Shown in pieces: positions 1 through 64,000 of a DNA stretch of 64,000 bases. Positions within the stretch are counted from its first letter, which is position 1; each line of letters opens with the position of its first letter. Source of the DNA: Bacteriovoracia bacterium (lineage in GTDB: Bacteria; Bdellovibrionota; Bacteriovoracia; Bacteriovoracales; Bacteriovoracaceae); assembly GCA_030431635.1 (NCBI GenBank), contig JAUIIL010000005.1, positions 62,001-126,000 of the forward strand, given 5' to 3'. The position numbers and the translations under genes are program-made. The notes beneath the pieces are model-generated. The model had not been told where the DNA came from, made no database searches, and worked only from the letters and a program-made list of their open reading frames with translations.

Positions 1-1355
1 TCAAAAGCGAAATGCTTTTGCATCAAGGGTCTAAATGCTCTTTTGACAACAGGGTCCTCCGTGGCCACCATCAATAGCATTTTAAATCCAGTGTTAAACG
101 CGTTAGAAAATTTTTCTTTGTTTTTAATTTTAAGTTTGGGGGCTACTTCTTCTTCCATGATTCTTTGTAAATTCATCATTAATTTAAATGCTCTAGAAAA
201 ATCTGAGTTTTTATATGCTTCTGTCCATAATGTAACCGCTTTTTCCGACAAATCTTTTTCAAGATCAATCAGATCGTCCAATAGTTGATTAAGTGCACCC
301 CATTTGTAAAAAAATTCAATTTCTTCATCTGTAAGCTTTCCCATGCCAACATAGGCAAATAAAACACCTGTCAGACCACCTTTCGTAAAGGTAGTTTCCA
401 AAATCTCTTTTTCAGTAACGTTCTTAATTGCTTTTTGTAATTGAGAACTTTTAACTTGAATATAAAGAAGTTTTTTTAATAAATGAGTAACAATCGGATC
501 CTTTTGAGGAGGATATTCTTTTAAAAGATTTCCCGCTAAATAAAAACTAATCGCTTCAAATTCGTTTGAAGGATTTTGAATCTCTCCAGCTAGAATTTTT
601 TTCGATTTTTCAATCATTTGTCTAACTTGATCGTCCATTCCACTGTCGAAAGCACTATCAGTAATAGGGTGAAGAAGAGAAATCGCATCAATTGCTTTTA
701 AAGTTCCTCTATTTGTCGCTTCTTTTTCCGCCAACAATCCAAACGCATTTATTGCAAAATAATTGAATCCTCCCATCTTAATGGCCTTATCATTTAGAAA
801 CTTACTTCCAAAATTCTCTTGCATCCAATTAACTCTTTCGAAATAACTCTCCATATACTTATCAACTTTCATAATTTGCATATCTTGAATACCTGAGAGC
901 TTCATTGAACGATTTGCTGATTTTATACTTTTCTCAACATTCTTCTTAATAGCATCCTGAACTCTTGTTCCCTTATAAACATCCTCTCTAACACTTTCTA
1001 CAATTTCTTCATAAACATGCCATATGGTTTTGTTTGAGTTTGGTTGTATATTACGTTCTATTTCCTCTACTTTTTCTAAAATAAGTTTTCCTGAAACAGC
1101 CAATTTGTTTTCATTACCAAGCCTTTGAAAAAGATTAAACGTTTTACTCATCGAAGGAGGCATGAACTTATGTGGCACGGAAGCTGACTCTTGCAAGTAT
1201 TTTCCATTCCAATTTAAAATAGCTTCATCTAAAAAAGGTATATTGTGGTGAAAATTATAATTACTCTTAAGATTTTTATTACACTTTTCTTCCGCTGAAA
1301 GGAGATTCAAACACAGAAAGCTCTGAATAAGCAGAAATACTAGTTTTTTCAGCAT
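1..1355 (-). CDS. secreted protein with isoprenoid-synthase-like Asp motifs (3' partial)
   Basis: I read this open frame directly from the minus strand. It starts at ATG 1355 and stays open for 451 codons to the window edge, so the C-terminus is missing. The first ~21 residues form a signal peptide (hydrophobic, ending LLSA before EEKC). The rest is predicted helical. Two Asp-rich sites stand out: D233-x3-D237 in LHPITDSAFD, and a perfect DDxxD at 360-364 in LLDDLIDLEKD. Paired acidic motifs of this kind hold the diphosphate-bound magnesium in class I isoprenoid synthases, and the second is close to the pattern in the DUF2600 (tetraprenyl-beta-curcumene synthase) family. A secretion signal on such an enzyme would be odd, because prenyl diphosphates are cytoplasmic. 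The family call is tentative; the reading frame is certain. Confidence 0.6.
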   Translation of the reverse strand, partial: MLKKLVFLLIQSFLCLNLLSAEEKCNKNLKSNYNFHHNIPFLDEAILNWNGKYLQESASVPHKFMPPSMSKTFNLFQRLGNENKLAVSGKLILEKVEEIERNIQPNSNKTIWHVYEEIVESVREDVYKGTRVQDAIKKNVEKSIKSANRSMKLSGIQDMQIMKVDKYMESYFERVNWMQENFGSKFLNDKAIKMGGFNYFAINAFGLLAEKEATNRGTLKAIDAISLLHPITDSAFDSGMDDQVRQMIEKSKKILAGEIQNPSNEFEAISFYLAGNLLKEYPPQKDPIVTHLLKKLLYIQVKSSQLQKAIKNVTEKEILETTFTKGGLTGVLFAYVGMGKLTDEEIEFFYKWGALNQLLDDLIDLEKDLSEKAVTLWTEAYKNSDFSRAFKLMMNLQRIMEEEVAPKLKIKNKEKFSNAFNTGFKMLLMVATEDPVVKRAFRPLMQKHFAF

Positions 1356-1449
1356 GGAACCTTTAAATCACGAATAACGCACAGGGCAAATAATCGATGA
1401 AAAAATGTAAATTTTACCTCGAGATATAAGAGATAACGTTTTTTAGGCA

Positions 1450-2065
1450 AAAAAAAGCCCGGATATTTATCCGGGCCAGTTTTTCTGTTTTTGATGTTCT
1501 GCCTTACGTTCCTCTAGAGAGTATTCACCCTTTAGATTTTGTTTCAAGCTCAATAATCCTTGCGGATTACTTTACTCAAAAACAGACCTCTTAACCTTTA
1601 AAAAGCACTTGGCTTTTTTGAGATGTACCCGTTTTTCAACTTCCCTATCTCAGGTCAAGACGCCAAAAAGCTTTTACCCTCAACTCTTGCAAGTTTCACC
1701 TTGCTTGACTCTCGTTCGAAGCTAGCTTTCACTTTACTTCTGCTCTCTGACCTTACGTAAATGGCGAACATTTACGCGTTTGAAACTAGTTTTTCCCTTG
1801 CGGGCTGAAGTGTACCAGTTTTGCAACTTCCCTACTTCATTCTAATTCCACCTAAAGCTTTTATCCCAAGACAAAATCGCATTTCACCGCTTTTTTGTTC
1901 TCGTTAAGATTTGAACCCAGTGAATTCAAATCAGCTTCAGTCATTTGGTAGATACCTACCATGAGAGCCTGTCCTCTTTCTCGTTACCTCGAATTTGTCC
2001 CTACTCTCACTTTTGCTTTTTTCAAAACTTGTTTTGCCAAAAGCTCAACTTCAGTTGCCTAAAGT
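1450..2065 (-). ncRNA. candidate large structured RNA with tandem domains
   Basis: This stretch has no credible ORF, but it has a well-spaced promoter at its right end and an intrinsic terminator at its left, giving a predicted transcript of about 615 nt read leftwards. It contains two related domains, 1905-1807 and 1716-1620. In each, AACGAG is followed by a hairpin with a GTGAAA-containing loop, then AAAAGCTTT, then exactly 15 nt, then a 32-nt hairpin (1838-1807 and 1651-1620). The two hairpins share AGGGAAGTTG, AAAAC and GGTAC. They are capped by GNRA loops (GCAA, GAAA). Their outer stems differ by two compensatory pair changes (A-U to G-C and G-C to A-U). Other perfect hairpins include GATTTGAA/TTCAAATC, CGTAAATG/CATTTACG, TAATCC-GCAA-GGATTA and CCC-GCAA-GGG. 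I do not recognise RNase P, tmRNA, 6S, SRP or GEMM signatures. Function unknown. Confidence 0.7.
1457..1476 (-). terminator. intrinsic terminator of the candidate RNA
   Basis: An 8-bp perfect stem, GCCCGGAT/ATCCGGGC, with a 4-nt loop. On the minus strand it is followed by a run of T residues (TTTTTTTTGCC). An interrupted T-tract lies on the other side too, so it could also stop rightward transcription. It marks the 3' end of the 1450-2065 transcript and separates it from the gene starting at 1355. Confidence 0.9.
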
Positions 2066-2071
2066 GATACA

Positions 2072-2100
2072 TTTATAGAACTGACTTGTTTTATTGTAAA
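2072..2100 (-). promoter_or_regulatory. sigma-70-type promoter for the candidate RNA
   Basis: On the minus strand TTTACA (2100-2095) is followed after exactly 17 nt by TATAAA (2077-2072). The expected start is near A2065. It lies just beyond the hemW stop, and no Shine-Dalgarno/ATG pair follows, which fits a non-coding transcript. Confidence 0.75.
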
Positions 2101-2131
2101 ATTGAATAAATAAATAACTTCAATCTAAATT

Positions 2132-3232
2132 TTAGATGATTTTTTGACTAAAAATTTCATCGAAAAGTCCGTCTAGGACGATATAACCTTTTGCGGTTAG
2201 TCTTAACTGGCCATGAGAAATTTCAGCAACACCTCGACTTACCCAAGTTTGAAAAAACTCTTGAGACTCAGAGGAAAAATGCTCTAAAGCAATCCCTGAA
2301 GATGTTCTTAAAGACAAATACATTGCCTCTAGCTTCATCTCTTCTTTGCCTAAAATTTCTATTTGAAAATCCTCTTTTTGAGTTTGCCATTTATACCTTA
2401 AAGCTTTCTCTGGTGAAAGAGAAAGAAATCCTGTCGATGAAGGACCGATGGCCCCAAAAGAGCGCCCTTGCCAATAGACATAATTATTTCTTGAATGAAA
2501 GTTTTCAAGAGAGAAGTTAGAAACTTCATAATGATTAAACCCATGAGAAGTTAAAAAATCAGAAACCTTTAAATACTCATCATGTGAATAGTCTTCGCTA
2601 GGAAGTTTTTGATAGTGAAGATAGTGTTTAGGGACAGTCAAAACATAAAGACTGATATGCTTAGGATTAAACTCTAAAAGTCTCTCTAGTTCTTTAACAA
2701 TATCTCTTTTTTTCTCTTGAGAGTAAGGAAGACTTAATAAAAAATCACAAGAAAAATTCTCATGATGATTTGCTAAAATTTCGAGCGATCTTAAAGAATC
2801 CTCTAAGTCATGGGCCCTATCGCTTATAGACAGAAAATAGGGGTCGAGAGATTGGAGTCCTACCGAAAAGCGATTAACTCCTATATTTTTCCAAAGTCTA
2901 TACTCGTTTTCATTCCAAGTTCCAGGATCGATTTCAAGTGTGAACTCATAGCTCTTATCAAAAGAGAGTTCGCTAAAAATAAATTTTTCTAAAAACTTAA
3001 CACCTTCCTCTGACCATAAAGATGGCGTTCCCCCGCCCATATAAAAAGTTTTTAAAGGTGACCATTTAAATGAGTTTTCTTTCATGAGCTCTGAATGCTT
3101 TCTCCATGAAGTCAGATAAAAATCATTCAGGGACTGAAAATCTCTACCTTTTAGTTCTTTTTTGAAAAAGTCACAATAGTTACAAAGATGTTTGCAATAA
3201 GGAAAATGCCAATAAAGAGAAGTTAAATTCAT
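2132..3232 (-). CDS. hemW: radical SAM protein HemW-like (heme chaperone)
   Basis: A 366-residue cytoplasmic radical SAM protein of the HemN/HemW family. The [4Fe-4S] site is C13-x3-C17-x2-C20 in HFPYCKHLCNYCDFF, followed by the SAM-binding GGGTPS and the family segment NRFSVGLQSL. It lacks the N-terminal extension of true oxygen-independent coproporphyrinogen oxidase (HemN), so HemW, a heme-binding and heme-transferring chaperone, is the better call. The C-terminal part is the winged-helix-like HemW tail. It is divergent from the M16 peptidase gene with 74 nt between the starts. The promoter of the candidate RNA lies just past its stop. Confidence 0.88.
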   Translation of the reverse strand: MNLTSLYWHFPYCKHLCNYCDFFKKELKGRDFQSLNDFYLTSWRKHSELMKENSFKWSPLKTFYMGGGTPSLWSEEGVKFLEKFIFSELSFDKSYEFTLEIDPGTWNENEYRLWKNIGVNRFSVGLQSLDPYFLSISDRAHDLEDSLRSLEILANHHENFSCDFLLSLPYSQEKKRDIVKELERLLEFNPKHISLYVLTVPKHYLHYQKLPSEDYSHDEYLKVSDFLTSHGFNHYEVSNFSLENFHSRNNYVYWQGRSFGAIGPSSTGFLSLSPEKALRYKWQTQKEDFQIEILGKEEMKLEAMYLSLRTSSGIALEHFSSESQEFFQTWVSRGVAEISHGQLRLTAKGYIVLDGLFDEIFSQKII

Positions 3233-3306
3233 CTGTAGAGCATTACCATTTTCTGAGGTAAACTAGAAAGATATTAGTGACAAAGTGTTAATGCGGAGCC
3301 TTATTT

Positions 3307-5871
3307 ATGCCTATCGAAATTGAGAAAAAGAAACTTGAGAATAACCTGGAAACTCTTTTTATTAACTCTCCAGGAAGTTCAAGTGCGAGTGTTCAGATCT
3401 GGTTTCGCGCTGGAAGTGCTCTTGAGACGAAAGACAATGAAGGAATCGCTCACTTCTTAGAGCACATGTTTTTTAAAGGGACTCCAACAAGGCCTGGTAG
3501 CCAAATTGCTCATCAAGTAGAGAGTTATGGGGGAGAAATCAATGCTTTCACTTCCTTTGATTACACATGCTATTATATCAATACGCCTTCAAACCATTTA
3601 AACCAGACAGTTGATATCCTCATGGATATGGTTTCAAACCCAGAGTTTAAACAAGAAGAACTCGTTCCAGAGAGAGATGTTGTTTTTGAAGAGTATAGAA
3701 GAAGCCTTGATAATCCTAATCAATTTAACTTTATGGAACTTCAAAAAAGCTGTTTCCAAGATGGATATGGACATCCTATTTTAGGAAGAGAAGAAACGAT
3801 TAAAAATTTTAGTAGAGAACAACTCAATCATTTTCGCGAGAGCTTTTATAATACAAATAATTCAATGCTGGTTGTCTCTGGCGATATTTCCAACAAAGAA
3901 GAAATTGAGAAAACAATTAAAAAATATCATATGCCCTCAGGAAAAACATCACGCTTTCCTGAGTTTAAATTAAAGTCTAAGGCTTCTATTAATATTCATC
4001 AAAAAGAGGTAAGACAAACAACTCTCACCATAACTATCAAAGCACCTCATTATGAATCCCCTTTAGCTGGTGCTGAAGATTTGGCCATTAATTGTTTGGC
4101 CTATGGAGAAACTTCAAGACTGTATCAAGGTCTTGTCGTGAATTCTTCTTTGGCCAGTGGACTTTCTGGTTCAACGATGTATTTTGTTGATGGAGGGGCT
4201 CACTACTTAAAGCTTGCTTTTCCTTCAGAAAATATTCAACAAGTTTTAAAAGAGATGAGTTCTATCCTTGCTCAAATTTTTAAAGAAGGTTTTAGTGAAG
4301 AAGAAGTTACTAAAATTAAAAATCAATATGTTGCTAGCAAAATCTATGAGAAAGAATCCATTGAATCTTATGCTTTTTCTCTTGGACATGGCTTTGCTCA
4401 AAACGGAGATATTCACTGCGAAGATGGGTTCATTGATAGATTAAAAAAGACAACTCCAACTCAGGTCAATGATAGCTTAAGAGAGATTTTTTCTCGCAAT
4501 CTTCATTTAACAATTCAAACACCTAAAAAAGAGAGTGCCCAGAAAACTAAAAAAGCAGCCCTCTCCTTACAAGAAGCCATTAAAAAAGCGCTCCCTCAAA
4601 AAAAGAAATTAAATGAGAAACTAAAAATAAAAAAATCTAAATTTGATCCAGAAGCTTCTGTGATTGAATTAAAAAAAGGTGTTCAGCTCATTTATAGACA
4701 AAACCTAATGACTCCTACTTTTGTTTTTCATACCTACGTTAAGGGAGGATTAAGTCATGAGAACGAGCAAATTTGTGGGGCCCACTACCTTTTAGGCAAA
4801 TGCCTTACTTATGGTTATAAAGGACTTAAATATCTCGATTTAAAAAACGATCTTGAGAATAAATCAGCTTACCTAAATGGTTTTTCGGGAAAAAATGCCT
4901 ATGGACTTACTCTCCACGGTTTGACAGAGAATTTTGAAGATCTGATCGAGCACTCTATGCTCTCTTTCCTTCAACCCCAAGTTCCTACTAAATACCTTTC
5001 TTTAGAAAAACAATTAGTCAAAAGGGCCCTGGAAAATCAAAAGGAAGATCCTGTTAAACAATGTTTTAAAGCTTTTAATAAAATTATTTTTAATAAACAC
5101 CCTTATTCTCTTGATTTGATTGGTACTGAAAGTTCACTTAAAAAAAATACTGCTAAATCTCTTCTAGAGCTTCATCAAAAAAATATCAAAAAGCATGAAA
5201 TTGTTTTTACTTATTGTGGTGATCTCAGCCTTGACTACATTCTTAATACCCTAAAACCATATCTAAAAAGAATTCCTGCTAGAAATGGAACGAAGGCTTT
5301 AAAAAATAAAATAAATCCTCTCTCTAACCAAAAAATGAATTTGGAATTTGATAGAGAACAAACACAAATTTTTATTGGAAGAAGTGCTTTTGGTATTAAG
5401 AAGAAGGAAGATATTTATCTTAAAATGTTAACCTCTCACCTCTCTGGACAATCCTCTGAGCTTTTTGTTGAAGTCAGAGATAGACAAGGACTTTGTTACG
5501 CTGTTCAGCCTGTTCACCATACGGCTTTAGAAGCTGGTTATTGGGGAATTTATATTGCCGCAGGACATGACAAAACTCAAGCCGCTATCAAGGCCATCTT
5601 AACTGTTCTTGAACAAATTAAAAATGGTGGGATTTCTAAAGAGCAGTTTGAAAGAATCAAAACAATGATCGAGGGACAAAACCTCATTAACATTCAAACC
5701 AATGATGATTTCGCTAATATTTATTCTATTCCTGTTCTTCATGATTTGGGTCTCGACCTCGAGCATGTTTCTAATGAGAAAATAAAACATATTCAATACG
5801 ATGAGTTCCAAGCTTTTATCCGTAAATTTCTCGACACAAAATGGAATATTGTTCAAGCTGGCCGAAATTAA
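3307..5871 (+). CDS. tandem M16-family zinc metallopeptidase
   Basis: An 854-residue protein with two M16 (pitrilysin/mitochondrial-processing-peptidase-like) halves. The N-terminal half has the inverted zinc motif H49-F-L-E52-H53 in HFLEHMFFKGT, with the downstream Glu region VVFEEYRR. The second half begins near residue 455. At the equivalent place (~495-505) it reads GAHYLLGKCLTYG, so the HxxEH residues are lost and this half is probably non-catalytic. It keeps the C-terminal M16 R/Y-type segment DRQGLCYAVQP. One active and one degenerate half in a single chain recalls pitrilysin-type organisation. I see no signal peptide, so a cytoplasmic oligopeptidase is likely. Its stop overlaps that of the convergent gene within a shared TTAA. 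Confidence 0.88.
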   Translation: MPIEIEKKKLENNLETLFINSPGSSSASVQIWFRAGSALETKDNEGIAHFLEHMFFKGTPTRPGSQIAHQVESYGGEINAFTSFDYTCYYINTPSNHLNQTVDILMDMVSNPEFKQEELVPERDVVFEEYRRSLDNPNQFNFMELQKSCFQDGYGHPILGREETIKNFSREQLNHFRESFYNTNNSMLVVSGDISNKEEIEKTIKKYHMPSGKTSRFPEFKLKSKASINIHQKEVRQTTLTITIKAPHYESPLAGAEDLAINCLAYGETSRLYQGLVVNSSLASGLSGSTMYFVDGGAHYLKLAFPSENIQQVLKEMSSILAQIFKEGFSEEEVTKIKNQYVASKIYEKESIESYAFSLGHGFAQNGDIHCEDGFIDRLKKTTPTQVNDSLREIFSRNLHLTIQTPKKESAQKTKKAALSLQEAIKKALPQKKKLNEKLKIKKSKFDPEASVIELKKGVQLIYRQNLMTPTFVFHTYVKGGLSHENEQICGAHYLLGKCLTYGYKGLKYLDLKNDLENKSAYLNGFSGKNAYGLTLHGLTENFEDLIEHSMLSFLQPQVPTKYLSLEKQLVKRALENQKEDPVKQCFKAFNKIIFNKHPYSLDLIGTESSLKKNTAKSLLELHQKNIKKHEIVFTYCGDLSLDYILNTLKPYLKRIPARNGTKALKNKINPLSNQKMNLEFDREQTQIFIGRSAFGIKKKEDIYLKMLTSHLSGQSSELFVEVRDRQGLCYAVQPVHHTALEAGYWGIYIAAGHDKTQAAIKAILTVLEQIKNGGISKEQFERIKTMIEGQNLINIQTNDDFANIYSIPVLHDLGLDLEHVSNEKIKHIQYDEFQAFIRKFLDTKWNIVQAGRN

Positions 5872-6380
5872 CCTACAAGAAGATGCTTCTGAGGATCGCT
5901 TTTATCCTTGGAAGCAACAACAGAGATGACATCAACAACATCATTAAAAAGATCGGCCATTAAATTATAAAAACTAGGCATATCCATATACTGAGGGGCA
6001 AGAGAGTTAAGTCTTAAATACGCACTCTCCCCAATTTGTTTGTAATAATTAATATCAATTAGTTTTGCGTTCACTGATTCAAAGAAGTAACCACAAAGAA
6101 AGAGAGAAGTATCGGCCACATCTTTATAGATTCGCTTCTGTTCAGAGAAAGGTTTGGTTGAAGCAGTTAAAAGTTTCTCTCCTAAAATTTTATTTTTTAC
6201 TCTTCCTTCTGTTTCTTCAAAAAACTCTTTTGAATCACAATACTTATTCAAGACATCACTTGAATAAAAAAGAGTCTCTTGGGGCACAGGTTTAATGATC
6301 GCTTGATTAGCTTCTCTTAATGACTCGTAGAAGTACGACTTCAAATCTTGGACGGTTATTATTTCTGGTTTTTTCCCCAT
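5868..6380 (-). CDS. conserved-looking hypothetical protein, mostly helical
   Basis: A 170-residue protein with no signal peptide and no family I recognise. It looks all-helical and soluble. Segments such as DVADTSLFLCGYFFES and IGESAYLRLNSLAPQYMD suggest a packed helical bundle. The start is supported by an AGGAGG-like element (AAGGAGGTTT, just upstream on the minus strand). The stop shares TTAA with the convergent M16 gene. Confidence 0.72.
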   Translation of the reverse strand: MGKKPEIITVQDLKSYFYESLREANQAIIKPVPQETLFYSSDVLNKYCDSKEFFEETEGRVKNKILGEKLLTASTKPFSEQKRIYKDVADTSLFLCGYFFESVNAKLIDINYYKQIGESAYLRLNSLAPQYMDMPSFYNLMADLFNDVVDVISVVASKDKSDPQKHLLVG

Positions 6381-6477
6381 AAACCTCCTTAAAAAGAGGA
6401 ACCATAGTTTATTATACCAGGAAATTGATTTTTTTGTGAAACCTAGTGAACTGCTAACTTATTTAAAATACGTTATT

Positions 6478-7314
6478 TTATGGATTACAAATGGACGAAT
6501 CGTCTGAAACTGCTCTATTAAAGGCATCAGAGGATGCAGGAGCGCTTGAATCATTATAGAGAGTCGTGCAACTTGAGCTATCTTTCTTTCCTAAAGGAAG
6601 GCTTCCAGAAGAGAAAGTACAAATTCCTTGAGAATTTTGTAACAACTCTGCAAGTCTATCACAGGCCAGAGGCTCAATTTCTACATCATTAAGATCAAAC
6701 TCTGCTGTCGTCGTTCCAATTTTTGATGTTCGAGAGAAAGCCGTAAAAAAGAAGGGAAGTTCAAGATAAACCCTTCTTGTTTCGATATCATCTCTCGCGT
6801 CTTCATCACTGTAACTGAACTCAATAAAATGAACATCTCCGTAGTCAGATAAATCACCATCTCTTGTTTTTCCAGCATTGACTGTTGAAATACTATCTGA
6901 GGAACAAAGCCTCTTCCACTCAGTATCAATATGAGAATCGTTATCAAGTTGAGTATATTCATAAAATTGCGAATACCCTTGGCTATCAGTAACGTAGAGA
7001 AGAGTATGCCTAATAGCTCCATTTAAGTAACTATGAACAAATTTGATATCACCAGTTCGACTTTCACTCCCACTGGTGTATCTATATTTAACTGTAAAAC
7101 CTTTGGTTAAAACAAAACTATTTCTTGTGTCATTAATGAAGCTGTTAATAGGGGCCATCTTTTCACTGACCTTACATTGCTCAACTTCTCTTTGTCTTAA
7201 CTGTTCTTTAATTGAATCCGGAAGATCCCCTATTCCTCTATAATCAGAATCAGTCACCTTACAGGAGCTGATAAAAAAACTAAGTAATAAAAGGTTTATA
7301 ACTATTGTTTTCAT
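6478..7314 (-). CDS. predicted lipoprotein of unknown function
   Basis: A 278-residue protein with a lipoprotein signal: a hydrophobic N-terminus ending FFISSC, with C18 as the lipidation site. The mature part is polar, rich in Ser, Asp and Tyr, with several Cys towards the C-terminus (CDRLAE, GICTF, SSCTTL, SSICNP), which may form disulfides in the periplasm. Its ATG overlaps the stop of the upstream barrel-protein gene by one base (TAATG), so the two are probably co-translated and may act together at the outer membrane. No domain recognised. Confidence 0.75.
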   Translation of the reverse strand: MKTIVINLLLLSFFISSCKVTDSDYRGIGDLPDSIKEQLRQREVEQCKVSEKMAPINSFINDTRNSFVLTKGFTVKYRYTSGSESRTGDIKFVHSYLNGAIRHTLLYVTDSQGYSQFYEYTQLDNDSHIDTEWKRLCSSDSISTVNAGKTRDGDLSDYGDVHFIEFSYSDEDARDDIETRRVYLELPFFFTAFSRTSKIGTTTAEFDLNDVEIEPLACDRLAELLQNSQGICTFSSGSLPLGKKDSSSCTTLYNDSSAPASSDAFNRAVSDDSSICNP

Positions 7315-8186
7315 TAGAAGTAATACCCCAATCCTAAGGAAAGACTATAAGCAGGCTCTCCAGTTGTAGATTCAACCTCTTGGTTCACTATTTCATTTTT
7401 AACAGGTGAAGTGGAAGATGAAAACTCCACTCCGTTTCTTTGTGCTGTCCCGGATAAATAACCTGAACGAGAGCCTATTAAATTAAAAGCAATTCCAGAT
7501 GAGGAAATAACCTCTATTCCAGCTGATAAGGTGTTGTAAACATGGCTATCCTCGACTGTCATATTAAAACTTTCTGTATCTCCAGTACCTAATTCATACT
7601 GATAATCAAGCTTACTGTTTGAACTTCCTAGACCTACAGCGTAGCTCATAAAGGGTCTAATGATATAAGTTGAATACTTAAAGTCATGACCAAGCATTTG
7701 GGAGACCCCTACTCCATAGCCTTGAATGTCCGTTTTTAAATTTGAGATGCTCACCTTAATTGTCTCGTCAGCAAGAGTGTTATCTTGGCTTGAGCCCTGG
7801 TAATAGAAGGCCTGTAGTTTTGTTGCAGCAACTATTCTAGGAGTTAGGTGATAATCGCGTCCAAATTCAATTGTTGGCCCAAAAACAAGTGTTTTATCAC
7901 TATCAAAGGATTTACCGCTTTTATCCGCTTTTGTTGATGTGTAGGTATAATTGGGTCTAAATTGGGCCGCACTCATATTAAGATTTAACCCCCAATGGGA
8001 TTCTCTTACATTAAATTTTTTCTTTTCGGCCTCGAAAGTTAAAACAGCGTCATTAGAGGCTTCAATTGGTTTATCAGTAAAAAAACTCTCTTGTTTAGAA
8101 GAGGATTCTGATGCATCAAAAAAGCTCTGGGCCCAGGAAAGAGAGCTCACCATTAATACTAATAGAATCGTCTTTTTACTTTTCAT
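7314..8186 (-). CDS. predicted outer-membrane beta-barrel protein
   Basis: A 290-residue protein with a cleavable signal peptide (cut near LSWAQS). After a short polar linker it shows alternating amphipathic strands and ends in YSLSLGLGYYF, a C-terminal aromatic strand of the kind used by the BAM machinery. Length and strand density suggest an 8- to 12-strand barrel. It is the first gene of a two-gene operon with the lipoprotein at 6478, coupled by a TAATG overlap. No specific family could be assigned. Confidence 0.75.
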   Translation of the reverse strand: MKSKKTILLVLMVSSLSWAQSFFDASESSSKQESFFTDKPIEASNDAVLTFEAEKKKFNVRESHWGLNLNMSAAQFRPNYTYTSTKADKSGKSFDSDKTLVFGPTIEFGRDYHLTPRIVAATKLQAFYYQGSSQDNTLADETIKVSISNLKTDIQGYGVGVSQMLGHDFKYSTYIIRPFMSYAVGLGSSNSKLDYQYELGTGDTESFNMTVEDSHVYNTLSAGIEVISSSGIAFNLIGSRSGYLSGTAQRNGVEFSSSTSPVKNEIVNQEVESTTGEPAYSLSLGLGYYF

Positions 8187-8388
8187 CTTTGTTCCCTAAA
8201 CAACTGTCTAAAAAATAGACGTTTTAATAACCCTAATTGCTTTAAATTAAACACTCAGAGCTTTTCTTTTTATTTTCAATGCAATGCTCATGCCAGTCAA
8301 GAAACCATCTTTTTCGCTCAACTAATTCTTTTTTCATAAAGTCATATATAATAGATAGAAAAATAATAACCCCCTTGAGGAGATCGAA

Positions 8389-8823
8389 ATGAAACTATTG
8401 CTGACTTTATTATGTGCCCTTGCCTGTTTTTCAAGCTTTGCTGATATTGAAGAAGAGTTTGGAGAAATGAAAGAGAGTATTATGAAATTGCGCTTTGAAG
8501 AAGCTGAAAAAATCCATGAACTAAGAGTTCAGTTCGAAGATAAGAACTATGAATCAAAGAAAAATCACTTAAAAGAAATTGAAAAGCTCAATGAACAACT
8601 TAAATTTGAAAATAAAAAACAAAACAAGGTTTTAGAAAAACAAATTAAAGAAAAACTCAAAATAGCTAAAAAAGAAGCCCGCAGTGGAAGAAATAAACTC
8701 AAAAAGGAAGTTCAAGCCCTAAAAAAACAATATAAGGAAAAAATTAAAGCAGCTCAAAAACTTTATAAAGCAAACTTGAAAGCTCATAAAAAGCTAGAAA
8801 GAGAGAAAAAGAAGAAAAATTAA
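8389..8823 (+). CDS. small secreted coiled-coil protein
   Basis: A 144-residue protein with a signal peptide (MKLLLTLLCALACFSSFA). The rest is almost entirely Lys/Glu-rich heptad sequence, a long single coiled coil that becomes strongly basic at the C-terminus (KAHKKLEREKKKKN). GAGGAG lies 6 nt before the ATG, so the start is well supported. It is probably periplasmic; the basic tail might bind nucleic acid, lipid head groups or peptidoglycan, but this is speculation. Its stop overlaps the convergent biotin-carrier gene in a shared TTAA. Confidence 0.75.
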   Translation: MKLLLTLLCALACFSSFADIEEEFGEMKESIMKLRFEEAEKIHELRVQFEDKNYESKKNHLKEIEKLNEQLKFENKKQNKVLEKQIKEKLKIAKKEARSGRNKLKKEVQALKKQYKEKIKAAQKLYKANLKAHKKLEREKKKKN

Positions 8824-9314
8824 GCTTCTATTTCTATCATAAGTTGGCCAGAGTCTAGCGCCTGGCCTTCTTCGACATTAATACTTTTAATCACGCCTTC
8901 GATTGAAGATTTTATCTCATTTTCCATTTTCATGGCCTCTAGAATAAGAAGAGTTTCTCCTGCAGCCACTTTATCACCAACTTTGCATAAAATTTTGACC
9001 ACCTTACCAGGCATTTGAGTTACTAAAGTTCCGGCATCGCCAGAGAAGAGACCTGAGGGTTTAAAACCTCGATAAACTTTATACGCTTGTGATTTATGCG
9101 CTAAATCAGTATCTAGTTCTAAAGAGTTAATTTTTCTCCATGATTTTTTGTCTTCAGAGAGATAGAACTTACCTGCTAGCTTTTTTATTTGAATTGTTTT
9201 TTGGTAATTTTCTGATTGAAGAACATATTGGTAATGACCAAATCCTATTTTTTTAGTTTCAGAAATATCAAAAATAACTTCTTCAGAGTCAGAATTGATA
9301 AGATAGTATCTCAT
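8820..9314 (-). CDS. biotin carboxyl carrier subunit of acyl-CoA carboxylase
   Basis: A 164-residue protein ending in a biotinyl/lipoyl attachment domain (about residues 98-164). The biotin-accepting lysine is K129 in the canonical EAMKMEN. The N-terminal ~90 residues resemble the linker region found at the C-terminus of fused propionyl-CoA carboxylase alpha chains, so here the alpha chain is split into two polypeptides. It is the last gene of the operon, overlapping the biotin carboxylase stop by 4 nt. Confidence 0.92.
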   Translation of the reverse strand: MRYYLINSDSEEVIFDISETKKIGFGHYQYVLQSENYQKTIQIKKLAGKFYLSEDKKSWRKINSLELDTDLAHKSQAYKVYRGFKPSGLFSGDAGTLVTQMPGKVVKILCKVGDKVAAGETLLILEAMKMENEIKSSIEGVIKSINVEEGQALDSGQLMIEIEA

Positions 9315-10735
9315 AAATGACTCCTTAACTCCATGCTAAGAACTTTCTCAGCGAGTTTATCAAAATCATGCTCTTGACTAACACTATTTTGTGGAGAGAC
9401 TTCCGCAATGTAGTTTGTTGTATATTTTCCTTTCACAAAGTTCTCTTCACTCATGATGACTTTGTGGAGTGATGTATTAGTTTTTAATCCATCAATAATT
9501 AAACCATTCAGAGCTGATCGCATTTTTCTAATGGCCACATCTCTTGTTTTCCCTCTTGTTACAAGTTTTCCAATCATAGGATCAAACTGAGGAGTAATCT
9601 CTTCTCCTTGAAATAAGCAGTGATCAAAACGTGTACCTTGAGGAAAGGTTGATTCAAAACCAATTATTTTTCCAGGAGCTGGCAACATGGTGATGGGATC
9701 TTCAGCACAAATTCGGCACTCAATGGAGTGTCCTTGAATATTTATTTCACTCTGATTCTTAAAATCTAGTTCTTCACCAAAGGCTGATTTTATCATATTG
9801 GCCAGAAGATCAACACCTGTTATTTCTTCTGTAATAGGATGCTCCACCTGAATTCTTGTATTCATTTCAAGAAAATAAAATCTCTTATCTTCCCCCATGA
9901 TGAACTCAACCGTTCCTGCTGAATCATAGTTAACAGCTTTGGCAAGCTTTACTGCAGTTTCACATACTTTAAGACGAAGTTTTTCATCACTCCCAATAAA
10001 TGGAGACGGAGCTTCTTCAACTATTTTTTGATGCCTTCTTTGAACCGAGCACTCTCTTTCAAAAAAATGAAAAATATTCCCCTTTTTATCCGCTAAAATT
10101 TGAACTTCAATATGATGAGGATTTAAAACAAACTTTTCAACTAAGAGCCCATCATAACCAAATGATGATTTCGCTTCCCTTTTTACAACTTCAAAGTTTT
10201 TTTGAAGTTCTTCATCATTAAAACATGTTCTCATTCCCTTTCCACCACCACCAGCAACAGCTTTAAGAAGAACGGGGTACTCTATTTCTTTTGCGATTTT
10301 AAGGGCTTCCTCAACAGTTGCTACTTCACCAACAGAGCCTGGTACAACAGGAACACCTGCTTCTTTAGCTATTGTTTTTGAAACAGCTTTATCTCCCATT
10401 TTTTCAATGGCCATAGAATGAGGCCCAATAAAAATAACACCTAGCTCTTCAAGCATTTTACAAAAGGAAGTGTTTTCTGAAAGAAACCCATAACCAGGGT
10501 GAACTGCATTGATTTTTTCAGTCTCAATAATGTGTTTTAGTTCAGTCATATTAAGGTAAGTTTCTTGATTAGTACTGCCCTTCATATAAATCCACTCATG
10601 ACAATACTCGAGATGAGGGGCTTCTGGTTCATTATCTGTCCAAATACCAATTGCCGTATGTCCGAGTTCTCTAACGGCCTTGGCCACTCTTATAGCAATT
10701 TCACCACGATTAACAATGAGAATACGCTTATTCAT
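9311..10735 (-). CDS. biotin carboxylase subunit of acyl-CoA carboxylase
   Basis: A 474-residue ATP-grasp biotin carboxylase. It has an N-terminal preATP-grasp fold ([13 protein letters not shown]), a glycine-rich ATP loop (GGGGKGMR), the active-site segments [10 protein letters not shown] and [16 protein letters not shown], and a C-terminal domain with [13 protein letters not shown]. It carboxylates biotin on the adjacent carrier protein using bicarbonate and ATP. The flanking carboxyltransferase is of propionyl/methylmalonyl-CoA type, so the complex is more likely an acyl-CoA (propionyl- or methylcrotonyl-like) carboxylase than the fatty-acid ACC. It overlaps both neighbours by 4 nt. Confidence 0.92.
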
Positions 10736-12291
10736 AATGGAATATTCCCGTGTTTTCTTTTAATTTCTTTTACCGTTTTATTTTCCAAAGATTTTAAATA
10801 ACGATAAAGCCTCTCTCGTGTATTTTCTGGAAGAATCACTTCATCAATATAACCAAGTTCAGCTGCTCTATAAGGATTAGCAAATTCTTCTTCATAATCT
10901 TGAACAAGCTTTGCTTTTTTCTTATCAAACTCTTCTCCAGATAATCCCTTAAGTTCATTTCTAAAAATAATATTAACGGCTCCATCTGCTCCCATAACTG
11001 CGATTTCAGCTGTTGGGTAAGCCAGATTAATATCAGCTCTAATATGCTTGCTGGCCATAACATCATAAGCACCGCCATAAGCCTTACGAGTGATAAGCGT
11101 TATCATAGGAACTGTAGCCTCAGAATAAGCATAAAGAAGTTTAGCTCCATGACGAATGATCCCACCATACTCTTGTGTCGTTCCAGGGAGAAAACCAGGG
11201 ACATCAACTAAAGTAATAATTGAAATATTAAAAGCATCACAAAAGCGAACAAATCTCGCGGCCTTAATTGAAGAATCGATATCTAAAACTCCAGCAAGAA
11301 CTGCTGGTTGATTAGCAATAATTCCGACTTTAATGCCACCAATAGAAGCAAAACCACAAATAATATTTTGAGCAAAATCACGCATAACTTCTAAAAACTG
11401 AGAGTCATCAACAACATCTAAAATAATTTCTTTAATGTCATAAGGTTTTTTAGGGTTTGCAGGAACTATATCAACTAGTTTTTTGTTCACTCTTGTCACA
11501 GGATCACTTGTCTGTCGCTCAGAAAGTTTATGGTAGTTAGCTGGAGGTATAAACTCTAACAACTCCCTAACTCTTTCAAAGCAATCATCCTCATCCTTGC
11601 ACTTAAAGTGGGCCACTCCTGATTTTTCATTATGGGTGGCCGCTCCACCAAGAGCTTCTTTTGTGACTTCCTCGTGAGTGACTGTTTTAATAACATCTGG
11701 GCCAGTGACAAACATATATGAGGTTTCTTCCACCATAAAAATAAAATCAGTCATAGCTGGAGAATAAACGGCCCCCCCAGCGCAAGGACCCATAATCAGA
11801 GAAATTTGAGGAATAACACCTGAAGCTTCAACATTTCTCCAGAAAATTTCGGCATACCCAGCTAAAGACTCAACACCCTCTTGAATTCTTGCTCCACCAG
11901 AGTCGTTAATACCAATAACGGGAATTCTATTCTCGATAGCAAAATCCATTACTTTACAAATTTTCTTCGCATAAGCCGCTCCCAGTGCCCCACCCCAACA
12001 GGTAAAATCTTGGGAGAAAATGGCAACTTGTTGAGCGTTAATACTTCCAATACCGGTAACAACCCCATCTCCTAAAAATTTTGTTTTATCTATGCCAAAA
12101 GCGGTTGATTTATGAGTAACGAACTTATCAAACTCAATAAAGCTTCCAGGATCGAGAAGTCTGTTTATTCTTTCCCGAGCGGTATATTTTCCTTGCTCGT
12201 GTTGCTTCTCAACTCTAGCTTTTCCCCCACCTAGCAGGGCCTTGGTTTCTAATTCACTTAGTTTTTGACGTTTTTCTTCTAATGTTTGCAT
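10732..12291 (-). CDS. pccB: acyl-CoA (propionyl-CoA-type) carboxylase carboxyltransferase subunit
   Basis: A 519-residue carboxyltransferase of the PccB/MmdA family. It starts with the family's [15 protein letters not shown] segment and contains the oxyanion-forming glycine-rich motifs [11 protein letters not shown] and [11 protein letters not shown], plus [27 protein letters not shown] in the second crotonase-like half, here broken into [12 protein letters not shown] and GGIIRHGAK. It transfers the carboxyl group from biotin to an acyl-CoA, typically propionyl-CoA, feeding methylmalonyl-CoA and succinyl-CoA. First gene of a three-gene operon with 4-nt overlaps throughout. The exact acyl substrate cannot be settled from sequence alone. 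Confidence 0.9.
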
Positions 12292-12409
12292 AGAAAAGAA
12301 TTTAACCTTTTCATAGTAAATTCACAAGATTTAACGCTTGTCAGCACAGCGCAAACATCCTTACATAAAAACGAAATATCAATGAACTTTATGAGAAGGT
12401 AATAAAAAA

Positions 12410-12426
12410 GCCCTCTTAAAGAGGGC
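12410..12426 (-). terminator. intrinsic terminator after the sigma-54 activator
   Basis: A 6-bp stem, GCCCTC/GAGGGC, with a TTAAA loop. It is flanked by A-runs on one side and a long T-run on the other. It lies just past the stop of the activator gene at 12433, which is read towards it. It also insulates the carboxylase operon promoter region. Confidence 0.88.
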
Positions 12427-12432
12427 TTTTTT

Positions 12433-14001
12433 TTATTCGTTAGCTGCTTTGCTTCTTTTATCTAGGCCGTATTTTTCAACTTTCATGATAAGACCTGCTC
12501 GGCTAATTCCCAGCTCTTTGGCCAATCGTGATTTATTGAAATTACATCTCTTAAGACCTTCTTTAATCATAAGAGCTTCTAATTCTTCTAAAGCATCTTT
12601 TAACTTACCTGAAGTCCTGACTCCTTTTAAAGAAGTTGGGACTCCGCCAACATCAGTAATTTTTGAACTTAAAAGATCTGGGGTAATAACTTTATCCTCT
12701 CCAGCTAAAACAACAAGTCTTTCAACTTCGTTCTCAAGCTCTCTTACGTTACCAGGCCAGTCGTGATCGATAAGTTTTTCCATACATTTTTTAGAAAATT
12801 GCTTTGTCGCAACACCAAGCTCAGCACATCTCTTTTCTACAAAATACTCAATTAAAAAAGGAATATCATCCTTTCTCTCTTTTAATGAAGGAAGTCCAAC
12901 ATTAATAACATTAAGTCTATAGTAGAGGTCTTCTCTGAACTCACCTTTTTGAATCATTTGCTTTAAAGGCTTGTTTGTTGCAGCAATAATTCTTACGTTT
13001 ACTTTTCTCGGTGAAGTCGCTCCTACTGGAAGAAACGTTCCTTCTTGAAGAACACGAAGAAGCTTAACCTGCATCGCAAGTGAAGTATCTCCAACTTCAT
13101 CAAGAAAAAGTGTTCCACCATTGGCCACTTCAAAAAGACCTTTTTTATCTTTAACAGCACCTGTAAAAGCACCTTTCACATGTCCAAAAAGTTCTGAATC
13201 AAGGAGGTTATCGTTAAAAGCTGAACAGTTTTGAGCAACAAAAACCATATCTTTTCTTGGCGAATTATAGTGAATAGCCTTAGCAACAAGTTCTTTCCCT
13301 GTTCCGTTTTCACCTTGAATAAGAATAGTCGATTCTGACTTAGAGATCTTATCAAGAAGATGGTAAACCGCTTGCATCCCTTTAGATTTTCCAATCATGT
13401 TGTGATAGCGGTATTTACTTCCAAGCTCAGAGTTTAAGTCTTTTATTCTTTGATCTCTTGTTGAGATTTCATCGTGAAATGTAACAACTTCTGAAGAAAC
13501 CAACCAAATAAGCTCTTTTAAATAACTCTTATCCTGAAGGCTTAGCATTTTTAAATGCTCTACCGCTGATGTTGCATCTTCATTTGTTGCACCACAATCG
13601 ATCATTTGTTTGACAAGATTGTCTTTATCTTCTGTTGTAAAGTCTTCTTTAGTAAAAGGATAACCTACAATACTCCCTAGAAACTCTCCTTCATAGATGA
13701 CAGGAGCAACAACCAATTTTATTTGTTCAAAGAAAGATTCAATAATGACAGGTTCTTCTACACCTCTTTCAAAACTCTCATGAGCTTTTTCGATATCACT
13801 ATGAATATAATCAAATCCGTGTGGCAAACTCATGTTCACTTTAAAGAAATGATTTTTATAGTCATAATCTTTTTGATTGATTGTGTTTTGAACTTTTCCA
13901 TGTTCATTAACATAGAGAAGTTCTACTCCAAACCAGTCTCCAATAATTTCTTCTAATTTACTAATAACGTGAAGGTCTCGAATCGTTTTCCAATCAATCA
14001 T
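12433..14001 (-). CDS. sigma-54-dependent transcriptional activator
   Basis: A 522-residue enhancer-binding protein. Residues ~1-185 form a GAF-like sensor domain, not a phosphoacceptor receiver. The AAA+ domain follows, with Walker A GENGTGKE, the sigma-54-contacting GAFTGA loop in [16 protein letters not shown], Walker [12 protein letters not shown] and the arginine-finger region [12 protein letters not shown]. The C-terminal Fis-type helix-turn-helix is [20 protein letters not shown]. The intact GAFTGA shows it should activate RpoN holoenzyme. The ligand of the GAF domain and its targets are unknown; I saw no clear -24/-12 element next to it. Transcribed alone and followed by a terminator. 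Confidence 0.92.
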
Positions 14002-14162
14002 GCAGGTCTCCTGAGTATATAGTAGACAGTTAATACTTAAAACTTAGTCAGTTCACTCATAAGACTTATCGCCACGTTGTGAATTTTCTTAACACCTTTT
14101 TGTCAAAAAAAAGAACAGATAACCCATTGATTGTATAAAAAAAAGACTCCAAAATGCTTGAG

Positions 14163-14717
14163 CTATTTAGTTTTTTGATAGTTTAAGAGAAGATTAGAGA
14201 AATAATCTTGCTCCCATTCCATGGCCCCTGAGAATTTTCTGAGAGTTTTTTTGAATTTATTGAAAACATAGGTTTCAGGAACACGGATCGTTCCAAATTT
14301 TTCACGATAAATTTTTTGGTTATCAATAAGAACTTTAAGATCTGGATAAAACTGAGAAAATCTTTTAATAAATTTTTGAACTTTCTTTTTATCATCATCA
14401 ACAGCAACAAACAAAAATTCAATTCCTTTATTCTCTTTTAATTTTTTCGCCAATCTAACTAACGCGGGAAACTCTGCCTCACATGGAGCACACCAAGTTC
14501 CCCAAAAATGTACCAACAAAACATCTACTTGCTCATTATCAATATAGCTGTAGAGATTAAAGCTTCTCTCATCAAGATCTGTTAAACTAATATTGGGTAG
14601 TACTTTTAGAACTGACTCATCTTCAGAGGAGACCAACGTTTCAAGTTTTTGCTCGTTATAAAATACATAAACAACGGTCAAGGCAACTGTAATTAGAATG
14701 ATTATTAAACGCTTCAT
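14163..14717 (-). CDS. membrane-anchored TlpA/ResA-like thioredoxin
   Basis: A 184-residue protein with an N-terminal signal-anchor helix (LIIILITVALTVVYVFY) and a thioredoxin-fold domain facing the periplasm. The active site is W-C-A-P-C in HFWGTWCAPCEAEFP, and the cis-Pro region is in GTIRVPETYVF. Proteins of this family reduce disulfides in exported proteins, including apocytochromes. It lies directly downstream of the ribosomal-operon terminator and is read in the same direction. Confidence 0.88.
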   Translation of the reverse strand: MKRLIIILITVALTVVYVFYNEQKLETLVSSEDESVLKVLPNISLTDLDERSFNLYSYIDNEQVDVLLVHFWGTWCAPCEAEFPALVRLAKKLKENKGIEFLFVAVDDDKKKVQKFIKRFSQFYPDLKVLIDNQKIYREKFGTIRVPETYVFNKFKKTLRKFSGAMEWEQDYFSNLLLNYQKTK

Positions 14718-14742
14718 AATCTATTTTCTTTATAAAAAAAAA

Positions 14743-14761
14743 GGCTCGCGTTTAGCAAGCC
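14743..14761 (-). terminator. intrinsic terminator of the S10-spc-alpha superoperon
   Basis: A 7-bp stem with one G-U pair, GGCTTGC/GCGAGCC on the minus strand, with a TAAAC loop, followed by nine T residues. It lies about 30 nt past the rplQ stop and closes the leftward ribosomal-protein operon. Confidence 0.88.
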
Positions 14762-14792
14762 CTTCTTTATTTTTCATTTGAAATTCCCAAGT

Positions 14793-15149
14793 CTAATCAA
14801 CGAAAGAAATATAGCTCATTGGAGCTCCATCACCTACTCGTCCATCTGGAGTCTTAATTACACGAGTATACCCACCATTTCTTTCTTTAAACTTTGGTCC
14901 AACTTCTGCAAAAAGCTTTTGGACAGCTAACTTATTCCCTAAACGGGATGCTGCTAACCTTCTATTGGCCACAGAATCTACTTTTGCAAGAGTAACTAGC
15001 TTCTCTACATATATTTGAGTTGCTTTTGCCTTAGTATGAGTTGTTTTAATTTTCCCATGGTCTATAAGCTCAGAAGATAGGTTCTTCATTAAAGCCTTTC
15101 TATGTGCTGGACTTGAACCCACTCTATATTTATGTTTTTGATGTCTCAT
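14793..15149 (-). CDS. rplQ: 50S ribosomal protein L17
   Basis: 118 residues, the normal length for bacterial L17. It opens with the family N-terminus MRHQKHKYRVGSSPAHRKAL, which binds 23S rRNA near the exit tunnel, and contains LAASRLGNKLAVQKLFAEVGP. It is the last gene of the alpha-operon segment, 34 nt after rpoA, in the usual rpoA-rplQ order, and is followed by a terminator. Confidence 0.97.
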   Translation of the reverse strand: MRHQKHKYRVGSSPAHRKALMKNLSSELIDHGKIKTTHTKAKATQIYVEKLVTLAKVDSVANRRLAASRLGNKLAVQKLFAEVGPKFKERNGGYTRVIKTPDGRVGDGAPMSYISFVD

Positions 15150-15183
15150 GAGTTATACCTCTTCATTCAAAGTTAAAATCGTC

Positions 15184-16203
15184 TTATTGCTCTTTATCAG
15201 CTTGTCCCATAATGCTGTCGACTTTCATTCCAAGACCAAGCCCCATGTTTGAAAGAATCTCTTTAATTTCATTAAGAGACTTACGTCCAAAGTTCTTAGT
15301 TCTAAGCATTTCACCTTCAGTTTTTGATACAAGTTCATAAATAAACTTAATATTCGCATTTTGAAGACAGTTAGCAGAACGAACAGAAAGCTCAAGCTCA
15401 GAAACAGGCTTAAGTAAAAATTCATTTGCTGGATTGCTTTGAGTTTGAGTAGCAACAGGCTTAACTGTTTCAACTGGAGCATCTTCATCTTCAAAGTTAA
15501 GAAAAACAGAAAGTTGCTCTCTTAAAATTTTAGCAGAATAAGCTACGGCATCTACAGGATCAACACCAGCATTTGTCCAAACTTCAAGAGAAAGTCTATC
15601 AAAGTCGGTTTTCTTTCCAACCCTTGCGTTAGTCACAGTGTAGTTAACTCTGTGAACTGGAGAAAAAAGAGTATCAAGAAAAATCCATCCAACAGGTAAG
15701 TCATACTCTTCTTTGTTTTCAAGAGCTGTTACATATCCCTTACCTCTACCAATTTTAAGTTCCATTCTAATAGAACCACCAGAGGAAATGTTAGCAATAA
15801 CATGCCCTGGGTTAAGTATTCTTACATGATTATTTTCTTGAATATCAGAAGCCAAAATCGGCCCTTCAGAATTCTTCTCAAGAATAAGAGTTTCTTCTTC
15901 TGAACCAGATAGTTTGAATCTAACCTCTTTTAAGTTAAGAAGAATTTCAGATACCTCTTCCTTTACATTGTTGATTGTCCCAAATTCATGGTCTACACCA
16001 TCAATTCTAACAGCAACAATTCCTGCACCTTGAAGAGATGAAAGAAGAACTCTTCTTAAGGAGTTTCCAAGTGTCAAACCATAACCTCTTTCGAGTGGTT
16101 TCGCGACAAACTTTCCATAGTTTGATTTAAGTGAATCGCCATCAACTTCTAGAGCTGCTGGCTTAATCATATTTGCCCAGTTTTTGCTTACAAAAGTGTC
16201 CAT
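15184..16203 (-). CDS. rpoA: DNA-directed RNA polymerase subunit alpha
   Basis: 339 residues. The N-terminal dimerisation domain includes the assembly segment [21 protein letters not shown] ~20-residue linker leads to the C-terminal domain (from ~262: [19 protein letters not shown] to [14 protein letters not shown]), which binds UP elements and activators. It assembles the polymerase with the beta and beta' subunits encoded at 34.9-43.2 kb. The gene directly follows rpsK; the rpsD gene usually found between them is absent. Confidence 0.97.
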
Positions 16204-16240
16204 CTTGTAGAACTCCTAAAATAATCTATAAAATAATTAA

Positions 16241-16630
16241 TTAAACTCTTCTTCTCTTTGGTGCCCTACAACCATTGTGAGGAATAGGACTCTTATCTGC
16301 CACAGAAGTTATTCTCATACCCGCAGCTAGTAATGCTCTGATTGCGTTTTCTCTTCCAGCTCCTGGTCCTTTTACCTTAACGTCTACCGACTGCACTCCA
16401 TGCTCTTGAGCAAGTTTTGCAGCTTCTTGAGAAGCAACTTGAGCAGCAAATGGAGTTGATTTTTTAGAACCTCTAAAACCTAACCCTCCAGCGCTTGCCC
16501 ACGCAAGAGCCTTTCCTGAAGGATCTGTAAAAGTCACAATCGTATTGTTAAAAGAAGCTTGAATGTGACAAACCCCATGCGGGATATTCTTTTTTACTTT
16601 TTTCTTTGTTTGTTTTGTTTGTTTAGCCAT
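16241..16630 (-). CDS. rpsK: 30S ribosomal protein S11
   Basis: 129 residues. Family hallmarks are [36 protein letters not shown] and the C-terminal [14 protein letters not shown]11 sits on the platform of the 30S subunit next to S6/S18 and the mRNA path. It lies between rpsM (20 nt upstream) and rpoA. Confidence 0.98.
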
Positions 16631-16649
16631 GCCTATTACCCTACTTCAA

Positions 16650-17030
16650 TTATTTCATTGATTTGATTGATTTTTTACCAGCAATTGCAACTGCTTTACC
16701 TTTTCTTGTTCTTGCATTAGTGCTTGTTCTTTGACCTCTTACAGGAAGTCCTTTTCTGTGACGAATCCCGCGGTAACAACCTAGGTCTTTAAGTCTCTTG
16801 ATATTAAGACCTACTTCACGTCTTAAATCACCTTCGACTGTATAACTTTCTAAAACACCTCTGATTGAATTAACTTCTTCTTCAGTTAAATCATTCGAAC
16901 TTTTTTCTAAATCAATCCCTGCGGCACTAAGAACATCTACACCAATTTTTGGACCTACTCCATATAGTGCTCTTATTGCGATTCTCATTGATTTATTACG
17001 AGGTAAATCTACACCTAAAATACGTGCCAT
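16650..17030 (-). CDS. rpsM: 30S ribosomal protein S13
   Basis: 126 residues. It starts [13 protein letters not shown] and has the helix-hairpin-helix region [10 protein letters not shown] and the tRNA-contacting basic tail [16 protein letters not shown]13 forms bridges to the 50S subunit and touches the P-site tRNA. It follows rpmJ with a short gap, in the usual rpmJ-rpsM-rpsK order. Confidence 0.98.
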
Positions 17031-17047
17031 TTTATGCTCCTAAAAAC

Positions 17048-17164
17048 TTAACCTTGCTTTTGCTTATGTCGAGGATTGGCCTTACAAATCACTCGTAAAA
17101 TGCCTTTTCTCTTTACTACTTTACATTTATTACAAATTTTCTTTACCGATGATCTCACTTTCAT
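17048..17164 (-). CDS. rpmJ: 50S ribosomal protein L36, zinc-binding form
   Basis: A 38-residue gene read from the minus strand, starting at ATG 17164 and ending in TAA at 17048. It begins [14 protein letters not shown] and keeps all four zinc ligands: C11, C14, C27 and H33. This is the zinc-binding (C+) version, which some bacteria replace under zinc limitation. It lies immediately upstream of rpsM. GAGGAT a few bases before the start serves as the ribosome-binding site. Confidence 0.95.
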
Positions 17165-17255
17165 TTCAATCCTCACAAAACTATCAAAAATCAACCATTT
17201 ATGCACGCTTATAAACATGCTTAAATCTTAAAATTTGGACCTTAGGGTACCGTGT

Positions 17256-17284
17256 CTTATATAAGATCTAAACCGTTAATGCAA
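17256..17284 (-). promoter_or_regulatory. candidate internal promoter for rpmJ-rpsM-rpsK-rpoA-rplQ
   Basis: On the minus strand TTGCAT (17284-17279) is separated by exactly 17 nt from TATAAG (17261-17256). It falls in the 148-nt gap between adk and rpmJ, so the alpha-operon segment could be transcribed independently of the S10-spc genes upstream. Confidence 0.5.
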
Positions 17285-17312
17285 CGGCCTGAACTAAAAT
17301 TAATTTCTTTTT

Positions 17313-17942
17313 TTAAAGAAAATTTTCAATTTCTGAAAAAACTTCATCAACTGGCTTTTGAGCGTCAATTTCCTTTAAAATTCCCTTCTGTTTGTAAAAC
17401 TCCAGAACTGGTCCAACTGTATCTCCGAACACACTCATTCTCTTGCGAATAACTTCTTCTCTGTCGTCATCTCTTTGAATGAGCTCTTGTCCCGTCACAT
17501 CACAAACACCCTCTTTTTGAGGAGGGTTCGTCAAAAGATTGTAAATATGCTTACCATCTTTCGTGACTCTTCTATTAGTCAGTCTTTCTACCAATTTTTC
17601 TGTATCTACTTTAAAATATATTGCTATATAGTTGAAATCACTTAGGATTTCTTTATCTAAAACTTGAGCTTGAGTAATATTTCGAGGATATCCGTCAAAA
17701 ATATAAGAGTGTGAGCTTAAGTCAATATTGGCCCTTAAAAGTTTGACAACAAGATCATCAGAAACAAGTTTACCAGCATCCATTACTGATTTAAGCTCTC
17801 TACCTAAATCACTACCCTTAGCCACTTCTGCTCGCAAAAGATCGCCTGTTGAAACATGAAAAAAACCTTTTGAATCTTTGAGCCTTGCTGACTGAGTTCC
17901 TTTTCCTGAACCTGGAGCTCCAATGAAAACTAAATTCCTCAT
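17313..17942 (-). CDS. adk: adenylate kinase
   Basis: 209 residues. The P-loop is GAPGSGKGTQ at residues 7-16, the AMP-binding segment is STGDLLRAE, DGYPRNITQAQ carries the catalytic Arg, and a long LID domain runs NRRVTKDGKHIYN to QRDDD. The four-Cys zinc site of some LID domains is not present. It interconverts ATP+AMP and 2 ADP in the cytoplasm. The secY-adk order is typical of many bacteria outside the gammaproteobacteria; here its ATG overlaps the secY stop by one base (TAATG). Confidence 0.96.
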   Translation of the reverse strand: MRNLVFIGAPGSGKGTQSARLKDSKGFFHVSTGDLLRAEVAKGSDLGRELKSVMDAGKLVSDDLVVKLLRANIDLSSHSYIFDGYPRNITQAQVLDKEILSDFNYIAIYFKVDTEKLVERLTNRRVTKDGKHIYNLLTNPPQKEGVCDVTGQELIQRDDDREEVIRKRMSVFGDTVGPVLEFYKQKGILKEIDAQKPVDEVFSEIENFL

Positions 17943-19270
17943 TAAAACCTTCTCGCCCCGGCTCCGCTATGCTTACCTCTGGCTTTATAAGCAGAATCGT
18001 ATCTTTGAGAAATAAGAAAGCTTTCTGCTTGTCCAATCGTATCAATAGCAACACCAACAAGGATGAGAAGTGAAGTTCCTCCAAAGTAGAAAGGAACTTT
18101 AGCTACATTTAATAAAATAGAAGGCATAACACAAATAAGAGCAACATAAATGGCTCCAACCAGAGTCAGCCTTGCCACGATATAGTCAAGAAACTCTGCG
18201 GTTTTTTCACCAGGACGTATTCCAGGCACAAACCCACCATTTTTCTTTAAATTTTCTGCCACATCCTCAGTTTTAAACTGAACAGCTGCGTAGAAATAAG
18301 CAAAGAAAATAATGAGCCCTACGAAAACTACGTTATAAAGCATTTTCCCTGGGTACAAAGAGTCTTGTATAGTTTGAAAATAAACTTTAAAAGAACTATC
18401 AGCTGGTACAAAGTTTGAAACCGTTGCCGGGAAACCGAGAAGAGCTGAAGCAAAAATAGGAGGCATAACTCCAGAAATATTAATTTTTATTGGTAGGTGT
18501 GTTGATTGACCACCAAATACTCTATTGTTAACAACTCTTTTGGCATATTGAACAGGAATCTTACGAATGGCTCTTTCAATAAAAATAATAATCCAAAAGG
18601 TCGTCACCATGATAGTAAAAACAATCAACAGGTTGAATCCAGATATTTCTCCGTTTTGAAACAAGTTAAGAGTATCTCTAAAGCCTGGAATAATCCCTGC
18701 TGCAATACCAGCAAAGATAACAAGGGAAATACCATTTCCAATACCTCTTTCCGTGATTTGCTCCCCTAGCCACATAACAAACATTGTCCCCGCTGTAAGA
18801 GAAATCACAGTCAAAAGACGAAAACTTATTCCTGGATTTAAAACAATGGGAAGGTTTGAGTTCGGAGATTGCATATTTTCAAGACCAACAGACAATCCAT
18901 AACCTTGAATAAAGCATAAAAGAACAGTCGCATACCTTGTGTATTGTTGAATTTTCTTATGTCCTCCAGCTTCTTTTTGAAGCTCACCAAGTTGAGGAAA
19001 AGAAATGGCCAACAAAGAAAAAATAATTGATGAAGTAATATAAGGCATAATTCCCAACGCCAAAACAGAAAACCTCTCCAGAGCCCCACCACTGAAAGTG
19101 TTAAAAACTCCAAAAAGGTTTGTTTTATTTGTTGAAAAAAAGGAAGCTAGAGCATTTGCATCTACACCCGGCATTGGAACCTGAGTGGCGACACGGTAAA
19201 CACCTAGCATAAAAAACGTGAAAAGAACCCTCTTCCTGAGCTCTTCAATCTTTCCCTGTGCTCCGTTCAT
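17942..19270 (-). CDS. secY: protein translocase subunit SecY
   Basis: 442 residues with ten predicted membrane helices. It includes the plug and first-helix region VYRVATQVPMPGVD, the cytoplasmic loop RKIPVQYAKRVV, and the C-terminal RGKHSGAGARRF. With SecE (46,206) and SecG it forms the inner-membrane channel for exported proteins, of which this window encodes many. It follows rplO by 20 nt and overlaps adk by one base. Confidence 0.97.
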   Translation of the reverse strand: MNGAQGKIEELRKRVLFTFFMLGVYRVATQVPMPGVDANALASFFSTNKTNLFGVFNTFSGGALERFSVLALGIMPYITSSIIFSLLAISFPQLGELQKEAGGHKKIQQYTRYATVLLCFIQGYGLSVGLENMQSPNSNLPIVLNPGISFRLLTVISLTAGTMFVMWLGEQITERGIGNGISLVIFAGIAAGIIPGFRDTLNLFQNGEISGFNLLIVFTIMVTTFWIIIFIERAIRKIPVQYAKRVVNNRVFGGQSTHLPIKINISGVMPPIFASALLGFPATVSNFVPADSSFKVYFQTIQDSLYPGKMLYNVVFVGLIIFFAYFYAAVQFKTEDVAENLKKNGGFVPGIRPGEKTAEFLDYIVARLTLVGAIYVALICVMPSILLNVAKVPFYFGGTSLLILVGVAIDTIGQAESFLISQRYDSAYKARGKHSGAGARRF

Positions 19271-19290
19271 TAAAAATCGCCTTTATATAA

Positions 19291-19788
19291 TTATTTGGTT
19301 TTTTTCTTCTTTTTTTGCTCTTTTTCTTTTTTCTGGATAAGAGCAACTGAACCACCAGCTTTTTCAATCAGCTCAACTGCTGTTTTTGAAGCTTTATCAA
19401 TTCCATTAAAGGCTAATTTTTTGTTAAATTCACCCTTGGCTAAAATTTTAATAGGAAGATTTTTTCTTCTTCCACTTAAAAGACCTTTCGAAATAAGAGT
19501 CTCTCTATTGACTTCTTCGTTGTCAAATTTCTCTGCTACATCGACAAGATTTACAACAGCAAACTCTTCTTTGAAAGGATAGTTAGAAAACCCTTTCTTA
19601 GGAAGTCTTCTGTAGATAGGCATTTGCCCACCTTCAAATCCTAAAGCTGTTGAACCACCAGCTCGGGCTTTTTGACCTTTGTGTCCTTTACCGGCTTGAG
19701 TACCCTGTCCAGAACCCTGACCTCTACCAATTCTTTTTCTATTTTTTGTAGTGCCTTTTGGGCTTTTTAAATTACTTAGTGTTAACAT
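19291..19788 (-). CDS. rplO: 50S ribosomal protein L15
   Basis: I place the start at ATG 19788 rather than at the TTG twelve bases further upstream, because GAGG, the likely Shine-Dalgarno, sits 6 nt before this ATG and would otherwise be inside the gene. The protein then begins MLTLSNLKSPKG and has 165 residues. Hallmarks are the glycine-rich IGRGQGSGQGTQAGKGHKGQ and FEGGQMPIYRRLPKKGFSN. The C-terminus is an unusually Lys-rich tail (KKEKEQKKKKKTK). L15 is a late-assembly 50S protein. Confidence 0.95.
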   Translation of the reverse strand: MLTLSNLKSPKGTTKNRKRIGRGQGSGQGTQAGKGHKGQKARAGGSTALGFEGGQMPIYRRLPKKGFSNYPFKEEFAVVNLVDVAEKFDNEEVNRETLISKGLLSGRRKNLPIKILAKGEFNKKLAFNGIDKASKTAVELIEKAGGSVALIQKKEKEQKKKKKTK

Positions 19789-19814
19789 GACCGACCTCAA
19801 ATCAAATCTAAAAT

Positions 19815-19997
19815 TTATTCCATAATCTCTAGATAATTAATAACTTTCTTTATCATTCCTCTTACCGCAGGAGTGTTTTCTAAAGTTCTTACAGAGCTAG
19901 TTTTTCTCAAACCCAACCCTTTGAACGTAGCTTTTTGTTTTGGAGTACATGTAATTGCACTCTTTTTTAATTTTATTGTTATTGTCTTAGCTGCCAT
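19815..19997 (-). CDS. rpmD: 50S ribosomal protein L30
   Basis: 60 residues, standard size. It contains the L30 core ITIKLKKSAITCTPKQKATFKGLGLRKTSS, shown here by its ends ITIKLKKSA and GLGLRKTSS, and RGMIKKVINYLE. It lies between rpsE and rplO as in most bacteria. Confidence 0.95.
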   Translation of the reverse strand: MAAKTITIKLKKSAITCTPKQKATFKGLGLRKTSSVRTLENTPAVRGMIKKVINYLEIME

Positions 19998-20008
19998 AAC
20001 AACTCCTA

Positions 20009-20611
20009 TTACTTCTTAACTCTTATGTTTTTATTTTCAACACCACGGGCTTTTGATATTTCATTCACAGAACGTAAATTATCTAGAGCTTGAAATGTTG
20101 CTTTTACAATATTGTGAGGATTATTCCCTCTCATTGATTTTGTAAGAACATTCTTAACACCAGCAAGTTCAAGGATAGTACGGCAAGCACCAGCTGCTTT
20201 AATCCCTGTACCATCTCCGGCAGGTCTAAAAAGAATCTTACCCGCACAGAATTCACCATAAATCTCATGAGGGATAGTTCCGTTTTCAATCGGCACTGTT
20301 ATCATTTTCTTAGCTGCAACTTGTCCTGCTTTTCTAATAGCATCAGGAACTTCTTTTGCTTTACCTAGACCGAAACCAACTTTTCCGTTTTTATCTCCAA
20401 CAATAATAAGTGCAGAAAAAGAAAACCTTCTACCACCCTTAACAACTTTTGCAACTCTGTTCACAGCCACAACTCTTTCTTCTAACTCTACGGCCATATC
20501 AGAATCTGCAGCTGCAGCTTGTTGCTGCTTTCTTGGAGCTCGAGAAGCCTTTTTCTTTGGCTTTTGCTCCTCGGATTTAGTTTCCTCTACTTGTTGATTC
20601 TCATCAGTCAT
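20009..20611 (-). CDS. rpsE: 30S ribosomal protein S5 with extended N-terminus
   Basis: 200 residues. The conserved core starts near residue 42 ([20 protein letters not shown]), with [15 protein letters not shown] later on. S5 lies at the mRNA entry site and affects decoding fidelity. Upstream of the core is a ~40-residue charged segment (Glu/Gln-rich, then Lys/Arg-rich, then Ala/Gln-rich: [17 protein letters not shown]) much longer than in E. coli S5. Confidence 0.96.
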
Positions 20612-20624
20612 TTATTTTCCCCTA

Positions 20625-21002
20625 TTAAATTTGGATTCCATTTTCTCTGATGCTGTCTGCAACAGCTGCGACAACACCAGTATAGAGTTTTCCATTTCTA
20701 TCAAATACAGCTTTAGAAATGCTCTTTCCCTTAAGCCCATCAGCAACTTTTGCACCAATAGCTTTCGCGGCTTCTTTATTTCCACTCTTTGCAACAGCAT
20801 TTTTCCCAAAAGTTTGAACAGAAAAAAGAGTTTTTTGAGCAGTATCATCAACAACTTGAACTTGGATATGCTTGTTCGATTTAATAATACAAAGCCTAGG
20901 TCTTTCAGATGTTCCGTTAACCTTTTTTCTTATAGAAAGTTTTCTTCTATATTCTTTAGCTTTCGACTCGTTTTTTATTTTACCTTGAGTTTTTCTCATC
21001 AT
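20625..21002 (-). CDS. rplR: 50S ribosomal protein L18
   Basis: 125 residues. It shows RRKLSIRKKVNGTSERPRLC, shown here by RPRLCIIKSNKHIQVQVVDD, and FDRNGKLYTGVVAAVADSIRENG, matched by its parts FDRNGKLYTG and ADSIRENG. L18 binds 5S rRNA together with L5, encoded in the same operon at 22,284. Confidence 0.96.
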   Translation of the reverse strand: MMRKTQGKIKNESKAKEYRRKLSIRKKVNGTSERPRLCIIKSNKHIQVQVVDDTAQKTLFSVQTFGKNAVAKSGNKEAAKAIGAKVADGLKGKSISKAVFDRNGKLYTGVVAAVADSIRENGIQI

Positions 21003-21007
21003 ATCAC

Positions 21008-21547
21008 CTATTTCTTACCACCAGTCTTACCAGCTTTTCTGATAATGACTTCGTCTGCGTATTTAATACCTTTACCTTTATACGGCTCTGGTGGTCTAAA
21101 AGACCTTACCTTTGCCGCCGTCATTCCTACTAATTCCTTATCAATCCCAGAGATTTCAATAGTGTTCTTATTCACTTTTGCACTTATTCCCTCTGGAAGT
21201 TTATACTCAATTGGGTGAGAGTAACCTAAGTTCAATGTAAGAGTTGTTCCCTGGACTGCAGCTCTATACCCAACACCATTGAATTCCAACATTTTTTTAA
21301 AACCATCACTTACACCAACAACCATATTGTCGATCAAAGTTCTTGTTAGTCCCCAAAGCGCTCTACTTTTATTTGAAGAATCAACAGGAGAAACAACTAT
21401 TTCTTTATCCTGAATATCAACCTTAACATTTGGAGTGAGAGAGTAATCAAGTTGACCGTTTGGGCCTTTTACCAAAACAACTCCGTTATTTAGTTTCACA
21501 TCAACCTTATCAGGGATAGTGACGGGTCTTTTTCCTATACGTGACAT
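21008..21547 (-). CDS. rplF: 50S ribosomal protein L6
   Basis: 179 residues, two-domain L6. The N-terminus is MSRIGKRPVTIPDKV and the C-terminal signature is the RSFRPPEPYKGKGIKY segment. L6 sits near the factor-binding site contacted by EF-G and EF-Tu, both encoded in this window. Normal spc-operon position after rpsH. Confidence 0.97.
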   Translation of the reverse strand: MSRIGKRPVTIPDKVDVKLNNGVVLVKGPNGQLDYSLTPNVKVDIQDKEIVVSPVDSSNKSRALWGLTRTLIDNMVVGVSDGFKKMLEFNGVGYRAAVQGTTLTLNLGYSHPIEYKLPEGISAKVNKNTIEISGIDKELVGMTAAKVRSFRPPEPYKGKGIKYADEVIIRKAGKTGGKK

Positions 21548-21557
21548 CTGAATTCTC

Positions 21558-21941
21558 CTACCAAACCTTACAGAGGATTTCTCCCCCCAGCTTTAATTGT
21601 TTACATTTTCGAGAAGAGATAATTCCGTTTGAAGTAGAAACGATCGAAATCCCTAAACCACTTAATACTCTTGGCATATCTTTATAACCTGCATACGCTC
21701 TCAAGCCTGGCTTTGAGACTCTTTGGATATCAACTAATCCATTCTCTTTTAAACCAATTCTTAATTTAAGATCATTTTTTTCTTTTGCCACAACCTTAAA
21801 ATTTTTAATGAACCCTTCTTCTTTTAGAACTCGGCATATATTTGCCTTAATTCTACTTGCAGGCACATCTACTTTTTCGTGACCAGCTCTGTTAGCATTT
21901 CTAATTCTTGTTAACATGTCAGCTATAGGATCTGTCATCAT
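21558..21941 (-). CDS. rpsH: 30S ribosomal protein S8
   Basis: 127 residues beginning MMTDPIADMLTRIRNA; the first of the two ATGs is better spaced from GGAG. The C-terminal signature is GISIVSTSNGIISSRKC. In E. coli S8 also represses the spc operon by binding near rplE; I could not identify such a site here. It follows rpsN. Confidence 0.97.
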   Translation of the reverse strand: MMTDPIADMLTRIRNANRAGHEKVDVPASRIKANICRVLKEEGFIKNFKVVAKEKNDLKLRIGLKENGLVDIQRVSKPGLRAYAGYKDMPRVLSGLGISIVSTSNGIISSRKCKQLKLGGEILCKVW

Positions 21942-21953
21942 AGTTATATTCTC

Positions 21954-22259
21954 CTACCAACTTGCCTTAGTTACACCAGGAATAAGCCCTTCACTGGCAA
22001 GTTCTCTAAACTTTATTCTACACAATTGAAATTTCTGATAATTACCTCTTGGTCTTCCCGTTAAAGCACAACGGTTTCTAACCCTTACAGCACTCGTATT
22101 TCGAGGTAGTTTTTGTAGCTTTTTCTCAGCAGCATCTCTAGCTTCATCAGAAGCTGTCTCATCAACGATGATTTTTTTCAGTTCTTGTCTTTTAGCGTAA
22201 TATTTTTTCGCTAACTTCTTTCTTCTTTCGTTCTTTTGAATAGCTGCAAGAGTTGCCAT
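21954..22259 (-). CDS. rpsN: 30S ribosomal protein S14, zinc-free long form
   Basis: 101 residues, the long form. It contains [20 protein letters not shown] and ends in [11 protein letters not shown]. Only two Cys are present and the paired CxxC zinc knuckles of the short form are missing, so this is the C-minus type, whereas L36 in the same operon keeps its zinc site. Confidence 0.96.
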
Positions 22260-22283
22260 AAGTAATATTCCTCTTCTTTTTTA

Positions 22284-22829
22284 TTATTTAGTTCTAAAAG
22301 GCATTCCAAACTGTCTTAACAATTCTCTACCTTCGTCATTATTAGTTGCTGTTGTTACAAACGCGATCCCAAGGCCACGAATCTTGTCAATTTTATCGTA
22401 GTTAATCTCAGGAAACATAATTTGTTCTTTAACACCCATTGTGTAGTTCCCTCTTCCGTCAAATCCTTTTGGGCTTAATCCTCTAAAGTCTTTCACTCGA
22501 GGAAGTGAGAAATTTATTAATCTATCAAGAAACTCATACATCTTTGCGCCTCTAAGAGTTACATAAGCACCAATAGCTTGACCTTCTCTTAATTTAAAAG
22601 ATGCAATTGATTTCTTTGCTCTAGCAACGACAGCCTTTTGTCCAGAAATTTGAGTTAGATCTTCAACGATATTCTCAACCATTTTTCCGTTCTGAACACA
22701 ATCTCTCGTTACACAGTTAACGATGATTTTTTCAAGCTTTGGAATTTGGTTAACGTTTTTATAGTTAAACTTATCTTTCAAAGCCGCTTTTATTTCAGTG
22801 TTGTATTTTTCTTTTAACCTTAATGCCAT
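22284..22829 (-). CDS. rplE: 50S ribosomal protein L5
   Basis: 181 residues. Family segments are [33 protein letters not shown] (seen as [13 protein letters not shown]), [20 protein letters not shown] (seen as [12 protein letters not shown]) and the C-terminal [11 protein letters not shown]5 binds 5S rRNA and forms part of the central protuberance. It follows rplX by 15 nt. Confidence 0.97.
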
Positions 22830-22844
22830 GATGCCATTCCTCTA

Positions 22845-23156
22845 TTAAGAAAGAACTGTGCTGCTTTTAACAGCAACTCTAACGTTCTTTCCGTCTTTGT
22901 TTTCAATTCTAATTCTTGTCGCTTTTTTTGTTTTAGGGTCCAATAAAGCTACATTGCTAGCGTGAATTGTTTTTTCAACATCAACAATTCCACCAGTTGG
23001 ATTCTCCTGAGTTGGACGAACAGCCTTTTTTTGCTTGTTCACACCTTCAACCAAAACGCGATTTGTTTTTTTATTTATTTTTAAGACCTTTCCAGTCTTT
23101 CCTTTATCCTTCCCTGCTAAAATAATTACTTCATCGTTAATTCTAAGCTTTTGCAT
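22845..23156 (-). CDS. rplX: 50S ribosomal protein L24
   Basis: 103 residues with the KOW motif in VIILAGKDKGKTGKVLKI, followed by VEGVNKQKKAVRP and GGIVDVEKTIHASNV. L24 initiates 50S assembly at the 5' end of 23S rRNA. Normal rplN-rplX-rplE order. Confidence 0.96.
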   Translation of the reverse strand: MQKLRINDEVIILAGKDKGKTGKVLKINKKTNRVLVEGVNKQKKAVRPTQENPTGGIVDVEKTIHASNVALLDPKTKKATRIRIENKDGKNVRVAVKSSTVLS

Positions 23157-23167
23157 ATCGGCCTACC

Positions 23168-23536
23168 TTATAAAACCTCAGGAGCAAGAGAACAGATTTT
23201 AACAAAGTTTCTGTTTCTTAACTCACGAGCAACGGGTCCAAAAATACGTGTCCCGATTGGCTCTTTGTTATTATTTAAAAGAACAACACTATTGTTATCA
23301 AAGTTAATGTATGAACCATCTTCTCTCCTTATAGGATAAGCTGTCCTTACGATAACGGCTTTTCTTACGTCACCCTTTTTAACTTTTCCACCAGGAAGTG
23401 CTTCTTTAACAGCAACAACAATAATATCTCCAAGGTGGGCTATCATTCTTTTTGAACCGCCTAAAACCTTGATACACTGAACAGACTTTGCGCCTGAGTT
23501 ATCTGCTACTTGTAATCTTGTTTGCATTTGAATCAT
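23168..23536 (-). CDS. rplN: 50S ribosomal protein L14
   Basis: 122 residues, exactly the usual length. It begins [17 protein letters not shown] and contains [21 protein letters not shown] (seen as [12 protein letters not shown]) and [14 protein letters not shown]14 lies at the subunit interface and is the docking site of the RsfS silencing factor. Confidence 0.98.
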
Positions 23537-23554
23537 AATATTATCCTTAAAAAA

Positions 23555-23812
23555 TTACCTAACGCTATCTAGTAACCATCTTTTTAACTTTGAATACGGA
23601 CGAGATTCAATAATTGTCACTGTATCACCAATCTTTGCCGTATTGCTTTCATCGTGAGCATGATATTTTTTAGATTTTGTCACAAACTTCAAGTAACGAG
23701 GGTGACGAAATCTTCTTTGTACCTTTACAACAATTGATTTATCCGATTTATCGCTAACAACTGTCCCTGTTAATTTTCTTTTAAATTTTGTTTTTTGCTC
23801 TGATGCTGTCAT
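23555..23812 (-). CDS. rpsQ: 30S ribosomal protein S17
   Basis: 85 residues, OB fold. It shows [39 protein letters not shown] and [20 protein letters not shown]17 is a primary 16S-binding protein. It lies between rpmC and rplN, as usual. Confidence 0.97.
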
Positions 23813-23817
23813 TTTAT

Positions 23818-24009
23818 TTACTCACCTTTCTTCTGATTTAAAGCAGTGTTCAACCTAGCAATCTCTTTCTTTAAGTTTTTAACTAGATGTGGTTTTTCAA
23901 CCCCAGAAGTATGTTTTTTAAACTTATAATTAAAAAGTTCAACTCTAAGTTCTTCGATTTTTTTCACTATTGCTGTGTTATCAAGTTTTGCAATTTCAGA
24001 CATGTTCAT
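23818..24009 (-). CDS. rpmC: 50S ribosomal protein L29
   Basis: 63 residues, two antiparallel helices. It contains [16 protein letters not shown] and [19 protein letters not shown]29 sits at the tunnel exit beside L23 and contributes to the trigger-factor and SRP docking surface. It is 5 nt from rpsQ. Confidence 0.95.
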
Positions 24010-24026
24010 AACTACACCTAAATATA

Positions 24027-24437
24027 TTAATGTTCTCTTTTAATAATCTTTGTTTTCACTGGAAGCTTGTATTGAGCTAATCTCAACGCGTCTTTAGAAA
24101 GACCTTCTTCCAACCCACCTACTTCAAATAGCACTCGTCCAGGTTTTACCACAGCAACCCATTTCTCTGGAGAACCTTTTCCTTTCCCCATTCTCACTTC
24201 TGCTGGTTTTTTCGTAAGTGGCTTATCAGGGAAAATTTTAATCCAGACGTTACCACCTCTTTTCGTCTTTCTTGAAATCGCGATACGCGCTGCTTCAATT
24301 TGACGATTTGTTATATACCCACAAGTCGTTGCTTGCAATGCATACTCACCAAAGGTGATAGTATTTCCACGGTAAGCCTGACCTTTCATTCTTCCCTTAA
24401 ACTGTTTTCTTCTCTTTACCTTTTTAGGACTTAACAT
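24027..24437 (-). CDS. rplP: 50S ribosomal protein L16
   Basis: 136 residues beginning [19 protein letters not shown]. It has the flexible-loop segment [20 protein letters not shown], whose Arg is the residue hydroxylated by YcfD in some bacteria. L16 contacts the A-site tRNA. The rpsC-rplP-rpmC order is standard. Confidence 0.97.
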
Positions 24438-24456
24438 AACCTAATCCTTTTTTGAT

Positions 24457-25083
24457 CTATTTATAGATCTCACCTTTATAAACCCAAACCTTAACTCCAA
24501 TAATTCCAAAAGTCGTTTTGGCTTCGGCGATATGATAGTCAATATCAGCTCTCAAAGTGTGAAGAGGAACCTTTCTCTCAGAATACCCTTCAGTTCTGGC
24601 CATCTCAGCTCCTCCGAGTCTACCTGAACACTTAACTTTAATTCCTTTAACACCAGAACGAAACGCTGATGTCATTACTTTTTTCATCGCTCTTCTAAAG
24701 GCAACCCTTTTTTCTAACTGAGCAGAAATGTTCTCAGCGATAAGTTTTGCTTCAGAATCAGGTCTCTTTACTTCAGCAATATTAAAGATAACTGGACCAT
24801 TTACTATCTTTTTTAAATCGGCACGAATTTTATCAATTCCTGTCCCTTTTTTACCAATCGCTACACCTGGTTTTGCAGAATAAACAGTTACCTTTATCTG
24901 ATCCGCTGTTCTTGAAATTTCTGTTTTTGAAATTCCTGCGGTTGCAAGTTCCTTATCAATGTACTTTCTGATCATAAGATCTTGCTTAAGTGTTTCTCCA
25001 TAATTGTCTTTGGTATACCAGTTGGAGTGCCAACCTTTAATATAACCAAGTCTAAAACCGTAAGGGTGTACTTTTTGTCCCAT
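24457..25083 (-). CDS. rpsC: 30S ribosomal protein S3
   Basis: 208 residues. It starts MGQKVHPYGFRLGYIKGWHS, carries a KH domain with VAIGKKGTGIDKIRADL, and has a C-terminal domain with SGRLGGAEMARTEGYSERKV (shortened here to GRLGGAEMARTE). S3 lines the mRNA entry channel and helps unwind structured mRNA. Confidence 0.98.
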   Translation of the reverse strand: MGQKVHPYGFRLGYIKGWHSNWYTKDNYGETLKQDLMIRKYIDKELATAGISKTEISRTADQIKVTVYSAKPGVAIGKKGTGIDKIRADLKKIVNGPVIFNIAEVKRPDSEAKLIAENISAQLEKRVAFRRAMKKVMTSAFRSGVKGIKVKCSGRLGGAEMARTEGYSERKVPLHTLRADIDYHIAEAKTTFGIIGVKVWVYKGEIYK

Positions 25084-25092
25084 TATTCCTTC

Positions 25093-25428
25093 CTATGCTT
25101 CTTTTAATACTACTGTTGTGTGACATGTTCTTTTGTTAATTCTAAAAGCACGACCCTGAGCTCTAGGCTGAATTCTTTTAAGAGTCGCTCCTTCATTAAC
25201 AAAAATAGTATCAACTATTAAATTATCTAAATCGTACTTACCGCTTTCTGAAGCGATATTTAAACCGCTATTTAAAAGCTTCGTAAGCATAATTGCGATT
25301 TCTTTCTTTTCACTAAAGCGAAGAATTCTAAGAGCTTCTTCAACTTTTTTCTTTCTAATCAAGTCACAAACCTGTCTCACCTTTCTGGCAGACTTGCTAT
25401 AATTGCTGTTTTTTACTTGAACCGACAT
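25093..25428 (-). CDS. rplV: 50S ribosomal protein L22
   Basis: 111 residues. It contains SARKVRQVCDLIRKKKVEEA and the C-terminal tunnel loop and tail KRIQPRAQGRAFRINKRTCH. The loop that narrows the exit tunnel, where macrolide-resistance changes occur, looks intact. It is 10 nt from rpsS. Confidence 0.97.
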   Translation of the reverse strand: MSVQVKNSNYSKSARKVRQVCDLIRKKKVEEALRILRFSEKKEIAIMLTKLLNSGLNIASESGKYDLDNLIVDTIFVNEGATLKRIQPRAQGRAFRINKRTCHTTVVLKEA

Positions 25429-25438
25429 ATTCTACCTC

Positions 25439-25717
25439 TTATTTTTTACCTTTCTTATCAGCACCATGCCCATTATAGGTTCTTGTCAGTGCAAATTCTC
25501 CAAGCTTATGCCCAACCATGTTGTCAGTAATAAACACTGGAATAAATTTTTTACCATTATGAACAGCAAATGTGTGGCCAATAAAATCAGGAGTGATAGT
25601 CGATCTTCTAGACCAAGTCTTGATCACCTTTCCACCTTTTTTATCATCACCAGCTGCATCTATTTTTTTGTACAAGCTGTTATCTACAAATGGGCCCTTT
25701 TTAATTGAACGTGCCAT
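25439..25717 (-). CDS. rpsS: 30S ribosomal protein S19
   Basis: 92 residues. It starts [19 protein letters not shown] and contains [20 protein letters not shown] and [17 protein letters not shown]19 forms a pair with S13 in the 30S head. Normal rplB-rpsS-rplV order. Confidence 0.98.
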
Positions 25718-25733
25718 TAATATCTCCTAAAAA

Positions 25734-26564
25734 TTATTTTTTTCCTCTACGTTTAACAATGAACTTATTCGTTCTCTTGTTCTTTCTCGTCTTGTATCCC
25801 TTGGTTGGTTGTCCCCAAGGAGTAACAGGGTGACGCCCACCTGACGTTCTTCCTTCACCTCCACCATGTGGGTGATCAACAGGGTTCATAACAACACCAC
25901 GAACAGTTGGTCTCCAACCTCTCCATCTATTAGCCCCAGCTTTACCAAGGTTAATTTTTTCATGTTCAAGGTTACCAATTTGACCAATCGTTGCTCTGCA
26001 GTTGCTTTTTACTTTTCTAAGCTCACCAGAAGGAAGTCTTAAAAGAGCATCTTTACCTTCTTTGGCCATAAGTTGAGCGTAAGCTCCAGCAGAACGAGCA
26101 AGTTGTCCTCCTGCTTTTGGGTGAAGTTCAACATTATGAACTAATGTACCCACTGGAATATCTTTCAATAGTTTCGAGTTTCCTACTTTGATATCAGCAG
26201 AGTCAGAAGAAATAACAACATCTCCTTGCTTTAATCCAAGTGGAGCGAGGATATATTTTTTCTCACCATCTTTGTAAGCAAGAAGAGCAATATTACAAGT
26301 TCTGTTTGGATCGTACTCAATTTGCTTCACAGTAGCTGGAATATCTAATTTATCTCTTTTAAAATCAATCACACGGTACTTTTGCTTAGCTCCACCACCT
26401 CTGTGACGAACAGTAATTCTCCCAAATGCGTTTCTACCAGCATTTTTACTCTTCTTTCTTAGTAAAGACTTCTCAGGTGTTGCCCCTCTTGTGATCTCAT
26501 CACTAACAAGGACAGCCATTTTTCTACGAGAAGGTGACGTTGGTTTAAATCTTTTAATACTCAT
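25734..26564 (-). CDS. rplB: 50S ribosomal protein L2
   Basis: 276 residues. N-terminal RNA-binding region [20 protein letters not shown] and C-terminal [20 protein letters not shown], whose His near the peptidyl-transferase centre is conserved. L2 is a core 50S protein needed for subunit joining. It is 10 nt from rplW. Confidence 0.98.
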
Positions 26565-26573
26565 ATCTCAATC

Positions 26574-26864
26574 CTAAATATCTTTAAAGAACTCTATTTT
26601 TTGTCCTTTCTCTATTTGTACATATGCTTTTTTAACTTTATTTGTTTTCTTCGTCTGTCTACCAAATCTCTTAAGCTTCCCAGGAAGAATTGTTGTCTTT
26701 ACATTCAACACCTTCACATCAAAAAGCTTTTCAATAGCGCTTTTAATTTGATTTTTGTTAGACTTTAGATCAACAACAAAAGCGTAACGATTAAACGTTT
26801 CTGTTTGCATAGACGTTTTTTCAGTTAGTAATGGTTTAACAATAACTTGATCTATATTGGCCAT
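26574..26864 (-). CDS. rplW: 50S ribosomal protein L23
   Basis: 96 residues. It shows IVKPLLTEKTSMQTE-like VIVKPLLTEKTSMQ, FVVDLKSNKNQIKSAIEKLF and VLNVKTTILPGKLKRFGR. L23 is the main docking site for trigger factor and SRP at the tunnel exit. It is 2 nt from the rplD stop. Confidence 0.96.
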   Translation of the reverse strand: MANIDQVIVKPLLTEKTSMQTETFNRYAFVVDLKSNKNQIKSAIEKLFDVKVLNVKTTILPGKLKRFGRQTKKTNKVKKAYVQIEKGQKIEFFKDI

Positions 26865-26866
26865 AA

Positions 26867-27484
26867 TTACACCAACCTATTTAGAAGCTTTTCAAGTGCT
26901 TCTTTTTCAATAATTAAATTTTCATATTTAACAGCTTCGTAAACATTGAAACTATCAACAGGAAGAGCGTTTCCGTATTGAAGATTTCTTGCAGCCACAA
27001 GAGCTTGTGAGTCCCTATCGTTAGTGACAACAAGCCCCGGTAAAAGATTTTTCCCGTTAAGAAGAGAAAAAATTTCTTTTGTCTTTCCAGTGGATTCAAT
27101 TTTTTCTACCACGTGAAGTTTCCCAGCCTGTAATTTATCAGCAATGATTGAGCGAATAGCATTTTTAACCATTTTTTTGTTAAGCTTTTGCTCATAACTT
27201 CTTGGAGTTGGCCCCCCCCAAGTTCCCCCGCCAATCATAATTGATGAACGTGTTGAACCTTGACGAGCACGACCTGTTCCTTTTTGTTTAAAAGGTTTTG
27301 CTCCACCACCAGAAACAAGTGAACGACCTTTTGTACAAGCTGTTCCCTGCCTTCTACCTGCGAGTATTGCTTTAACTACTTGGTGAACTACGGTTGTGTT
27401 AATTTTTTCAGCGCCTAAATCCACATCAGTCTTTAGGCTTCCTGTTTTTTTAAATTTTGAGTCTAATACTGTTATCTCTGACAT
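26867..27484 (-). CDS. rplD: 50S ribosomal protein L4
   Basis: 205 residues. It contains the tunnel-loop sequence GGAKPFKQKGTGRARQGSTR and GGGTWGGPTPRSYEQKLNKK. In gammaproteobacteria L4 also represses the S10 operon; whether it does so here is unknown. It is 10 nt after rplC. Confidence 0.97.
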   Translation of the reverse strand: MSEITVLDSKFKKTGSLKTDVDLGAEKINTTVVHQVVKAILAGRRQGTACTKGRSLVSGGGAKPFKQKGTGRARQGSTRSSIMIGGGTWGGPTPRSYEQKLNKKMVKNAIRSIIADKLQAGKLHVVEKIESTGKTKEIFSLLNGKNLLPGLVVTNDRDSQALVAARNLQYGNALPVDSFNVYEAVKYENLIIEKEALEKLLNRLV

Positions 27485-27494
27485 AACCTAACCC

Positions 27495-28172
27495 CTAAGC
27501 CTTCTTAATCGATTTTGAAACTCTAACAAAACCGTTTTTAGAGCCAGGAACCGATCCTTTTACAAGCATATAACCTTGCTCTGTATTTAATTCTACAATT
27601 TTTAAATTTTGAACAGTTCTTGTCTTGTCTCCCATATGACCTGGCATTTTCTTTCCAGCAAAAACTCTACCTGGAGTTGCTCTGTTACCAATTGAACCTG
27701 GTCTTCTATGAAAGTGTGAACCATGAGAAGCTGGACCTCCGCGGAATCCATATCTTTTCTGAACACCTTGGAAACCCTTTCCTTTCGTTGTACCTGTTAC
27801 ATCAATATATGTATCAGCACCAAAGTTTTCTAAGTTAACTTCTTGACCGAGAAGAGCTGCATCTATAGCGTTACCGGATTTAACTTCAGCCATTCTGTTG
27901 AAAGCTTTATCAACACCAGCTTTTTTCAAATGTCCTTTTTTAGGTTTTGAAACGAGTTTTTCTCTCTTCTCTTGGTAAGCAATTTGATAAGCTTCATACC
28001 CATCGTTTTCTACCGTTTTTACTTGTGAAATAACATTGGGAATGAGTTTTAAAACTGTGACAGGAACACTATTTCCGTTACTATCGAAAATACGAGTCAT
28101 CCCTGCCTTTTGTGCATAAAAAGCAGAAAGGTTTGCTTTCGCTGCCTCTGCGACATTATTTTCTTCTGACAT
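27495..28172 (-). CDS. rplC: 50S ribosomal protein L3
   Basis: I chose ATG 28172 (protein start MSEENNVAEAAK) because GGAGG sits 6 nt upstream of it; the longer in-frame starts would place that site inside the gene or directly against ATG 28178. The 225-residue product has YAQKAGMTRIFDSNG, VTGTTKGKGFQGVQKRYGFR (seen as GTTKGKGFQG), HGSHFHRRPGSIGN and the loop MPGHMGD. An N-terminal extension of roughly 20 residues precedes the usual L3 start. Confidence 0.95.
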   Translation of the reverse strand: MSEENNVAEAAKANLSAFYAQKAGMTRIFDSNGNSVPVTVLKLIPNVISQVKTVENDGYEAYQIAYQEKREKLVSKPKKGHLKKAGVDKAFNRMAEVKSGNAIDAALLGQEVNLENFGADTYIDVTGTTKGKGFQGVQKRYGFRGGPASHGSHFHRRPGSIGNRATPGRVFAGKKMPGHMGDKTRTVQNLKIVELNTEQGYMLVKGSVPGSKNGFVRVSKSIKKA

Positions 28173-28254
28173 CTTCATCCTCCACAGCATCACCCCGTCT
28201 CGGGGATGCATACATGGGTTAATATTTGTATAAGCTACGAGTCAAGTCTATATA

Positions 28255-28563
28255 CTAGTACTTGATCTCAACGTCAACACCTGCCGACAGGTCTAACTTC
28301 ATTAGGCTGTCGATGGTTTGTTGTGTGGGTTCAATTATATCTACTAATCTCTTGTGCGTTCTCATTTCAAACTGCTCACGAGATTTTTTATCAATGTGCG
28401 GAGACCTTAGTACAGTAAATCTATTAATTTCTGTAGGTAAAGGAATCGGACCAGCAACACGTGCTCCCGTATTTTTTGCAGTCTGAACAATCTCTTGAAC
28501 TGAACCGTCAAGAACACTGTAATCATACGCGCGCAACTTGATTCTTAGCCTGTTATTTTTCAT
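28255..28563 (-). CDS. rpsJ: 30S ribosomal protein S10
   Basis: 102 residues. It contains [14 protein letters not shown]-type [34 protein letters not shown] and [17 protein letters not shown]10 is also the NusE transcription antitermination factor that pairs with NusB and can bind NusG, encoded at 45,540. First gene of the superoperon; a promoter candidate lies ~95 nt upstream. Confidence 0.98.
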
Positions 28564-28655
28564 CCGTACTCCGACAATTTAATACTTAATTAGCCCGCAT
28601 AACTAGCATGGCCAAAATAAAAGTAAAAGCCAAAATTTTAGTAAAGAGACAAAAA

Positions 28656-28682
28656 TTTATACAGAATGTCTCATTTTGTAAA
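28656..28682 (-). promoter_or_regulatory. candidate promoter of the S10-spc-alpha superoperon
   Basis: On the minus strand TTTACA (28682-28677) precedes TATAAA (28661-28656) with a 15-nt spacer, shorter than ideal. It lies in the 302-nt divergent gap between rpsJ and the L,D-transpeptidase. I saw no other gene in that gap. A leader of ~85-95 nt would precede rpsJ. Confidence 0.45.
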
Positions 28683-28865
28683 GTTTTTAGATACTTACCA
28701 TAGTTTTTTCTAAAAAAACACAGAATCTTACAGCTACCTACTCTTAACACGGTGTCTAACATGTAATATTTTCTTACTATTTTACCATTTCTCTTTCTTT
28801 AATCTTTCTAGAGAATTGAGGGGAATTCATTTTTAAGTAAATGGGTTTGTTCTCGAGGGGGAATT

Positions 28866-30197
28866 TTGAAAAGTTTTTTGTGTATTCTGTTCTACAGTTT
28901 TTTTCTGTATAGCTCTCGTATTACTGGGCCTATTCACCATAAAGAGGATTCCGATAAAAGGCCAAAAGCCCATTCGGGAAGATTTCTCTATGCTGGAGAA
29001 GTTCCCAGGTTTAAAAGTAGAGACATTGAACTTACAGCAAGTAAGCTTGGTCTTACTTTAAGAGTTCAGGCTTGGGTAACTAAAGATCTTGTCGATAGTT
29101 ATTACTCTCAACTTTTTAATCGCTGGAAGAATATTAACGATGCCCTCAGAGATAAGCGCCTTTCAGTTTATTTATCTCATTATAAAAATATTCTAAAAAA
29201 CGAAGAAATGTATGGAGTTGATAAGGTATGGCTTAAAGTCGCTCAAAACTATATGAAAAATGTCTATGATGATTTTACCCTTAAAAACATCTCTAACAAA
29301 AACCAAGAAGATCTAAAGTTGAAACTCTCCCTTGAAATAAAAAAATTTCTTCTCACTGAAGAGAATGAAAATAAGAACAAAGCAAAAATATCTGAAGAGC
29401 TTTTTTATCATCATATGGGAAAAACTTTTACAGCAACTAATGAAAGAGAAGGTTACATTGGTTATATAACTTTGGTTTACCCTATGGCTGGAGGAGAAGA
29501 AGGCCCAACTCATTTTCCCTTTGAAAAATTCACTACTATTAAATTTCCAACTTCTAACGATGCTAGATGGTGGAGTGATAAATGGGGTGAGAGCTTTGGA
29601 GGATTTCCTTTTCTTCTCTTGCACGATCAAATTGGATTTCATGGGCCTATTGATAGAAAATCAAGATTAAATACTTGGTTTCTTCAAAGAGGATATGTGA
29701 GCCACTCTTGTTTACGTCTAGATGGAAATGACATTATTGAAATTCTACAACTTTATCCGGAAGATTTTAAATCAATCGGAAATTATTCAGCCAAAGTAAC
29801 TATCCTAGATAACTTTGATGTTATTGATTGGGATCTTGATGGGAAAAAAGAAGTCATTAATCTAGACTACTATTCGCTTCCTTATAATATTTCTCAAGCT
29901 TCTGTTGAGAATTTTAGTGTAAAAAAACAAAGAAAACTTTTTTGGATAAATCACCCTTACGCCCAAAACTTTTTTGATGAAACTGATATGACAATGAATA
30001 ATATTCCCCAATACGATCTTACTGGTCGAAAACCTGTCATTATTGGTAGCTATAATAAAGCTCCTTTAAGCTTTTTTTCTCCAAGAAAAAACAGAATCAT
30101 TCAGTATTTTGAAGAAGGGGTAAAAAAAATTCAAAATGACGGTCATTACAATGATAATTTAGGTGATTATCCACCTAGATACTTTAGAAAGTATTAA
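28866..30197 (+). CDS. L,D-transpeptidase (YkuD-fold) family protein
   Basis: 443 residues with a signal peptide and a large helical N-terminal part. The C-terminal half holds a YkuD catalytic domain: H259-G260 in [10 protein letters not shown] and the nucleophile C282 in [14 protein letters not shown]. The last Gly of the usual SHGC is replaced by Ser. Enzymes of this fold form 3-3 crosslinks in peptidoglycan or attach proteins to it; in predatory Bdellovibrio such enzymes also reinforce the invaded prey wall. The start is TTG, 5 nt after a GAGGGGG element. It is divergent from rpsJ, and its stop shares TTAA with the convergent fusA stop. Confidence 0.85.
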
Positions 30198-32275
30198 ACA
30201 AAAATCCCGCGTTTTTCTAAAACTTCTTTCATGATTCTTTTTTCAAGAGTTTCGTAGTGTTTAAAACTCATTGAAAAATTTCCACGACCTTGAGTTTTTG
30301 AACGAAGATCTGTTGAATAGCCAAACATTTGCGCCAAAGGAACTTCTGCTTTTATCAGTTCTTTATTCCCTTTAGGTTGCATATTAAGAACTTTCCCTCG
30401 ACGAGAGTTCAAATCGGCAATGACATCTCCAGTGTTATCAACCGGAGCAATCACTTCTAAATCCATCACTGGCTCCATTAAAGCAATAGAAGCTTTTTGG
30501 CAGGCTTCTTTGAAAGCAATTGAAGAAGCAATTGAATAAGCAACCTCTACAGAAGTTTCAGGATCGTATTTAATATCTTTGATATTCACTTTAATACCTA
30601 AAAAGGGATAACCAGCTAGAGCTCCACCAGGGATGGCGTCTTTAATTCCTTTCATTACTGAATCAATTAATTCTTTAGGAAATTCTCCTCTTGGTTTAAA
30701 ACTATTTTCAATAATTACTTCTGAGTCATTTCCTAGAGAGCTTACTTCTAATTCACAATGACCGAACTGAACTTTGCCTCCAACCTCTCTTTGATAAGAA
30801 TGAGAAGATTGAGCTGAAGAGGAAATAGTTTCTCTATAGGCAACTTGAGGTGAACCAACATTTACTCCGACTTTAAATTCTCTTTTCAGTCTGTCAGTAA
30901 TAATCTCAAGGTGTAACTCTCCCATTCCGTACAGGAGAAGTTGGCCCGTTTCTTTATTTATATGATATTTAAATGAAGGATCTTCAACTTTGAGTTGTTC
31001 AAGCGTTGAATTAAGTTTTTTCTCATCATCTGATGTTTTAGGCTCAACAGCTATTGAAATAACTGTTTCAGGAAATTCCATCAGATCAAAAATAACAGGT
31101 TTATGGTCAGTGCAAAGAGTTTGCCCTGTATACGTATTTTTTAAACCTGTAATAGCAACAATATCCCCAGCAGAAGCAGAAGGAACTTCTTCTCTTTTAT
31201 TAGAATGCATTCTTAAAATCTTACCTACTCGCTCTTTTGCTTTCTCTAAAGGATTATAGATGGTTTGCCCAACTTTCAGCTCACCTGAGTAAATTCTAGT
31301 GTATGTCAGCCTTCCAACAAAAGGATCGGTAGCAATTTTAAAGGCAAGACCGCTAAAAGTATCTTTAGGATCTGGTTTCTTTTCAATAATTTCATCTAAG
31401 TTTTTAGCACTATGCCCTTTAATTGAACCTATATCCAGAGGAGACGGAAGATAGTCATTAACAGCATCAAGAAGAGTTTGAACACCTTTGTTTTTAAAAG
31501 CACTACCGGCCAATACAGGAATAAATCCATCTTTGATAACCGCTTTACGTATTGCTTTTTTAAGCATTTTTTCAGATATCTCTTCTCCAGCGAGATAGAG
31601 CTCCGCTAGCTCATCATCAAAATCAGCAAGAGTTTCAATGAGGGCTTCCCTGTGTAGTTGCCACTCCTCTGATTCATCATCGGCCCATGGAGTAACTTCA
31701 AACTTTTCCCCTTGATCGTCTCCTGCCCATACATATTTCTTTTGAGCAACAAGATCGCTCACTCCAACAAAGCTCTCTTCACTTCCAATGGGAAAATTAA
31801 TGGCCGCTGCTTTTTTACCTAACTTTTCTTGAATTTCAGATATAACACTTTCAAAATCTGCACCAGTGCGATCCATCTTATTCACAAAGGCTATTCTGGG
31901 AACTTTGTATTTATCAGCTTGGGCCCAAACTGTTTCTGACTGTGGCTCTACTCCACCTACGGCACAAAAAACACCGATGGCCCCGTCAAGTACACGAAGA
32001 GATCTCTCAACCTCAATAGTAAAATCCACATGCCCAGGAGTATCAATAATATTAATAATATGCTTATTCCATTCACATGTTGTCGCTGCGGAAGTGATGG
32101 TAATTCCTCTTTCTTGCTCTTGAACCATCCAGTCCATAGTAGCTGCTCCATCATGGACTTCACCTATTTTATAGTTCTTACCAGTATAGAAGAGAATTCT
32201 TTCAGTCGTAGTCGTCTTACCCGCATCAATATGGGCCATAATCCCAATATTTCTTGTATTTTCTAAATTACTCAT
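30194..32275 (-). CDS. fusA: translation elongation factor G
   Basis: 693 residues, full length. GTPase motifs are G1 [19 protein letters not shown], switch-I RGITI, G3 DTPGHVDF, G4 NKMDRTG and a G5-like GSAFKNKG. Domains II to V follow, ending in the [11 protein letters not shown] segment near the C-terminus. It drives translocation and, with RRF, ribosome recycling. In a classic str operon it directly follows rpsG; here a 502-residue secreted-protein gene and a terminator lie between. Confidence 0.97.
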
Positions 32276-32318
32276 AATGAATTGAGAATAATCTGGGGTC
32301 CCAGGGATGTCAAAGAGC

Positions 32319-33827
32319 TTAGTTAGCTTTTTTAAGCCCTAAACCAGTCAAACGTTGCCAAGCCTTAATGGCCTTTTGACTAAAGCCCTGACTGCGGTCT
32401 TTGAGAAAATTTGAATTTTGTTTTCTAGAATTTTTAAGCCTTTGGCTTGCTTTGTATGTGTTAAATGTTCTATCAAGATAAGCGTTTGAATACCATTTAT
32501 TCCCCCAAGCTGTTAAACCAATTAAACCAAGCTGAAAAACATTTGGTTCAAATGTTCCAAACCCAAGGTTTATATTAAGAAAATCTCCTGCAAAAGGGAT
32601 AATATCAGATAAAGGAAGTGTTCCATTTGAAGCAAAAAACAAAACGGCTGCATCAAGAACAAGAACGGGAATTCGAATATAGTTTACAAAAGTTCTTGCT
32701 AATACCTGGTCTTCTTTTCCATTTACCTGCTGTAGCCACCCCATAACTTTTTGTGTGCTTACTTTTTTGTAAAAATAAGTTTGTAGCCCTGTCGTTAAAC
32801 CATGAGTGGCAACAAAATCACCAAGCTCTCCCATCATTTGACTCCAGCTTGGCAGTCCTTCATAAACAAGAAAATCCCTCACTTCAGTAAAACGACCAAA
32901 AACATTATAATTAACAACAAAAGGAAAAGATAAAGACATTTGCTTTAGGAACAAGCTTGTATCTTTAAAGGTAAACTTCTCTCCCCAAATAGGAATTTTC
33001 TTCACTAACATTTCATGAAACTTTCTAGGCTTTTGATGGTTTTCTCTTTTTTGAACCTCTCTGGATAACCATTCAGCTAATTCAATTGATGCTCTTTTGA
33101 TTTCTTTTTCCGCATAAGTTTCACCTGGGGCCATCAACCAGTTTACTGTTGCTTTTTGATAAATATTATAAACGGCCAAAATAGCTGCATGATTTAATGT
33201 TGTTATGTTTAGGTTAGTTAAAGGCATTCCATTTGCTATAGCACTAGAGTAAATAACACCAGAGCTTGGGATTTCAACTGGCAGCATCGATTGAAAACCA
33301 GCACTAACTTCTCCTTTAAGTGGTTTTTGATAATTTCTCTCCATGCTCGGAAAAAAATAAAGAAAATCATGCCACATATTTTTAGTAAAATTTCTTGCCT
33401 GCTCATCAACAAGGTGGGCTGGAACTGTTAAAGCTTTCACTTTAACAGATGAAGAAACACCTGCGTTTAATAAAATTTCTTGGAACTCATTTTTAACACT
33501 TTTCTTCTTCCCCATTGGAACACCTGTTATATAAATTCCTCCTTGATTAAAAACATCGACTCCTTGCTCTTTTATGATTTCCTTTACAGCAAGTTCAAAA
33601 TCATTTTTGTTATTACTAGATATTTTAAAACCAATTCCATCGTCAGCTTTTTTTAAAACGGGATCGTAAGGAGTGAAGAAAACACTACAACTTAACAGTT
33701 CGTGCCTGAAGTTTACTTGTTTTTGTAGTGAAGCATTTAGGGGGTCTGTTATAACTTCTGAAAACGAAGCTGTTGTTGAAGCAATAAATAAACAAAAAAA
33801 CAAAATAGCAAAAGAATTAAAGTTCAC
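32319..33827 (-). CDS. uncharacterised secreted or envelope protein in the str cluster
   Basis: A 502-residue protein with a signal peptide ([15 protein letters not shown]). I recognise no domain. The N-terminal ~110 residues contain [17 protein letters not shown] and a lone Cys (ELLSCSVFF). The middle is helical, with [17 protein letters not shown] and [14 protein letters not shown]. Near 365-440 are hydrophobic stretches ([28 protein letters not shown]) that may be membrane-associated. The tail is basic. It sits between rpsG and fusA, 44 nt before fusA and after the rpsG terminator, so it is probably cotranscribed with fusA. Confidence 0.7.
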
Positions 33828-33919
33828 GTTTTTCCCCTAAAAAGTTAATTTAGCTACTTAGTAACGAAGCGCGATAAGTCATTTCAACGTGATGTGTAAT
33901 CTTTTTAGGTATAAAAAAA

Positions 33920-33936
33920 GCCCTCGGAATGAGGGC
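33920..33936 (-). terminator. intrinsic terminator after rpsG
   Basis: A 6-bp stem, GCCCTC/GAGGGC, with a 5-nt loop, flanked by an A-run and a T-run, so it can act on both strands. It lies 30 nt past the rpsG stop and ends the rpsL-rpsG unit before the 502-residue gene and fusA. Confidence 0.88.
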
Positions 33937-33965
33937 TTTTTTCTATAGTTAAAATCAGATAGGTT

Positions 33966-34439
<474 letters not shown>

Positions 34440-34445
34440 TCAATC

Positions 34446-34820
34446 CTATTTTTTTGGTCTTTTAGCGCCGTACTTAGAACGTCTTTGTCTTCTCTTCTCA
34501 ACACCACTGGCATCAAGAGCACCTCTTACTGTATGGTAACGAACACCTGGAAGATCTTTTACCCTTCCTCCTCTGATAAGAACAATTGAGTGTTCTTGAA
34601 GATTGTGTCCTTCCCCACCAATATAAGAAATAACCTCGAACCCACTAGTAAGTTTAACCTTACATACTTTTCTCATTGCTGAGTTTGGTTTCTTAGGTGT
34701 TGTTGTGTAAACACGAGTACATACACCACGTCTTTGAGGACAAGCCTTCAAAGCTGGAGACTTTGTTTTTTCGTATTTTAATGTTCTACCTTTACGAACT
34801 AACTGATTAATCGTAGGCAT
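34446..34820 (-). CDS. rpsL: 30S ribosomal protein S12
   Basis: 124 residues. It contains [18 protein letters not shown] and [16 protein letters not shown]. The two lysines where streptomycin-resistance substitutions usually fall (in PKKPNSA and in RVKDLPG) are both lysine, the sensitive state. S12 monitors decoding in the A site. It precedes rpsG by 9 nt. Confidence 0.98.
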
Positions 34821-34857
34821 TTTTTCTCCTTAAATATCACACTCATGAAGCTAAAGG

Positions 34858-34886
34858 TAAATAACACATACCAATAGCTTTCACAA
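34858..34886 (-). promoter_or_regulatory. candidate promoter for rpsL-rpsG
   Basis: On the minus strand TTGTGA (34886-34881) is followed after 17 nt by TATTTA (34863-34858), within the 75-nt gap between rpoC and rpsL. Each hexamer differs from consensus at one or two positions; readthrough from rpoC is equally possible. Confidence 0.4.
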
Positions 34887-34895
34887 GTCGTTGAT

Positions 34896-37800
34896 TTAGA
34901 TTGTTAAACTTACATGGTCCTCATTGCGTACCACTTCTGCTTCAAAATCTCTGTAACGTCCAATTCCAGTTCCAGCAGGAATCAGTCTTCCCATAATAAC
35001 GTTTTCTTTAAGTCCTCGTAATGAGTCCTTTTTCCCCTCAAGCGTGGCTTGAGTAAGAACTTTCGTTGTTTCTTGGAAAGAAGCAGCTGAAATGAAAGAT
35101 TCAGTTGTAAGTGAAGCTTTCGTAATACCAAGAAGAAGAGGTCTTGCCGTTGCTGGCTCAAGGCCTTCAGCGATAAGCATCTCGTTCTCTTCTGCTAATA
35201 CTGCCTTTGTGATTTGATCACCTGGGACAAAAAGCGAATCACCCGAAGCTGTGACTTCTACTTTTTTCAGCATTTGGCTTGCAATAACTTCAATGTGCTT
35301 ATCATCGATATTAACACCTTGAAGTCTATAAACTTCTTGGATTTCATCAACAATGTAACGAGCTAGCTCTTTTACACCAAGAACATTAAGAATTTCATGT
35401 GGGTTTGTTGAACCATCCATAATCGGATCACCAACCCTTACATAATCCCCTTCGTTAACAGTGATGAAACGCCCTTTTGGAACTGAGAATACAGAGACTT
35501 CAGAACCATCATCAGGCTTAATATGAACTCTTCTCGAACCACGAACTTCACCACCAAACTCAATAACACCGGCCTTATCAGCAATTTGGGCCGCGTTTGA
35601 TGGTTTTCGTGCTTCAAAGAGTTCAGCAACTCTAGGTAGACCACCCGTAATATCTTTTGTTTTTGTTGTTTCACGTTGAACTTTCGCAATCGGAACACCG
35701 GCATCTACTTGCTGGCCTTCTTGAACTGTCACGTGAGCTCCAACTGGTAAACGATAAGAAGCTAGTCTTTGAGTTCCAGGAACAGTCACAGGACTTCCTG
35801 AAGAATCCACGATAACAACTCTTGGTTGCTTACTTACATCTTCTTTTGACTTAGCTTCAGTAACAACTTTGTGAGAAAGACCAGTAACTGCATCCATCTC
35901 TTCTGTTACTGTACTACCGATAACCATATCTTCAAAAGTTACAGTACCACTTACTTCAGAAAGAATAGGCATCGCAAATGGGTCCCATTCAAGAATTTTA
36001 TCCCCTACGTTAACCTTATCACCATCTTTGAAGAAAATTTGAGCTCCATAGATAGCTGGATATCTTTCTTTTTCAGCACCCGTTTCAGTCTTAATAATAA
36101 TCTCACCAACTTTATTAAGAATAACTAATGCCCCATCTTGCTGAGTAACTGTTTTAACACTTTCATAGTGAACAATACCAGCAGTCTTGGCTTCTGTTTT
36201 GTTAATCTGAGCACCCGCTGTTGCAGTTCCTCCAACGTGGAAAGTTCTCATCGTAAGCTGTGTACCTGGCTCACCAATTGATTGGGCAGCGATAACACCA
36301 ACTGCTTCACCAACACTCACCATGTTTCCTCTTGCAAGGTCACGACCAAAGCATAAAGAACAAAAACCATATTTCTCTTCACAAGTAAGAACTGAACGCA
36401 CTTTAATTTGATCCACTTCCTCATCTTGTAAAATGGCCATATCTTTTTCAACAAAAAGGTGATTTCTATCAAACAACTGCTTACCATCAGCTTTTAATAC
36501 CGGCTCACTTGAAACACGTCCTAGAACTCTCTCTGAAACGTGTTGAACAATTTCTCCGGACTCAATTCTTGAAGTAAGAATAATTCCATCTTCTGCTCCA
36601 CAATCGTGTTGTCTAATAATCCCGTCCTGAGCAACATCAACAAGCCTTCTTGTTAGATAACCAGAGTTAGCTGTTTTAAGGGCCGTATCGGCAAGACCTT
36701 TACGAGCACCGTGTGACGAAGCAAAGTATTGAAGAACTGAAAGACCTTCACGGAAGTTAGAAGTAATAGGCGTTTCAATGATTTCACCAGATGGCTTGGC
36801 CATCAAACCACGCATACCAGCTAACTGTCTAATCTGAGCAGCAGAACCCCTTGCTCCAGAATCGGCCATCATAAAAATAGAATTAAAAGATGGTGCGACA
36901 ACGTTCTCACCTTTATCGTTAGAGAACTTCTCTGTAGAGAGGTTTTCAAGCATAACTTTAGAAAGTTTTTCGTTTGTCTGTGCCCAAACGTCAACGATCT
37001 TATTGTATCGCTCTCCGTTTGTAATAGAACCTTCGTTATACTCATTTGTGATATTATCAACTTCAGCTTGAGACTCAGCAATAATTCCTGCTTTTGAACT
37101 TGGGATTTCCATATCTTTAACGTTAATGGAAATTCCAGCTTTAGTTGCATAAGAATAACCTGTTCTCATAATCGCATCAGCAAGAAGAACAGTTTCTTTT
37201 TCAGTTCCACGTCTATAGGCCTTATCTAAAAGCTTACCTAACTCTTTTTTGTTAAGAGTTTTGTTAATGTCTTCGTAAGTCAAACAGCTTGGAACGATAT
37301 CAAAAACAAAAGTTCTACCAACAGATGTCTCTAGAAGCTGACCGTTAACCCTCACTTTTACAGGAGCTTGAAGGTGAAGGTTTCCTGTGTGGTAAGCAAA
37401 CTGAGCTTCTTCTTTTGAAGAAAAAGTTTGTCCATAACCACGAGCAAATGGTCTGATTCTAGTCATGTAGTACATACCAAGAACAATATCTTGAGAAGGA
37501 ACAATGATCGGAGTTCCATCTTTTGGAGAAAGAATATTGTTAGTCGACATCATAAGTACACGTGCTTCAATTTGAGCTTCAAGAGAGAGAGGAACGTGAA
37601 CAGCCATCTGGTCCCCGTCAAAGTCAGCGTTAAAAGCTGTACAAACAAGAGGGTGTAACTGAATAGCTTTTCCTTCAATCAATACAGGCTCAAAAGCTTG
37701 AATTCCAAGTCTGTGAAGAGTTGGAGCACGGTTAAGAAGTACTGGATGCTCTTGAACAACATCATCCAAAATATCCCAAACCTCTTGCTTTTGTTTATCA

Positions 37801-39011
37801 ACCATTCTTTTGGCCACTTTAATCGTTGTACAGTGACCTCTTTCAATAAGTTTGTTGTAAATAAATGGCTTGAAAAGCTCAAGGGCCATTAACTTAGGTA
37901 AACCACATTGATGAAGTTTTAAGTTTGGACCAACAACAATAACCGAACGACCAGAATAATCAACACGCTTTCCAAGTAAGTTTTGACGGAAACGTCCTTG
38001 CTTACCTTTTAGCATGTCAGATAATGAGCGAAGAGGACGCTTGTTAGCGCCAGTAAAAACCTTACCTCTTCTACCGTTGTCAAAAAGTGCATCAACCGCT
38101 TCTTGAAGCATTCTTTTTTCGTTTCTAATAATGATTTCTGGAGCGTTTAATTCTTTTAGTCTTTTTAAGCGGTTATTTCTGTTAATAACACGTCTGTAAA
38201 GATCGTTAAGATCTGAAGTCGCAAAACGTCCAGCTTCAAGTGGAACAAGAGGTCTCAAGTCAGGAGGAAGAACAGGGATAACATCCATCATAAACCACTC
38301 TGGTCTATTTGGAGACTTAAGAATTGACTCAACAACTTTTAATCTTTTGATAAGTTTTGCTCTTGCAATATCAGTTGTTGCATCTCTTAATGCTGTTCTT
38401 AACTCTTTGTTAAGAATATCAATGTCTACTTTAGCGAGAAGTTCTTTAACAACTTCACCACCCATAGCTGCCTTAAAATCAACACCAGCGGCTTTAAGCT
38501 CATGAAATTTTACTTCTGAAAGAATTGTTCCAATATTAAGCCCACCATCTTGTCCGTCAGTAGCTGACTCTTTAACAATATAGGCTTCGTTGTAAAGAAC
38601 TCTTTCTAGATCTTTAAGTGTTAGATCAAGAAGAGCACCAATTCTTGAAGGAAGTGATCTTAAAAACCAAATATGGGCCACTGGAGAAGCAAGCTCGATA
38701 TGTCCCATTCTTTCACGGCGAACTTTGGAAAGAGTGACTTCAACACCACACTTTTCACAAACAACACCTCTGTGCTTCATTCTTTTGTATTTTCCACAAA
38801 TACACTCATAGTCTTTAATTGGACCAAAGATTTTAGCACAAAACAAACCATCTCTTTCAGGCTTAAAAGTTCTGTAGTTAATAGTTTCTGGTTTTTTTAC
38901 CTCTCCATATGACCACTCTCTGATTGTATCAGGTGCAGCCATGCGGATTGAAACGGCTTCAATACTAATTGGATCTTTTGGTTTATCGAAAAAATTTAGT
39001 AAGTCTTTCAT
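34896..39011 (-). CDS. rpoC: DNA-directed RNA polymerase subunit beta'
   Basis: 1371 residues. Zinc site 1 is near residue 70 ([20 protein letters not shown]), the catalytic metal triad is in [14 protein letters not shown], and zinc site 2 lies in [15 protein letters not shown] with the partner Cys in HDCGAEDG. Bridge-helix and trigger-loop regions follow ([16 protein letters not shown]). It completes the polymerase with rpoB, 17 nt upstream. Confidence 0.98.
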
Positions 39012-39028
39012 GCTGAAAGCTCCTTATA

Positions 39029-42000
39029 CTATAAAATAGTCTCGTTAGATTGTTCTTCTAGTTTCACATCAAGTGCTAATGCTTGTAGCTCACGTACAAG
39101 TACGTTGAATGATTCAGGAAGACCTGGTTCAAGTACTTTTTCACCCTTAACAATTGACTCATACATTCTTGTTCTACCAACAACGTCATCAGATTTAACT
39201 GTTAAGAATTCTTGTAACGTATAAGCTGCACCATAAGCTTCAAGCGCCCACACTTCCATTTCTCCAAGTCTTTGACCACCAAACTGAGCTTTACCACCAA
39301 GTGGTTGCTGAGTAACAAGTGAGTAAGGACCTGTTGAACGAGCGTGAATTTTTTCATCAACAAGGTGATGAAGCTTAAGCATATACATCGCACCAACAGT
39401 AACTTCTTCTGAAAACGCTTCACCTGTAATTCCATCAAAAAGTGTTGTTTTACCACTCTTATCAAGATCAGCAAGTTCAAGCATTTCCTCAATATCCTTT
39501 TCTGTCGCTCCATCAAAAACAGGAGAAGCAAAACGGACACCATCTTGAAGTTTTGTTGCTAGCTCTTTAACAGCCTTGTCTGATGCTTTCTTTAACCAAG
39601 CATCAACTTTTTCATCTTTGTAAATTTTTGAAACAAGATCCTTCAACCTGTGAACTTCAGCTTGCTCTTCAAGAAGTGCCTTGAATTTTTCACCAAGACC
39701 ACGTCCAGCCCATCCGAGGTGAAGTTCAAGTAGCTGACCAATATTCATACGTGAAGGAACACCAAGAGGGTTAAGAACGATTTCAACTGGAGTACCGTCT
39801 GCCAGGTAAGGCATATCTTCTTGAGGAAGAACTCTTGAAATAACACCTTTGTTACCATGTCGACCGGCCATTTTATCACCAGCTTGAAGCTTTCTCTTGA
39901 TAGCAACATAAACTGTTACTTTTTTAATAACACCAGGAGGAAGCTCGTCACCTTTGTGAAGCTTAGCGATCTCATCGTTAGTTCTCGTTCTTACGATATT
40001 GATTCTGTTTCTTACATCTGCAAAATACTCAGAAAGCTTTTCTTCAAGGTCCGCTTGAAGAGGAAGGTAACCAATAAGTTCAAAAGGAAGTTCTGCTAAA
40101 ACTTTCTCGTTGATTTCAGCTCCCTTTCCAAGAAGCTCTGATGAACCATCTTCAGAAATAAGTTTATCAGTTGTCTGAGAACCTTTAAGCATGTTCGCAA
40201 TCCTCTTCACAGCCGATCTTTGAATCGCTTTGATTTCGATTTGCTCATCACGTCTTAAAAGTCTTGTTTCTTCTTCAATAATCCCTTTTGAACGGGCATC
40301 TAGTTCAACACCTTCACGAGTAAATACGTGAGCATCAATAACAGTACCACGAACAGATGAAGGAACTCTTAAAGAAGTATCTTTTACATCTCCAGCTTTA
40401 TCACCAAAGATGGCCTTAAGAAGTTTTTCTTCAGGAGAAAGTTGAACTTCGCCTTTTGGTGTAATTTTACCAACCAAGATATCGCCTGGCTTAATAATCG
40501 CACCAACTCTAATGATACCTGCTTCATCGAGATCTTTGAGAGCTTCTTCCGATACGTTTGGAATATCTCTAGTGATCTCTTCTTTACCAAGTTTTGTATC
40601 ACGAGCTTCAACCTCAAAAGCTTCAATATGAACAGAAGTAAAGACATCTCGTCCAAGAAGAGCTTCGTTAATAAGAATTGAATCTTCGTAGTTGTAACCA
40701 CCCCAGGGCATGAAAGCGACAAGAATATTTTGCCCAAGTGCTAAATCCCCGTATTGAGTTCCTGGTCCATCGGCAATAACATCACCAGATTTAACAGTAT
40801 CACCTTCTTTTACAAGGGCTTTTTGGTTGTTACATGTGTTTTGGTTAGTTCTTTGATATTTAATTAACTTATAAACATCAACACCTGACTCATCATCAGC
40901 GAATTTATCTCTTTGAATAACAATTCTATTTGAGTCAACAAAGATAACTTTTCCGCCGTGTTTTGCAAAAAGAATCGCACCAGAGTCACGAGCTACAATT
41001 TTTTCAATACCAGTTCCAACAATTGGAGCATCTGCTCTAACAACAGGAACCGCTTGTCTCATCATGTTCGATCCCATAAGAGCACGGTTGGCATCATCAT
41101 GCTCAAGGAATGGAATTAGAGAAGTTGCAATTGAAATCATCTGAGAAGGAGCAACGTCCATCAATTCAATTTCATTTGCTTCAACAAGAGCAAGTTCACC
41201 TTCTTTACGAGCTGGAATCAAGTTCCCTTCAAGACTGTCTCCTGTATTAAATTCAGGATTAGCTTGAGCAATAATTTTTCCTTCCTCTTCAAAAGCTGAA
41301 TAGTATTTTAATTCTTCTTGAATTTTTGAAGTTTCATCAACAACTCTGTATGGAGTTTCAATAAACCCGTACTCTGAAACTTTCGCGTAAGTTGCAAGTG
41401 AAGTAATAAGACCAATGTTTGGTCCTTCTGGAGTTTCAACTGGACACATACGCCCATAGTGAGTGGCGTGAACGTCTCGAACTTCAAAACCAGCTCTTTC
41501 TCTCGTTAAACCGCCTGGCCCAAGAGCTGAAAGCCTTCTCTTGTGAGTAACTTCAGATAGTGGGTTTGTTTGATCCATAAATTGAGAAAGCTGAGATGAA
41601 CCAAAGAATTCTTTAATAGAAGCAGCAACTGGCTTCTGGTTAATAAGATCGTGTGGCATCATCGTTTCGAGTTCTTGGATAGACATTCTTTCACGAATAG
41701 CTCTCTCCATTCTAACCAAACCAACTCTGAATTGGTTTTCAAGTAATTCACCTACAGCACGAACTCTTCTGTTTCCAAGGTGGTCAATATCATCAACTGC
41801 ACCTTTTCCATTGTTAAGCTCCACAAGATACTTAACAGTCATTAGAATATCGTCTTTAGTTAAAGTGGTATTTTCAACAGGGATATCAAGACCAAACTTG
41901 TAGTTAATCTTCATCCTACCAACACGAGAAAGATCGTATTTTGATTCTTGGAAAAACAATCCTTCAAATAAAGCTGTTGAAGCTTCTACTGTCGGAGGTT

Positions 42001-43156
42001 CTCCTGGACGAAGTCTTTCGAAGATTTTAGTTAACGCTTCATCGGTTGAATTTGTTTTATCAAGAAGAAGCGTGTTTCTAATTTGATCACCAAAGTTAAC
42101 ATTATCAATGTAGAGAACCTTTAATGTTTTAATCCCAGAGTTAACAAGATCAAAAACATTTTGCTCCGTTAATGCTTCATTAGCACCAATGATTATCTCA
42201 CCAGTTTCTTCATCATAAATATCTTCAGCAACAACTTTTCCTGCTACCTCATCAATTGTGGCCGGAAGTTTTTTAAGACCAGATTCGTTAAGTTTTTTAA
42301 CAGCAAGTTTCGTAATTTTTTTGCCTTTCTTAACAACTATCCCGCCTTTCTTATCTAAAATATCCTCATCTGCTCTTGATCCGATAAGAAGAGAGAAATC
42401 TAATTCTCTTTCATATTTATCTTTTCCTAGATGAAGGATTTCTTTTTCATAAAAAATATCAAGAAGTTCTTGAACAGAGTAACCCATAGCTTTCAAGATA
42501 ACTGAAGCATGAAGTTTTCTCTTTCTATCGATTCGAGCATAAAGAATGTTTTTATGGTCAAATTCAAAATCTAACCAAGAACCTCTGTGTGGAATAATAC
42601 GAGCTGAATAAAGTAATTTTCCACTTGAATGCTTTTTCCCGCTATCATGTTCAAAAATAATACCAGGCGATCTGTGTAGCTGAGAAACAATAACTCTCTC
42701 AGTACCGTTGTAGATAAAAGAACCCGTCTCTGTCATGAGAGGTATATTACCTAGGTAAATTTCTTGCTCTTTAATAGAAGAAACTGTTTTTTGCTCGTTT
42801 TCATTCGCATCTTCTTCTTCGTTTTGCTCATAGAAAACAAGTCTTACTGTTACCTTAAGAGGTGACTCATAAGAAAGTCCTCTTTCACGACATTCTTTTT
42901 CAGAGTATTTGGGCTCTTCTAACGAATAGCTGACAAACTCTAAAGAAACTGTCTTGTTAAAATCATAAATAGGAAATACAGAGTGAAATACTGACTGCAA
43001 ACCAACCATTTTTCTTCTTGCTGGAGGAACATCTCTTTGGAGAAATTCTTCATAAGAACTAACTTGAAGTCTCATCAAGCTAGGAGGCTGCATAGCATAC
43101 TCACACTTTTTAAAGGACCTTCGGTACCACTCATTCGGGTTAAAAACTTCTGTCAT
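39029..43156 (-). CDS. rpoB: DNA-directed RNA polymerase subunit beta
   Basis: 1375 residues. The rifampicin pocket reads [20 protein letters not shown] then [20 protein letters not shown]; the Asp, His and Ser at the main resistance positions are the wild-type residues. The C-terminus has [20 protein letters not shown], the beta anchor region. Transcribed after rplL through a long hairpin at 43,224 that may attenuate polymerase synthesis relative to L10-L12. Confidence 0.98.
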
Positions 43157-43223
43157 TACATGACTCCTAGATAAACACTCTAAAAATATATGTTGTTCTT
43201 TCTTACTTCTTTACAAAAAACAA

Positions 43224-43258
43224 AATAATGGAAACATGCTAAGCACATTTCCATTATT
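43224..43258 (-). terminator. attenuator-like hairpin between rplL and rpoB
   Basis: An 11-bp stem, AATAATGGAAA/TTTCCATTATT, extended inside by TGC/GCA, and followed on the minus strand by TTGTTTTTTG. It lies in the 130-nt rplL-rpoB gap. E. coli has a partial terminator at the same place, which makes ribosomal proteins more abundant than polymerase. The stem is AT-rich, so partial readthrough is likely. Confidence 0.75.
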
Positions 43259-43286
43259 CATATTCTAAACAACTTGAGCAAAATTA

Positions 43287-43658
43287 TTATTTAAGCTCAA
43301 CTTTAGCACCAGCAGCTTCAAGCTTTTTCTTAAGCTCTTCTGCCTCTGCCTTTTCAACGCCGTCTTTAATTGGCTTTGGAGCACCTTCAACAAGTTCTTT
43401 TGCTTCTTTAAGCCCAAGACCAGTGATTGCTCTTACTTCTTTAATAACATTGATCTTCTTATCACCAGCATCAGCAAGAACTACCGTAAATTCAGTTTTC
43501 TCTTCTGCAGCTGCAGCACCAGCTCCAGCAGCACCAGCAACAGCAACAGGAGCTGCTGATACACCAAATTTTTCTTCTAGTTCTTTTACTAGGTTCGCAA
43601 GGTCAAGAACTGTCATGTTAGAAATGTGTTCCATTAATTGTTCATTTGAAATACTCAT
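43287..43658 (-). CDS. rplL: 50S ribosomal protein L7/L12
   Basis: 123 residues. It has an N-terminal dimerisation helix, an Ala/Gly-rich hinge ([17 protein letters not shown]), and a C-terminal domain with [20 protein letters not shown]-like [18 protein letters not shown]. The stalk recruits the GTPases IF2, EF-Tu and EF-G. It is 25 nt after rplJ. Confidence 0.97.
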
Positions 43659-43683
43659 TTTATTACTCCTTAAAATTTAATTA

Positions 43684-44223
43684 TTATTCAGCAGCAGCTT
43701 CTATTTTTAGCGCGCTGGGATTTTCAACACCTTGTTTTTCACACTCATCTTTAATTGCGTTCATCAATCTCGCAAAAGCGGAAATAGGTGCATTGAACGT
43801 TGCAAGAAGAGTTCCAAGCATTTCATCACGACTTGGTAACTTCGCAAGTTCAATTACTTCTTGTTTACTAAGTTCTTTGCTTCCAAGAAGACCACCGTTA
43901 AGACCAATAATCTCATCAAACTCTTTACTGGCTTCATAAACGGCTTTTGCTACTCCAGGTGCATCCTCAAAAGCAAATGCAACAGCATTGGGCCCTTTAA
44001 GTCCTGAAAGTAGTTTTTCAGCAGCAGTTCCTTTTGCAGCTAATTCAAAAAGAGTATTTCTTGTAATAACAAGATTACCCTTCGCATCTCTTACTGACTT
44101 CCGAATCGCATTTGCATTGTTAGACGGAACTCCAATAAGATTGGTGAGAAAAACAGCTCGCGCGTCTTCGATGTTCTTTTTAAGACCATCTATAACCGCT
44201 GCCTTTTGCTCTCTGTTCATCAT
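43684..44223 (-). CDS. rplJ: 50S ribosomal protein L10
   Basis: 179 residues. The start is the first of two adjacent ATGs, 7 nt after GGAGG. L10 anchors the L12 dimers through its C-terminal helix. N-terminal core: KKNIEDARAVFLTNLIGVPS; FELAAKGTAAEKLLSGLKGP follows later. In many bacteria the L10-L12 complex represses its own mRNA; the 90-nt leader before this gene is structured but I could not define the site. Confidence 0.95.
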   Translation of the reverse strand: MMNREQKAAVIDGLKKNIEDARAVFLTNLIGVPSNNANAIRKSVRDAKGNLVITRNTLFELAAKGTAAEKLLSGLKGPNAVAFAFEDAPGVAKAVYEASKEFDEIIGLNGGLLGSKELSKQEVIELAKLPSRDEMLGTLLATFNAPISAFARLMNAIKDECEKQGVENPSALKIEAAAE

Positions 44224-44313
44224 AGGCTTACCTCCATATTTGGGAGGGGGATTTCGGCTGGATTTATATCTTTCTCAAGAAAACCTGCTTTCTTCAACCC
44301 CTTTCAATCATTC

Positions 44314-45018
44314 CTAGTTAGCTAAAGACGTCGCTTGCTGAGTGTCTACGTTAATAGCAGGACTCATCGTCGCACTTAATGTAAGTGACTTCAAATAAGT
44401 ACCCTTTGCACTCGCAGGCTTGGCCTTAATAATAGCTGTATTAATTGCTTTAAAGTTTTGTAATAATTTATCTGCATCAAAAGATTTTTTCCCGATAGGA
44501 ACATGAATAATACCTGTTTTCTCCGTTCTATATTCAACTTTCCCTGCTTTTTGCTCGGTTACAGCTTTTGCTACATCCATTGTGACCGTTCCAAGCTTTG
44601 GGTTTGGCATTAAACCACGAGGCCCTAGAATTCTACCAATTCTACCAATTTTTCCCATCATATCTGGTGTCGCAATCATTCTATCAAACTCAAGCCAACC
44701 GCCAGCAATCTTGGCAACAAGATCATCTCCTCCAACAAAATCAGCGCCTGCTTTTTCAGCTTCCATTAGCCTTTCGCCAGAAGCGATAACAGCGACTCTC
44801 ACTGATTTTCCAGTTCCAGCAGGAAGAGCAATCGCTCCACGAATCATTTGATCTGCGTGTCTTGGATCAACTCCAAGTCTGTACGCAACTTCAATTGTCT
44901 CGTCAAACTTTGCGTAGGCAACCTCTTTAACAAGGTTGATGGCCGCTTCAATATCATAAAACTTACCTGATTCAATTTTTTTCTGTGCTTCTAAATATTT
45001 AGGTGATTTCTTTTTCAT
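44314..45018 (-). CDS. rplA: 50S ribosomal protein L1
   Basis: 234 residues. It contains [20 protein letters not shown], the L1 signature region [19 protein letters not shown], and [18 protein letters not shown]1 forms the mobile stalk that releases E-site tRNA, and in E. coli represses rplK-rplA translation by binding an rRNA-like site in the mRNA. Its leader carries one copy of the 26-bp repeat also found before rplK. Confidence 0.97.
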
Positions 45019-45033
45019 TACTTAAACTCCTTA

Positions 45034-45059
45034 CGGTTCAAACGACTTAACGTCTCCCG
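45034..45059 (-). promoter_or_regulatory. 26-bp repeat copy before rplA, possible L1 operator
   Basis: Identical over 26 nt to 45,506-45,531. On the mRNA it begins CGGGAGACG and ends GTTTGAACCG. It can pair CGG/CCG outside and GAC/GTC inside, leaving asymmetric loops. The words GGGAG and TTTGAA also occur in the L1-binding helix 76-77 of E. coli 23S rRNA (GGGAGGCTTTGAAG), which suggests molecular mimicry. It lies between rplK and the rplA ribosome-binding site. Confidence 0.6.
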
Positions 45060-45063
45060 CTTT

Positions 45064-45492
45064 TTACTTGTAATCCAACTTAAGACCCATTGAACGAACA
45101 GAGCCTTCGATTGTTTTTTTACCGGCATCTAATGAAGCAGCTGTTAAATCTACCTTTTTTGCTTCATAAACTTCTTCAACAACCTTCTCAGGAACACTTC
45201 CAGCTACCTCATGCCCTGGTTTTTTTGAACCAGACTTAAGTTTAAGTTTATCTTTTAAAAGATAAGTTGCAGGAGGGGTTTTTGTAATAAAGGAAAAAGA
45301 ACGATCAGAGTACACAGTGATAATTGTTGGTAAAACTACCCCCATATCTTTCTGTGTTTTTGCATTGAATGCTTTACAAAACTCCATGATGTTCACACCT
45401 TTTTGACCTAGAGCTGGTCCAATTGGTGGAGATGGGTTTGCTTTACCTGCTTGGATTTGAAGCTTGATAAATCCCGTGACTTTTTTTGCCAT
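45064..45492 (-). CDS. rplK: 50S ribosomal protein L11
   Basis: 142 residues. The N-terminal domain has [20 protein letters not shown], the thiostrepton/GTPase-centre region, and the C-terminal RNA-binding domain includes [18 protein letters not shown]11 is needed for RelA activation by uncharged tRNA. The gene is framed on both sides by the 26-bp repeat. Confidence 0.98.
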
Positions 45493-45505
45493 AATTTAAC
45501 TCCTT

Positions 45506-45531
45506 CGGTTCAAACGACTTAACGTCTCCCG
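45506..45531 (-). promoter_or_regulatory. 26-bp repeat copy before rplK, possible L1 operator
   Basis: Exact copy of 45,034-45,059, in the nusG-rplK gap and a few bases before the rplK Shine-Dalgarno (AAGGAGTT). In E. coli L1 binds just here in the L11-operon leader to repress translation. Having a second copy before rplA would let L1 act on its own cistron as well. Confidence 0.6.
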
Positions 45532-45539
45532 TATGTTTT

Positions 45540-46178
45540 TTATGCTTTTTCTATTTGAGAGAAGTCTAATTCAACTGGTGTTGGACGACCAAAAATAGAA
45601 ACGTTTACCTTAACTTTTTTATCTGTAACGGCTTCAACTGTTCCCACAAATGAAGCAAAAGGTCCTTCAATAACCTTAACTTGATCACCTTCAGAATAAT
45701 TGGTCGTCCCTCTTGGCCTTTTAAATCCTTCTTGCATTTGATTCGTCATGAATGCAGCTTCTTCATCTGATATTGGAGTCGGTTTTTCTTTCGTTCCTCC
45801 AATGAAGCCAGTAATTTTATCTGTATCTTTCACCAGGTGCCATGTGTTCTCATTCATGATCATTCTAATCAGAACATACCCAGGAAAAAATTTCTTTTTG
45901 ATATTTCTTTTTTTACCATTTACATTGGAAACAACTTGCTCTTCAGGAACTAAAATATCAGCGAAACATTCAGTTAACTTATGGTTGATAATTCTCTCTT
46001 TAAGAGTTGCTTTTACTCTATTTTCGTAACCACTAAGAACATGAGCAACATACCATTTAAAATCAGGAGAATCTCCTTTCGCAAGACCGTTGTTATCTTC
46101 TTGTTCTTGAGCCTCTGAAGACTCCTGGCCTTCAGAAATTTCTTCATTATTTTCTTCTTGAATTTGCGAGTCACTCAT
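45540..46178 (-). CDS. nusG: transcription factor NusG with acidic N-terminal extension
   Basis: 212 residues. The NGN domain starts near 41 (KWYVAHVLSGYENRVKATL) and includes KKKFFPGYVLIRMIMNENTW. The KOW domain is at the C-terminus (VIEGPFASFVGTVEAVTDKK). About 40 residues, rich in Glu, Gln and Asn, precede the core and are absent in E. coli NusG. NusG binds RNA polymerase, modulates pausing and links it to Rho or ribosomal S10. It is 28 nt after secE. Confidence 0.96.
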   Translation of the reverse strand: MSDSQIQEENNEEISEGQESSEAQEQEDNNGLAKGDSPDFKWYVAHVLSGYENRVKATLKERIINHKLTECFADILVPEEQVVSNVNGKKRNIKKKFFPGYVLIRMIMNENTWHLVKDTDKITGFIGGTKEKPTPISDEEAAFMTNQMQEGFKRPRGTTNYSEGDQVKVIEGPFASFVGTVEAVTDKKVKVNVSIFGRPTPVELDFSQIEKA

Positions 46179-46205
46179 TATTTTCCACCAAAATGTTAAA
46201 AGATT

Positions 46206-46592
46206 TTATCTTATAAAACTAAGTCCAGTCCCAGCAAGAATGTCAAAGATCCAGAAAATGGCTCCAGCGATAGAAACACCAATCATAATCCCAACAGTCA
46301 TGCGAGCTGTCTGCTGCTTATCTGGCCAAACAACTTTGTCCGTTTCAGAGTAGACTTCTTTTAAAAAAGCTGAAGTCTTGTCTTTATTAACAATAATCAA
46401 AAAAGTTGTAAGTCCAATAGCAATTGCCAAAGCTTGAGCAACCCATTGAAAATTTGGAATAACAGCTTCAAGATCAAACCATTCTGAAAGAGTTTCAAAG
46501 AAACTTAGGCAGACATAGCCCAAAATAATGCAGACTATGGCAACACTGGTTTGAATCCATTTTTTTCCGTCATTTTTAGTCGCAACGGCCAT
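46206..46592 (-). CDS. secE: protein translocase subunit SecE, three-helix form
   Basis: 128 residues with three predicted membrane helices (SVAIVCIILGYVCLSF; WVAQALAIAIGLTTFLIIV; MIGVSIAGAIFWIFDILAG). The conserved cytoplasmic helix is FLKEVYSETDKVVWPDKQQT, with the typical VxWP before the last helix. Many bacteria have only the last helix. SecE clamps SecY. First gene of the nusG/L11 unit, with its own promoter candidate. Confidence 0.95.
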   Translation of the reverse strand: MAVATKNDGKKWIQTSVAIVCIILGYVCLSFFETLSEWFDLEAVIPNFQWVAQALAIAIGLTTFLIIVNKDKTSAFLKEVYSETDKVVWPDKQQTARMTVGIMIGVSIAGAIFWIFDILAGTGLSFIR

Positions 46593-46627
46593 AAAATCAA
46601 TACCTTTATAATGTGTTTAGCTGGTCA

Positions 46628-46656
46628 GTTATGCGAAATAAAACGCACTTTGTCTA
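46628..46656 (-). promoter_or_regulatory. candidate promoter of the secE-nusG-rplK operon
   Basis: On the minus strand TAGACA (46656-46651) and CATAAC (46633-46628) are separated by exactly 17 nt, about 35 nt before the secE start. The accessory genes upstream separate secE from tuf and tRNA-Trp, so a local promoter is expected here. Confidence 0.55.
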
Positions 46657-46754
46657 TAAGAAATCAAAAAAATTTAGTTGAAAGACTTAGCGTGTGTAAA
46701 TAAAAAATACTTACAGAATTTGTTTATTGGTTCTGAGTGCCTTGTTTCAACATG

Positions 46755-47915
46755 TTATAGCCTTTTAGGGGCCAAATAATAGAGCTTTCCTTTTTCTTTA
46801 AAACCACCAGCAAACTCTCCAGCTTTTTGCCCCTCGCCAACATAAAGATCAACTCTCCCTCTTCCTTTGAGTCCACCACCTGTATCTTGGTCGATAACAA
46901 ATCTTGAAGGAATGAATTTATTGTCAAATTTTAAAAATGCCAAGGTCCCGTTTGAATAAAAACGAACATCAGTAGCAATTGTCCTATTCTCGTGAACTTG
47001 AGTCCCAAAAGAAGTGATAGGAGGAGTTTTTTCTGCTCTAAAAAAGACATAGCTCGAATCTGATGAAAGTATTTTTCTAAACTCCTCTTCCGAGGCTTCT
47101 TCACGAAGATAGCTTTTTATTCTTTGCATGGACATTTCTTCCATCGATATTTTTCCTAGGAGCTCTTTTCCAATAGGGTGGTAATCATGCCCGTTTTGAT
47201 CTTCGTAATGAACATAGAGGTCTGACTTTCCTGGAAGGTCGACTTTCCCAGAACCTTGGATTTGAAGAAAAAAAGCTTCAACCGGGTCAACCCAAGCCAA
47301 TTCAAGTTTTTTTCCTTTTAATACGTCTTGAAAATCTATTTGCTCTCGGCTCCAATAAGGAACAATTTTTTTCTCTTCTGTGATTCTTCCTCTAAATCTG
47401 GAAATCTCTTCTTCTTCAGAAAAGACATGGAAATCGTCAAAAACTCTTTGAAACTCTTTGACATCAACCTTCACTAAATCATCCGGTTTTTTATAAAGAG
47501 GTCTTGATAATATTGGTGTTTTATAACGGCTTCCTTGAATAACCGGAGTGTAGTAGGCAGTGACAAGTACCTCTGACCAGTCGTCACGTCCATAGACCTC
47601 ATAGAGATCAAATTTCTCTTTAATTCTTCGCTCTTTTTCTAAACTTGAATCGTTGCTTTTTATAATTGCTATAAACTCAACCAATGAATCGGCATAGACT
47701 TCACCTGAGATTATTCGGTTCCCAAAATTTAACAGAGGTTTATTTTTTTTGAGTTGAGTAATATTTTCTTCAAGCGCTTTTATGAGCGAGTTGGTTTCAA
47801 GTTCATCTTCAAGTATCACCGATTCAGGTGAAGTCTCTCTTAGAGCATCATCTGTTTTCTTCAATAAAGAGCGAGCACAACCAAAGAGAAATAAAACAAG
47901 AAGTAAGTTTTTCAT
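46755..47915 (-). CDS. mltA: lytic murein transglycosylase A (lipoprotein)
   Basis: 386 residues. Lipoprotein signal with C13 (LVLFLFGC). The MltA domain includes VLVTAYYTPVIQGSRYKTPI and VDPVEAFFLQIQGSGKVDLP (seen as FFLQIQGSGKV). The C-terminal 3D domain carries the catalytic Asp region QDTGGGLKGRGRVDLYVGEG. It cleaves the glycan strand, forming 1,6-anhydro ends, at the inner face of the outer membrane. First gene beyond the secE promoter, read in the same direction but with a 160-nt gap. Confidence 0.93.
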   Translation of the reverse strand: MKNLLLVLFLFGCARSLLKKTDDALRETSPESVILEDELETNSLIKALEENITQLKKNKPLLNFGNRIISGEVYADSLVEFIAIIKSNDSSLEKERRIKEKFDLYEVYGRDDWSEVLVTAYYTPVIQGSRYKTPILSRPLYKKPDDLVKVDVKEFQRVFDDFHVFSEEEEISRFRGRITEEKKIVPYWSREQIDFQDVLKGKKLELAWVDPVEAFFLQIQGSGKVDLPGKSDLYVHYEDQNGHDYHPIGKELLGKISMEEMSMQRIKSYLREEASEEEFRKILSSDSSYVFFRAEKTPPITSFGTQVHENRTIATDVRFYSNGTLAFLKFDNKFIPSRFVIDQDTGGGLKGRGRVDLYVGEGQKAGEFAGGFKEKGKLYYLAPKRL

Positions 47916-47971
47916 GTCTTAAGCATATACTGATAAATTCAAGAGGGGAAAAGAAATTCTCTTTTAACTAG

Positions 47972-48712
47972 CTAGTTGCCATCTTTGTAATCAACATAGT
48001 CTTTTCCAGAGCTGATATAAAACGCTCCGACAACAAATATAACAACGATTAAGGCCACAACAGCTATACCAATCCAAAAGTAAGCTTTATTTTTAAGAAA
48101 ATCAGGAGAAAGATGACCTGGATTAATTTTATTCTGCCACCCAAAACCTTTATCAATAATAATATTATTAATAAAATTTTGAGGAAGATTTGTTTTGTTA
48201 AAAGAAATCAAAATAAGAGCAAGAACACCAATACCAATTGTTGTCCCAAAAATTCCAGCTTCTTTTACTTCTGGTTTTTGGGTCAAAGAAATCAACGTTG
48301 CTTCTTCTTGAGCGAGCTTCTCACTTGCTTGGTAAAGAGCTTCTGCAAGCTCACGTCCCTTAAGGTCCTGACTTATGGTTATATCAAAGTTTGAAACAGC
48401 ATAGTCTTTAAAGGGTCCTTCCTTTTCATAAAAGTGAATATTTAATTCAAATTCATCGTTTAGGTTTTCCTTAATAAAAATTTTGTTATCGTATTCTGAA
48501 AAAATCGTATTTTTTTTACTACTTTTTAAAGAAAGATGGTCTTCGTGAGAAACTATTTCCAAACCAACTATCTTGGCACTTTCTTCTAAAAGAGAAAACG
48601 CACGAGAGATAGTTACTCTCTCATCTGTTTTATAGTGGGTTCGAGCAAATGAGGTTTGAACGTGAATCAACAAAATGAAACTAAGAAGAAAAGAAAAAGT
48701 TCGATAAAGCAT
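47972..48712 (-). CDS. hypothetical protein with signal peptide and two membrane helices
   Basis: 246 residues. Signal sequence MLYRTFSFLLSFILLIHVQTSFA, then a ~125-residue periplasmic part containing EALYQASEKLAQEEATLISL, then two membrane helices (GTTIGIGVLALILISF and YFWIGIAVVALIVVIFVVGA). A short tail follows. I recognise no family. It lies 57 nt before mltA and may share its transcript. Confidence 0.7.
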   Translation of the reverse strand: MLYRTFSFLLSFILLIHVQTSFARTHYKTDERVTISRAFSLLEESAKIVGLEIVSHEDHLSLKSSKKNTIFSEYDNKIFIKENLNDEFELNIHFYEKEGPFKDYAVSNFDITISQDLKGRELAEALYQASEKLAQEEATLISLTQKPEVKEAGIFGTTIGIGVLALILISFNKTNLPQNFINNIIIDKGFGWQNKINPGHLSPDFLKNKAYFWIGIAVVALIVVIFVVGAFYISSGKDYVDYKDGN

Positions 48713-49031
48713 ATGCTGAATCCTTTAAAGTATTTACCTTTTTACTCTCACTAGACTTGCTATGCGTAAATAATTATTTGAAATTAGGTAAAGATTTTCA
48801 TGAGAAAAAAACAGACTTGTAACTAGTTGAAATAACAGGATAATTTTTGTCAAGAAGAAAATAAAAAGTGTTTAACTTATAGACAGTTTACACTTCTTAT
48901 TGAGGTGTCAGAAATTTTTACAGGAATTTCTTACTCAAAAACTCAAGAACAAACCTTAAGAATACAAAAATCATTTATCCTCGCTTCAAGAAAAACTTAA
49001 AAACTCAATCAATGATTAATGGAGGTTTATC
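48713..49031. other. 319-bp divergent intergenic region, no gene seen
   Basis: AT-rich gap between two divergent genes. I see no reading frame with a ribosome-binding site and no strong hairpin. Promoters for both neighbours must lie here, but no hexamer pair is convincing. AATGGAGG just before 49,032 is the ribosome-binding site of the rightward gene. Confidence 0.5.
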
Positions 49032-49844
49032 ATGAAAAGAGCAATGATTTTTATGCTGGTTTTAAGTTTCAGCGTCCCAACTATGGCCAAAAGCTATAAG
49101 AGAAAAAGAAAAGTAAGAAGAAACCATGCTAGTACTAAAAGTGTTACAACGGCTAAAAAACAAACGGCAAAAAGTGCTATTAATAATAGCTGGCAAGTAG
49201 AAGTTGGTATGGATCAGGTTACTTCAACCAATACCACTCCTGTTACACACTCTAATCTTCAGGCCACTCAAGGAAGAACAAATGCCATTAGCCGTGATGG
49301 CTCAAGAAATCTTTTAAAGCTTTCTGTAAGAAAAAACTTTTCTCTAGGAAATAATTTTTTCGCAAACATTGGAAGCTCCATTAAACAACAATCAACAAAA
49401 AGTGAAAGTGCGACTATTAACAATGCTACATTATCTGTTGACCCAAGTTCTTTTACTATCCAATCACAAATCAGAGAGCTTTTAGTTGAACAAAGAGTTG
49501 GAAAACTTTTTAACACAAGCCTACTTGGTAAGAGTTTTGGCCTAAGACCTTTTACTGGAGTTGCCGCAGGTTTTAGAGAAACAACTGTCGATTACTCAAC
49601 AACATCAACTTATTTTGGTGGCGGATTGACTTCTCAAGGTCAAACAACAAGTTTCGTCCTAGTCCCAACAATTGGAACAGATATTATTATCACTAATAGT
49701 ATTTCTGCTTCTTTAACTCTTTCACAAACAAATATTAAGACAAAAGGTGCTCAAGTTAGACAATCTAGTGGAAACGTAGTCTCTTTTGGAAGTGCAAATG
49801 ATTCAGCAAGTATTTTAAGCCTTGGTGTTTCATATAACTTCTAA
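49032..49844 (+). CDS. predicted outer-membrane beta-barrel protein with basic leader
   Basis: 270 residues. Signal peptide (MIFMLVLSFSVPTMA) followed by a strongly basic stretch, SYKRKRKVRRNHAST. The rest alternates polar and hydrophobic residues as short strands and ends LSLGVSYNF, a terminal aromatic strand typical of outer-membrane barrels. It resembles the 7314-8186 protein in build but not obviously in sequence. AATGGAGG precedes the ATG. A UUCG-type hairpin follows 20 nt past the stop. Confidence 0.72.
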   Translation: MKRAMIFMLVLSFSVPTMAKSYKRKRKVRRNHASTKSVTTAKKQTAKSAINNSWQVEVGMDQVTSTNTTPVTHSNLQATQGRTNAISRDGSRNLLKLSVRKNFSLGNNFFANIGSSIKQQSTKSESATINNATLSVDPSSFTIQSQIRELLVEQRVGKLFNTSLLGKSFGLRPFTGVAAGFRETTVDYSTTSTYFGGGLTSQGQTTSFVLVPTIGTDIIITNSISASLTLSQTNIKTKGAQVRQSSGNVVSFGSANDSASILSLGVSYNF

Positions 49845-49855
49845 AATGATAAACC

Positions 49856-50617
49856 TCAACAAACGGCCTCTTCGGAGGCCTTTGTTATAGATTCATAACA
49901 ACTATCCCAAAGCTTAATTCTCAACTCTAAAGACTTAACTGCAATTTGAAGTGCACGTTCTGTTTTCTCTTTATCACTTCCACAAATTTCATTCAAACAT
50001 TTTTGGGCCATAGGTCCATGCTCGTCTGCATCCACCTCAATGTGTCGTTTCAAATAGAACATAAGGGCAGGGTATTTATTTTCTGATTTATCAAGAATAG
50101 AAACAATGGAAGAGAACATTAGGGGTATTAGCTTCTCTCTTCCAAAAAGAAAAGCAGAAGCCACTTCTTCAACACTTCCTTGAAGTGCGAGTTTTAAGTT
50201 AAATTCAACAAACTCACTAATGCCCTTTGGTAGTGCTGCTGACTCAAAAGTATTATTATCAATTCTTTCAATAAAGTCTAAAACTGGTTTGGTTCGGGCC
50301 CCCACCTCTCCCATGGCCTGTAAATACATCTGGAAGTGTGAATTAGGACGACCATAAAGATCGATATCACTTTCTTCACATAAAACAATTTCATTAATAA
50401 AACGCGTAACCTCTCCAGAATAAGAAGAAGGAGTCCACAAGGGATTTTTAAGCGTCATAAAACGCTGTAAAGATTTTAGTAAACACATAAAATCAAAAAC
50501 AGCAAAAGAGTGGTATTCCATAAATATACGCAAGTGCTCAATTCTTGTTAGGCGAGCGTAGAGTTTATGTTCTTGTAGTTGTTGATTAAGGGCGTTGATT
50601 TTAGCGTTCATTTCCAT
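49856..50617 (-). CDS. DUF3050 protein, heme-oxygenase-like fold
   Basis: 253 residues, cytoplasmic. The sequence LRIFMEYHSFAVFDFMCLLK is the DUF3050 signature. The candidate metal ligands E and H of EYHSF, an E in FGREKLIP, and E, D and H in FYLKRHIEVDADEHGPMAQ, form the pattern seen in heme-oxygenase-like diiron oxidases. The substrate is unknown. Its last codons overlap the hairpin 49,865-49,880. The DUF3050 call is fairly secure; diiron chemistry is inference. Confidence 0.8.
   Translation of the reverse strand: MEMNAKINALNQQLQEHKLYARLTRIEHLRIFMEYHSFAVFDFMCLLKSLQRFMTLKNPLWTPSSYSGEVTRFINEIVLCEESDIDLYGRPNSHFQMYLQAMGEVGARTKPVLDFIERIDNNTFESAALPKGISEFVEFNLKLALQGSVEEVASAFLFGREKLIPLMFSSIVSILDKSENKYPALMFYLKRHIEVDADEHGPMAQKCLNEICGSDKEKTERALQIAVKSLELRIKLWDSCYESITKASEEAVC
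49865..49880. terminator. UUCG-capped hairpin between convergent genes
   Basis: Stem GGCCTC/GAGGCC with a TTCG loop on the plus strand, 20 nt past the rightward gene's stop, and followed only by TTTGTTAT. The hairpin lies within the final codons of the DUF3050 gene. It could stop rightward transcription, although the T-tract is weak. Confidence 0.6.
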
Positions 50618-50725
50618 AAGCTAACTTACCTTAAAAAAAACAAAGTTTCACTTGGATTTTTTTGACAAACTGCCCTGCTCCAAAGAAGCTTAGTAAGCCT
50701 AGTTTTTTTAACCATAAGGAGATGT

Positions 50726-51316
50726 ATGAAATTTTTTATTTTAATGAGCGCTTTTTTTGTTTTATTTTCATGTAAAGAAGAAAAGAAACCTGAAGTTTCA
50801 ACTCAAAATACAGAAGCAGCTTCAAGTGTTTTTGTTCGCGGCAAAGAAATGCAGTTATATAAAGAAGGTGGTAAGATTCAGGTTGGTCAATCCTTTCTAC
50901 CTTTGCTTACAAAAATAGCAGACGACAGTTTAATTAAGGGGAAAGTTTCTCTTATTAGTATCGTCCCTTCTATTGATACTCCTACTTGTGAAGCCCAAAC
51001 TCATATTCTAGGAGAAGATAAAGAACTTAAAAAAGATGTATTTAAAGTCACTATTAGTAGAGATCTACCAATGGCCCAAAAACGCTTTGCTGAGCAAGCC
51101 AAACTTGATAATATTACCTATTTTTCAGATTTCAATCTTGCTTCTTTTGGAAAAGACTCTGGTCTTTTAATTCCAGAAAGTGGATTACTAGCCCGAGCTG
51201 TTTTAGTTACTGATAAAGAAGGAATTATTCAGTATCTGCAAGTTGTTCCAGAAATTACAAAACTTCCAGATATGAAGAAAGCTATTGAATTTGCCAACTC
51301 ACTTTTAACAAAATAA
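50726..51316 (+). CDS. tpx: Tpx-type thiol peroxidase, lipoprotein, no resolving Cys
   Basis: 196 residues. The peroxidatic Cys is in SIVPSIDTPTCEAQTH, matching the Tpx motif. The N-terminus is a lipoprotein signal with C16 (FFVLFSC), so this enzyme would act in the periplasm, whereas typical Tpx has no such lipid anchor. At the position of the resolving Cys (RFCGA in E. coli) it reads RFAEQ, so it must work as a 1-Cys enzyme using an external thiol. It forms an apparent operon with 51,325 (8-nt gap). Confidence 0.88.
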   Translation: MKFFILMSAFFVLFSCKEEKKPEVSTQNTEAASSVFVRGKEMQLYKEGGKIQVGQSFLPLLTKIADDSLIKGKVSLISIVPSIDTPTCEAQTHILGEDKELKKDVFKVTISRDLPMAQKRFAEQAKLDNITYFSDFNLASFGKDSGLLIPESGLLARAVLVTDKEGIIQYLQVVPEITKLPDMKKAIEFANSLLTK

Positions 51317-51324
51317 GGAATCAA

Positions 51325-51765
51325 ATGAAAAAAATATTAATTTTTCTCTTTGCTTTTAATACTACTCTTTGTATGGCCAAAGATTTATTTTGTGGTGTTT
51401 ACCTTATTGATATTAACTCTGATAAAGTTCTTAATCACAAAGTAATCGTTAAAGAAGGGGTTGGAATACTTTCTGGAAATAATATTGGTAACGGATTTTA
51501 TATCGAGAAGAAAAAAAGACGCTTTTTAAGTAGACCTTTGATTTTATCTCAAATCTCTTTTAACCAAATTTTAATTAATGAGGGCGAGTATGGTGAAGCC
51601 ATCTTTACTTTTTATCGCCAATCAAACCCTACAAAATATGGTCGTTTTTTAGATGTTGAGCTTCTTGGAGAAAAAGTTCAGGTCGGTATTCATCAATCAA
51701 AGGTAGATGTTATCGACGAACAATATATGGTTAAGAGCTATTGTAGTTTTAAAGAGGAAGTTTAG
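51325..51765 (+). CDS. small secreted protein of unknown function
   Basis: 146 residues with a signal peptide (ILIFLFAFNTTLCMA) and a beta-rich mature part. Two Cys, at the start (DLFCGVY) and end (KSYCSF), could form a disulfide. TAAGGAAT lies before the ATG. It directly follows tpx, so it is probably cotranscribed; it is not similar to any family I know. Confidence 0.7.
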   Translation: MKKILIFLFAFNTTLCMAKDLFCGVYLIDINSDKVLNHKVIVKEGVGILSGNNIGNGFYIEKKKRRFLSRPLILSQISFNQILINEGEYGEAIFTFYRQSNPTKYGRFLDVELLGEKVQVGIHQSKVDVIDEQYMVKSYCSFKEEV

Positions 51766-51769
51766 ATTA

Positions 51770-52252
51770 TTAAAAACTAAAACCGTAACTTAAAGAAGGG
51801 GAGAACTTCTTCTTTAAGTCTTGGTTAAATTGATCGCGAATATCTGTGTTGTAATAATAACGGTTGTAATAATCATAACCGGCCAAAACTCCTAATCCCA
51901 TCCAATAGGTATTGGTTAATTCTTTGTTGCTAAGAGCGTCTGCAACCATCAAAGCTAAAATCCCCCAAGAAATATAGCTTTGGTAAGCCCTCTTTTCTAA
52001 CATCTCTACTGAGCGTGGGGAAACGTCTTGCATCAGTTTTTTCCCGGCTTCATTATCTGCTCTTAATGAACCAACTTCTAAAAATCTCTCGCTTGAAAAA
52101 CTTATCTGCTCTCTCGTAATAAAATCCACTTCAAAACGCTTGTACTCTTTTTGAGCAGCTTTACCTTTTAAATTGAAGTTTGGTTTCTCTAAAACTCTCT
52201 GAGAAGTCGAGCATCCAAGAAGAAATAGTAAAATAAAAATTAAGTTTTTCAT
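51770..52252 (-). CDS. predicted lipoprotein of unknown function
   Basis: 160 residues. Lipoprotein signal ending LLFLLGC (C14). A charged region follows, then a helix SYISWGILALMVADAL and the tyrosine-rich AGYDYYNRYYYNTDIR. Convergent with the tpx operon with only 4 nt between the stops. No domain recognised. Confidence 0.68.
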   Translation of the reverse strand: MKNLIFILLFLLGCSTSQRVLEKPNFNLKGKAAQKEYKRFEVDFITREQISFSSERFLEVGSLRADNEAGKKLMQDVSPRSVEMLEKRAYQSYISWGILALMVADALSNKELTNTYWMGLGVLAGYDYYNRYYYNTDIRDQFNQDLKKKFSPSLSYGFSF

Positions 52253-52268
52253 TTTTAAAATAGAGATT

Positions 52269-53039
52269 TTACCAATTTATTTTTTGATACTTAAATTTTA
52301 GTATAACATCATTACCAAGAACTCTGGCAAGATCTCTCTGAGTCATCTTTTCATAATACACATCATTATTAAATTCAGTAGAATAGGAATCACCACGACC
52401 ATAATGCTTTCTCTTAACAAACTCTTGAAGAACAATGTCATCAATAGTTCCTTCAACGGCCAAAGGATAAGACTTTTTTACTCCACCTACAAGAGAAAGA
52501 GTCTTTCTTCCTTCAAGTTTAATTGCTTCACCTGGATAATCTTTTACCTTTGGAAAATCACAGATTAAGAGATGAAAAAAATAATTTTCATCTTCAACTA
52601 TCTCTATGGTTAACCTTGGAGTCCACTCTCTCAGTGTATATCTCGTTTCATCTGGAAAAATTATTATGCTATAGTTTTCATACCAGTAACCTGGCATAAA
52701 TTCATACATCGAGAACTCGAAAGCTTTCTCCAATCTATAACCATTTGTATTTAGTATTGGTTTATCTAGTATGATATAACACATCTTGCTCACCCAATGC
52801 TTACAATTGCCGTCATAACAATCTTTCTTACTCATTTTCGTATGAGGAATCCAAGTGTTAATTTCAAGCAAGCCACCTGTTGCTTCATAGTTATTCACAA
52901 CCTCTTTATTTTTTATATCAAACAAGCTTCTTAAAAATTCTCCAGGTTTATAAGCAGAAATAAAACCAGTTTCTTCAAACTGTTGCGCTTGCCCTATAGA
53001 GCTAAAAAGTAGCAAAAGTGCCAAAACCGCGATGTTCAT
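52269..53039 (-). CDS. secreted protein of unknown function
   Basis: 256 residues with a signal peptide (VLALLLLFSSIGQAQ). The mature protein is beta-rich and aromatic-rich, with four Cys (CYDGNCKHWVSKMC and later LICDF) that may pair. It lies 16 nt from the lipoprotein gene at 51,770 and is read in the same direction, so the two probably form an operon. No family recognised. Confidence 0.68.
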   Translation of the reverse strand: MNIAVLALLLLFSSIGQAQQFEETGFISAYKPGEFLRSLFDIKNKEVVNNYEATGGLLEINTWIPHTKMSKKDCYDGNCKHWVSKMCYIILDKPILNTNGYRLEKAFEFSMYEFMPGYWYENYSIIIFPDETRYTLREWTPRLTIEIVEDENYFFHLLICDFPKVKDYPGEAIKLEGRKTLSLVGGVKKSYPLAVEGTIDDIVLQEFVKRKHYGRGDSYSTEFNNDVYYEKMTQRDLARVLGNDVILKFKYQKINW

Positions 53040-53194
53040 ATTTATCTCCTATGTTCGCTTTAAAACACCTCTACAACTGAATGTATAACCACATTAGAAT
53101 GGTCATATAAAATTTATAGAATAATCTTTGTGCTCATGTGAGCTTAAATCAAAGTTTTGACGCGAGAAGAAAGAACAGGTGAACTTGATTTAAA

Positions 53195-53536
53195 CTAGAG
53201 ACTTTTAATGCATTCGTTAAAATCTTTCTCATCAGAAAAAGACACTTCATCTGAAGTTAGACCTGATAAATAACTAAGCTTTTCACTAAATAGGGCCACA
53301 TCATTCACCTCGGCACAGTAAGAGCTTTTTGACATTTCAATATCACTAGCGCTGCTAGAAGATAATCTCAAAAGACGACCAGCAGATAGTTCACTGGCCA
53401 AAAAATCTCTAATCATTTGAACAAAAACGACATCAACTCCTGCTCCATTATTGTTAACTTTTATTTTATAAACCGATTTCGAAAAAACGGAAACGCTTGA
53501 AAACACCATCAAACTTATTAAAAACAATTTCATCAT
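53195..53536 (-). CDS. small secreted protein of unknown function
   Basis: 113 residues. Signal peptide MKLFLISLMVFSSVSVFS; the first Met is probably the M of the AAGGAGAA-preceded start. The mature part ends in a Cys-containing tail (FNECIKSL) and has a second Cys (SSYCAEVND). 25 nt downstream of the gene at 53,562, with similar size and build, though not clearly homologous. Confidence 0.65.
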   Translation of the reverse strand: MMKLFLISLMVFSSVSVFSKSVYKIKVNNNGAGVDVVFVQMIRDFLASELSAGRLLRLSSSSASDIEMSKSSYCAEVNDVALFSEKLSYLSGLTSDEVSFSDEKDFNECIKSL

Positions 53537-53561
53537 TTCTCCTTTATTATTTCGTACTTTA

Positions 53562-53900
53562 TTAAAGAAGTGAAAGATCTTCGACTTCTTTCTGCTCTAT
53601 ACACTCACCTTCAGTTGTTCGATTAAAGTCAACACCCAGCTCTTTCATGATTTCAGATTGCTGTAATGATCTGAGTTTTTTATTGATATATTCAATCCCA
53701 TTTGGTGCTTTCACAACAACTCTGTAAGCATCTTTATTCTTGGTCACCGTATACTTTAATCCATTTTTATGAAGTAGGGCCATGACTGTACCAAGATTCT
53801 GTTCAGACACATTGGCCCCTGAACATGATTTTCCCAAGATAGCTTTTGCATAGTTAGATAAGCTCACAAATAATAATAAAGCGACTGCTAGTTTTTTCAT
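53562..53900 (-). CDS. small secreted protein of unknown function
   Basis: 112 residues with a signal peptide ending SNYAKA. The mature part has GKSCSGANVSEQN and a closing GECIEQKEVED, so one disulfide is possible. First gene of a likely two-gene unit with 53,195; GGGGGAGAC precedes the start. No domain recognised. Confidence 0.65.
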   Translation of the reverse strand: MKKLAVALLLFVSLSNYAKAILGKSCSGANVSEQNLGTVMALLHKNGLKYTVTKNKDAYRVVVKAPNGIEYINKKLRSLQQSEIMKELGVDFNRTTEGECIEQKEVEDLSLL

Positions 53901-53967
53901 TAAGTCTCCCCCAGGTTTTGTTAATAATAAAATTCGAGCAACGTTAACACACTAAGCTTAAAAATGT

Positions 53968-53985
53968 ACCTGCATTGCAGCAGGT
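53968..53985 (-). terminator. possible weak terminator after the SulP gene
   Basis: Stem ACCTGC/GCAGGT with a 6-nt loop, about 27 nt past the stop of the leftward SulP transporter gene. It is followed on the minus strand by ACATTTTTAAG. The T-tract is offset, so activity is uncertain. Confidence 0.4.
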
Positions 53986-54011
53986 CTTTTATTCTTATGA
54001 AACTCTTGTTT

Positions 54012-55562
54012 TCACATATTAAATCTTTCAAAACCTACTAGAGTGAGTTTTATCTTATTAAGACGACATGAATCTTTAAAATCATGTATGTACTCAAGAA
54101 CATCTATATCAATGTTAACTGAGTTAGTTGCATCAATAGTGACATCATACTCATCATCGATTCCTTCGAGTTTTTTCATAATAGAAGCCTTATTGATAAA
54201 GGTTACCTGCTCAGAGAGAGAGATAATAATTTTCTTAGGATCATTTGGGTCAACTTCATTAAAAAATGGCGTTCTATAATTATCTCTCAAGAGAATAAGG
54301 ACAGAGGCCGCGGCACCAATTAAAATCCCAATAATTAAGTCAGTAAAGAGGACCGCAATAACAGTAGAGAAAAAAGGAACATACTGCCTAGCACCCTTGC
54401 TATACATTTCTTTAAATAGTGAAAGACTTGTAAGTTTGTACCCTACAACAAAAAGAATGGCAGAAAGTGAAGCAAGTGGAATCATATTAATTATGGCAGG
54501 AATAGTGATAACACAAATAAGCATAATCACTCCATGAGTCATCGTTGAAATTTTTGTCCTTCCTCCCGAGGCAACATTGGCCGAAGTCCTCACAATAACT
54601 GCCGTGACAGGAATTGCTCCAATCATACCTGCAACAATATTTCCAATTCCTTGTGCTTTTAACTCATGATTTGTGGGGGTTTGTCTTTTATAGGGATCTA
54701 GCCTATCTCCGGCTTCTGTACTTAATAAAGATTCAAGAGAGGCAATGAAAGCAATACTGAGGGCCACTTTAAAAATAATTGGGTTTGTAATATAAGAGAA
54801 ATCTGGAGTTTTAAAAAAATCCAAAAAACTAGAGAAGCTCTCAGCAACGGGAAGTTGAACTAAGTGAGAGGAGTCTAATGCTAATTCTGGTAGAAATTTT
54901 ATAAAAAAATGGTTGATAAAGACACTAATAATTACAGCACTAAGGGCACCAGGGAAATACCTAAAAAATTTATTTTTCTCTTTTAGCTTGGGGTCATCCC
55001 ATAGAATGATAATTGCGAGAGAAAAAAGAGTGATTAAAACGGCTCCCCATTGTATAGCTCCAAGCATATGAACTAATTCACTAAAAGTGTTGTACCCATC
55101 ATTTTGCTGAAACGAAGTCAGACCTTCGTAAGCAGAGTCATATCCGACAGCATGAGGAATTTGTTTTAAAATAAGAATGAGACCGATAGAGGCAAGAAAA
55201 CCTTTAATCATACTTGAAGGAAAAAAATAGGCCGTTACTCCTGCTCCCATAAATCCCCAAATAATCTGAATGACACCAGAGAGGACAACTGCAAGAAGTA
55301 CTGCTTCATATGAACCAAGTTCATTAATGGCCGTTAAAATAACTAGAGCAACACTGGCCGCTGGTCCCGAGACATTAACATTGGCCTTACTAAAAAAGCC
55401 AACAACAATTCCACCAACAATCCCAGCAATAATTCCCGTTATTAATGGAGCTCCGGAGGCCAAAGAAATTCCAAGACATAAAGGAAGAGCTATTAAGAAA
55501 ACAACAAGTCCAGCAGAGATATCAGATCTTAAGTGTTCTTTGTAAAATTCCATTTTATTCAT
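54012..55562 (-). CDS. SulP-family anion transporter with STAS domain
   Basis: 516 residues. About 11 to 12 membrane helices; the N-terminus DISAGLVVFLIALPLCLGIS is the SulP signature, followed by NVSGPAASVALVILTA, part of the anion site. The C-terminal ~75 residues form a STAS domain (FINKASIMKKLEGI; DATNSVNIDIDVLEYIHDF). Members carry sulfate, bicarbonate or other anions into the cell; the substrate cannot be fixed from sequence. No carbonic anhydrase gene is adjacent. Followed by a weak hairpin. Confidence 0.9.
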   Translation of the reverse strand: MNKMEFYKEHLRSDISAGLVVFLIALPLCLGISLASGAPLITGIIAGIVGGIVVGFFSKANVNVSGPAASVALVILTAINELGSYEAVLLAVVLSGVIQIIWGFMGAGVTAYFFPSSMIKGFLASIGLILILKQIPHAVGYDSAYEGLTSFQQNDGYNTFSELVHMLGAIQWGAVLITLFSLAIIILWDDPKLKEKNKFFRYFPGALSAVIISVFINHFFIKFLPELALDSSHLVQLPVAESFSSFLDFFKTPDFSYITNPIIFKVALSIAFIASLESLLSTEAGDRLDPYKRQTPTNHELKAQGIGNIVAGMIGAIPVTAVIVRTSANVASGGRTKISTMTHGVIMLICVITIPAIINMIPLASLSAILFVVGYKLTSLSLFKEMYSKGARQYVPFFSTVIAVLFTDLIIGILIGAAASVLILLRDNYRTPFFNEVDPNDPKKIIISLSEQVTFINKASIMKKLEGIDDEYDVTIDATNSVNIDIDVLEYIHDFKDSCRLNKIKLTLVGFERFNM

Positions 55563-55863
55563 TAGCAGTTCCTTTTAAGTTTTAACTTAACCTTACAAGC
55601 TTCATAAGCAAATAAACAGAAGAATTTTATTTCCAATAACCCTAAATCAATAATTACGATAAGAATAAAAGTCGGCGTATCCCTCTATTGATGAAGTTCG
55701 ATGATAGACTCTGGGGATAGAAAAGATACTTATAACTATCCAAAATAACAAAAAAGGACTTTAAACGAAGCCCTTATCTCTCAACTAAAACGTGGATAAG
55801 ATGCGATTTAAACTAGGGATTGTACGTATAATATTTAAAAAGTCATTCCCTTAACCAAGGTTT
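55563..55863. other. 301-bp region without a recognisable gene
   Basis: AT-rich gap between the SulP gene and the IS remnant. It contains short scattered frames with no ribosome-binding site. The SulP promoter should lie at its left end. I see no repeat shared with the rest of the window. Confidence 0.45.
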
Positions 55864-55931
55864 TCAGCTTTTAGGATTTGGCGCTAGATACCTTGAAACC
55901 TCTACAGGTTTTGCCGTGTGTTTGTGACTCC
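55864..55931. repeat. dispersed repeat, copy 1
   Basis: Shares its first 44 bases (TCAGCTTTTAGGATTTGGCG and onward to CTACAG) and its last 23 (ending GTGTTTGTGACTCC) with 57,894-58,033, but copy 2 carries 73 extra bases between the two blocks. In this copy the sequence supplies the last residues and stop codon of the transposase remnant. Confidence 0.75.
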
Positions 55932-56268
55932 CTGGTTCAATGAATAAAGGAGACACATCTAAGGTCTTAAACCAAGAGAGAAGTTTCTTCGCGATAAACT
56001 CAGGGCCGTTGTCTGAGCGAATATGTTTTGGAGTTCCTCTTTCTAAAAAAAGATCTGCTTCGGCGAGAAGCTTTTTGAGACGAGCATTTTCTTTCTCTAG
56101 ATCTTTGAGTTTTTTAGCATCGGAGATGTTCATTCCGTTATACTTTTTTCTCCACTTGGCGAGAGTAACGGGATGAACTCCAATTTTACGAGAAAACTCT
56201 TCAATTAACTGACCTTTTGCTTGAGCAATCTCAAAAGTTCTTAAGTGTTGAATGATCTCTTTTTCCAT
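55864..56268 (-). pseudogene. IS3-family transposase remnant, orfA joined to the end of orfB
   Basis: 134 residues in frame but clearly rearranged. Residues ~1-70 are IS3-type OrfA, a helix-turn-helix (KIGVHPVTLAKWRKKYNG) followed by the leucine-zipper-like LKDLEKENARLKKLLAEADL. From residue ~75 the frame continues with the integrase part RGTPKHIRSDNGPEFIAKKL, whose D is the second Asp of the DDE triad. The segment carrying the first catalytic Asp is gone, and after FIEPGSHKH the usual C-terminus with the last Glu is replaced by a tail made from the repeat at 55,864-55,931. It cannot transpose alone. Confidence 0.85.
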
Positions 56269-56622
56269 TTAATATTTGTGAAAAAGAAGAAGCATCTATC
56301 TTTAACTCTCCTAACAAGTTCTTTTCTTAAATAGTTTTTAAAAGCTATATTTTTTCCATAGCATCTTATAACCATGTAAATACTTAAAAAGGGAGAATAA
56401 CCCCACAGTGTGTGGCAAAAAATGCTACAATATGTAAAAAATATCATTTCGGGTTTAGAGAAACTCCTTTATTATTCAAGCATATATAACTGAGTCTGAA
56501 TTGAAATATAGAACTGAGCAATTGGTTTAGACAGTATCACTTTAGTACAAAGACCAAAATAATAAGTTTGATACAAAAAGTTCAAGAGGTTTTCGAACTT
56601 ATTAAACCCAAAGTAGAATATT
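56269..56622. other. 354-bp region upstream of the IS remnant, no gene seen
   Basis: Lies between the leftward transposase remnant and the rightward DUF2177 gene. It contains a short palindromic segment (CCACAGTGTGTGG) that could belong to an IS end, although I could not define a terminal inverted repeat. No coding sequence is convincing. Confidence 0.4.
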
Positions 56623-57027
56623 ATGAAAAACTCCATTCTTTTTATGACTTCATTTATAAGCTTTATTATTCTCGATCTTATTTGGTTTAAAATTTTTACT
56701 AATGATATCTTTTGGGAACTTTTAAAGCCCATTGCAAAAATTAAAGAAAACTCTTTTGATGTTAATTACTTATCAGCAGGAATCGTATATTTATTGCTTG
56801 CATTAGGAGTTTGTTTTTTTATTTTAAGATCAAATCACCTAAACTTTATAAGAGCTTTAGGCTCAGGTGCTGTTCTAGGCTTAGTTACATATGGAGTTTA
56901 TGATTTTACCAATCACGCGTTACTTGCCCATTGGCCAGTTAAAATGATTGTTCTAGATGTTACTTGGGGAATATTTTCATGTTCAATGGTAAGTCTTTTT
57001 ACATTTTATATTAAGGGTAAATTATAA
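56623..57027 (+). CDS. DUF2177-family inner-membrane protein
   Basis: 134 residues, four predicted membrane helices. Family traits are the D in FIILDLIWFKIF, the third-helix segment GSGAVLGLVTYGVYDFTNHA and the final WPVKMIVLDVTWGIFSC. The function of DUF2177 proteins is unknown. Sequence around the start is poor in purines, so the ribosome-binding site is weak. It stands between the IS remnant and a leftward hypothetical gene. Confidence 0.85.
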   Translation: MKNSILFMTSFISFIILDLIWFKIFTNDIFWELLKPIAKIKENSFDVNYLSAGIVYLLLALGVCFFILRSNHLNFIRALGSGAVLGLVTYGVYDFTNHALLAHWPVKMIVLDVTWGIFSCSMVSLFTFYIKGKL

Positions 57028-57071
57028 ATAAAAATACAGAAGATAGGGCAAAACTGTCTAGCTTGAAGGGC

Positions 57072-57854
57072 TCAGTCCAGCTTTTGGTATGCTCGTAAAA
57101 CATTATTGTAGAATAACATCTGTATAATATTTCTTTGAGCTTCAACATAAGATGCATTAGCATTCATATCATCAGGTGCTAATTCATCGATAATATCCTT
57201 CGGAATCTGGTATTCTATAGGAGGAGCCAAATATTCTTCAACAGGTATGGCAAATTGCATATTATCAAGTAGAGAGCTTATTTCTATTGTAAAACAGGAA
57301 AGTTCTAAATCAAAAGCAATCTTGCCATTCTTTAAAGCATTTTGAATACGCTCGTTGCCTGCATCAAATAAAATTACAATTGATGAATTCTGAGCTACAT
57401 AATTGTAGGAGAGATTTCTTAAGTTGTACTGACCTGAATTTATAAAAAATAATCGTTTATTTAAAACACCATTAAAGTTTAAGATTTCTGGAGAAGGTCT
57501 AATACCAATTAAGTAGTCTGATGGTTTGGCATTTCCATTATGATAATTAAAGTGAGCTCCTAATTTTTTAAAAATACCATCTCTTTTAAGTTCGAGAGCT
57601 AACTGCTCTCCAACAAATACCTCATAACTAGTGTAGTCTCGATCTTTTGAGCCAGGAGCTTTCATTCGTAAAAGCTTGCTCTTATAGGGCCTAAAGTCCA
57701 ATCTAACCATCTCCCATATTTCAGAAGTGCTTGGGAATTTTTGAATTTTTTTTAAAGCTAGTTCTTTACTGGGTATTGGCAATAGATGTTTATTACATCC
57801 AATTACTGTATTTGATTTTATCAATAAAAATGTAATCAGGTAAAAGTATTTCAT
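57072..57854 (-). CDS. secreted protein of unknown function
   Basis: 260 residues. The signal peptide ends near NTVIGC, so it might be a lipoprotein (C20), though VIGC is followed by NK and the lipobox is imperfect. The mature part contains YTSYEVFVGEQLALELKRDG and PPIEYQIPKDIIDELAPDDM. No known domain. Downstream of a repeat copy. Confidence 0.66.
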   Translation of the reverse strand: MKYFYLITFLLIKSNTVIGCNKHLLPIPSKELALKKIQKFPSTSEIWEMVRLDFRPYKSKLLRMKAPGSKDRDYTSYEVFVGEQLALELKRDGIFKKLGAHFNYHNGNAKPSDYLIGIRPSPEILNFNGVLNKRLFFINSGQYNLRNLSYNYVAQNSSIVILFDAGNERIQNALKNGKIAFDLELSCFTIEISSLLDNMQFAIPVEEYLAPPIEYQIPKDIIDELAPDDMNANASYVEAQRNIIQMLFYNNVLRAYQKLD

Positions 57855-57893
57855 TAAAGTAATGTTTTTAATAAACGTGATGCATGCATTGTC

Positions 57894-58033
57894 TCAGCTT
57901 TTAGGATTTGGCGATAGATACTTTAAAACCTCTACAGAACGCTGTCTAGTTGTTAGACACCGATCCGGCAAATGTGCTCAGGAGGTCTAAAAGCCTATAA
58001 ATTCTATAGATTTTGTCATGTGTTTGTGACTCC
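57894..58033. repeat. dispersed repeat, copy 2, with a 73-bp internal segment
   Basis: Matches copy 1 at both ends (57,894-57,937 and 58,011-58,033). Between them are 73 bp with a perfect hairpin TGTCTA/TAGACA (near 57,943-57,957). Such a sequence resembles the 3' end of an IS element. No transposase codes lie here, so this is a solo remnant. Confidence 0.7.
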
Positions 58034-58045
58034 ATACACTTGATA

Positions 58046-58330
58046 ATGCACTATCAACTCATGAAAAGAGGGACATACAATCCGATTAGCCTTGAACATC
58101 TCTTTATTGAAGCTGAAGAGATAAGTGAGTTTGATTTTAAATATGCAACTCCAAGACGTAAAAAACTCCTCTACATCGGTCAGCTCTTTTCAGACACTGT
58201 CCTTGAAGACTTTCCCCAATTTAGAGAGCAAATTCAATCTTGTATCGGGAGTTTAGCTTCAAAGGAATACCGTATTTTAAACCATCTCGTTCTACAAGCA
58301 TCACTCTTTTCAAATTATTCAATGCTCTAG
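58046..58330 (+). CDS. possible small protein, doubtful
   Basis: A frame of 94 codons from ATG 58,046 (a longer version starts in the repeat, which is unlikely). The product begins MHYQLMKRGTYNPISLEHLF and is moderately charged, with a composition like a real soluble protein. No ribosome-binding site or homologue is evident. It may be a gene fragment left by the IS activity that placed repeat copy 2 against it. Confidence 0.35.
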   Translation: MHYQLMKRGTYNPISLEHLFIEAEEISEFDFKYATPRRKKLLYIGQLFSDTVLEDFPQFREQIQSCIGSLASKEYRILNHLVLQASLFSNYSML

Positions 58331-58425
58331 GAAAACAATGAAAAATTGAGGGAGGATAGTTTAATACTATGTGAGCGAAATTTTTATGAAGTTTGACGAC
58401 GATGATTGGATAATTTCAAAAGAAG

Positions 58426-58502
58426 TGGCGGGCGCAGAGGGACTCGAACCCCCAACCTACTGATTTGGAATCAGCCGCTCTACCGATTAGAGCTATACAC
58501 CC
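58426..58502 (-). tRNA. trpT: tRNA-Trp (anticodon CCA)
   Basis: 77 nt including an encoded CCA end. Acceptor GGGTGTA/TGCGCCC with two G-U pairs and discriminator G, D-arm GCTC/GAGC, anticodon arm GCTGA-TTCCAAA-TCAGT giving CCA, and a T-arm with TTCGAGT. It follows tuf after a terminator, as tRNA-Trp usually does, but secE is not next: the accessory block intervenes. Confidence 0.96.
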
Positions 58503-58513
58503 GCTTGATCAAA

Positions 58514-58536
58514 AAAGCCCCGACTTGCGGGGCTTT
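58514..58536 (-). terminator. strong hairpin between tuf and tRNA-Trp
   Basis: 9-bp stem AAAGCCCCG/CGGGGCTTT with a 5-nt loop, followed on the minus strand by six T residues. It ends 11 nt before the tRNA 5' end, leaving no room for a separate promoter. Either it is only partly effective, or it serves as a processing signal for the tRNA. Confidence 0.85.
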
Positions 58537-58556
58537 CGTATTTTAAAGATGAGAAA

Positions 58557-59747
58557 TTATTCTACAACTTCAGTTACAGTTCCTGCACCAATAGTTCTAC
58601 CACCTTCACGAATCGCGAAACGTAGACCTTTCTCCATTGCAATTGGAGTAATAAGCTCAGCAAGGAAAGAAGTGTTATCTCCTGGCATAATCATTTCAAC
58701 ACCATCATTAAGAGTAACTGCTCCAGTCACGTCAGTAGTTCTGAAGTAAAATTGAGGTCTATAACCTTTAAAGATTGGAGTGTGTCTTCCACCTTCTTCT
58801 TTAGTAAGAATATAAACTTCACACTTAAATTTCTTATGTGGCTTAACACTACCTGGCTTAATAAGACACTGTCCACGCTCAACGTCGTCTCTTTTTGTCC
58901 CTCTAAGAAGGATACCCACGTTGTCACCAGCTCTACCTTCATCAAGTAGCTTTCTGAACATTTCAACACCAGTAACAGTTGTTTTTTGAGCATCTCTGAT
59001 TCCGATAATCTCAATTTCTTCACCAACTTTAACGATCCCTCTTTCAACACGTCCAGTAACAACTGTACCACGTCCAGAAATAGAGAAAACGTCTTCAACT
59101 GGCATAAGAAAATCTAGATCAATCGCTCTTTCTGGAGTTGGAATATATTCATCAACTTTTTCCATAAGCTCAAGAATCTTAGCTTTACCAATAGCTTCGT
59201 CTCTGTTTTCAACAGCGGCAAGAGCTGAACCAGCAACGATAGGAATATCGTCTCCTGGGAAATCATAAGAAGAAAGAAGTTCTCTTACTTCCATTTCAAC
59301 AAGCTCAAGAAGTTCTTCATCATCAACTTGGTCAACTTTATTAAGGAAAACAACGATAGCTGGAACACCAACCTGACGAGCAAGAAGGATATGCTCTCTA
59401 GTTTGTGGCATCGGGCCATCAGCGGCAGAAACAACAAGAATAGCTCCATCCATTTGTGCAGCACCAGTGATCATGTTTTTAACATAGTCAGCGTGTCCTG
59501 GACAATCAACGTGAGCATAGTGACGATTAGCCGTCTTATATTCAACGTGAGAAGTGTTAATTGTAATCCCACGAGCTTTTTCTTCTGGAGCGTTATCAAT
59601 GTCAGCGTAGTTTTTCGCGTCCCCACCGAATTTCTCAGTAAGAGTCATTGTGATAGCTGCAGTTAAAGTAGTCTTACCATGGTCAACGTGACCGATTGTA
59701 CCGATGTTTACGTGATCTAAACTTCGATCAAATTTTTCCTTTGCCAT
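58557..59747 (-). CDS. tuf: translation elongation factor Tu
   Basis: 396 residues. P-loop GHVDHGKTT (residues ~19-27), switch [13 protein letters not shown]3 DCPGHADY, G4 NKVD. Delivers aminoacyl-tRNA to the ribosome. It follows tRNA-Thr, as in the thrT-tufB unit of many proteobacteria, and is not part of the str operon at 32 kb. No second tuf occurs in the window. Confidence 0.98.
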
Positions 59748-59884
59748 TTCTTTTCTCCTAAAAAATACTTATCGTTTTTTGAAACTCAAAGAGTATCTAA
59801 TTTATAACACTAACTGACAAGATGCTTATAAGGGAAATATCTATCTCCTCCAGGGCCCCTCGTCAACGAAAAATCGCAAAAATA

Positions 59885-59959
<75 letters not shown>

Positions 59960-59971
59960 CTTGTTTCTCCC

Positions 59972-60412
59972 CTATTTAAACTTTAACCCTGAAGTTTGCG
60001 CGCAAGCAAAAACCACTTTCTCGTCTTCTGTGCTCAAGAACTCGATTTCTTTATTGTGCACACCGCCTTCGAAAAGGCCTTTCTTGGCGAACAGATCAAT
60101 ATACTCAGCCTTAAGAGTTTTTTTCTCTACAACTATCGATTGTACTAAATCTCCAGAATCAGAAAAAGAAATCAATGCTCCCCATTTTTTATTTCCTAAT
60201 GAACAACTCGTAGAGTTTATTGTGTAAACTTTTTTTCTTGGCTTAAAAAGATACCATTCACCCAAATGACAAACCCCAAGAGACTTTATCATTTTTGATT
60301 TTTTCAACTCTCCGTCTTTATAAGTTTGTTTTTCGAAATAGCACTTGATTGGATAAGCTGCATGAGCCGACATAAGCGTGCTCGCCACCAGTAAAAATGC
60401 CAAAAACTTCAT
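59972..60412 (-). CDS. small secreted protein inside the tRNA-tuf operon
   Basis: The start is ATG 60,412, preceded by GGGAGAG at a suitable distance; a longer frame would run into the tRNA-Gly gene. The 146-residue product has a signal peptide (LAFLLVASTLMSAHA) and four Cys (PIKCYF, LGVCHL, STSCSL, VFACAQ), likely two disulfides. No known family. It sits between glyT and thrT, where nothing but spacer is usual, so it should be transcribed at the very high level of the tRNA operon unless processed away. Confidence 0.75.
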   Translation of the reverse strand: MKFLAFLLVASTLMSAHAAYPIKCYFEKQTYKDGELKKSKMIKSLGVCHLGEWYLFKPRKKVYTINSTSCSLGNKKWGALISFSDSGDLVQSIVVEKKTLKAEYIDLFAKKGLFEGGVHNKEIEFLSTEDEKVVFACAQTSGLKFK

Positions 60413-60444
60413 TCTTCTCTCCCTCTTAAAAATTTTTGTGAAAA

Positions 60445-60520
60445 TGGAGCGGGCAATGAGGCTCGAACTCACGACCCCCAGCTTGGAAGGCTGGTGCTCT
60501 ACCAACTGAGCTATACCCGC
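60445..60520 (-). tRNA. glyT: tRNA-Gly (anticodon TCC)
   Basis: 76 nt with CCA. Acceptor GCGGGTA/TGCCCGC with one G-U pair, anticodon arm CCAGC-CTTCCAA-GCTGG giving TCC, T-loop TTCGAGC. Follows tRNA-Tyr. Confidence 0.96.
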
Positions 60521-60573
60521 TTGACTTAGAAATGTATCGTAACTAAACCACCATCAAACATCAAGCTTAAAAG

Positions 60574-60659
60574 TGGTGGCGCGGGGTGGATTCGAACCAC
60601 CGAAGGTATACACCGGCAGATTTACAGTCTGCTCCCTTTAGCCACTCGGGAACCACGCC
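60574..60659 (-). tRNA. tyrU: tRNA-Tyr (anticodon GTA)
   Basis: 86 nt, class II with a long variable arm. Acceptor GGCGTGG/CCGCGCC, discriminator A, anticodon loop CTGTAAA giving GTA, T-loop TTCGAAT, encoded CCA. Confidence 0.96.
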
Positions 60660-60670
60660 TTGGAGTAAAA

Positions 60671-60746
60671 TGGAGCTGGCTATAGGATTCGAACCTACGA
60701 CCGGCAGTTTACAAAACTGCTGCTCTACCAACTGAGCTAAGCCAGC
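60671..60746 (-). tRNA. thrU: tRNA-Thr (anticodon TGT)
   Basis: 76 nt with CCA. Acceptor GCTGGCT/AGCCAGC with discriminator T, anticodon arm GCAGT-TTTGTAA-ACTGC giving TGT, T-loop TTCGAAT. First gene of the tRNA-tuf unit. Confidence 0.96.
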
Positions 60747-60767
60747 CAAAAAACTTCCGTGAGGATT

Positions 60768-60796
60768 TTTATAAAGCTAACTCCTTTAAACGTAAA
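60768..60796 (-). promoter_or_regulatory. promoter of the tRNA-tuf operon
   Basis: On the minus strand TTTACG (60,796-60,791) is followed after exactly 17 nt by TATAAA (60,773-60,768). The start would fall ~15 nt before thrU. The same TTTAC.-N17-TATAAA layout occurs before the candidate RNA at 2072. Confidence 0.7.
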
Positions 60797-60811
60797 GAGT
60801 TTTTCTACAAA

Positions 60812-61555
60812 TTAAGAGAAAGATTTATCCATGGCCAGTGCGCTGGCCACAGAAACATTTAAAGAGGCAATTGGTCCTCTTGACGCAAGGCTCACTTGTT
60901 TCTCAATAACCCTTAAAAGAGCGTGGGAAATCCCCGTCTCTTCTGCACCAAGAACAAGTAGACGATGACCCATTGCTGGTTCAAGCTCGCTCTCCTTTGC
61001 GTGTTCAGATAAAGCAATAACTTCAACTCCCTTCTCTGAAAGTTTTTTTATTACTTTAGGAAAACTTGCCACTCTCACAATTTCAATATGCTCTCTAGCT
61101 CCTGAGCTGATTCGAAAAAAGCCCGGTGTGAGGGAGAAGGATCCTTTTTGAGGAAGCATAATGACATTAACTCCATAAAAAGCTGCTGTTCTAAAAATAG
61201 CGGCTCCGTTATGAATATCTGTTATTTGATCGAGGCAGAGAATTTTTAGTTTCTCTTGAGTGCTTATCTTTTCATTAAGCCAGTTCGGATCACGCTCTTC
61301 TAGTGAATTTGTTTCTAAAAGTAATCCTGAAGGAAGCCTAGAGTATGTTTGGTCATATTTTTGAAAAAGCTCTTTGCCCTTTTCTTGAAGATGGTGGTTT
61401 TTAAGAATTTCACTTGGAAAATCTTTGGTTAGAAGAGAATATTTTTTTTGCAGCTCAACTTTACCTTCTTCATTGGCGTAAAGTTTTATCAAATTTCTAT
61501 TCTTGTTCATAAGAGCATGAGCAATACTATGAACTCCTATAATTAACTCTCCCAC
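60812..61555 (-). CDS. rlmB: TrmH/RlmB-family rRNA 2'-O-methyltransferase
   Basis: 247 residues, GTG start overlapping the proS stop by one base (TAGTG). An N-terminal substrate-binding domain (LIIGVHSIAHALMN) and a C-terminal SPOUT knot with LVLGAEETGISHALLRVIEK and IASLNVSVASALAM. Members methylate a ribose in rRNA or tRNA; RlmB modifies G2251 in 23S rRNA. The family is certain, the exact target inferred. Confidence 0.88.
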   Translation of the reverse strand: MGELIIGVHSIAHALMNKNRNLIKLYANEEGKVELQKKYSLLTKDFPSEILKNHHLQEKGKELFQKYDQTYSRLPSGLLLETNSLEERDPNWLNEKISTQEKLKILCLDQITDIHNGAAIFRTAAFYGVNVIMLPQKGSFSLTPGFFRISSGAREHIEIVRVASFPKVIKKLSEKGVEVIALSEHAKESELEPAMGHRLLVLGAEETGISHALLRVIEKQVSLASRGPIASLNVSVASALAMDKSFS

Positions 61556-63270
61556 TATAACCCTTCCCAGTATTTTTTCACTTCACTTATAAGTTCATCT
61601 CTTTGAACTTTAAATTTCTCTCCACTTTTTCGTAAGAAAATTTCAATCTCACCATCTTTTTCAAAATCACGTTCACCAATAACAACTCTAATGGGTAGAC
61701 CAATCAAGTCTGCATCTTTAAACATCACACCTGGACCAACCCCTCTATCATCAAAGAGAACTTCAAAACCTTCTTTTAAAAGTTCTTCATAAAGCTCTTG
61801 CGCTATTTTTTTTGTTGGATCTTTCTTAGCAATAACCCCTAAGTAAATATGATAAGGAGCTATAGGTTTAGGCCAAATAATTCCATTTTCATCATGGTTT
61901 TGCTCGATAGCCGCTTGCAAAGTTCTCGTCACACCAATCCCATAACATCCCATTAAAGGAGCCACAGCTTTCCCATTTTTATCTAGTACTGTTGCGTTCA
62001 TGGCCTTGGAGTATTTGTTTCCAAGTTGAAAAATATGACCAACTTCGATCCCTCGTTTAATTTCAATCTTGTATTTCCCACTCTGATCGTAATCACCTTC
62101 TTGAGCTAGTCTTAGATCTGCTGTTTTAAAATTTTTCACATCTCTTGAAGGAGTTAAACCCTCAAAGTGAGTATCTACTTTATTAGCACCAGCAACGTAG
62201 GAGCAATTAAGATCAACGGCTTCATCAAAAACAATAGGAAGGCTTGCTCCTATAGGACCGATATAACCAATGGGTAAATTAAGTTCCGTCAGGATACTGT
62301 CTTTAGTAGGAGCAAGGTGATCGCAAGATAAGAATGACTTGAGTTTTACTTCGTTAAGTTCATCATCTCCTAAAAGAAGAATGAGATAGTGAACTTCTTT
62401 TTCTCCATAAATGGCCGAATAAACTAAAGACTTTAAGCTTTGGTGCTTGGGCTTACCTAGAAGCTCACAAACTTCAGCAATAGTCTTAGCGTTTGGTGTT
62501 GAAATTTCTTTTAACTCAGCTTCTGGTAAAAAATCGAGTTTTCCCCGTTTACTCTTAGCTTTTTCCACATTGGCCGCATAGCTTGTTTCATGACAAACAA
62601 CAACAGTATCCTCTCCATTATCTGCAATCACTTGAAACTCGTGTGTTTTTTGGTCACTACTGGCCATCGCTCCAGCATCCGCCTCAACAACGATATAATC
62701 AAGCCCTAGTGATTCAAAGATGTTGCTATAGCATTGGTAAAAATCGTTATAGACTTCATCCAGAGAATCTTTATCAATATGAAAGCTATAAGCATCTTTC
62801 ATCAAAAATTCTCTTCCTCTCATAAGACCAAAGCGCGGTCTTAATTCATCTCTAAACTTGGTATTAATTTGATACAAACTTAAAGGCAGTTGCTTGTAAG
62901 AATCAACAGTCATACGAAAAATATCAGTAATAGTCTCTTCGTTAGTGGGAGAAAGGCACATATCTCTTCCAGCCGCGTCTTTGAGTCTGGCCATTTCACT
63001 ACCCATGGTGTCCCAACGACCAGATTCTTTCCACAAATCTCCAGGAGTTACCATACTCATTTGAATTTCATGAGCGTTAATTCTCTTGTGCTCTTTTCTA
63101 ATAATGGCTTCTATTTTATGAATAGCTCTTAAGGCCATGGGTAGATAAGAATAAATTCCAGCTGCTGTTTTAAAAATGAGCCCTGCTCTCATCATGAGTT
63201 GATGAGAAGGAATCTCAGCATCACTTGGGATTTCTTTGTATGTTTTCCAATAACCTTTTGATAGCCTCAT
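61555..63270 (-). CDS. proS: prolyl-tRNA synthetase, bacterial type
   Basis: 571 residues, class II. Motif 2 region RFGLMRGREFLMKDAYSFHI, the inserted editing domain (~225-385, with YAANVEKAKSKRGKLD at its start), motif 3 MGCYGIGVTRTLQAAIEQNH, and a C-terminal anticodon-binding domain (LFDDRGVGPGVMFKDADLIG). Cytoplasmic. Starts 54 nt after the lpxC stop, so it may share its transcript. Confidence 0.97.
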   Translation of the reverse strand: MRLSKGYWKTYKEIPSDAEIPSHQLMMRAGLIFKTAAGIYSYLPMALRAIHKIEAIIRKEHKRINAHEIQMSMVTPGDLWKESGRWDTMGSEMARLKDAAGRDMCLSPTNEETITDIFRMTVDSYKQLPLSLYQINTKFRDELRPRFGLMRGREFLMKDAYSFHIDKDSLDEVYNDFYQCYSNIFESLGLDYIVVEADAGAMASSDQKTHEFQVIADNGEDTVVVCHETSYAANVEKAKSKRGKLDFLPEAELKEISTPNAKTIAEVCELLGKPKHQSLKSLVYSAIYGEKEVHYLILLLGDDELNEVKLKSFLSCDHLAPTKDSILTELNLPIGYIGPIGASLPIVFDEAVDLNCSYVAGANKVDTHFEGLTPSRDVKNFKTADLRLAQEGDYDQSGKYKIEIKRGIEVGHIFQLGNKYSKAMNATVLDKNGKAVAPLMGCYGIGVTRTLQAAIEQNHDENGIIWPKPIAPYHIYLGVIAKKDPTKKIAQELYEELLKEGFEVLFDDRGVGPGVMFKDADLIGLPIRVVIGERDFEKDGEIEIFLRKSGEKFKVQRDELISEVKKYWEGL

Positions 63271-63324
63271 ATTTTGCCCCTTAATCGCTCGTTATCATAG
63301 CTTGGAAAAAAGCAAATGGCCCTT

Positions 63325-64000
63325 TTAATGTGATATGGAGATGGCCTGCGGAAGTGCAAAAGAGTTATGAACTTCTTCTTGAAGTGAAGTAGCAGACACA
63401 ATTTCATAAGCACTCGGATTTTCTAAGAGCTTCCGGCACAACAAATTATGAACATTATGTCCGGATTTGTAAGTGGTTATTTTACCAGCGATATCATAGC
63501 CCAGCAGACTAACATCTCCAATCGTATCGAGAATTTTATGACGGATAAATTCGTTCTCAAACCTTAACCCCTCTGGGTTAACAACATTATAATCATCAAG
63601 AACAATAGCATTATCGAGAGAACCACCCTTAATAAGGCCTTTTCTCTTAAGCATATCGACATCTTTAAGCATCCCGAAGGTTCTGGCCCTGGAAATTTGT
63701 TCAATATAATTTTCACAAGAAAAATCAAACCTAAAATTTTGTTTTTTGATTTTAGGATGGGCAAACACAATCGTTGATTCAATCGAGAGGTTTGGGTGAG
63801 GTTCTATTTCTGCCCATTTATCTTCAAATTCAACTCTGAGTTTCTCAAGAACAACGAGGAATTTTTTTGATTTATTTAGAATTTTTAATCCTGTCTCTTT
63901 TAAAAGAAAAACAAAAGAGGCTCCTGAACCATCCATAATAGGAACTTCAGGTCCATCGATTTCAATTTTAACATTATTAATTCCAAGTCCATAAAAAACA
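63325..64000 (-). CDS. lpxC: UDP-3-O-acyl-N-acetylglucosamine deacetylase LpxC (5' partial)
   Basis: The frame is open to the right edge; the visible 224 residues are the end of LpxC. The edge shows GLGINNVKIEIDGPEVPIMD, the LpxC family segment. Zinc ligands are H and D in RHKILDTIGD, with the catalytic His in KSGHNVHN. It performs the first committed step of lipid A synthesis, so the organism has a lipopolysaccharide-type outer membrane. The first zinc His lies beyond the window. Confidence 0.95.
   Translation of the reverse strand, partial: VFYGLGINNVKIEIDGPEVPIMDGSGASFVFLLKETGLKILNKSKKFLVVLEKLRVEFEDKWAEIEPHPNLSIESTIVFAHPKIKKQNFRFDFSCENYIEQISRARTFGMLKDVDMLKRKGLIKGGSLDNAIVLDDYNVVNPEGLRFENEFIRHKILDTIGDVSLLGYDIAGKITTYKSGHNVHNLLCRKLLENPSAYEIVSATSLQEEVHNSFALPQAISISH

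Follow-up and report, generated by a model that had tools for sequence, protein, structure and literature searches.

Large structured RNAs in bacteria

Few large structured RNAs are known from bacteria, and their functions are mostly unsolved. ROOL, GOLLD and OLE form multimers that consist of RNA only, and ROOL is typically encoded by phages and prophages, where it lies near tRNAs (PMC12286853). In the phylum studied here, Bdellovibrio bacteriovorus possesses merRNA, a free RNA of 445 nt with one c-di-GMP-I aptamer (PMC3627812). The candidate described in this work shares with ROOL, GOLLD and OLE the large size (about 600 nt and more), the noncoding nature and an elaborate fold with many junctions and hairpins. 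It differs from them in that it matches no Rfam model and that one chain bears two copies of a 160-nt unit; moreover, it sits between hemW and grpE and has no phage homologue, in contrast to the phage- and tRNA-associated ROOL. The likeness to these three RNAs that an earlier note on this DNA had drawn does not extend beyond size and complexity. Like merRNA, the candidate would be a structured, independent RNA from an intergenic region of the same phylum, several hundred nt in length, whereas neither the candidate RNA nor its host genome contains a c-di-GMP-I aptamer.

A candidate RNA gene between hemW and grpE

The window, i. e. the complete stretch of 64,000 nt that was analysed, is part of contig C14 of a 3.3-Mb genome (19 contigs, 100% complete), which is the sole member of its genus among the genomes searched. 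The gene order is hemW (2132-3232), the RNA stretch (2065 to 1450 on the minus strand), a same-strand gene for a protein of 591 aa, and then grpE, dnaK and dnaJ. The proposed RNA and its boundaries are as follows:

1450-2065, minus strand: proposed noncoding RNA of about 615 nt (folding z -9.7, strand asymmetry, five GNRA-capped stems, no ORF)
2072-2100, minus strand: promoter-like pair TTTACA (2100-2095)-N17-TATAAA (2077-2072), 10/12 to consensus
1450-1477, minus strand: intrinsic terminator with a stem of 9 bp (1477-1469/1464-1456) and a T run behind it (sequence and fold)

From the position of the putative promoter, transcription is expected to start near 2065. All six frames of the stretch are broken, and the longest complete ORFs (45 and 40 aa) both lie on the opposite strand. 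A protein gene was therefore rejected, and the original description of a stretch of about 615 nt from promoter to terminator that has no credible coding frame holds. An ORF of 27 codons, MTEADLNSLGSNLNENKKAVKCDFVLG (1944-1861, minus strand), spans a part of the RNA that we call unit A (see below); it has no counterpart in unit B and is probably a chance occurrence.

Folding of the minus strand

The minimum free energy of the RNA is -192.4 kcal/mol as compared to -143.4 kcal/mol (sd 5.1) for shuffled sequences, corresponding to a z score of -9.7. If the terminator is left out, the minus strand still reaches a z score of -6.4, as compared to -3.0 for the plus strand. When folding was corrected for composition by regression over 200 stretches of the window, the RNA ranked second; the only stretch that folds better (43020-43600, minus strand) covers rplL, which has alanine-rich repeats, together with the hairpin that precedes rpoB, and the tRNA cluster came third, as a positive control should. 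Finally, GNRA loops cap five stems of at least three Watson-Crick pairs. Only 0.68 would be expected, none of 2000 shuffles reached five, and the opposite strand has no such stem.

An internal duplication with compensatory changes

The topology of the RNA was read from the maximum-expected-accuracy fold, in which most helices of the two central units have probabilities above 0.9. The parts, in the order of transcription, are:

1947-2065, minus strand: 5' domain with four hairpins (2065-2048 with a GCAA loop, 2044-2015, 2010-1961 and 1960-1947); helix probabilities of the main stems 0.9-1.0
1781-1940, minus strand: unit A, two consecutive three-way junctions with the closing stems 1940-1933/1859-1852 and 1850-1842/1789-1781 (predicted fold, shuffle control)
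1867-1905, minus strand: AACGAG and GUGAAA-loop hairpin of unit A (predicted fold, shuffle control)
1806-1839, minus strand: core hairpin of unit A with a 6-bp stem, an AGGGAA/GGUAC internal loop and a GUU-GCAA-AAC cap (sequence and fold)
1755-1777, minus strand: linker hairpin located between unit A and unit B, with 9 bp and a UUCGC loop (predicted fold)
1589-1751, minus strand: unit B, topology as in unit A, closing stems 1751-1742/1671-1662 and 1660-1652/1597-1589 (fold, match to the unit A model)
1679-1716, minus strand: AACGAG and GUGAAA-loop hairpin of unit B (predicted fold, shuffle control)
1619-1652, minus strand: core hairpin of unit B with the AGGGAA/GGUAC loop, a GAAA cap and two stem pairs compensated with respect to unit A (sequence, fold and alignment)
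1484-1586, minus strand: 3' domain, a third three-way junction with an 11-bp closing stem (1586-1576/1494-1484) and a GCAA-capped hairpin (1571-1552) (fold; local z -3.0)

In the predicted fold, the first junction of unit A holds the hairpin 1932-1908, the AACGAG...GUGAAA hairpin (1903-1867) and a single-stranded GGAUAAA, and the second closing stem holds the core hairpin and CCC-GCAA-GGG. Correspondingly, the hairpins 1740-1718 and 1714-1679 are found in the first junction of unit B, and 1651-1620 and 1618-1600 in the second. At the sequence level, the repeat covers 61 nt with 72% identity (1866-1806 versus 1679-1619), and AACGAG occurs at 1905-1900 and 1716-1711, at a spacing of 189 nt. Both core hairpins keep AGGGAAGUUG-N-AAAAC-N-GGUAC, and two of their stem pairs differ by compensation between the copies, from A-U to G-C and from G-C to A-U. 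Thus, the constant inner part and the two covarying outer pairs that had been noticed in the letters are confirmed; the tandem arrangement of two domains of one design also stands, with the correction that the unit measures about 160 nt rather than about 98 nt.

Two controls carry the most weight for the correspondence of the units. First, the letters common to both copies were fixed and the remainder was shuffled: both closing stems (at least 7 bp) were regained in 0/2000 and 1/2000 trials, and none of the shuffled units reached the real energy. Second, a covariance model for which unit A was the only input (model R2) recovers unit B with 40 bits (E 5e-8) and no further site in the 64 kb. In the alignment of the units, which was taken from the covariance model since MAFFT misaligned them beyond the 61-nt block, 97.8% of the cells pair, and 17 pairs are changed on both sides as compared to 1-4 if the partners are slid. 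Since this alignment was fitted to the structure and has just two members, we give greater weight to the independent controls. The assignment of one helix is ambiguous, as the fold pairs 1671-1662 with 1751-1742 and the model aligns it with the strand 1731-1724. The covariation comes from the two internal copies only, since the collections searched yielded no homologue. Taken together, the centre of the RNA is an internal duplication of a double three-way-junction unit of about 160 nt. The z score, the strand asymmetry, the recovery of the fold in the controls and the compensated pairs between the copies all support the selection on structure that had been proposed, and the minus strand is under structural constraint.

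The duplication allows inference of the structure from a single genome and reveals which parts were held fixed. The helices of the units have changed by compensation, and the GUGAAA loop, the GGRUAAA strand and the GNRA-capped hairpin with AGGGAA/GGUAC have stayed the same. Since a fixed internal loop and a GNRA cap sit on a stem that varies by compensation, the core hairpin looks like a docking or binding element, and its presence in two copies suggests two equivalent sites. A bulged-G (loop E-like) module under the GUU-GNRA-AAC cap is one possible arrangement of the AGGGAA and GGUAC strands. We propose that the fixed elements would form two equivalent sites for one protein, ligand or RNA receptor, and that the RNA may work as a two-site scaffold, in effect as a pseudo-dimer on one chain. 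A more far-reaching idea, which we consider rather unlikely, is a new class of large bacterial RNAs with a core that originated by duplication of this unit. A single chain would then form a pseudo-symmetric assembly, comparable to an OLE dimer within one molecule, and this assembly would bind its partner in two copies or build larger particles. If expressed, the RNA would represent a new class, known to date from a single lineage, and could be used to examine whether pseudo-symmetric architecture arises in RNAs by duplication, as it does in proteins.

Stand-alone RNA or leader of the downstream gene

We favour, with moderate confidence, the interpretation that the locus encodes a highly structured RNA of about 615 nt that acts on its own and has two equivalent sites, rather than the leader of a gene. 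As a structured RNA gene, the candidate is convincing, it is probably of a new class, its internal duplication is unusual, and it is seen in one genome; that it is transcribed, independent and functional is what we infer. The main rival is a long cis-regulatory leader, in which two tandem aptamer-like units and the terminator would control the 591-aa orphan gene. This gene lies on the same strand, its start codon is located about 100 nt past the terminator, and the interval contains only weak promoter-like sites (8/12). Of the earlier claim of a large independent RNA, size and lack of a coding role stand, and independence is only likely. Tandem aptamers occur in riboswitch leaders, and units A and B are similar structured domains that precede a terminator in tandem, as in tandem riboswitches such as the glycine riboswitch. 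Moreover, the 5' end of the RNA, UUUAGGCAA (2063-2055), is perfectly complementary to nine nt directly past the terminator, UUGCCUAAA (1451-1443, minus strand). Such pairing would close the whole RNA upon read-through, or the two sequences would serve as short terminal inverted repeats. On the other hand, the units are larger and more complex than those of tandem riboswitches, no known aptamer family matches the RNA, and unit B lies about 110 nt from the terminator, with another structured domain in between. In the one thermodynamic fold from which the 3' arm of the terminator was omitted, the 5' arm was unpaired, and neither an antiterminator nor an expression platform is visible in it. We regard a leader as possible but doubtful; it keeps its weight since the 591-aa gene lacks a strong promoter.

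Comparison with known RNA families

A search with Rfam 15 gave no match at the gathering score or at E values up to 10. By sequence and structure, the candidate is thus not recognisable as ROOL, GOLLD, OLE, RNase P, tmRNA, 6S RNA or a known riboswitch, in agreement with the initial impression that it matches none of the first three. A divergent housekeeping RNA such as RNase P RNA or tmRNA, or a missed protein gene, would fit the size and the degree of structure and nothing else. The RNase P RNA of the genome is encoded elsewhere (226.6 bits), ARAGORN finds no tmRNA at the locus, and together with the lack of an Rfam match and the broken frames this largely refutes such an identity.

The precedent of merRNA in the same phylum raises the idea of a ligand sponge, i. 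e. a free RNA of high abundance with riboswitch-like domains in which a small molecule is stored, and a pair of aptamers would be in keeping with two similar domains whose internal loops are fixed. Since neither the RNA nor the host genome contains a c-di-GMP-I aptamer, an identity with merRNA was rejected, and with no aptamer family matching the RNA we judge storage of a ligand to be very unlikely. The c-di-GMP-I aptamer was not detected in four other members of the family either (five genomes of the family in total); three genomes of g71, another genus of the phylum, have one each.

Two further ideas were discarded. (i) The 14 nt of AGCGGTGAAATGCG (1891-1878, minus strand) equal the 690 loop of E. 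coli 16S rRNA, and 13 nt of the RNA equal positions 2552-2564 of E. coli 23S rRNA. Mimicry of rRNA was rejected: the 23S match is not beyond that of shuffled sequences, its 13 nt pair differently in the RNA, and the rRNA of two relatives gives no excess of matches. (ii) A CsrA sponge was dropped upon visual inspection, as the RNA is not rich in GGA and the AGGGAA of the repeat sits in an internal loop.

Search for relatives

With blastn against 59 genomes, we obtained only short chance or coding matches and no homologue. One of these matches, between the 5' end of the RNA (2063-2005 of the window) and L003:1501-1562, extends over 62 nt with 79% identity (single-genome E value 1.3e-5); on the L003 side it is the end of an epimerase-like protein gene of genome G035 and was rejected as chance or a relic. 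Among 369 genomes of the phylum, the core motif (up to three mismatches), a covariance model of the core (R1) and one of the whole unit (R3) gave convincing matches only in the host genome; the R3 search scored eight candidates per genome, and the R1 search is the more complete one. Six phylum genomes gave weak R1 matches; with per-genome E values of 0.01-0.05 and 369 genomes searched, chance would yield as many. One of them (L050) is inside an ORF, and no tandem copy was seen for any. In the GTDB genomes and IMG/VR, the core motif with free stem letters was matched by two archaeal contigs and one viral contig, in all cases without the outer stem. A second pattern in IMG/VR and blastn against phages and plasmids gave zero matches. 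So far, the RNA appears to be limited to one genome or lineage among the collections searched.

The hemW-grpE interval in related genomes

The 591-aa protein (1-1355 of the window, minus strand; L062:9580-11355), encoded between the RNA and grpE, has a signal-like N terminus and a hydrophobic C terminus. It matches no Pfam or PHROG family, and no homologue was found in 129 genomes of the family, in phages or in plasmids. In most relatives examined, a gene of the size of grpE follows within about 50-135 nt after hemW, and the two that were checked are grpE. Since the RNA and the protein are both orphans and grpE closely follows hemW in relatives, the two look like a lineage-specific insertion. 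It is conceivable that the RNA is merely a non-functional remnant of this insertion with an old tandem duplication. Decay would not be expected to leave both copies with compensated pairs and preserved loops, and an intact promoter-like site, a terminator and extreme folding would be unexpected as well; we therefore consider a remnant highly improbable and prefer a functional stand-alone RNA.

In one relative (genome G034), the sequence after hemW (L021:2578-2845) is a well-folded noncoding stretch (z -3.3 to -4.4) that is unrelated in sequence to the RNA of the window, matches no Rfam family and has no relative in the 129 family genomes. The site after hemW varies further among the relatives: it is occupied by an ADP-ribosyltransferase-like gene in one (L019:2675-3370), by an ABC1-kinase-like gene in another (L025:2653-4098), and by grpE in others.

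Follow-up and report, generated by a model that had tools for sequence, protein, structure and literature searches.

The window analysed here, meaning the whole stretch of DNA under study, covers 64,000 nucleotides of a contig from a Bacteriovoracia bacterium. Near its left end, a HemW-like radical SAM gene and an orphan gene for a 591-aa protein lie on the same strand and enclose a region in which no open reading frame of at least 50 aa was found between 1356 and 2131. This region carries a promoter-like site, two copies of a folded domain with a repeated hairpin (H), folded flanking parts and an intrinsic terminator. The features are listed in upstream to downstream order.

2132..3232, minus strand: HemW-like radical SAM gene, upstream (Pfam Radical_SAM, 4.5e-20)
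2072..2100, minus strand: promoter-like TTTACA-17-TATAAA, 10/12 consensus matches
1947..2068, minus strand: 5' region D0, fold z=-4.3, 0/500 shuffles
1940-1781, minus strand: domain copy D1, MFE fold with helix probabilities 0.76-0.99, z=-4.2
1852..1862, minus strand: copy 1 of the AAAAGCTTT word plus two following bases, of which GCTTTAG forms the 3' strand of helix Pa
1838-1807, minus strand: hairpin H copy 1, GAAGT-AGGGA-AGTT-GCAA-AACT-GGTAC-ACTTC
1752..1780, minus strand: linker hairpin GCGTAAATG/CATTTACGT between D1 and D2, z=-3.7
1751-1589, minus strand: domain copy D2, with the same level-5 shape as D1 and matched by a model built on D1 only
1651-1620, minus strand: hairpin H copy 2, GAGAT-AGGGA-AGTT-GAAA-AACG-GGTAC-ATCTC
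1482..1588, minus strand: 3' domain D3, z=-4.8, 0/500 shuffles
1449..1477, minus strand: strong intrinsic terminator GCCCGGAT-AAAT-ATCCGGGC followed by a T run
1..1355 (running off the window; L238:6580-8355), minus strand: 591-aa orphan gene, downstream

A transcript from the promoter-like site to the terminator would be ~610 nt long. The initial promoter scan accepted only -10 elements that end in T and therefore did not list TTTACA-17-TATAAA. If this site is used, transcription is expected to start near 2066-2063. We infer that both H copies lie on one transcript because one promoter-like site and one terminator flank them. The scan found no terminator between the HemW-like gene and the RNA, and therefore read-through from hemW is possible. 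The RNA is apparently stand-alone, or else derived from the hemW 3'-UTR.

Repeated hairpin and duplicated domains

The initial annotation had described a 32-nt hairpin with a GNRA cap, present twice in the same transcript and carrying an identical internal loop. Both copies fit its formula on the minus strand, and the AGGGA/GGTAC loop is the same in both. The R and Y positions of the outer stem form two full compensatory pairs (A-U to G-C and G-C to A-U). The inner stem is shorter by one pair in copy 2 (3 bp, against 4 bp in copy 1), where the A facing the K position meets a G and gives an A-G mismatch. When the 24-nt core was searched with up to 3 mismatches, the only matches in the window were the two H copies, both with 0 mismatches (0.16 expected). 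A core descriptor containing the GNRA loop likewise matched only these two copies in the organism's own 3.3-Mb genome.

The similarity extends beyond the hairpin. The ungapped repeat around H covers 61 nt at 72% identity, with its copies 187 nt apart. The top ungapped self-match score of the region was 27, as compared with 11.9 +/- 1.5 (maximum 17) in 200 shuffles. At the level of sequence, the duplication is larger than the H hairpins, which are its best-conserved part.

D1 and D2 fold independently to one architecture, two consecutive three-way junctions. D1 consists of the junction Pa-P1-P2 (1940-1852), 1 nt and the junction Pb-H-P4 (1850-1781), and D2 of Pa-P1-P2 (1751-1662), a 1-nt linker and Pb-H-P4 (1660-1589). 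The sizes agree as well (89+1+70 nt in D1, 90+1+72 nt in D2). The abstract shape [[][]][[][]] was obtained in 7/3000 shuffles of D1 and 14/3000 of D2 (at most 0.5%). In both domains the P2 hairpin loop is GUGAAA and the connector back to Pa is GGRUAAA. Among 26 corresponding pairs, counted in a common register that covers Pa, distal P2, Pb and H, nine are compensatory, five half-changed, 11 unchanged and one broken; most of these helices were picked from the folds of D1 and D2 themselves, which favours agreement, while H lies within the ungapped alignment and needs no fold-based helix choice. A covariance model built on D1 only matched nothing in the 64-kb window besides D1 and D2 (35 bits, E=1.1e-6 for D2). 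This model places the Pa of D2 on a competing pairing of AAAGCT (1729-1724) with AGCTTT, which is also favoured by models R2 and R3.

It had also been noted that the AAAAGCTTT word precedes H at a fixed distance of 15 nt, and this spacing had been taken to suggest a larger tertiary unit. The distance from the end of AAAAGCTTT to the start of H is indeed 15 nt in both copies. The larger unit stands in so far as H sits in a duplicated, covarying domain of ~160 nt, but AAAAGCTTT does not stand as a separate tertiary signal. In copy 1, GCTTTAG pairs with CTGAAGC (1940-1934) in helix Pa; the corresponding partner strand in copy 2 is AGAGAGC. In the predicted fold, AAAAGCTTT is better explained as the last connector bases together with most of the Pa 3' strand. 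The constant 15 nt is similarly better explained by the model as what is left of Pa, followed by the connector to Pb and the 5' strand of that helix. The role as a helix strand in Pa accounts for AAAAGCTTT better than recognition of the word from afar would.

Flanking parts and fold of the whole RNA

The 5' region D0 contains two hairpins, a stem in which GGACAGG faces a third TAGGGA, and the hairpin GGTAG-GTAT-CTACC. This third TAGGGA lies beside GAGAG and opposite GGACAGGCTCTC, within 2068-1947 on the minus strand. By eye, D0 could be a third, degenerate copy of the module; models R2 and R3 did not recognise it as one (at most 4 bits). The closing helix of the 3' domain D3 is a perfect 11-bp inverted repeat, TCTGTTTTTGA/TCAAAAACAGA (1484-1494 and 1576-1586), with a probability of 0.5-0.7. 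It encloses two hairpins, of which one (1571-1552) has a GCAA cap. The TCTGTTTTTGA/TCAAAAACAGA repeat sits just upstream of the terminator.

The fold of the whole RNA gave z=-7.8 with the terminator and -7.5 without it. The 200-nt tile 1401-1600 on the minus strand, which includes the terminator, showed the top energy gain among the 640 tiles of the 64-kb window. GNRA loops cap seven of the 15 hairpins in the RNA, as compared with 0.42 +/- 0.63 (maximum 3) in 80 shuffles, and among the 640 tiles just two hold a pair of GNRA loops, both of them inside the RNA. Taken with the predicted fold, this GNRA excess is what one would expect if the RNA had tertiary structure.

Distribution and genomic setting

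All families of Rfam 15 were searched with cmscan, at gathering and at E<=5, and no family matched the RNA. RNase P, tmRNA and 6S RNA were each found elsewhere in the same genome, and the RNA was therefore rejected as any of these three. Covariance model R3 found no relative in 129 family genomes or in the other 367 of 368 phylum genomes. Covariance model R1 gave best outside matches of E 0.02-0.04 in the 129 family genomes, which on inspection were without the AGGGA/GGTAC core. The search sets for "order" and "class" are the same 129 genomes as those for "family". The GNRA core descriptor matched, in the 368 phylum genomes, the two H copies and two unrelated sites elsewhere. Exact and gapped DNA patterns, the form of search applied to 84,980 species genomes, revealed no relative. 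The 23 gapped-pattern matches were rejected; they were scattered across unrelated organisms and their folds were without the module. In the pattern search of viral contigs, the outer and inner stem occurred together in none among the matches listed. No match to phages or plasmids was obtained with blastn. The blastn matches in relatives were short and scattered (E>=1e-5) and were rejected as homologs.

The initial annotation would have counted absence of the module from related loci against it, and in descriptor and model searches no related genome was found to carry it. Between-species conservation cannot be shown because no homolog was found. The absence from relatives shows what appears to be lineage restriction and does not speak against structure, since for structure the two paralogous copies can be compared with each other. 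These two diverged copies serve as an internal comparison in which covariation defines the fold without a homolog in other species.

In most of the inspected loci of relatives, hemW is followed after roughly 80-150 nt by a grpE-sized gene, and often by dnaK too. In this genome, the RNA and the 591-aa gene separate hemW from grpE-dnaK-dnaJ, and the two look like a lineage-specific insertion, on searches that cover about half of the known species and that diverged RNAs escape. On its other side, hemW adjoins a divergent M16-peptidase-like gene (M16 named from its sequence), and this pair is kept in relatives. No tRNA gene was found in 11 kb around the RNA. A cluster of five tRNA genes lies at 58429-60746 of the window, on the minus strand.

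The 591-aa gene starts ~94 nt past the terminator, on the same strand as the RNA. By eye, its protein has a signal-peptide-like start and a hydrophobic C-terminus. The protein has no significant Pfam or NCBIfam match, no relative in the 129 family genomes, phages, plasmids or viral contigs, and only weak, partial matches to PADLOC. Structure prediction from the single sequence, over 451 of its residues, gave a model too poor to use (pLDDT 37).

Candidate readings of the RNA

The duplication, the common fold with its covariation, the GNRA excess, the terminator and the lack of a long open reading frame were obtained by computation. From the sequence and the fold models, we consider that the locus probably encodes a structured, duplicated non-coding RNA of ~610 nt. 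It is a real and unusual structured RNA candidate by its sequence, and its kind, the large structured bacterial RNA, is already known. To our knowledge, bacteria have few large structured RNAs, and for most of them no function is known.

How such an RNA might work can be outlined as follows. A domain of ~160 nt would have been duplicated internally in tandem to give a large RNA. Each domain, built of two three-way junctions, would display one GNRA-capped hairpin with the invariant AGGGA/GGTAC loop, and many GNRA contacts would fold the RNA into a compact particle. In the model, the invariance of the internal loop points at a functional site, and the loop is plausibly a recognition site, as the initial annotation had suggested. 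It may be a protein-binding site in each copy, or the receptor or anchor of a tertiary contact. With two copies of the loop, the RNA would act as a two-site scaffold, perhaps of a ribonucleoprotein. We put this mechanism forward tentatively, at somewhat below an even chance. The duplicated loop eases the design of mutation tests. A broader proposal is rather doubtful: that the duplication of a double three-way junction gave rise to a large ornate bacterial RNA of a new class, which would form a ribonucleoprotein or an RNA-only oligomer, perhaps with the adjacent orphan secreted or membrane protein, RNA and gene being an accessory pair inserted between hemW and grpE.

Several large RNAs offer comparisons for this structured, duplicated RNA. 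OLE RNA is ~600 nt long and forms a membrane-associated ribonucleoprotein. ROOL and GOLLD are located in phages or prophages, often beside tRNA genes, and all three RNAs form homo-oligomeric particles. The RNA described here is similar to OLE in its length of ~600 nt, its elaborate secondary structure and the membrane-type protein gene next door. However, it has no Rfam match at E<=5, it occurs in another phylum and its neighbour protein matches no Pfam family. Like ROOL and GOLLD, it is large and ornate, with many motifs of the kinds usual in tertiary contacts; unlike them, it has no Rfam match, it contains two homologous domains within one chain, and its neighbours are hemW, grpE, dnaK and dnaJ rather than tRNAs or phage genes. 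None of the OLE, ROOL, GOLLD and raiA covariance models matched (cmscan, Rfam 15). By analogy, the RNA resembles these ornate RNAs and may work alike, but it belongs to none of OLE, ROOL or GOLLD. ROOL and GOLLD are ornate phage or prophage RNAs that form RNA-only cages (PMC12286853).

Precedents are found in Bdellovibrio bacteriovorus, in which merRNA (445 nt) and APsRNA6 (655 nt) are abundant stand-alone RNAs reported to be restricted to a single lineage; merRNA holds a c-di-GMP riboswitch, and no ORF is conserved downstream of it (PMC3627812). The present RNA is similar to merRNA and the attack-phase sRNAs in being long and, apparently, stand-alone and lineage-confined. It differs from merRNA in that a c-di-GMP riboswitch would match Rfam and no match was obtained here. 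Should it be expressed, the RNA would count as ornate and lineage-specific, in what we take to be a phylum that appears to have other lineage-specific abundant RNAs (PMC3627812).

Among the alternatives, a cis-acting leader survives best, although we consider it improbable. In this reading, a riboswitch-like tandem-aptamer element regulates the 591-aa gene through termination or antitermination. The RNA and the gene have the same orientation, a strong intrinsic terminator follows tandem homologous domains ahead of the gene, and relatives are without both. Tandem riboswitches such as that for glycine likewise place two consecutive, homologous aptamer-like domains ahead of a terminator. However, the domains here are ~160 nt long, contain no known aptamer and are followed by no convincing expression platform. 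When the 3' arm of the terminator was omitted, no strong antiterminator formed; the best alternative partner reached ~0.36 over six bases, and three bases pair with the extreme 5' end at 0.7-0.8. In addition, ~610 nt is long for such an element, and no Rfam riboswitch matched.

It is very unlikely that the region is coding, even though two small ORFs lie near D1 and D2.

1962-1861, minus strand: 33-codon ORF, with AGAGGA 9 nt upstream
1771-1655, minus strand: 38-codon ORF

Both begin with M-x-x-I-Y and start at corresponding places, ~20 nt ahead of the two domains. However, BLASTP shows no similarity between the two peptides, and nearly all of the best-conserved 61 nt fall past the stop of the first ORF. 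The spacing from GTGAAA to GGRTAAA is 15 nt in D1 and 14 nt in D2, and therefore the frame is not kept. The two ORFs are probably due to chance.

A large RNA inserted in one lineage between hemW and grpE could also be the remnant of a mobile element, namely a group II intron, a retron or a ROOL/GOLLD-like phage RNA. This is highly unlikely, as no such family matches in Rfam even at E<=5, the neighbouring genes within 11 kb include no reverse transcriptase as judged by their products, the surrounding 11 kb contains no tRNA, and no match was found in phages, plasmids or viral contigs. Domain V of group II introns is a 34-nt GNRA hairpin. H was rejected as a domain V on the lack of an Rfam match and of an evident reverse transcriptase in 11 kb.

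A cassette like a type III toxin-antitoxin system, in which a repeated RNA antitoxin and a terminator precede a gene whose product the RNA neutralises, is extremely unlikely. The order of repeats, terminator and gene fits, and the RNA and gene form a lineage-specific island. Type III antitoxin RNAs have several near-identical copies of tens of nucleotides before the toxin gene, but the repeat unit here is ~187 nt long, in two diverged copies (72% over 61 nt). The protein, at 591 aa and with its signal-peptide-like start, has no significant Pfam match, including to a ToxN-like endoribonuclease, and PADLOC yields nothing beyond weak, partial matches.

Sponge RNAs use repeated GGA hairpins, and GGA is present in both conserved loops, but titration of CsrA/RsmA by the repeated GGGA loops is hardly credible, since the RNA has 9 GGA where its composition predicts 13.9 +/- 3.0, and 5 ANGGA where 5.1 are predicted, with no enrichment, and the two conserved GGGA lie in internal, not apical, loops.
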